Shown here one piece after another: positions 1 to 21,646 of a stretch of DNA of 21,646 bases; within the stretch, counting starts at the first letter, position 1, and each line of letters begins with the position of its first letter. This DNA comes from a virus: IMG/VR virus record IMGVR_UViG_3300033994_001807, positions 1-21,646 of that record, one strand, 5' to 3'. Position numbers and translations under genes: made by a program. Under the pieces are notes generated by a model. It searched no databases. It saw only the letters and a program-made list of their open reading frames with translations, and was not told the DNA's origin.

Positions 1-547
1 GTGTTGTGGTTAAGTTTCCACCAATAGTTCCATTTCCGCTTGTTGTAAGTGTTGCGCCTATTAATCCTGCGGATGAACTAATATTGCCTGATGCGGTTAT
101 GTTCGTAGTTGTTATAGCACCATTAGCAGTTAATCTGCCTGTTAAGGTTGATGTTCCCGTAATACTTAAATTACCACTTCCGCTTATGTTACCACTTGCG
201 GTTATATGTGTAAATATGGGGGAATCTGCAAAGTCAAATGTTAATGTATCAGTTGTAGTACCAGTAGCACTAATCGTTATGTTTACATCGGATGATGAAA
301 TGATTAAGTTATCTGATGCACTATCTGCAATCACTGTTCCACTTGAACCACCCAAACCAACAACACTCATTGTAACGAATGAAAGAACGGATTGCCCCGT
401 TAATGTTGCTTGTGAAACCTGTCTAACTTCACCTGCGGTGGTTATTAATAACACATTTTCACTTCCACCTATTGGAACCTGGCTTGCAGTTATGCTTGTT
501 AGATGGGCATTACTACCTGATACTATTACTTTTTTCCATGATGCCAT
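1..547 (-). CDS. Tail-fibre-like repeat protein (partial, C-terminus beyond window)
   Basis: The reading frame opens at ATG 545-547 (MASWKKVIVSGSNAHL) and stays open to base 1, so 182 residues are visible and the C-terminus lies outside. From about residue 105 it is a run of short Ser/Thr/Gly/Asn-rich repeats (ITASGNISGSGNL, then NITASGNISSSAGL), the pattern of beta-helical or beta-stranded phage fibre shafts. It has almost no charged residues after the first 60 positions. It is the last gene of a three-gene fibre cassette and is preceded by a 95-nt AT-rich gap, so it may have its own transcript start. The exact role (tail fibre, baseplate spike or head decoration) cannot be told from composition. 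Confidence 0.8.
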   Translation of the reverse strand, partial: MASWKKVIVSGSNAHLTSITASQVPIGGSENVLLITTAGEVRQVSQATLTGQSVLSFVTMSVVGLGGSSGTVIADSASDNLIISSSDVNITISATGTTTDTLTFDFADSPIFTHITASGNISGSGNLSITGTSTLTGRLTANGAITTTNITASGNISSSAGLIGATLTTSGNGTIGGNLTTT

Positions 548-583
548 AATTAGTTTTCCATTTTTACTTTATTAACCCTTAAA

Positions 584-618
584 TATAAATAGGTTATATT
601 TTTTTTTCCATATAAATA
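584..618 (-). promoter_or_regulatory. Two TATTTATA boxes in the 95-nt leader of the last fibre gene
   Basis: On the coding strand, TATTTATA occurs at 618-611 and again at 591-584, the second followed by TTTAAGGGTTAATAAAG and then the fibre gene start 36 nt on. The whole 548-642 gap is extremely AT-rich with homopolymer runs and no GC-rich hairpin. This is the only double occurrence of the box in the window. A promoter role is inferred from position only. Confidence 0.35.
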
Positions 619-642
619 AATTAGTTTTTTTTAAATATGTTT

Positions 643-1284
643 TTATTCAACCCCCAAATAAAAATTTCCATCAGAACCATAATACATTCCACCAGTCACA
701 GCCGTTGGTGGTGTATCAAATTTACCCAATACCATTACACCCTCTGAATTAATTTGTGCTGCAACAAAACTGCCGGATTTAATAATAAAAAAATCAGGGG
801 CTTCAGACGATATTTTGGTTTGAACTTCGTTTGTTTGATTGTATATTGTTACACTTGATGTAGTTAATCTGACATTTCCTAATTGTATGTATTCATCTCC
901 ACCAAAAACTTCCGTAATAACCCCAGTATCATCAACAAAACTTAAACTTCTACTTACATACACATCACTCCAAGCAGCATCAGGACTACCAACGGAAAAA
1001 TCGGATGTTTTACCTGATTGAACATTGGGGATAAGTGAACCTGAATAATTTACTGAGCCTGAAAATGAACTTCTACCAATAATTAGGAGATTTCCCAATA
1101 GATTTACATTACCATTTGTAGTGGTATTTGTGGTTACTGCGGCTTCAATACTTTCACCTAAACTACTTGATTTTTTTAAAAATAGTTTACCATCAGCAGT
1201 ATTGATTGCTAATTCACCCAACGCAATGGAGGCCGTAGTCGGTACATTTCCCGATACTAAATTTCTTTTTAGTATGATTGCCAT
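643..1284 (-). CDS. Tail-fibre-like structural protein
   Basis: A 213-aa protein whose first 40 residues (MAIILKRNLVSGNVP, then GELAINTADGKLFLK) match the N-terminal signature common to many phage tail fibre and receptor-binding proteins: a basic start, P-T, then GELAxNT-D-GKLFL. The rest is beta-rich and glycine/serine-rich, with a segment at about 100-115 (VGSPDAAWSDVYVSRSLSF) that resembles fibre proteins carrying 'sample versus template' type beta repeats. No enzymatic motif is seen. The start codon overlaps the stop of the gene before it by one base (TAATG), indicating translational coupling. Function as a distal fibre or adaptor is inferred from the signature and its place in the fibre cassette. 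Confidence 0.75.
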   Translation of the reverse strand: MAIILKRNLVSGNVPTTASIALGELAINTADGKLFLKKSSSLGESIEAAVTTNTTTNGNVNLLGNLLIIGRSSFSGSVNYSGSLIPNVQSGKTSDFSVGSPDAAWSDVYVSRSLSFVDDTGVITEVFGGDEYIQLGNVRLTTSSVTIYNQTNEVQTKISSEAPDFFIIKSGSFVAAQINSEGVMVLGKFDTPPTAVTGGMYYGSDGNFYLGVE

Positions 1285-2129
1285 TAGAAAAATCCCCCGT
1301 CAGCGTTTTCGGTAAATAAAGAATAACTTGCCGTACCTAATAAAGAGCCTGTGAATGAAGTCGCTGTTACACCACCTACTACTTGTAGAGTGTTTATGGG
1401 TGTTGATGTGCCTATACCCACTCTACCCGTACTACCCACAATCCTCATTACTTCTGATGGTTTAGATATACCATTTGTTGAAGTAAAAAATGCTAAATCA
1501 TTAATTCCGCCACCAAATAAACTTGGGTATGATATACTATCTATGTATGCAGAGCCCTTAAAACCAAAACTCGAACTTTGTAAAAATCCCAACCCATCAT
1601 TATAATATGATAGAATTCCACTATAACTTCCAACATTATTACCACCAATTCCATATCCATTAGTTATGTTTATATTACCACCATTAACAGATAATTTTGA
1701 TATTGGAAGCGATGTCCCAATACCCAATCGTTCATTTGAATCAAATACAAAATCAGAATCACTACCTAAAACACCATTATTATTAAAAATAATTTGTCTG
1801 TCTGAGCCCGGAGATGTTATTGTACCCGAAACTATTAAATTTTGAGTAATTGTTACATTTTCACCAAATGAACCACTAACTAAAAGAGAGCCGGTAATTA
1901 TTACACCACCACTTAAAGAATTAAAAGTTATAGTGCCAGGATCACCTTTTTCACCCCTTTCACCCTTAGGTCCTCTGCCTACTATTGTAACAACAGAAGT
2001 TTCTTTTTGTAATACGCTTACAGAGGTATCTTTCTTTTTATCAGATACTACAACCGTATTTTCATTTTTGGTTAGTTCTACCGAATTTTGAGTTGATACA
2101 ACTTTAACATTTAATCTATCATTACTCAC
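1284..2129 (-). CDS. Collagen-like tail-fibre protein
   Basis: A 281-aa protein with a polar N-terminus, then a short collagen-like Gly-X-Y run (GPKGERGEKGDPG, residues about 53-65), then beta-rich fibre sequence. It holds two copies of a recognisable fibre repeat, ERLGIGTSLPISKLSVNGG and GRVGIGTSTPINTLQVVGG, followed by TATSFTGSLLGTASYS, a pattern frequent in fibres of uncultured marine and freshwater phages. It starts at GTG, which overlaps the upstream TGA stop (GTGA), so it is probably translated by re-initiation. Collagen-like stretches in phage fibres usually support trimerisation. The receptor and location on the virion cannot be determined here. Confidence 0.8.
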   Translation of the reverse strand: MSNDRLNVKVVSTQNSVELTKNENTVVVSDKKKDTSVSVLQKETSVVTIVGRGPKGERGEKGDPGTITFNSLSGGVIITGSLLVSGSFGENVTITQNLIVSGTITSPGSDRQIIFNNNGVLGSDSDFVFDSNERLGIGTSLPISKLSVNGGNINITNGYGIGGNNVGSYSGILSYYNDGLGFLQSSSFGFKGSAYIDSISYPSLFGGGINDLAFFTSTNGISKPSEVMRIVGSTGRVGIGTSTPINTLQVVGGVTATSFTGSLLGTASYSLFTENADGGFF

Positions 2130-2515
2130 CTAGTTACCTCTTTCGAAAGCTTTACAAGTCCTTCCAATAATCTCGTAACTATACCACCATTACTCTGCAA
2201 TTCTATATCATATACACCTTCGGCGAAGTTTAAATTTGATGATGATGCAGCAGAAATAAATAAACCAATACTACCCGATGTTCTTGGTAGAACAACCGAT
2301 GCTGATTCTGGGGTAAGGTTTAATCCTGTCCCATCATTAGAAAGTGTATTAGTAATACTTAAATATGTTGTGGATGAATCAACCGAAGGTCTTATTTGCA
2401 TTCTTGCGGTATATCCTGATAAATCAACGGGTTCTCCGTTAGAATCTTTCCATTCTAATAATAAATCCGTTGTCGAACCCTGTTCTATGGTCAATAAATA
2501 TCTTCCAGCTGCCAT
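2126..2515 (-). CDS. Baseplate/fibre adaptor-like beta-sandwich protein
   Basis: A 129-aa protein beginning MAAGRYLLTIEQGSTTDLLL and containing LEWKDSNGEPVDLSGYTARMQIRP and a C-terminal YDIELQSN...RLLEGLVKLSKEVTR. This arrangement, with an 'EQGST', a 'W.d..G.p.dLsGyta..qiR' strand pair and a terminal 'G.v..s.evTR', is typical of a small beta-sandwich family in phage baseplate regions and resembles the N-terminal domain of BppU-type baseplate proteins. The start is supported by a Shine-Dalgarno-like AGGAG 7 nt before the ATG. It opens the fibre cassette and overlaps the collagen-like gene by 4 nt. The homology is from memory of the pattern, so the exact family is uncertain. Confidence 0.65.
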   Translation of the reverse strand: MAAGRYLLTIEQGSTTDLLLEWKDSNGEPVDLSGYTARMQIRPSVDSSTTYLSITNTLSNDGTGLNLTPESASVVLPRTSGSIGLFISAASSSNLNFAEGVYDIELQSNGGIVTRLLEGLVKLSKEVTR

Positions 2516-2534
2516 TTTATACTCCTATTATTAA

Positions 2535-2542
2535 TATAAATA
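2535..2542 (-). promoter_or_regulatory. TATTTATA box upstream of the fibre cassette
   Basis: Coding-strand TATTTATA lies 19 nt before the ATG of the baseplate-like gene, in the context GATATTTATATTAATAATAGGAG, with the SD-like AGGAG between box and start. The 28-nt intergenic gap holds nothing else. Confidence 0.35.
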
Positions 2543-2543
2543 T

Positions 2544-3203
2544 CTAATATTCATATAATAGTTTAAATATTTCATCTAAAGCGGGATGTCTATGATTATC
2601 TTTTAATGTTACGGTGTAAACAAACCCACTTGGTTTTAATTTTGCTACTTCATGAATAGCAGAATCGTTTGCTGATTTTAAATCTATTTGTTGTGGGTCT
2701 CCACACAATATCATTTTTGAATTCTTACCCAATCTACCCAACACCATCGCTAATTGAGATTTTGTAAGATTTTGAAATTCATCAACAATACAAACACAAT
2801 CATCAAAAGTTCTTCCTCTAAAATGTGTGAGAGATACCAATTCTATTTTTTCATCCTGCTCCATTTTATCCAACACCGATGATTTATCATAAACTTTTCG
2901 CATATTAGAACGAATAGGAACTAACCACGGCTCTAATTTTTCTTCCAAAGAACCTGGTAAAAATCCATTATCTTCATTAGAAACGGTGGGACGCGTTACA
3001 ACAATTTTGTTATATTCTCTCTTAAAAAAGGAATCTAATGCTATTTGACAAGCAAGTAATGTTTTACCACTACCAGCTTTTCCTAAAATAAAATTGAAGG
3101 GATGATTTAAGATATTTTGTTTTGCTACTTTTTGTTCTTCGGAAAGTGTAATTGAAAACTTTATATCACCTTTTGGAACTCTTTTTTCGGTATTTTCTAT
3201 CAT
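2544..3203 (-). CDS. phoH: PhoH-like P-loop ATPase
   Basis: A 219-aa PhoH-family NTPase. Visible motifs are Walker A GKAGSGKT (residues 41-48), the PhoH-typical VTRPTV (69-74) and GFLPGSLEEKLEPW (80-93), Walker B CVCIVDEFQN (136-145) and the GDPQQID motif (168-174). PhoH proteins are RNA-associated ATPases common as auxiliary genes in T4-like marine phages; the role in infection is unsettled. I choose the ATG at 3201-3203. A start 22 codons earlier (3269) is open, but those codons would lie inside the terminator hairpin of the capsid gene and encode an unrelated hydrophobic stretch, whereas the chosen start aligns with the family's usual N-terminus. It is expressed separately from the capsid gene, behind the terminator. 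Confidence 0.95.
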   Translation of the reverse strand: MIENTEKRVPKGDIKFSITLSEEQKVAKQNILNHPFNFILGKAGSGKTLLACQIALDSFFKREYNKIVVTRPTVSNEDNGFLPGSLEEKLEPWLVPIRSNMRKVYDKSSVLDKMEQDEKIELVSLTHFRGRTFDDCVCIVDEFQNLTKSQLAMVLGRLGKNSKMILCGDPQQIDLKSANDSAIHEVAKLKPSGFVYTVTLKDNHRHPALDEIFKLLYEY

Positions 3204-3226
3204 AATGTAACCCTTTATACTTTTAA

Positions 3227-3234
3227 TATAAATA
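3227..3234 (-). promoter_or_regulatory. TATTTATA box between capsid terminator and phoH
   Basis: Coding-strand TATTTATA followed by TTAAAAGTATAAAGGG lies 23 nt before the phoH ATG and directly after the terminator T-run. A transcript starting here would restore expression of phoH and the fibre cassette beyond the terminator, the most natural place in the window for a promoter. Confidence 0.4.
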
Positions 3235-3240
3235 TCCCAT

Positions 3241-3277
3241 AAAAAACAAAAGGGGATGATTTTCATCATCCCCCTTT
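3241..3277 (-). terminator. Rho-independent terminator of the capsid gene
   Basis: On the coding strand a perfect 9-bp stem GGGGATGAT / ATCATCCCC (3273-3265 pairing with 3260-3252) closes a GAAA tetraloop and is followed by TTTTGTTTTTT. It lies 29 nt after the major capsid protein stop codon. This is the only strong intrinsic terminator I see in the window. It would isolate the very abundant capsid message from phoH and the fibre genes. Confidence 0.9.
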
Positions 3278-3305
3278 GAAAACACTTTAACTATTATGTG
3301 ATTGA

Positions 3306-4970
3306 TTAAGCACCACCAATAGTTTCCAATCCGTTCACATATACTTTACCATAGAACTCACCTCTTACCATTTCTTTGGCGTAGCGAGTCATTACACCCT
3401 TACGAGGAGTAAAGTTTTTGTAATCGTACACAAGAGGTGTCATAATCAATGGAATGTATGGAGCGTAAACAGCACCAGTTTCCAAGAATTGTGTTCCTCT
3501 GTAACCCATCAAAATCAAGTTTTCTTGCATATATGGGTTCTTATAAACCTGATATCTTTGTGCGAAAGAACCTACTTTGGTCATACCAAATGCAAATTGT
3601 CTTTCATCACCAGTTCCATCAGCAGTGTATCCTGGAATTGATTCCAAAATAGTAGCAACATCAGGAGAACATACTAAGAAGTTTGCACCACCACGCATTG
3701 TCTTAGCGTGAATTTGGTTAGAAACTCTCTGCAATACAGTTCCCAAAGTTGCGAACCAAGTACCCTGAATGTAAGCTGCTACATTAGTAGTGTTCGTATT
3801 TGTGAATGTACTTCCATTCCATTCCTGTCCAATTCTTGCAGACCAGTAACCTGTAGTCAATGCGTTCTGAATCAACATGTCCAAAATCTCAAAATCAATC
3901 TCTTGTGATACATATTCAGATAACATTGAAGTTAATTCTGCTTCTGCATCAATAGAGTGATATGCGTTTAAGTCCTGCGCGAATTCAGGTGTCCATTGTG
4001 CTTTCAACTTACGAGTTTTAGCAACAATTGGAACTGAACGCATTTCAATGTTCAATTCTGGGATTTCCAAATCCGTTTCAGGATTTACTGCCATTTGTGT
4101 TTTTGTTACCTCAAAATCACCACGAGTTACATCGGTTGGTTGTTTTTGATACTTAACAGTCAAATTAGATTGTGCATCTGTAGCTTCAATTGAACCACTC
4201 ACAATAAATGAAATGGTTGTATCATTTACATTCTTTGTGAATTGTGGGAATACTTTTGAAATACCAGAGTGCTGAAGTGTAAATGCACGAACACCTTCCA
4301 AATCAGGTCTTGTTAAGCCAGCAGCTGCGATTGTAACTTTAGAAAATGCAGTAGAACCACTGTAAGTTGCAATAAAGTTACTATCCCAATTAAATTCATC
4401 ATCATCAGCAGCAAGGCCAGGAACTACAGCAGCAATAGAACCGGTAGTAGTTGCTGGTGAAAAAGAACCAGATACTCTAATAGTAGCTGAATCATCGTTG
4501 ATAGTGTAACCAAAACGACCAGCGCCATACAAACCTTCGGAGGCTTGGTTGGCTGTCTCGGTAATACCAAATACTGAATCGGATTGTGAATCTTTACCCG
4601 AACCTGTTGTAAAACCAGGCTGACCTGTTCCATACTTAAAATCTAAATAGAAAATAAGACCGGATGGGAGATTCATAGGTTGAACTGAAACAAACTCTTT
4701 TGCAGCGATTTCAGAGAAAATACGGCGAACAAGCGGAAGGGCTACACCATTCCACTCTTCAGAGTTGTTGAACATTGATGTGGCAGAAGCTTCAGTTACT
4801 AACTGCTTTGCCTGGTTTTCCAAAAGTTGAGCCATGTTGTTGATTTCGGTCTCATTAGTAATTTCATCTAAAAGACCGGTTTTTTTCCACTTGGCTACTA
4901 AACCTTTGGCTTCTTTGCGAAGAACTCTTTCGAATCCTGCGCTTTCTTTTAAAATGCTATTTATATTCAT
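3306..4970 (-). CDS. 23: Major capsid protein, gp23-like
   Basis: A 554-aa T4 gp23 homologue. The N-terminal third contains the family signature VALPLVRRIF, EIAAKEFVSVQPMN and PSGLIFYLDFKYG (about residues 76-116). The C-terminus has YAPYIPLIMTPLVYDYKNF, TPRKGVMTRYAKEMVRGEFYGKV, also typical of gp23. Residues about 118-285 form a Ser/Thr-rich region (GSFSPATTTGSIAAV, STAFSKVTIAAAGL) at the position of the gp23 insertion domain. LVTE-A at 57-61 matches the prohead-protease site of T4 gp23 (FLTE-A), so mature protein probably starts at A61. An SD-like AAAGGA precedes the ATG by 7 nt. It follows the scaffold gene by 31 nt and ends at a strong terminator. T4 gp23 is 521 aa; this is slightly longer. 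Confidence 0.97.
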   Translation of the reverse strand: MNINSILKESAGFERVLRKEAKGLVAKWKKTGLLDEITNETEINNMAQLLENQAKQLVTEASATSMFNNSEEWNGVALPLVRRIFSEIAAKEFVSVQPMNLPSGLIFYLDFKYGTGQPGFTTGSGKDSQSDSVFGITETANQASEGLYGAGRFGYTINDDSATIRVSGSFSPATTTGSIAAVVPGLAADDDEFNWDSNFIATYSGSTAFSKVTIAAAGLTRPDLEGVRAFTLQHSGISKVFPQFTKNVNDTTISFIVSGSIEATDAQSNLTVKYQKQPTDVTRGDFEVTKTQMAVNPETDLEIPELNIEMRSVPIVAKTRKLKAQWTPEFAQDLNAYHSIDAEAELTSMLSEYVSQEIDFEILDMLIQNALTTGYWSARIGQEWNGSTFTNTNTTNVAAYIQGTWFATLGTVLQRVSNQIHAKTMRGGANFLVCSPDVATILESIPGYTADGTGDERQFAFGMTKVGSFAQRYQVYKNPYMQENLILMGYRGTQFLETGAVYAPYIPLIMTPLVYDYKNFTPRKGVMTRYAKEMVRGEFYGKVYVNGLETIGGA

Positions 4971-5001
4971 TTTTATATCCTTTGTTTAATAGTTTATACA
5001 A

Positions 5002-6090
5002 TTATTTTTTGATGTTAGCAAGCTTTTGGAATCTTGTAGCCAACGAAGAACCTTCGGTTATGATACCAGCAGGTTTTGTTCCTTTGGTTGGTTTAGATGC
5101 AAATGATTCTCTAACAAATCTTTTTTGTGATTTTTTAGCAACATTAAGGTTTTCACCCAATGTAGCAAACACTAATTTTACTTCTCTCAAAGATGAAGCA
5201 CGGTCAAAGTTTTCTACAACTTTAACTTTTTGCTTTTCATTCAAATCAAAGTTTCTGAAAAGTTTGTTTGTGTAAAGTAGTTTTGCATTCAAAAGGTTTA
5301 CTTCGTTAATGGTGTTCTTCAACGATTTAATTACTTTATATGCTTCTTCCAATTCACCCTTCATTTCTTCAGCCTCTTCTTCAGTCATTCCACCCTCTTC
5401 TTCATCTGCTGGCTCTTCACCATTCATTTCTCTAAGGGCTTTGATAACTTCATTCAAATCAACTTCTTCATCGCCACCTTCTTCTTCAAAGAACTCACCA
5501 GTTCCTTGCTCATCTTCGGTTTCAGAATCGTAGTTAGCAACTTTATTATCACCAGCACCAATTTCAGATGACTCTAATTCTTGTAATCTTTTTGATACTC
5601 TTTCACGAATTTTTTTCAATTCTGTGATTTCTGGGTTTTCTTCTTCTTCTTCGGATACAGGCTCTTCTTCCATTTCACCTTCCAATTCTCTGATAATTGA
5701 TTCTAAGTCTAAATCACCCATTTCATCATCATCTTCTTCAGCAGGTTCTTCGGTTTCAAATTCAGCACCCATTTCATCATCATCTTCTTCAACAGGTTCT
5801 TCGGTTTCAAATTCACCACCCATTTCATCTTCTTCTTCAACAGGTAATTCTTCACCCATTTCATCCTCTTCACCCATATACTCATCGGTTGTTGCAAACT
5901 CTTCTTCTTCCTCCATTGGAACTTCTTCATCTTCTAACTCTTCAGCAATTTTGTGAGACAACATTGATTGGAGTCTTGGAGTGAATGCTTCCTCAAGGGC
6001 GATTTTTGCATTTGCTAATGCTGTTTCTTTAACGGCTTTAGCATCGGCGATTGCTTCTTTAAGCAAATCTTTATTGCCTTTATTTTTCAT
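5002..6090 (-). CDS. 22: Prohead core scaffold, gp22-like
   Basis: A 362-aa extremely acidic protein. The N-terminus (KEAIADAKAVKETALANAKIALEEAFTPRLQSML, about 11-44) and C-terminal part (NEVNLLNAKLLYTNKLF, then NFDLNEKQKVKVVENFDRA, about 263-298) match T4-like prohead core scaffold proteins. Between them lie Glu/Asp-rich low-complexity repeats (DEMGAEFETEEPAEEDD) and a helical segment. The scaffold assembles inside the prohead and is later degraded by gp21; IITE-G near the C-terminus and IALE-E near the N-terminus are possible cleavage points. AGGAG sits 5 nt before the ATG. Its place directly before the capsid gene is the T4 order. Longer and more repetitive than T4 gp22 (269 aa). Confidence 0.92.
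   Translation of the reverse strand: MKNKGNKDLLKEAIADAKAVKETALANAKIALEEAFTPRLQSMLSHKIAEELEDEEVPMEEEEEFATTDEYMGEEDEMGEELPVEEEDEMGGEFETEEPVEEDDDEMGAEFETEEPAEEDDDEMGDLDLESIIRELEGEMEEEPVSEEEEENPEITELKKIRERVSKRLQELESSEIGAGDNKVANYDSETEDEQGTGEFFEEEGGDEEVDLNEVIKALREMNGEEPADEEEGGMTEEEAEEMKGELEEAYKVIKSLKNTINEVNLLNAKLLYTNKLFRNFDLNEKQKVKVVENFDRASSLREVKLVFATLGENLNVAKKSQKRFVRESFASKPTKGTKPAGIITEGSSLATRFQKLANIKK
5717..5870 (-). repeat. 51-nt tandem repeat inside the scaffold gene
   Basis: The segment beginning CCCATTTCATC on the plus strand recurs at 5717, 5768 and 5819, exactly 51 nt apart, with a shortened copy at 5855. It encodes a 17-residue unit (DEMGAEFETEEPAEEDD) in the acidic part of the scaffold. 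The first two spacers differ by only a few bases, which suggests recent slippage or unequal recombination. Confidence 0.9.
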
Positions 6091-6224
6091 TTAATCTCCT
6101 AAATTTTTTTGGAAAAGTAAGATTATTATAAATCTTAATAATTGTTATAATAATTTTAGTTCCACAATATTGTGTTGGAACATTAATTTGATAATAAATA
6201 GGGGAGTTTTTTAAAAACGATATT
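6091..6224 (-). promoter_or_regulatory. 134-nt intergenic region before the scaffold gene
   Basis: This is the longest gap in the window and stands upstream of scaffold and capsid, the genes needing the highest late expression. It contains an imperfect inverted repeat at 6159-6181 (GTTCCACA against TGTTGGAAC, one bulged base), a weak AAGATT/AATCTT inverted repeat at 6118-6135, a one-mismatch version of the TATTTATA box on the coding strand at 6200-6193 and the SD-like AGGAG before the ATG. The inverted repeat lacks a U-tract, so I do not call it a terminator. A late promoter or operator is plausible but inferred from position. Confidence 0.4.
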
Positions 6225-6482
6225 TTATTCTGCTTTACTTTTCAGATATTGTTTTCTAATGGCCAATTCCATTTTTTTTCTTTTTTCTATTGATTTTGGT
6301 ACGAATTCAGTTCTTTCTTTCAAAACATCCATCATTCCACTATCTTTAACCATTTTTTTGAAAAGTCTTAATGCTGCTTCAACATTATTGTCTACCACTT
6401 TAACTGCCATTCCCCTACCAGGAACATACATTAACTCTCTTCTAATTTTTTTCTTTTTTGGTCTTTCTTCGTTTTCGTTCAT
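6225..6482 (-). CDS. rpsU-like: Ribosomal protein bS21-like
   Basis: An 85-aa, strongly basic protein. Residues 26-80 fit bS21: AVKVVDNNVEAALRLFKKMV, then DSGMMDVLKERTEF, VPKSIEKRKKMELAIRK. The family features visible are V-N/E-ALR-FK-, K-SG, R--F-KPS and KR-K-A-RK. bS21 binds the 30S platform near the anti-Shine-Dalgarno end of 16S rRNA, and bS21 homologues are among the ribosomal proteins most often carried by phages. Residues 1-24 (PKKKKIRRELMYVPGRG) are an extra basic extension compared with bacterial bS21; an internal ATG at residue 25 would give a protein of ordinary bS21 length. It lies inside the structural operon, 15 nt after the gene before it, which implies late co-expression with capsid genes. 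Confidence 0.8.
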   Translation of the reverse strand: MNENEERPKKKKIRRELMYVPGRGMAVKVVDNNVEAALRLFKKMVKDSGMMDVLKERTEFVPKSIEKRKKMELAIRKQYLKSKAE

Positions 6483-6497
6483 AACTTTTTTTTAAAA

Positions 6498-6818
6498 TTA
6501 AACTATTTGTAAATTGTATATTGATTCAGTAACCAAACCATTTTTAGTTCTGATTAATGCTTTTTCTTTTTTTATTTCTACCACAACCCCACCATACTCC
6601 TTATCAAGTATCATAACAGGAGAACCAACTTCAATTAAGTTTGCATCTTCTATTATTGTATTTTCCGATATATCATCTAATACAACCTTAAAAGCACGAA
6701 TTGCTTTTGAAATACCTGTTTTTTGTTTTTTGGGTAATTTATTAATATCCTTTAAATTATCTTTTATAAAATCAGAAAATTTAAGTGATAAGTTTTGTAT
6801 AATGTCTATTGCTGGCAT
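6498..6818 (-). CDS. Small protein with SH3/KOW-like C-terminal domain
   Basis: A 106-aa protein of unknown function. Residues 1-55 look helical and basic (FSDFIKDNLKDINKLPKKQ). Residues 62-106 form a probable small beta-barrel: IEVGSPVMILDKEYGGVVVEI, then ALIRTKNGLVTESIYNLQIV. The core pattern G-xx-V-x(6-8)-GxV-x(6-10)-IRTxxGLV is shared with a module inside the upstream 418-aa protein, suggesting common descent. KOW/SH3-like barrels often bind nucleic acid or protein, but no specific partner can be named. It is 14 nt from the upstream gene and 15 nt from the bS21 gene, hence operonic. Confidence 0.7.
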   Translation of the reverse strand: MPAIDIIQNLSLKFSDFIKDNLKDINKLPKKQKTGISKAIRAFKVVLDDISENTIIEDANLIEVGSPVMILDKEYGGVVVEIKKEKALIRTKNGLVTESIYNLQIV

Positions 6819-6832
6819 GAGTTGTTACCTTT

Positions 6833-8089
6833 TTATTTTTTATGTGATTTAAATCCCTGCCCCTTCATCCACCAAGCCAATGCCCAAGGATTATCAATAC
6901 CCGGTTCATCTTTCATCGCTTTTACTGTTTTTTCCCATCCTTCAGGTGCAACTTCGTTGGTTACTTTTTTATTTTCCATAAATGGTTTAAAAGCCGAAAT
7001 AACCTTATCTGCTGTCATTTTATCAAATTTGTTTTGCATTGCAACATCACCAACTTTGTACAATTTCAACAACTTTTCTGCTGTTTTCTTATCAACTTTT
7101 GTAGAACCAACACGGGAAGTAGAACCATCTACTACACTCTTTAACAAGTCAGATAATTTTACATTTGCTTCATTTACTTTTTTTTTTAAAATAAGATTTG
7201 ATAGTTTCATTTCACCAACAAAATCTTTTGCATTTTCTTTATCTTGCGGGTCTACATCGGTTACTTTATAAGTCTTACCACCAACAGTGAAAGTATCCTC
7301 ACCTGCTGCAATTGCTCTTGCTCTTTCAGCACCAAATTCATTACCTTCATCCATTACGATTTCTGCATCACTCAATTTTCCTTTAACAAGACCACTTACA
7401 GTTCTAATTACAATTTCGTTACCTTTAACAGAATAAACCATCCCTGTCTTATTTTGCGATTTAAGATGGACAGTATCTCCAAACTTTGGTGTTTTTGCTT
7501 CTTTGATTGATTTTTTGTTTATTAATTGACTTAATTTCATGTTTTCTCCTACAAAATCTTTTGCATTTTCTTTATCTTCGGAATCTACATCCGTTACTTT
7601 AAATGTTTTATCACCAACTTGGAATGTATCTTCACCTGCTGCAATTGCTTTTGCTCTTTCAGCACCAAATTCATTACCTTCTTTTATTTCGTAATATTTA
7701 CCCAATATCTCACCAATTTCATCATAAGACGATTCCAACCTTTGCTGGAGAGTTGATACTTCTTTGATAGTGTTTGTAAAAATCTTAAAAGATTCGTTCA
7801 TAGATTTCATATGACGAGAAACAGTTACCTTATCAAACCAATCACCAGTTTCTTGTAAAGTTAATTTATGAGCAGTTTCAACAATCTTTTTAATGTTTTG
7901 GTATGCTTCCATCAAATTACCATTATGGTAAATTGCCTCACCAATTTTTCGGTATGAAGCAACTGCCTCAACAAAAGCCCTTTTTTCTTCATTGGTCATT
8001 TTTGTATCATCTAAATCTTCCTCACCAATGTTTAATCTACGATAATCCATGTGTTGTGATTCTTTTAATAAGTTAAATAGTTTTTTCAT
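6833..8089 (-). CDS. Multi-module putative internal head protein (418 aa)
   Basis: Not a single known enzyme; a chain of small units. Residues 1-10 (MKKLFNLLKE) resemble a capsid-targeting peptide. Residues 11-135 are a helical module (MTNEEKRAFVEAVASYRKIG, LQQRLESSYDEIGEILGKYY) that I recall from other T4-like phages. Residues 137-182 and 248-293 are two near-identical copies of a GNEFGAERAKAIAAGEDTF unit, each followed by a peptide MKLSxLI--KK(S/V)(I/N)(K)E. Residues 201-246 are SH3-like. Residues 380-418 contain GWEKTVKAMKD and NPWALAWWMKGQGFKSH. Junctions SIKE-A (197), KVNE-A (307) and VTNE-V (379) fit prohead-protease specificity. AAGGA precedes the ATG. I infer a packaged, processed protein; function of the pieces is unknown. 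Confidence 0.75.
   Translation of the reverse strand: MKKLFNLLKESQHMDYRRLNIGEEDLDDTKMTNEEKRAFVEAVASYRKIGEAIYHNGNLMEAYQNIKKIVETAHKLTLQETGDWFDKVTVSRHMKSMNESFKIFTNTIKEVSTLQQRLESSYDEIGEILGKYYEIKEGNEFGAERAKAIAAGEDTFQVGDKTFKVTDVDSEDKENAKDFVGENMKLSQLINKKSIKEAKTPKFGDTVHLKSQNKTGMVYSVKGNEIVIRTVSGLVKGKLSDAEIVMDEGNEFGAERARAIAAGEDTFTVGGKTYKVTDVDPQDKENAKDFVGEMKLSNLILKKKVNEANVKLSDLLKSVVDGSTSRVGSTKVDKKTAEKLLKLYKVGDVAMQNKFDKMTADKVISAFKPFMENKKVTNEVAPEGWEKTVKAMKDEPGIDNPWALAWWMKGQGFKSHKK
7193..7348 (-). repeat. Intragenic repeat copy B (GNEFGAER module)
   Basis: Encodes residues 248-299 of the 418-aa protein. It is the second copy of a unit found 333 nt away at 7523-7681, with long identical stretches such as ACAAAATCTTTTGC and CAGCACCAAATTCATTACC on the plus strand. 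The protein copies differ at only a few positions (K/R, Q/T, D/G, F/Y, SE/PQ). Confidence 0.92.
7523..7681 (-). repeat. Intragenic repeat copy A (GNEFGAER module)
   Basis: Encodes residues 137-189 of the same protein and includes the trailing MKLSQL peptide, so the duplicated unit is module plus targeting-like peptide. It has one extra residue (N) before MKLS compared with copy B. A third, more diverged version (GNAFTGALFKARKEGLKEF) sits in the 585-aa protein at about 18420-18485. Confidence 0.92.
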
Positions 8090-8103
8090 TTCATTTCCTT
8101 TTT

Positions 8104-9687
8104 TCAGTAAGAACCTGGTCTATTACCTTTTTTCATAGAAGTTGCCCAAATACCAATCATCTTTTTAATATCAGCGGGAATTTCTTTATCATAAATAGTT
8201 AGTTTACCATCTTTTCCTATATGGGCTATCGTTTCATAATCACCATCTTTTTCTTCTGCCCTATTCCAAATAGTTAAACCATTACCCAAATACCCAGAAC
8301 CAATATCGTATTTTTTAGCTTCCTTCACTAAATTTTGAAATTTCATCAATACAATTGCGTAATTACCCACTTCTCTTTCTGCGCCAGCTGCGTATTTTTT
8401 ATTTACAATTGCAATAGTGTTCCCAGATACTTTAATTATATACATTGGTATCATTTCAGTTGAAAAATCATATTTAATTCCTGCTTTTTTCAATTCAGCA
8501 CCGATATTCATAAAAGAAGATGCGTTTTTTACAGCCGCTTCAATTTTATCTAAATCAGCATCGTATTTACCTTCGTTTACTGATTCATATTTTTGTATAA
8601 ATTGCATAAATGATTTAAAATCTTTTGCCTTTTTTACTGCATCTGCAACATGGGGTCTATCCAATACCTTTCCATATTTTTTTTCAAAATTAGGATTGTA
8701 TCCTGATGTATCTTTGGCCATTTTGTAAAACTCTGCCCAGTCAATTTTATCCTCGTTTATTGATTCATCTATTGCTTTACCAAATCCTTTTTTATTAGCT
8801 AAAGAAACTAAAGTTTTTAAATCTTCGGGCTTGTTTCTATTATACTTATCTGCGTTCTTTCTATTTTTGAATATTACCGATACTTTTTTACCATTATCAT
8901 CAATCATAATGATAATACCATTCTTACCAAAACTTCTTTCATCAAATGCTTTTATAGATTCGTTTAGTAATTTTTCCGAATATACAGTCATACCGGTGTT
9001 GTCCTCAATTGTAAATATATAACCCGGTATATTTGTAACCTTTTTCATATGTTCAAACTTTGCAGGAATTTCATTTTTTGTTTTTACCTGTGTTTGATAA
9101 TATACTTTTTTATTAAACGATACTACAATAGTCCAAGGACCTGTTTGAGAACCCTTTTTAATACCGGCCATCATTTTTGCTAAATTAGTAGCTTCGTTTA
9201 CTGATTCTTTGATATATTTCATAGAAGAGTTTGAACCATCGGTAAAGAATACATTATCACCATCAATCATTTTTACTTTTCTTTTGAATGGGCCTTTTTT
9301 ACCTAAAGCTGCTTCCCAATGTGGATTATCAACAACTTTAACCATTTGTCCAACTTTGATTTCTTCATTTACTGATTCGCCAAACATTTTAATCATTTTC
9401 TTTTGAATTGGATTATTCGGTTTTCCAGACACCGCAGTCACAAAATCCATTCTGTCTGAAAGTTTTCCCTTCTTAACAAATTGGAAAACTTTTTCGATAT
9501 CCAAATTGTGAGTATCAACAAACTTTTGAACTACATCTTTATTTAAACCGGTAAGTCCACCAATTTCCATTGCCGTTCTCGAAGCGGACTCTAATTTTAA
9601 GCTTCTTTGTGCGTTTTGAACTGCCTTCCAATTGATTTCTTTTTTTGCAACCTCTCTAATCATTTTTTTGAGTTGTTCTAATTTCAT
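8104..9687 (-). CDS. Multi-module putative internal head protein (527 aa)
   Basis: A string of at least six small modules separated by near-identical peptides: SVNE-E (108), SVNE-A (165), LLNE-S (243), SINE-D (312), SVNE-G (372) and LVKE-A (456). The start MKLEQLKKMIREVAKK parallels the prepeptides of two proteins at 19153-19996. Module 2 (109-161) looks SH3/KOW-like (VGQMVKVVDN, VKMIDGDNVFFTDGS). The last module (457-527) contains YDIGSGYLGNGLTIWNR and GDYETIAHIGKDGKLTIYD, resembling a domain I recall from large polyvalent proteins of plasmids and conjugative elements. I choose the ATG at 9687 because it overlaps the protease stop as ATGA and yields the MKLEQL start; a 531-aa form from 9699 is possible. 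Inferred: packaged polyprotein cut by the adjacent prohead protease. Confidence 0.75.
   Translation of the reverse strand: MKLEQLKKMIREVAKKEINWKAVQNAQRSLKLESASRTAMEIGGLTGLNKDVVQKFVDTHNLDIEKVFQFVKKGKLSDRMDFVTAVSGKPNNPIQKKMIKMFGESVNEEIKVGQMVKVVDNPHWEAALGKKGPFKRKVKMIDGDNVFFTDGSNSSMKYIKESVNEATNLAKMMAGIKKGSQTGPWTIVVSFNKKVYYQTQVKTKNEIPAKFEHMKKVTNIPGYIFTIEDNTGMTVYSEKLLNESIKAFDERSFGKNGIIIMIDDNGKKVSVIFKNRKNADKYNRNKPEDLKTLVSLANKKGFGKAIDESINEDKIDWAEFYKMAKDTSGYNPNFEKKYGKVLDRPHVADAVKKAKDFKSFMQFIQKYESVNEGKYDADLDKIEAAVKNASSFMNIGAELKKAGIKYDFSTEMIPMYIIKVSGNTIAIVNKKYAAGAEREVGNYAIVLMKFQNLVKEAKKYDIGSGYLGNGLTIWNRAEEKDGDYETIAHIGKDGKLTIYDKEIPADIKKMIGIWATSMKKGNRPGSY
8571..8586 (-). repeat. 16-nt module-junction repeat (copy 1)
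   Basis: The plus-strand word CTTCGTTTACTGATTC encodes the junction peptide ESVNE on the minus strand at residues 368-372 of the 527-aa protein. The same 16 bases recur exactly at 9192-9207 and 18485-18500. Confidence 0.9.
9192..9207 (-). repeat. 16-nt module-junction repeat (copy 2)
   Basis: Exact second copy, encoding ESVNE at residues 161-165 of the 527-aa protein. Near-copies with one mismatch at 9363-9378 and two mismatches at 8751-8766 mark two further junctions in the same gene. Confidence 0.9.
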
Positions 9688-10322
9688 ATTTTTTCCCAAT
9701 TTTTAGGACATTCGCAATATCCACCAATTTCACAAATAATATCTCGCATTATACTATTAGCAGTTTCATATTTATTAATTTTTGATTCTCTACTAACACC
9801 CTCATTAACAGGTTTCATAAAAGCCCCATGAGTAGATGGGTTACTTACAAAATCCCAACAAATTAAATCAAAATCGTTTTCTACAGCAACAGTACCATCT
9901 TCTCTAATTTGACGAACTGAACCCATACCTCGTGAAGATATTCCTACCGTACAACCTGCTTCTATCAATTCTTTAAGTATTCTGCCCGATGGGGTATTTA
10001 GTATTTCTACTTTACCAACAACATCTTTACCATTCCACCATACATCTCTAATAATATGTGAAGTATTTTTTAATTCCACCACCGATGATTCTGGGTGGTC
10101 TAACTCACCATATGCACGATTTTCTGTTATCTCTCTACCCTTATATTTATCAACCTCACGCTTCAAAATATTTTCGGGATATATTCTACCATTTTGGTTT
10201 TTTTCATTTGCCCTTTGAAGAACACCAGTTACAATTAATCTACCATTACCATTCATAGCAGCTTCTTTAAGCTGTTGTGGTTTTACATCAAATACAATAG
10301 TATCAATTAATAGTTGTTTCAT
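9684..10322 (-). CDS. 21: Prohead core protease, gp21-like (family S80)
   Basis: A 212-aa homologue of the T4 gp21 prohead serine protease. Motifs in order are QNGRIYPENIL (43-53), RAYGELDHPE (69-78) with the catalytic His at H76, VWWNGKDVVGKVEIL (94-108), GCTVGISSRGMGSV (123-136) with the catalytic Ser at S129 or S130, and DFDLICWDFVSNPSTHGAFM (150-169). The protease activates inside the prohead and cuts scaffold, capsid and internal proteins after L/I-x-E. PVNE-G at 171-175 is a possible self-processing site. I choose ATG 10320-10322, one base after the upstream stop; a GTG three codons earlier (10331) is also open. Its stop overlaps the 527-aa gene as ATGA. Confidence 0.95.
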   Translation of the reverse strand: MKQLLIDTIVFDVKPQQLKEAAMNGNGRLIVTGVLQRANEKNQNGRIYPENILKREVDKYKGREITENRAYGELDHPESSVVELKNTSHIIRDVWWNGKDVVGKVEILNTPSGRILKELIEAGCTVGISSRGMGSVRQIREDGTVAVENDFDLICWDFVSNPSTHGAFMKPVNEGVSRESKINKYETANSIMRDIICEIGGYCECPKNWEKI

Positions 10323-10323
10323 A

Positions 10324-10851
10324 TCAGGCACCCAATTGTCTTATTTTACTTGAAATCCGGTTTAATCGCTCTGATATTTTAGAAAAATTGTTTCTTGTTT
10401 TTTTCCAATAAGCACCAGATGAAATACCCATTTCTGTCTTTAGTTTTATATTTTGATTTACTAAATGTTCAACCTCATATATCTTTCTATTAATTTCTTT
10501 AATAGCCCTATTAATTTTATATTGGGGGGAACCTGTTTCATCTTTTCGGTATTGACGATAGTTCATTTCATTGATGACATCCTCAATCTTTTTTTCCCAA
10601 TTTTCTAAAAAATTTCTTTTTACACTTTTTATTTTTTTATACCCCAACACCTCAATATGGTCATTATCCATACCCGCCGTATTTTTCGCAAAAGCATGTG
10701 GAGTTCGTGGTGGACCAGCACCGCCATCCAAATTAGCGGTAACATTTTGTTCACCCAAATCCTCATCATCCTTTTCATCGGGATTAACGATTTCCTCTTC
10801 TTCTAATTGCTTAAATTTTTTATCAAGCTCTTCAATTAAAAACCTACTCAT
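10324..10851 (-). CDS. Conserved head-region protein, gp68-position
   Basis: A 175-aa protein of unknown function. An acidic N-terminus (KQLEEEEIVNPDEKDDEDLGE) is followed by GGAGPPRTPHAFAK and VLGYKKIK (about 42-74) and a long basic helical region (SPQYKINRAIKEINRKIYEVE, KIRQLGA). I recall similar sequences next to portal genes in other T4-like environmental phages, but no characterised function. It sits between portal and protease, where T4 carries genes 67 and 68 for prohead core proteins, so a core or assembly role is inferred from position. It overlaps its upstream neighbour by one base (TAATG) and the protease gene follows immediately. Confidence 0.75.
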   Translation of the reverse strand: MSRFLIEELDKKFKQLEEEEIVNPDEKDDEDLGEQNVTANLDGGAGPPRTPHAFAKNTAGMDNDHIEVLGYKKIKSVKRNFLENWEKKIEDVINEMNYRQYRKDETGSPQYKINRAIKEINRKIYEVEHLVNQNIKLKTEMGISSGAYWKKTRNNFSKISERLNRISSKIRQLGA

Positions 10852-11690
10852 TATTGAACACCCTTTAATTCGTTTAACAATTGATAGTATCTTAAAAGCC
10901 CAAGTGCTTGAACCTCCGATACGATTTTTGCGTTGGATAAATTATCAATCAACCCAATAACCTCTTTTAACTTAATGGAAGAAACTTTATCAGTAATTTT
11001 AAACTTTGAGAATTCATTTTTAAGTTTTTTACTTTCCCTTAAAATAAATCTTTTTAAATTGTCTGAATTATCAATATTGTTAATATAATTTCTAAGAACC
11101 AATTTTTGTTCGTTGGTTAGTTCTTTATACTTATCATTAAATTTATCAACTAAAAACTTATAAGCCAATAACCTAACATCTTTTGATTCCTTACTATACA
11201 AATCAGTATTTTCTTCTTTTATAGGTTTTTTTGTTTTTGTTATATTTTCTAAAATTTGATTTTTACATTCAACCCATTCTTTTGGGGATGTATTTTCTTG
11301 ATTTTCAAATAATTTATATATAGTGGCAAGTGATTTATAGTTATTTACCCTATACTTAAAAAAATCTTTAGCATCAAACTTTTCATTTATTGATTTAATA
11401 AGATTATATTTTTCTTTTTTTAAATTCGTTTCATTTAATTTTTTTCTTTCACCCAATACAATATTAAGAAACTCACTTGCTTTATATGTATTATCAAAGT
11501 TTTCTTTGACAAGATATTGATACATTTTAAGTTCTTTACTTAATTCACTACCCTGCTTAAAATGCTTTTTAATAATAGATAATCCTATTGAATTTTTTTC
11601 ATTCAAAGTATCAGATGCAATCTGCCTAACAAGAAGTTCAAATAAAACCCCAGTGTTTTTAAATTTAGAATGCTTTAATTTAGTGTTCAT
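10851..11690 (-). CDS. Conserved head-region protein, gp67-position
   Basis: A 279-aa Lys-rich, predominantly helical protein of unknown function. The N-terminus NTGVLFELLVRQIASDTLNE and the middle segment KEKYNLIKSINEKF...DFFKYRVNNYKSLATIYKLFE look conserved relative to other environmental T4-like phages as I remember them. No catalytic motif, membrane segment or signal peptide is visible. It follows the portal gene by 45 nt, in the slot of the T4 prohead core genes, but it is far longer than T4 gp67 (80 aa) and I see no real similarity. AGGA lies upstream of the ATG. A head assembly role is inferred only from position. Confidence 0.75.
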   Translation of the reverse strand: MNTKLKHSKFKNTGVLFELLVRQIASDTLNEKNSIGLSIIKKHFKQGSELSKELKMYQYLVKENFDNTYKASEFLNIVLGERKKLNETNLKKEKYNLIKSINEKFDAKDFFKYRVNNYKSLATIYKLFENQENTSPKEWVECKNQILENITKTKKPIKEENTDLYSKESKDVRLLAYKFLVDKFNDKYKELTNEQKLVLRNYINNIDNSDNLKRFILRESKKLKNEFSKFKITDKVSSIKLKEVIGLIDNLSNAKIVSEVQALGLLRYYQLLNELKGVQ

Positions 11691-11735
11691 TTATAATTAT
11701 CCTATCTTATCAATAAATAAATATACAAAATTTAA

Positions 11736-13637
11736 TTAAACATCGTTATTTAATATGTTTCTTTCATCCAACATATCAAATTTTTGGTTTTTTTCATCAC
11801 TATCTGTCAACAATGACTCAACTATAATTTTTTTAGTTTTTATTTTTGAATTTTGTAAGCTTGTTTTTAACTGCATCCCTTCAACAGAAAGTGGTGATTT
11901 CCTAAATGTATGGTATGCTTTTTCAGGTTTTATATCCGTTTCATATCCCATTGCGTTTCTTCCAAAAGAACTATCATCAGTTCCAGCAATACTACCCTCT
12001 TCCGGTCTACCAGCCCCTTCAAATCCGCCAGGAGGTGAACCACCTTGATTATCACCAGGAGCAGGTTGCCCTCCCGCTTCTGCTGGTTGTTGTGATAATG
12101 CTGCCAAATCATGCGGAGTTCCAAACGATTCACCAGTCTTAACTGGGTCATTACCCTCATTTTCAATTTGTGCCTGTCTAAATCCTAATTTCAAATCGTT
12201 AATAACCTTAACCTGTTCTGCTTTCCACTCATCATCAGACATGTTAAATATATTTTTATATATCCATTCTTGTGAAAGTAGTTTTGATGTTTTTATATCC
12301 GATGCCAATCGCACATTTTCAATCCAAAGAGCAACCTTTTCTTGCTGATAAATTATTGATGGTGGTGTTAATTCTAAATAAAAGTTAGATAAGGCCTCAT
12401 TTTCATATCCCTGTGCATACAAATGTATGATTGCTATTTTTGTCAATTCGGATAAAACAATTTTTTGTACCCGCTCAATACTCCTAGCAAAACGAATATC
12501 TTGTTGAGCAAGCGTCGCTTTACCCTCTACTCCCTCTTCATATCCAATAAATGCTTTTGGAACTTTAAGAGCGGCCTGCATTCGGTTTTTAAGATAATTT
12601 ATATCCTCAATACCAGTGAATTCCATTCCACCCAAAGTATCAATTTGAGTACCACTTTGACCACCTCTTACGGGTAAATAATAATCTTCTAACATATTTT
12701 GTATGTTAAATTTAAGATTATAATCACCAGTTGCTTCATCTACATAAGGAACTTTTTTCATTTGGTCTATAATGTTCTTAACATGCTGGTCTACTTCATT
12801 TGGTGGTATGTTACCAACATCAATTTTAAATACCCTTTTTTCAGGAGCACGCATAATACGATGAATTAACATCGCATCTTCCATAAGGGTTAATTGTTTC
12901 CAAGTTTTTCTAGCAGGTTCTAATAAGGAACGACCATAAGGTAAAAAGTTTGTGTCTGAAAATAACCTAAAATGGGCTATTTTATAAAATGGAATATAAT
13001 TTTGTATATCGTTGCTAGATTTTTGATAATTAAATCCGGTAGCACCACCACCCATCGTTGTCATTTTAAATCTAACTTCATATGGGTTATCGGAATTAAA
13101 CCCCTCTTCTCTTTCAATTTCATATGCTGATATTGGTGATACATTTACAATACCAATACCCTCTTCAATATCTAAGTTAAGATAGTAATCGCCATATTTA
13201 TTCATCCCTCTAATCCACGCCCAAAGATTAAATTCTATATTAAGGACATCATAAAAAAGATTTTGTAATATTTTTTTAATATTTTCATCATCCGAATTAA
13301 TCCTCAATACATCCCCAAGATCGTTTTTGAGGGTGCATTCATCCGAGTAAATATCTAAAACGGATGCAATAATTGAATCTTTATCCATCGCCTCATAATC
13401 AGTATAAAGTTCTAACCGATTGGATGAATAATTGTATTGATTATTGTAAGTTTCCCAATTTTGACGAGATGAGTGTAATCTACCAAATCTATCGTAGTAG
13501 GAAGTTCCTTTTATATTACCCTGCGATTGTAATCGTTGTGTATCAATAGCCCTAGTTTTACCCTTACCAATTCTTCTTACTACAACCTGAGTTGAAAAGA
13601 GTTTTTGTAATCTACCGAATAAAGATTTATCTGCCAT
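11736..13637 (-). CDS. 20: Portal vertex protein, gp20-like
   Basis: A 633-aa portal protein. Family features include YTDYEAMDKDSIIASVLDIYSDE (about 78-100), WAWIRGMNKYGDYYLN (about 136-151), HFRLFSDTNFLPYGRSLLEPAR (about 222-243), MEDAMLIHRIMRAPEKRVF (about 251-269), and KVPKAFIGYEEGVEGKATLAQQDIRFA (about 359-385). These match T4 gp20, the dodecameric ring through which DNA is packaged and to which the tail attaches. It is about 110 residues longer than T4 gp20, mainly from a C-terminal Gly/Pro/Gln-rich tail (about 510-555, GQPAPGDNQGGSPPGG) that is probably disordered. It follows the terminase gene by 19 nt; a TATTTATA box lies only 3 nt before its ATG. Confidence 0.96.
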   Translation of the reverse strand: MADKSLFGRLQKLFSTQVVVRRIGKGKTRAIDTQRLQSQGNIKGTSYYDRFGRLHSSRQNWETYNNQYNYSSNRLELYTDYEAMDKDSIIASVLDIYSDECTLKNDLGDVLRINSDDENIKKILQNLFYDVLNIEFNLWAWIRGMNKYGDYYLNLDIEEGIGIVNVSPISAYEIEREEGFNSDNPYEVRFKMTTMGGGATGFNYQKSSNDIQNYIPFYKIAHFRLFSDTNFLPYGRSLLEPARKTWKQLTLMEDAMLIHRIMRAPEKRVFKIDVGNIPPNEVDQHVKNIIDQMKKVPYVDEATGDYNLKFNIQNMLEDYYLPVRGGQSGTQIDTLGGMEFTGIEDINYLKNRMQAALKVPKAFIGYEEGVEGKATLAQQDIRFARSIERVQKIVLSELTKIAIIHLYAQGYENEALSNFYLELTPPSIIYQQEKVALWIENVRLASDIKTSKLLSQEWIYKNIFNMSDDEWKAEQVKVINDLKLGFRQAQIENEGNDPVKTGESFGTPHDLAALSQQPAEAGGQPAPGDNQGGSPPGGFEGAGRPEEGSIAGTDDSSFGRNAMGYETDIKPEKAYHTFRKSPLSVEGMQLKTSLQNSKIKTKKIIVESLLTDSDEKNQKFDMLDERNILNNDV

Positions 13638-13640
13638 AAG

Positions 13641-13648
13641 TATAAATA
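13641..13648 (-). promoter_or_regulatory. TATTTATA box abutting the portal start
   Basis: Coding-strand TATTTATA ends only 3 nt before the portal ATG (context ATTATATTTATACTTATG). If it were a -10 box the transcript would be nearly leaderless, so this copy argues that the motif may instead act in translation initiation or be a protein-binding site. Confidence 0.25.
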
Positions 13649-13656
13649 TAATTTTT

Positions 13657-15240
13657 TTAAAATAACCAACCTAAATCAACATCATTACCACGAATATCTT
13701 TCATAATATATGGATTTTGGCCTGAGTTTTTACTTGAGAATACCGTTATTTGATTTCCAGATACACGGGTGATACTACTTAAAGCATTTCTTGTTAAGTT
13801 CATACCTTGCTGTCTTAACTTCATCGCAGTATCTCTAACCCAAAGACCTGTAGAAAATGATATAACCAAATCATCATTATATCCCCTTTGTGCCTCTGCT
13901 TTTGACCCATTCCATATAAAAACAAATAACTCATCCAACAATCGTTTAGAGTGAATTATTGGTGATTTTTCTCTCATATAAGTATCTAATTTAGATACTA
14001 TTAAAGGCCTCGTTTTTTGTGTCATTGAAAATCCTGGCACCATATCTTCTTTTTGCTTTAAATCCCATCCCCGCCTTAAATGAATATCTTCATCTACATA
14101 TCCCAACTCCCTATACGAATAGTAAAGATTTCCATAATTACGGTCAATTACTTCCTGAATAACAGCCCATCCAATATTTGCATTTTCAATCACCAAAAGG
14201 GCGTTGTTCCATTCTGCTGCTACCGATGATAAGAAAGCACCATATTGTTTTGTTTCTATTTTACCTTTGTATTCCGCCACCTGCTCTAACTGCTCAACAT
14301 CAATCACATGAAAAGCAGAATAATCTGCTCCATCTCCCCTTGCAACATCCGCCACAACTATATAATCTTTTGAATAGTTAGGATAATCCCATATCCAATA
14401 ATTTGCATCAAATCCACGCTTCTCAATAGGTTCTGTTACATGCGTTTCTTTATACCACTCCAATACAGAACCATCAACGACTGTGTAACCTGATGAAATA
14501 AAATCAGTATCACATTCTTGAGCAGCACCCTTTTCCCCCAATAATCTTGTTTGTTCATCTCTCCATCTTTGATTTCTTTCGGGGTGAACCGTCCAGTGTA
14601 ATCTCGTTGGATGCCATTTATCACCAGCTTCTCCCTGCTGCCAAACTTTATGGAAAAAATTACCAACCCCATTTGGTGTTGAAAGAACTATTGCACCACC
14701 ACCAGTTGAAAGTGTAGATTGCGCAGATAACCAAATCTCTTCAATACCTTTGATAAATGCGGCCTCATCTATAATCAATAAAGAAAGTGCTTCAGAACGT
14801 CCTGCGGTTTCAGTCGCAGAAACTGCTTTGATTTGAGAACCATTTTTTAATCGAAGTGATAATTTATTATCTTCAGCAGCACCCACCTTTAACCAACTTG
14901 GTAGATTATCATACATAAATCTAACCTTTGTAACCAAGTTTTTTGCTACATCTTGCGTTGTTGCAATTACAAGAACATTCTTATCTCTATGAAATATCAT
15001 CAACCAAGTTGCGTATCCAGCTGAAATAGTTGATATACCTAATTGGCGGGATTTTAGAATAACATTAAATCGGTGGGTTTTAAAAGAATCAATTAAATCT
15101 TCTTGGAAATCATATAGGTTAAATAATATTTTTCCCCTATGCGGATGTTGTATGTAACAATATTTTTTAAAAAAATATATTGGGTCTTTCGCACACTTTA
15201 CATACTCTTCTGATATTAATTCTTTTAAAGTTTTCGGCAT
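13657..15240 (-). CDS. 17: Terminase large subunit, gp17-like
   Basis: A 527-aa packaging motor with an ATPase domain and a nuclease domain. The ATPase part has a degenerate Walker A KSRQLGIST (63-71), Walker B LLIIDEAAF (154-162) and coupling motif LSTPNG (186-191). The nuclease part has acidic residues in VVADVARGDGADYS (D298), LVIENANIGWA (E352) and GYNDDLVISF (D456/D457), an RNase H-like arrangement. T4 gp17 has SRQLGKTT; here the P-loop lysine is Ile, a variant I recall in other T4-like phages. Shorter than T4 gp17 (610 aa). It sits directly upstream of the portal gene, without sheath and tube genes between them. Confidence 0.96.
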   Translation of the reverse strand: MPKTLKELISEEYVKCAKDPIYFFKKYCYIQHPHRGKILFNLYDFQEDLIDSFKTHRFNVILKSRQLGISTISAGYATWLMIFHRDKNVLVIATTQDVAKNLVTKVRFMYDNLPSWLKVGAAEDNKLSLRLKNGSQIKAVSATETAGRSEALSLLIIDEAAFIKGIEEIWLSAQSTLSTGGGAIVLSTPNGVGNFFHKVWQQGEAGDKWHPTRLHWTVHPERNQRWRDEQTRLLGEKGAAQECDTDFISSGYTVVDGSVLEWYKETHVTEPIEKRGFDANYWIWDYPNYSKDYIVVADVARGDGADYSAFHVIDVEQLEQVAEYKGKIETKQYGAFLSSVAAEWNNALLVIENANIGWAVIQEVIDRNYGNLYYSYRELGYVDEDIHLRRGWDLKQKEDMVPGFSMTQKTRPLIVSKLDTYMREKSPIIHSKRLLDELFVFIWNGSKAEAQRGYNDDLVISFSTGLWVRDTAMKLRQQGMNLTRNALSSITRVSGNQITVFSSKNSGQNPYIMKDIRGNDVDLGWLF

Positions 15241-15249
15241 TGGTTTTTA

Positions 15250-15852
15250 TTATTTACTTATTTTCCAATAAACTTTTCCCGTAAAGTTTGGTGCAAAATT
15301 ATTATCAAAACCAATTCCAAGTGCATATGCTTTTTTCTTTTTTGTTTTTAATAATAATTCACCATTTAAAACCATAAAATTTTTATTTGCGGTAATACCT
15401 GTTCCCAAATAAACTTCTCTTTTATTTACTAAAATCGTATTTGTTACAATTTTTGTGGGTATTAAAATATTTGAAATATGCTGCCGTGCTTCAATTTGAT
15501 TTTTTGAAATAGTATCTTTCATCACAATATAACCAAATGTATCCACAGCAATTGTATCTTCGTAATAATATTTTGCGTAGTAATCTCTCAAAAGAGACAT
15601 AGTATCTATTGGTTCATTTTGATTAATAAAAATACTATCTATATCAACTACAACTTTATCTTTCCATTCTGGGACATAAACCTCCGATTCAGTATTAATA
15701 GTATCGTATTTATACTCTATCGTTGTTACTGTATCAATTATAGGTTCGTTATTGAAAATATTCTTAACAAAACCCATAGGTAATTTATCCCTAAGTAAAA
15801 ATAGGGCAATTAACAATATTATTACAGATATAATAATTTTAGACAGTTTCAT
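15250..15852 (-). CDS. Membrane-anchored protein of unknown function
   Basis: A 200-aa protein with one clear N-terminal transmembrane segment (residues about 5-20, KIIISVIILLIALFLL) preceded by MKLS and followed by RDK, consistent with a signal anchor. The rest is rich in Asp, Thr and Tyr (IDTVTTIEYKYDTINTESE, YEDTIAVDTFGYIVM), with a beta-rich C-terminus ending GKVYWKISK. The ATG lies within the end of the preceding 85-aa gene (14-nt overlap). It has no cysteine lipobox and is not an obvious holin. A periplasm-facing role such as a spanin-like or envelope protein is possible, but I cannot assign a family. Its place between host-modifying genes and the terminase gives no clear hint. Confidence 0.7.
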   Translation of the reverse strand: MKLSKIIISVIILLIALFLLRDKLPMGFVKNIFNNEPIIDTVTTIEYKYDTINTESEVYVPEWKDKVVVDIDSIFINQNEPIDTMSLLRDYYAKYYYEDTIAVDTFGYIVMKDTISKNQIEARQHISNILIPTKIVTNTILVNKREVYLGTGITANKNFMVLNGELLLKTKKKKAYALGIGFDNNFAPNFTGKVYWKISK

Positions 15853-16096
15853 TATTTTTTTTCTGCTTTTTTTGTCTTGATTTATAATTATTTCTTCTTT
15901 TTGGTTTTGGTTTTACTTCTTCTGTTTTCACTTCTGGTGATAATTGACCCACAGATGCTTTTGCAGATGTAAATGGTTTGATTTGTGTTTTTAATGGTTC
16001 TATCTTTACAATTTCTAATGTTTCAGGTAAATTTATTGTTTTTTTACCCATAAAAAATCGATCAAACGAACTCAATAACTTTTTAAAAATGTTCAT
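15839..16096 (-). CDS. Small basic protein of unknown function
   Basis: An 85-aa Lys/Arg-rich protein. Residues 1-16 could form an amphipathic helix (MNIFKKLLSSFDRFFM). The middle is Pro/Lys/Glu-rich and the C-terminus is a polybasic tail (KPKPKRRNNYKSRQKKQKKNN). It has the most perfect Shine-Dalgarno sequence in the window, AGGAGG 7 nt before the ATG, which supports it as a real gene despite low complexity. It overlaps the membrane-protein gene by 14 nt, so the two may act together. A nucleic-acid or membrane-surface binding role would fit its charge but is unproven. Confidence 0.6.
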   Translation of the reverse strand: MNIFKKLLSSFDRFFMGKKTINLPETLEIVKIEPLKTQIKPFTSAKASVGQLSPEVKTEEVKPKPKRRNNYKSRQKKQKKNNETV

Positions 16097-16114
16097 AACT
16101 TTTCCTCCTATTAT

Positions 16115-16122
16115 TATAAATA
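16115..16122 (-). promoter_or_regulatory. TATTTATA box and strong SD before the small basic gene
   Basis: Coding-strand TATTTATA lies 18 nt before the ATG, in the order TATTTATA - ATAATAGGAGGAAAAGTT - ATG. The box, consensus AGGAGG and start are arranged as in the gap before the baseplate-like gene at 2535. Confidence 0.35.
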
Positions 16123-16137
16123 CTGATTTTAATTTTA

Positions 16138-17073
16138 TTAAACTAATTTTGATATAAGTTCATTTGCTTTACCTATTAACAAATCATTATATGAACTGTT
16201 TGTTATTATTGGCAGAGCTGCTATTATATCTTTTTTGGATTGAATATACATTTTTGATTTTGGTTTATTTTCAAACTTTTTTGCACCCCAAAGATGATAG
16301 ATTGATTTATTTAATAACTCCTGTGCTTCTTCGGGTTCACCATCTAAATTAAAAGAATAAAACGATTTATTGGTGTATATAACTGGAACTAATGCCTTTG
16401 TTTTTACGTTCTTAACCCCCTTTGATAATGCGGCTAAAAACCATTGTTCCAATGTAATTTGAGCGGAAGATTCGGCATACATCTTTTTTTTCTCATCTGT
16501 CATATTTTTTATTTCACCACTCGCACCCAATACAAATTTAAAATAATTAGAAACATATTCTTTTTTAAATTTCTCATTTTTCATACCAACTACCGCACAA
16601 TTCATTGGAAAAGAATCTATAAATAGTTGTTTAAGTTTTTCATCCCATTTCCAATTAGATGAATGTTCAATATCTAATGGATTTCCATATGTGAATGGTG
16701 ATTCTCTATGTAAATACAATAAATCACAATCAGCCATTTCTTTTTTTAGGTTTTTATATAATACCAAATCAGTATCATAAATAACAAAAGGCGCTTTTAA
16801 TTTAGACATAGCCCATATTTTAGGGGATGCCCAAAAATTATTAGAAATCATTTCATATGGATAATCATCAAAATAATGGGTAATAACTTTATCGTATAAT
16901 GGGGTTATATTCCAATTATCATAAAATTCTTTTGATTTTTTATCGGTAATTAAATAAAGTGGTGTATTTGAATTGTAAATTTTGTGTACTATACACGAAT
17001 ACATTTGAACCAATAACTCAAAACTTCCAGGCGGTCTATCATCGTTGACCAAAAATACATGATACGCATTCAT
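16138..17073 (-). CDS. Glycosyltransferase-like protein
   Basis: A 311-aa soluble protein that looks like a GT-A fold glycosyltransferase. The N-terminus AYHVFLVNDDRPPGSFELLVQ is followed by LYLITDKKSKEFYDNW, then WASPKIWAMSKLKAPFVIYDTDLVLYKNL (about 81-109) with a DxD-type motif D100-T101-D102 after a hydrophobic strand, as in metal-dependent nucleotide-sugar binding. Later, FPMNCAVVGMKNEKFKKEY and SIYHLWGAKKFENK (His263 region) fit the acceptor half. It resembles DUF6734-like proteins common in Bacteroidota, from memory. In phages such enzymes may modify DNA bases, virion proteins or host surface glycans; the target is not visible. It is flanked by the cupin-like and small basic genes. Confidence 0.7.
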   Translation of the reverse strand: MNAYHVFLVNDDRPPGSFELLVQMYSCIVHKIYNSNTPLYLITDKKSKEFYDNWNITPLYDKVITHYFDDYPYEMISNNFWASPKIWAMSKLKAPFVIYDTDLVLYKNLKKEMADCDLLYLHRESPFTYGNPLDIEHSSNWKWDEKLKQLFIDSFPMNCAVVGMKNEKFKKEYVSNYFKFVLGASGEIKNMTDEKKKMYAESSAQITLEQWFLAALSKGVKNVKTKALVPVIYTNKSFYSFNLDGEPEEAQELLNKSIYHLWGAKKFENKPKSKMYIQSKKDIIAALPIITNSSYNDLLIGKANELISKLV

Positions 17074-17087
17074 CGAAACTTATTTAG

Positions 17088-17095
17088 TATAAATA
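17088..17095 (-). promoter_or_regulatory. TATTTATA box before the glycosyltransferase-like gene
   Basis: Coding-strand CATATTTATACTAAATAAG places the box 14 nt before the ATG in a 37-nt gap. No SD-like sequence is present here, unlike the copies at 2535 and 16115. Confidence 0.3.
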
Positions 17096-17110
17096 TGGAT
17101 TAAAAAGTAA

Positions 17111-17380
17111 TTAATCCAATTCTTTTATCATTACTTTTAATGGTGTTTTTCCCTTTAGTATCCTATGATATGTTTCTTTTTGTATAGTAAATACATCCCC
17201 AACTTTAAGTTCTATTGGTAGTTTATTATCAGATTGAAAATACCAACCTTTTCCATCAACTACTTCAACCAATCTTGTTTTTTTATCTCTATGCCATACT
17301 AATTCTGAATTATCTACATCCGTATCAAAAGACCGGTAGATAATACTTTTAGATTTGGTTTCTGCGTATGGTTTACTCAT
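17111..17380 (-). CDS. Small cupin-like protein
   Basis: An 89-aa beta-rich protein. SELVWHRDKKTRLVEVVDGKG (25-45), WYFQSDNKLPIELKVGDVFTI (46-66) and YHRILKGKTPLKVMIKE (71-87) follow the cupin order: His-containing strand, G-x-W/F turn, 'lPi.L..GD.f.Ip', and a second His (H30, H72). Similar stand-alone mini-cupins occur in T4-like cyanophages; their substrate is not known to me. The ATG lies one base after the TAA of the 585-aa gene, so the two are co-translated. Only part of the usual metal-ligand set is obvious, so enzymatic activity is uncertain. Confidence 0.75.
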   Translation of the reverse strand: MSKPYAETKSKSIIYRSFDTDVDNSELVWHRDKKTRLVEVVDGKGWYFQSDNKLPIELKVGDVFTIQKETYHRILKGKTPLKVMIKELD

Positions 17381-17381
17381 T

Positions 17382-19139
17382 TTACCAATATGAATTTATA
17401 TCCTCACCACCACCGATTTTAGACCAATGGCGGGGTAAATTACAACTCCAATAACCTGGTGTAGTTTTATCTTTCTTATCAGGACAATTGTGCCTGTCTG
17501 AAAATGCTTTTCTTGCTTCTGGGTTATTTATTTTTGCAGTTAATCCACCCTTTACATCGCCGAAAGTTACTTTTCTAATATTATCACTTTCTGGGTCTTT
17601 TACATAAACTACATATTTTTTACCTTCACCTGAATTTCTTTTGGGTGAATTTAATTCTACTTCTTGTCCCTGATATTCTGCTTCGGTTAAAATTGGAAAA
17701 TCTAAAAGAACTTTTTTTCCCTCATAAATACCAACCTTACCTAAATCGGAATCTAAAAACCATTCATCGCTTTCATTCATTGGTATAAATTCACCCTTTT
17801 TCCAAAGAGTTCTACATTCATTTACCAACTTAAAGAATTTCGGAGAACCATACCTGTAAATATTTTCTGATATTGGTTTTTTGTTTTTTATGTGATATTG
17901 AAGCCCCTCACTCAAGTTTTTTTTTACTTCACCCAACGGATTACCATTTACATTTAACTCACCATTTAGGTAATGTTTCGCATTTACCATTAGAGTTTTT
18001 GCATTAACAATATCAGATTGCCACCAATGTGGAAAATCAATCTCTTCCTCCGCATTATCAAATTGCCCTAATAATTCATATAATTCTTTTGCATATTTTG
18101 CGATACGAAAAAGGTCTGCTTTTAACATATTTGGTTCATCGTCTTGATGCCCCACATCTATATCCTCTGTCAAACTTTTTAACTTCTTTAACTTTGTTGT
18201 TAAATCAGCCATATTTTTCAAATGGGCTTTTTGCGCAGGGGTTCTATCATCCTGTGGAATTTTTGTAAACTCCACCGTTTTTTTGGCGTTATCTTTTAAT
18301 TTTTTTTGGATTGATAACATCTCCTTTTTTTGTTTTTCAGTACCCTTTCCCACTTTTTTAACTGAAGAAACCGATGGTTCATCATCATCAACTTCATTTA
18401 TAACAGGGTATTTCTTACCACCAAATTCAAACTCTTTCAATCCTTCTTTTCTTGCTTTAAAAAGTGCCCCAGTAAAAGCATTTCCTTCGTTTACTGATTC
18501 TTTTTTCATTTTTCTTTTTTGTAGAACTAATTGTTGAATTTGTGAAAATAAATCTGCAATATCTTTATCCAACTTTTTTTCTTCTGCGCTCATTGGTGAT
18601 TCAATATCTACATTGGAGTAAAGTTTTTTCTTTTTTGCAATTAATACATCTACTTTTTTAATTAAATCATTCTTTACCTTATCTAAATCTTTGATTACAT
18701 CTTCAGCAGTATTTTCTTTTATTACCCCTTCTTGCCTGTTCAACAACTTAAACGCAATAGTCTGCATTTTCATAAGTCCTGCGTTTACAAATTGGTCCCT
18801 ATTCTCCTGTTTCTTCAATTGGTCATAAACGGATATGATAGCGGATGCTGAATATGAATCTACCTTCATATTCTTTCCGGTCTTAGGGTCTTTAACTGAT
18901 TTATAACCTGACCTCATAACATCTCTTAGTTGAGTTATTACCGGCGGTTCATTCTTTGCTTCATTTACTACCCCTTCTTCGGTTTTCCAACCCCCACCAG
19001 CTGCTTTGTATTGTTTTGCTGCCCAGGCATTGGCGTAGGCACTTGGATATACGTCAAACTTTTTTTTTGCCTGCGATTTATAGTAAGACCATTTTGAAGG
19101 GTCGGTTGGAACATTCTTTTCTACCAATTGTTTTTTCAT
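17382..19139 (-). CDS. Multi-module putative internal head protein (585 aa)
   Basis: Another chain of small units. Residues 11-53 hold KKKFDVYPSAYANAWAAKQY, a motif I recall from phages and large DNA viruses (DUF5872-like). 219-246 is a GNAFTGALFKARKEG unit related to the repeats of the 418-aa protein. 326-395 holds DVGHQDDEPNMLKADLFRIA and FPHWWQSDIVNAK. 426-483 holds YGSPKFFKLVNECRTLWKKG. 487-585 ends in ARKAFSDRHNCPDKKDKTTP, GYWSCNLPRHW with two Cys. Candidate cleavage points are VVNE-A (60), VIKE-N (142), SVNE-G (218), VINE-V (249), SLTE-D (325), NLSE-G (411), PISE-N (425) and ILTE-A (486). ATG 19139 has GAGG 6 nt upstream; the TTG at 19151 is less likely. Inferred: packaged polyprotein. 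Confidence 0.75.
   Translation of the reverse strand: MKKQLVEKNVPTDPSKWSYYKSQAKKKFDVYPSAYANAWAAKQYKAAGGGWKTEEGVVNEAKNEPPVITQLRDVMRSGYKSVKDPKTGKNMKVDSYSASAIISVYDQLKKQENRDQFVNAGLMKMQTIAFKLLNRQEGVIKENTAEDVIKDLDKVKNDLIKKVDVLIAKKKKLYSNVDIESPMSAEEKKLDKDIADLFSQIQQLVLQKRKMKKESVNEGNAFTGALFKARKEGLKEFEFGGKKYPVINEVDDDEPSVSSVKKVGKGTEKQKKEMLSIQKKLKDNAKKTVEFTKIPQDDRTPAQKAHLKNMADLTTKLKKLKSLTEDIDVGHQDDEPNMLKADLFRIAKYAKELYELLGQFDNAEEEIDFPHWWQSDIVNAKTLMVNAKHYLNGELNVNGNPLGEVKKNLSEGLQYHIKNKKPISENIYRYGSPKFFKLVNECRTLWKKGEFIPMNESDEWFLDSDLGKVGIYEGKKVLLDFPILTEAEYQGQEVELNSPKRNSGEGKKYVVYVKDPESDNIRKVTFGDVKGGLTAKINNPEARKAFSDRHNCPDKKDKTTPGYWSCNLPRHWSKIGGGEDINSYW
18485..18500 (-). repeat. 16-nt module-junction repeat (copy 3)
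   Basis: Exact copy of CTTCGTTTACTGATTC (plus strand), encoding ESVNE at residues 214-218 of the 585-aa protein, more than 9 kb from the other two copies in a different gene. Confidence 0.9.
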
Positions 19140-19152
19140 AATTAACCTCAAA

Positions 19153-19647
19153 TTATGGTGTATAATTAGATATGTTCATTTTAACAAATGTTTCAATATC
19201 TTTTGGTGATAATACCTGCTGCATTTCAAATCCAGAAAAAGCCCGCGTACCTAAAAATACAAATCCTTTTGCGGTTTCATAGTTCGCAGGAATATCATCA
19301 TCAGTATTAACAAATTCAGATGGTAAATAAGTTACCAAAGCGTTAAATACCGAATGGTGTGGCCCAATTTCCGGATTTGGTTTTACCGATATCGGTTGAT
19401 TTCCTATCCTAAATTTTCTAATCATTAAACCATACCCCTTACCAGGATTTTGGTATCTTCTAAACCAATTATCTTTTTCTAAACGATAAACAGCAGTTTT
19501 TCCATCTACCTTTCTCATAAGAATCAATCTTATCATAGATTCGTTTGGTGGATCGGTTGGCATGTTTCTAAAATCTTTAACACTTGCTTCAGTTAAAACT
19601 GATTTTATTGATTCTCTAATCAATTTTCTTAATTGGGATTGTTTCAT
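19153..19647 (-). CDS. Putative internal head protein with prepeptide (164 aa)
   Basis: The first 20 residues begin MKQSQLRKLIRESIK and end SVLTE, followed by ASVKDFRNMP. This basic amphipathic helix ending in L-T-E then A has the same layout as the T4 capsid-targeting sequence of internal protein III (MKTYQEFIAE-A) and the same cleavage residues as T4 gp23 (LTE-A). The body (21-164) is a single beta-rich domain of unknown family, with VDGKTAVYRLEKDNWFRRYQ and EIGPHHSVFNALVTYLPSEF. GGAG lies 9 nt before the ATG. It follows the 114-aa gene by 4 nt and precedes the 585-aa gene. Packaging and cleavage are inferred from the prepeptide; the body's activity is unknown. Confidence 0.75.
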   Translation of the reverse strand: MKQSQLRKLIRESIKSVLTEASVKDFRNMPTDPPNESMIRLILMRKVDGKTAVYRLEKDNWFRRYQNPGKGYGLMIRKFRIGNQPISVKPNPEIGPHHSVFNALVTYLPSEFVNTDDDIPANYETAKGFVFLGTRAFSGFEMQQVLSPKDIETFVKMNISNYTP

Positions 19648-19651
19648 TTTT

Positions 19652-19996
19652 TTATGCTCCGGTTTTTACATATACAGGTTTTTGCCCTTTTTCTTTTTCA
19701 TTTCCTTTTTTGGCATCCCCACCCTTTTTTTGAGCTGCCCGTTTTCTTCTTACAAAACTTGCTATCCCATCCTTACCCAACTTTTGGGCTTTTTCTTTAG
19801 ATAAGCAAGCAGAATATGGTTCTCCCTCTTCAGCATCACCACACTTACCAAGTTTTTCACCTGTGGTAGAATACCTATCCCAACCACCACCAGTAGTTGA
19901 GCCGGTTTTACCCTTGCCAAACCATTTTCTTAAATCTTCTGCAATAACTTTTCTTACTGCTGATTTAATTAGGTGCTCAAGTTGTGGTTTCTTCAA
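19652..19996 (-). CDS. Putative internal head protein with prepeptide, TTG start (114 aa)
   Basis: I place the start at TTG 19994-19996, 7 nt after GGAG, because the resulting N-terminus MKKPQLEHLIKSAVR...VIAE-D aligns over exactly 20 residues with the prepeptide of the next gene. An ATG at 20041 is open but would overlap the upstream gene by 65 nt and bury this peptide. The mature part has GGGWDRYSTTGEKLGKCGDA, GEPYSACLSKEKAQKLGKDG and FVRRKRAAQKK, with two Cys spaced C-x13-C and a very basic C-terminus. This W-R-y...CGd...aCLs...RRKR pattern recurs in phages and large DNA viruses as far as I recall, without known function; nucleic-acid binding would fit the charge. Confidence 0.65.
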   Translation of the reverse strand: MKKPQLEHLIKSAVRKVIAEDLRKWFGKGKTGSTTGGGWDRYSTTGEKLGKCGDAEEGEPYSACLSKEKAQKLGKDGIASFVRRKRAAQKKGGDAKKGNEKEKGQKPVYVKTGA

Positions 19997-20579
19997 GTTC
20001 TTTCTCCAATTTTCCAATATAATCAACTCGTAACTTTTCAAAGTCTGTATCTACTTTTGATAGAACATCTTCTATATTAACTCCATTCCATTCTTCAACC
20101 GAACCATTTTCGTTGATGAACTTCATTTTTAACGCAACTTTAAGGGCCTCTTTTTCAAATTGAGCCTGCTTTAACCATGCTTTCGCATTCTCAAGCATTT
20201 TTCTTTTTTCATATCTATCATACTCTCCACTTATTCTTAGTTTTGATTCCATACTTAATACACAATCAAAACACATGCCGTGAAAAGCACGCATTTTTTC
20301 ATCCAATCTTTTTGGGTTTTTGCAGTCACAAACTTCCTTCATACAATTAGGAAACTTTCTCAAGTCCTCCCTTAATTGATGAAGCTTGCCGAGCTTTACT
20401 TTATATCCGGCTTTTTGCTCCCACATATCCCCATTCTCATCTTCCCATTGTTCACCAACTGAACGACGAACATAAGTAGGTGAGTTTTCAAAACCAACGG
20501 TTGTTTTTGTTTGCGTTTTATGAACACCCGCCAACATTTCAGTAACCGCTTTTGTATTTTTTAATTTACTATTTCCCAT
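19977..20579 (-). CDS. Cysteine-cluster protein, probable zinc binding
   Basis: A 200-aa protein of unknown function. GEQWEDENGDMWEQKAGYKVKL (about 42-63) is followed by a cluster C79, C84, C86, H100, C103 and C106 (FPNCMKEVCDCKN, then FHGMCFDCV), suggesting a zinc-knuckle or zinc-ribbon site. The rest is helical, with YDRYEKRKMLENAKAWLKQA. I recall similar proteins ('GDtWEqk...D.km...CfDCv') in T4-like cyanophages, always uncharacterised. Its end overlaps the start chosen for the 114-aa gene by 20 nt. It has no capsid-targeting-like prepeptide, in contrast to its two downstream neighbours. Confidence 0.7.
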   Translation of the reverse strand: MGNSKLKNTKAVTEMLAGVHKTQTKTTVGFENSPTYVRRSVGEQWEDENGDMWEQKAGYKVKLGKLHQLREDLRKFPNCMKEVCDCKNPKRLDEKMRAFHGMCFDCVLSMESKLRISGEYDRYEKRKMLENAKAWLKQAQFEKEALKVALKMKFINENGSVEEWNGVNIEDVLSKVDTDFEKLRVDYIGKLEKELEETTT

Positions 20580-20588
20580 AACTTTTTA

Positions 20589-20596
20589 TATAAATA
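20589..20596 (-). promoter_or_regulatory. TATTTATA box before the cysteine-cluster gene
   Basis: Coding-strand CTATATTTATATAAAAAGTT places the box 9 nt before the ATG in a 22-nt gap between two genes. No SD-like sequence intervenes. Confidence 0.3.
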
Positions 20597-20601
20597 TAGA
20601 A

Positions 20602-21646
20602 TTAATAGAATAAACCTAAAATTTGATTAATCGGAGCGAAAACTCCAGTAAGTTTCAGAGTATTGCCTTTATATACAAAAACAATTCCTTCTTTTGGAAC
20701 AATTTTATTTACACCACCAATCGCTTCTAATCTTTCTAATTCCATTTTAAGCTTAGCAACTTTCTTAGGGTCTCCACCCGTTTTAACATCTTTAATAGTT
20801 TGGTCTAATCTCGTTTTAATACTACGAATTGCTTCATCGGGATTTACAGTTAGTACTGAACTCATAAATGATAATACCTCAGAACCAACACCTAAAAATA
20901 TATCCTCAAATGGTCGAATATTATCTTTTGATATTTTTTGATGGTCGTTTTTATCCACGCCCAATGCCCATTGTAATACTTTTTCCGATTTAATTGTTTT
21001 GTTACTTAATCCAAAACCTTTATTAAAGAATGCCCACCTTCTTATTAATCCGTCTTTTGTTTCTTTATCTAACTTTTCAGGTGAATTTTTTTCTATGTAA
21101 TCATCCCACCAAGCCTGATGATACTCTGCCATACCATCACTATCTTTTAACCCAAATTTAGATTGTAATTTTTGCAACATCCCCAAAAACTTTGGTTGTA
21201 ATTGTTTTAAGCTTTCCTCTTTTGGTAATTGAGTAACGGGTGGTCCTTGTATGGTATATTTGTCTTGAACATGCTGATTTACTTGTTTAATCATCCCAGC
21301 TAATACGGTAGCATCAGATTGCTCTGCTCCAATTGCCACACCACTATCATCGTATTCAGTTGTGTTATGAAATACTAATAGAGCCTGACCATAAGGTATT
21401 ACATTTACGGAGGTTGGATAAATAACCTCTAAGTTCATAAATTTCTTACCCTGCTTAAATATTTTGTCCCGTTGTGCTTTGGATAAACTACCCATTGCTT
21501 TTTCTAAATCTTTCATAGCAAAGTTGTAAGCATCAGTTAATCCACCTCTACCAGCAAATTTAGTAGCAACATCCTTTATGGACATTGCGTTTTCACCACT
21601 ATTTGCTAAGTGCCCTTTATTTCTTGCAGCAATTAATCCCCTATCA
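20602..21646 (-). CDS. DUF6267-like protein with ligase-type C-terminal motifs (partial, N-terminus beyond window)
   Basis: The frame is open from the window edge, reading DRGLIAARNKGHLANSGENA before the first internal Met at 21585, so this is the C-terminal part (347 residues visible) of a longer protein rather than a 327-aa one. Conserved-looking segments are MKDLEKAMGSL, FMNLEVIYPTSVNVIPYGQAL and, at the end, KEGIVFVYKGNTLKLTGVFA plus PINQILG. From memory this matches a phage family (DUF6267) whose upstream part carries a K-x-D-G motif. NLEV, EGIVF and the lysine in KLTG could correspond to motifs III, IV and V of covalent nucleotidyltransferases (DNA/RNA ligases). The catalytic lysine would be outside the window, so activity cannot be judged. 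Confidence 0.6.
   Translation of the reverse strand, partial: DRGLIAARNKGHLANSGENAMSIKDVATKFAGRGGLTDAYNFAMKDLEKAMGSLSKAQRDKIFKQGKKFMNLEVIYPTSVNVIPYGQALLVFHNTTEYDDSGVAIGAEQSDATVLAGMIKQVNQHVQDKYTIQGPPVTQLPKEESLKQLQPKFLGMLQKLQSKFGLKDSDGMAEYHQAWWDDYIEKNSPEKLDKETKDGLIRRWAFFNKGFGLSNKTIKSEKVLQWALGVDKNDHQKISKDNIRPFEDIFLGVGSEVLSFMSSVLTVNPDEAIRSIKTRLDQTIKDVKTGGDPKKVAKLKMELERLEAIGGVNKIVPKEGIVFVYKGNTLKLTGVFAPINQILGLFY

Follow-up and report, generated by a model that had tools for sequence, protein, structure and literature searches.

Modules of a predicted cargo polyprotein encoded beside the prohead protease of a T4-like aquatic phage appear re-sorted among related phages at protease-type junction sites

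We analysed a stretch of 21,646 nucleotides (IMG/VR virus record IMGVR_UViG_3300033994_001807; hereafter the window) from a T4-like, aquatic phage. Its head region contains two neighbouring modular genes, referred to here as slot A and slot B, and a third gene of the same kind lies in a second cassette:

3306..4970 (-): Gp23 major capsid protein (E=2.1e-79)
5002..6090 (-): acidic scaffold-like protein, pI 4.2, with LLKE-A at the N-terminus and IITE-G near the C-terminus
6833..8089 (-): slot B, second modular cargo gene, with the tag MKKLFNLLKE-S, a conserved first module and a repeated 60-aa module
8104..9687 (-): slot A, 527-aa modular cargo polyprotein, ATG at 9687
9684..10331 (-): gp21-like prohead protease (Peptidase_S77), the presumed cutter (PF03420, E=2e-32; phrog_207 head maturation protease, E=3.6e-55)
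17382..19151 (-): third modular gene, 589 aa, with ESVNE-G, in the second cassette upstream of the terminase gene

As the first-pass annotation had stated, the protease gene lies directly upstream of slot A with an ATGA overlap, and the capsid protein carries LVTE-A, which we place at residue 60 in the N-terminal pro-region. This capsid site is kept as [VIL]xE-A in 17 of 19 distinct sequences and varies little within the clade. Downstream of slot A follow slot B (6833-8089), two small genes, the acidic scaffold-like gene and Gp23. The annotated phages nearest to the capsid protein are Microcystis phage Mel-JY01 (57.6%) and Flavobacterium phage immuto (51.0%). For comparison we used related IMG/VR contigs, in which tblastn confirmed 16 polyprotein loci and 73 protease loci, some of them sharing a contig. 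Most of the contigs that are long enough share the gene order terminase, portal, two smaller genes, protease, cargo, scaffold, capsid; core proteins are similar in length across them, and cargo ORF lengths vary widely. As a separate observation, the portal ORF measures 774-775 aa in L005, L006, L022 and L023 vs 633 aa, the difference being about 420 in-frame bases at position 301-302 of the window gene; an intein or similar insertion may account for it. In L032 the portal ORF reaches 1097 aa, and the terminase ORFs are split in L023, L031 and L035.

The slot-A product had been described as six small modules separated by prohead-protease-type sites. All six junctions are found where they had been placed (SVNE-E108, SVNE-A165, LLNE-S243, SINE-D312, SVNE-G372 and LVKE-A456) and module borders do lie at these sites, but the number of modules needs correction: six junctions give seven pieces, and a further border, LKLE-S at residue 33, is seen through homologues, although LKLE-S itself falls outside the pattern [LIVM]xE. 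By its sequence, slot A is a 33-aa leader followed by seven modules:

9589..9687 (-): basic leader, 33 aa, pI 10.1, ending LKLE-S; candidate capsid-targeting propeptide
9364..9588 (-): module Q1, aa 34-108, helical, ending ESVNE
9193..9363 (-): module Q2, aa 109-165, ending ESVNE
8959..9192 (-): module Q3, aa 166-243, ending LLNE
8752..8958 (-): module Q4, aa 244-312, modelled as beta-beta-beta-alpha, ending ESINE
8572..8751 (-): module Q5, aa 313-372, modelled as helical, ending ESVNE
8320..8571 (-): module Q6, aa 373-456, ending LVKE
8107..8319 (-): module Q7, aa 457-527, C-terminal, with no site

The predicted pieces Q1-Q7 are small and basic (57-84 aa, 6.4-9.3 kDa, pI 8.8-9.6). Basic character is not universal among such pieces: pI exceeds 8 in 56% of 208 cargo segments, and slot B contains acidic ones. 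The slot-A leader resembles the leader MKPQQLKQLIREE.. that precedes Q6 in L181 and L183.

The junction motif is enriched in cargo proteins. Slot A matches [SLIT][VIL][NKT]E six times, whereas 2000 shuffled versions of this protein gave 0.42 matches on average and never as many as six; this pattern was shaped after the sites were known, so the weight of the test rests on the relatives. There, S[VIL]NE occurs 3.73 times per 1000 aa in 54 cargo proteins, compared with 0 in 68 terminase and 63 portal sequences, 0.08 in 58 protease, 0.26 in 32 capsid, 0.29 in 29 scaffold, 0.46 in 54 g10851 and 0.79 in 11 PhoH sequences. Counted apart, 26 cargo-position proteins of more distant contigs (L079-L088) contain no S[VIL]NE. 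Four of these distant protease loci (L079-L081 and L086) have a large ORF directly downstream of the protease gene and free of the S[VIL]NE linker, which may represent an older, less modular form. Elsewhere in the window, the conserved 279-aa protein at 10851-11690 contains four [SLIT][VIL][NKT]E matches (shuffle mean 0.6), though it is not a variable cargo gene. The observation of modules with junctions between them is real and not a product of chance.

In the relatives the modules recur in other orders, and also in the adjacent slot-B gene, in another cassette close to the terminase gene and behind short N-terminal tags. Segments of slot A found there by blastp end at the sites (29/33-108, 105-170, 160-243, 241-314, 370-456 and 446/451-527). 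A test of borders that uses no module definitions took 80 non-redundant proteins encoded downstream of the protease, with 425 internal alignment ends and 359 starts: 45.6% of the ends and 46.8% of the starts fall near [LIVM][NTKS]E, as against 23% of random positions, with a maximum of 28% in 300 draws. The commonest position of an alignment end is the Glu itself (52 of 425 at offset 0, 31 at +1). When dipeptides seen at least 10 times at alignment ends were scanned with no motif given, NE came out top by count (106, 6.8-fold), and only NM was proportionally higher (17 counts, 7.1-fold).

Scans with single modules recovered 46 loci for Q7, 18 for Q2, 36 for Q4 and five for Q3, as well as 79 for Q1 and 80 for Q6 from the best 80 of 126 and the best 80 of 116 relatives, respectively. 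Module occurrences were then deduplicated by their flanks. With the Q1 and Q6 rows drawn from the best 80 of 126 and best 80 of 116 relatives, [LIVM]xE is found no more than a few residues from the module start in 164 of the 179 cases that have upstream sequence (31 expected) and near the end of 122 of 131 non-C-terminal modules (33 expected), and it sits exactly at the module border in 107 of 121 distinct upstream contexts, where 3.0 were expected; the consensus of these contexts is E-S-V-N-E, and their last residue is Glu in 114 of the 119 that are full-length. Of the 14 misses, two (L145 and L170) come from rows at contig edges, and four (L331, L104, L229 and L235) are narrow, being off by a single residue or having a differing end. 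The 121 rows include seven copies identical to the window, of which six match by construction and one is a miss. A strict site follows 96 of 137 internal modules and none of 47 C-terminal ones (25 Q7, 12 Q6, nine Q1 and one Q4), Q1 and Q6 again being represented by the best 80 of 126 and of 116 relatives. Module occurrences are related by descent, and the counts are therefore not independent events. The first-pass annotation had made its proposal depend on conservation of the junction peptides in homologues; they do recur there between modules, and its picture of modules bordered by gp21-type sites is supported.

Two contigs illustrate the exchange. L003 is nearly identical to the window in its terminase (99.4% at the nucleotide level), portal (98.8%), protease (98.5%), PhoH (98.9%) and scaffold (95.3%) genes, in the two genes between portal and protease (98.2 and 97.2%) and in g6498 (100%) and g6225 (99.6%), and its capsid gene is 94-98% identical over the aligned parts. 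Its slot A, however, has neither Q4 nor Q5, with Q7 following directly after Q3, and its slot B contains two copies of Q6. In L005, a contig shared with L020, Q1 runs directly into Q7 in slot A, and Q3 into Q6 in slot B. The joints of the swapped modules in both contigs are clean at the GAA codon. Sequence comparison shows the junction sites to be both module borders and points of exchange. This re-sorting between genes and between phages, which we regard as the more important finding, was absent from the first-pass proposal.

Modules are found at more than one place in the genome. A protease gene lies in the fetched flanks of 31 of 46 Q7, 17 of 18 Q2, 9 of 36 Q4 and all five Q3 loci, and of 41 of 79 Q1 and 57 of 80 Q6 loci taken from the best 80 of 126 and 116 relatives. 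Homologues of g19977 and g20602 identify a second location, upstream of the terminase gene; g19977 lies near 15 Q4 loci and 16 Q1 loci (the latter among the best 80 of 126 relatives). The fetched flanks of seven Q7 and seven Q4 loci, and of ten Q1 and eight Q6 loci among the best 80 of 126 and 116 relatives, contain no marker gene. Searches of INPHARED with tblastn gave no match to slot A at E up to 0.01 or to Q7 alone at E up to 5, and an alignment scan of bacterial genomes with Q1 found no relative.

Several modules also occur directly behind short N-terminal tags that end at the same kind of site as the junctions. Q1 follows the 9-aa tags MKLKSLLKE, MKMISLLKE and MKMMSLLKE, and Q6 follows MKISLTELLNE or MKPQQLKQLIREEIKNITKSLTE; these tagged forms mostly continue with further sequence behind the module. 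Q7 forms a complete 83-aa protein after MKSTRLTSILNE or MKSTRLTSILKE at two loci, the only true one-module protein seen. Slot-B proteins of the window's near relatives start MK..xLLKE-S, and similar starts of 9-10 aa are present in many relatives. The slot-A leader, with its border LKLE at residue 33, is longer than the slot-B tag MKKLFNLLKE-S. Within polyproteins we found five distinct tag-like stretches, as would result from a fusion of tagged genes. Taken alone, a loose tag pattern is unspecific: it matches the starts of 25 of 44 first-gene cargo proteins, and also those of 14 of 31 terminases and 11 of 39 proteases.

At the DNA level, the 15-nt sequence GAATCAGTAAACGAA has nine matches in the window with up to three mismatches, whereas 1.34 are expected; three are exact, three further ones lie at slot-A junctions, and the remaining three, elsewhere, are probably due to chance. 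The linker copies and the sixth slot-A junction are as follows:

9364..9378 (-): ESVNE linker copy, one mismatch to GAATCAGTAAACGAA
9193..9207 (-): linker copy, exact
8959..8973 (-): KLLNE junction, three mismatches to the linker
8752..8766 (-): ESINE linker copy, two mismatches
8572..8586 (-): linker copy, exact
8320..8331 (-): LVKE junction
18486..18500 (-): linker copy, exact, inside the third modular gene

Across 351 distinct [ST][VIL]NE junctions, valine is encoded by GTA in 238 of 254 cases, asparagine by AAC in 257 of 351 and serine by TCA in 228 of 326, compared with 46, 39 and 38% elsewhere in the same frames. Information content drops beyond about 17 nt. The sequence GAATCNGTAAAYGAA occurs in 228 distinct contexts within the loci, and all 228 are read in the ESVNE frame, within ORFs of 80 aa or longer. 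The linker tends to one 15-nt sequence, its nucleotides being more uniform than the peptide requires. In a codon control beside three modules, linker valine was GTA in 30 of 32 cases and linker asparagine AAC in 30 of 39, and invariant module asparagines and serines were mostly less uniform; this control is small, with few comparable positions, and one module valine is as uniform as the linker. We regard the argument from codon uniformity as moderate.

Slot-B homologues in L003 and L005 contain slot-A modules, and module family M4 is common to the third gene and the first cargo gene of relatives. The only tblastn match to slot B in INPHARED is Mel-JY01, over 27% of the query. In that phage (L359) a gene annotated as RpsU (ribosomal protein S21), at 1184-1411, lies between the protease and capsid genes and adjoins a homologue of the slot-B first module. 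The two copies of the 60-aa slot-B module (GNEFGAERA[KR]AIAAGEDTF..) are located at 7169-7345 and 7499-7678 of the window; this is the most frequent family in relatives (43 segments), and each copy ends in an internal tag-like MKLS.L. The segmentation into families used the motif to place the cuts, and family counts are therefore descriptive and no test. In the window the second cassette (17382-20041) also encodes two small proteins, with the starts MKQSQLRKLIRESIKSVLTE-A and ..LKKPQLEHLIKSAVRKVIAE-D. Matches to the end of the third gene's product exist in Methylophilales phage Melnitz and Pelagibacter phage HTVC008M. In the cultured Flavobacterium phage vB_FspM_immuto (host Flavobacterium sp. 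LMO8), the gene immuto35A_191, upstream of the terminase gene, encodes 841 aa with repeated sites that include MNE-SVNE-G and SLNE-D; elsewhere in this phage genome a region matches the end of the third gene with 45.5% identity.

A full-length structural model of the slot-A product is mostly of low confidence (mean pLDDT 49.1); it was built from six sequences, since MAFFT stacked unrelated modules in an alignment that included module fragments. In this model Q1 (about residues 31-100) and Q7 (about 461-520) are confident, with borders at sites 108 and 456. An AlphaFold2 model of the Q4-Q5 pair (mean pLDDT 86.4) places three strands and helices before four helices, and residues 310-312 of SINE312 form its only stretch of at least three residues with pLDDT below 50. 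Models thus give confident folds for four of the seven modules (Q1, Q4, Q5 and Q7). The expectation that domain borders coincide with the sites holds for three of the six junctions, which lie at or between confidently modelled domains; given the poor full-length model, structural support is limited to those three.

Foldseek returned no match at E up to 0.001, and sequence searches of Pfam, PHROGs, PADLOC and PDB assigned no function to any module. Slot A has no Pfam match at E up to 0.001, a search that distant domains could escape, and the same holds for 18 of 20 other polyproteins scanned out of 41; the two matches in this set are DUF3008 and a sub-threshold YgxA-like hit. No effector domain was found in the 20 of 41 non-redundant polyproteins scanned with Pfam or in the 10 of 41 scanned with PHROGs. 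The first-pass annotation had also suggested that the pieces are injected as early effectors, a proposal that has no support beyond inference: Pfam, PHROGs and PADLOC show no effector domain in the window's proteins. We discount five weak candidates: KOW4_SPT5 for Q2 (E 0.11 and 0.03, below its cut-off), archaeal NusG on residues 159-228 (E 0.62-0.67), CAP REPEAT with the Q1 profile (E 1.6e-4 over the entire chain, with no single stretch passing), an OB-like arrangement for Q4 (best Z 3.9, rmsd 2.9, 59 aligned) and a RimK subdomain for the low-confidence part 165-231 (Z 5.4, rmsd 2.6, 58 aligned).

We consider it probable that slot A encodes a precursor of several small head-packaged proteins that are of the same type as the internal proteins of T4, joined in polyproteins open to shuffling and processed inside the prohead. 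The basic N-terminal leader would carry the chain into the prohead core, where the gp21-like protease encoded just upstream very likely cuts after the Glu of the [LIV]-x-E junctions, releasing the leader and seven basic mini-proteins that would stay with the DNA and probably be ejected with it. The junction would double as an exchange point: recombination at the repeated linker may carry entire modules from one place to another, be it slot A, slot B, the second cassette or a different phage, with fold and processing unharmed. A wider proposal, to which we give slightly less than an even chance, is combinatorial delivery, with a pool of mini-protein modules circulating among T4-like aquatic phages and the 15-nt linker serving as recombination joint and maturation-protease site at once. 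Single exchanges would then build new mixtures of injected proteins, each automatically packaged and released.

Could the chain instead be a filler of the prohead core, which like T4 gp22, gp67 and gp68 shapes the prohead, is shredded and leaves the head in pieces? In T4, gp22 and two further core proteins are cleaved into several fragments, most of which are removed (PMC9026906), so multiple sites are no proof of retention, and the conserved module family M1 (41 loci), usually right behind a tag, could be a core protein. However, a separate acidic scaffold gene (29 distinct sequences) lies between the cargo and capsid genes, slot-A content differs among contigs with nearly identical core genes, and Q1, Q4, Q5 and Q7 model as folded domains. 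The lack of a site after C-terminal modules also fits a separator rather than a shredding signal, and overall we think this explanation unlikely.

We give somewhat less credence still to the idea that the linker serves solely as a flexible spacer and recombination joint, with the modules remaining one fused protein inside or outside the virion. Conservation of the linker at the nucleotide level (the GTA, AAC and TCA codons, and the 228 of 228 15-mers in the ESVNE frame) is what such a joint would predict. A pure joint would not require a protease motif, though, and the P1 Glu and mostly V/I/L at P3 persist where both peptide and DNA differ (LLNE, LVKE, SIQE, VVTE); the same class of site closes the N-terminal tags and occurs in the capsid pro-region. 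Very improbable, in our judgement, is a polyvalent protein (Iyer et al. 2017) whose domains function either in the linked chain or once an embedded peptidase has released them. The slot-A product is multi-domain, mosaic and encoded by a phage near head genes, as are the proteins described in the relevant passages of PMC5512222; yet Pfam recognises no peptidase or known effector domain in it or in 20 of 41 further polyproteins, and its modules are only 57-84 aa long and separated by a uniform site.

If processing in the prohead is confirmed as the correct reading, the head maturation protease would be both the trigger of capsid expansion and the processor of a multi-product cargo polyprotein. 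Polyprotein processing is a strategy familiar from RNA viruses; to our knowledge, processing of a multi-product cargo polyprotein by a head maturation protease has not been described for tailed phages. A literature search of titles and the starts of abstracts, with most subscription journals and preprints outside its scope, found no shuffled modules separated by prohead-protease sites. Such processing would explain how the packaged proteins of these phages change quickly, would supply a separator, ready for use, when several proteins are to be loaded into phage heads, and would make the many small uncharacterised modules candidates for roles in host take-over or counter-defence. The idea is testable, since Flavobacterium phage immuto, a relative available in culture, carries a similar gene.

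Among known systems, the T4 internal proteins IPI, IPII and IPIII come close. As PMC9026906 describes in its passages on head maturation, they carry N-terminal targeting propeptides of 10-19 residues, the first ten of which suffice for incorporation of IPIII, and gp21 cuts after L/I-x-E; an Asp at position 10 of the IPIII targeting sequence inhibits processing. With the system described here these internal proteins share a gp21-type protease, small basic products (predicted here) and a content that varies among related phages, and their short leader ending in [LI]-x-E is resembled by the start of slot B and of proteins in many relatives; they differ in having one mature domain per gene, as against seven modules per chain, shared linkers and exchange between genes. 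The T4 core proteins gp22, gp67 and gp68, described in the same passages, also have several gp21-type sites in one chain, the cuts in slot A being predicted; their pieces are mostly expelled, whereas here four of seven modules model as folded domains and tag-preceded forms exist. In SPN3US, the sections of PMC10052503 on processing list 14 detected sites in nine proteins, 13 of which remove N-terminal propeptides, the remaining one being the protease's own C-terminal site. The inner-body or ejection proteins of phiKZ and SPN3US resemble the processing predicted here in cargo cleavage C-terminal to Glu, a relative of gp21 and several sites per propeptide, but those sections and the corresponding ones of PMC9026906 describe no string of distinct mature modules. 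Polyvalent proteins, as characterised in the relevant passages of PMC5512222, are likewise mosaic, multi-domain phage proteins thought to be delivered with the DNA, and P1 DarB has an N-terminal capsid signal according to the account in PMC9024508; unlike the chains described here, in which none was recognised, polyvalent proteins have known enzyme domains and, in some cases, embedded peptidases.
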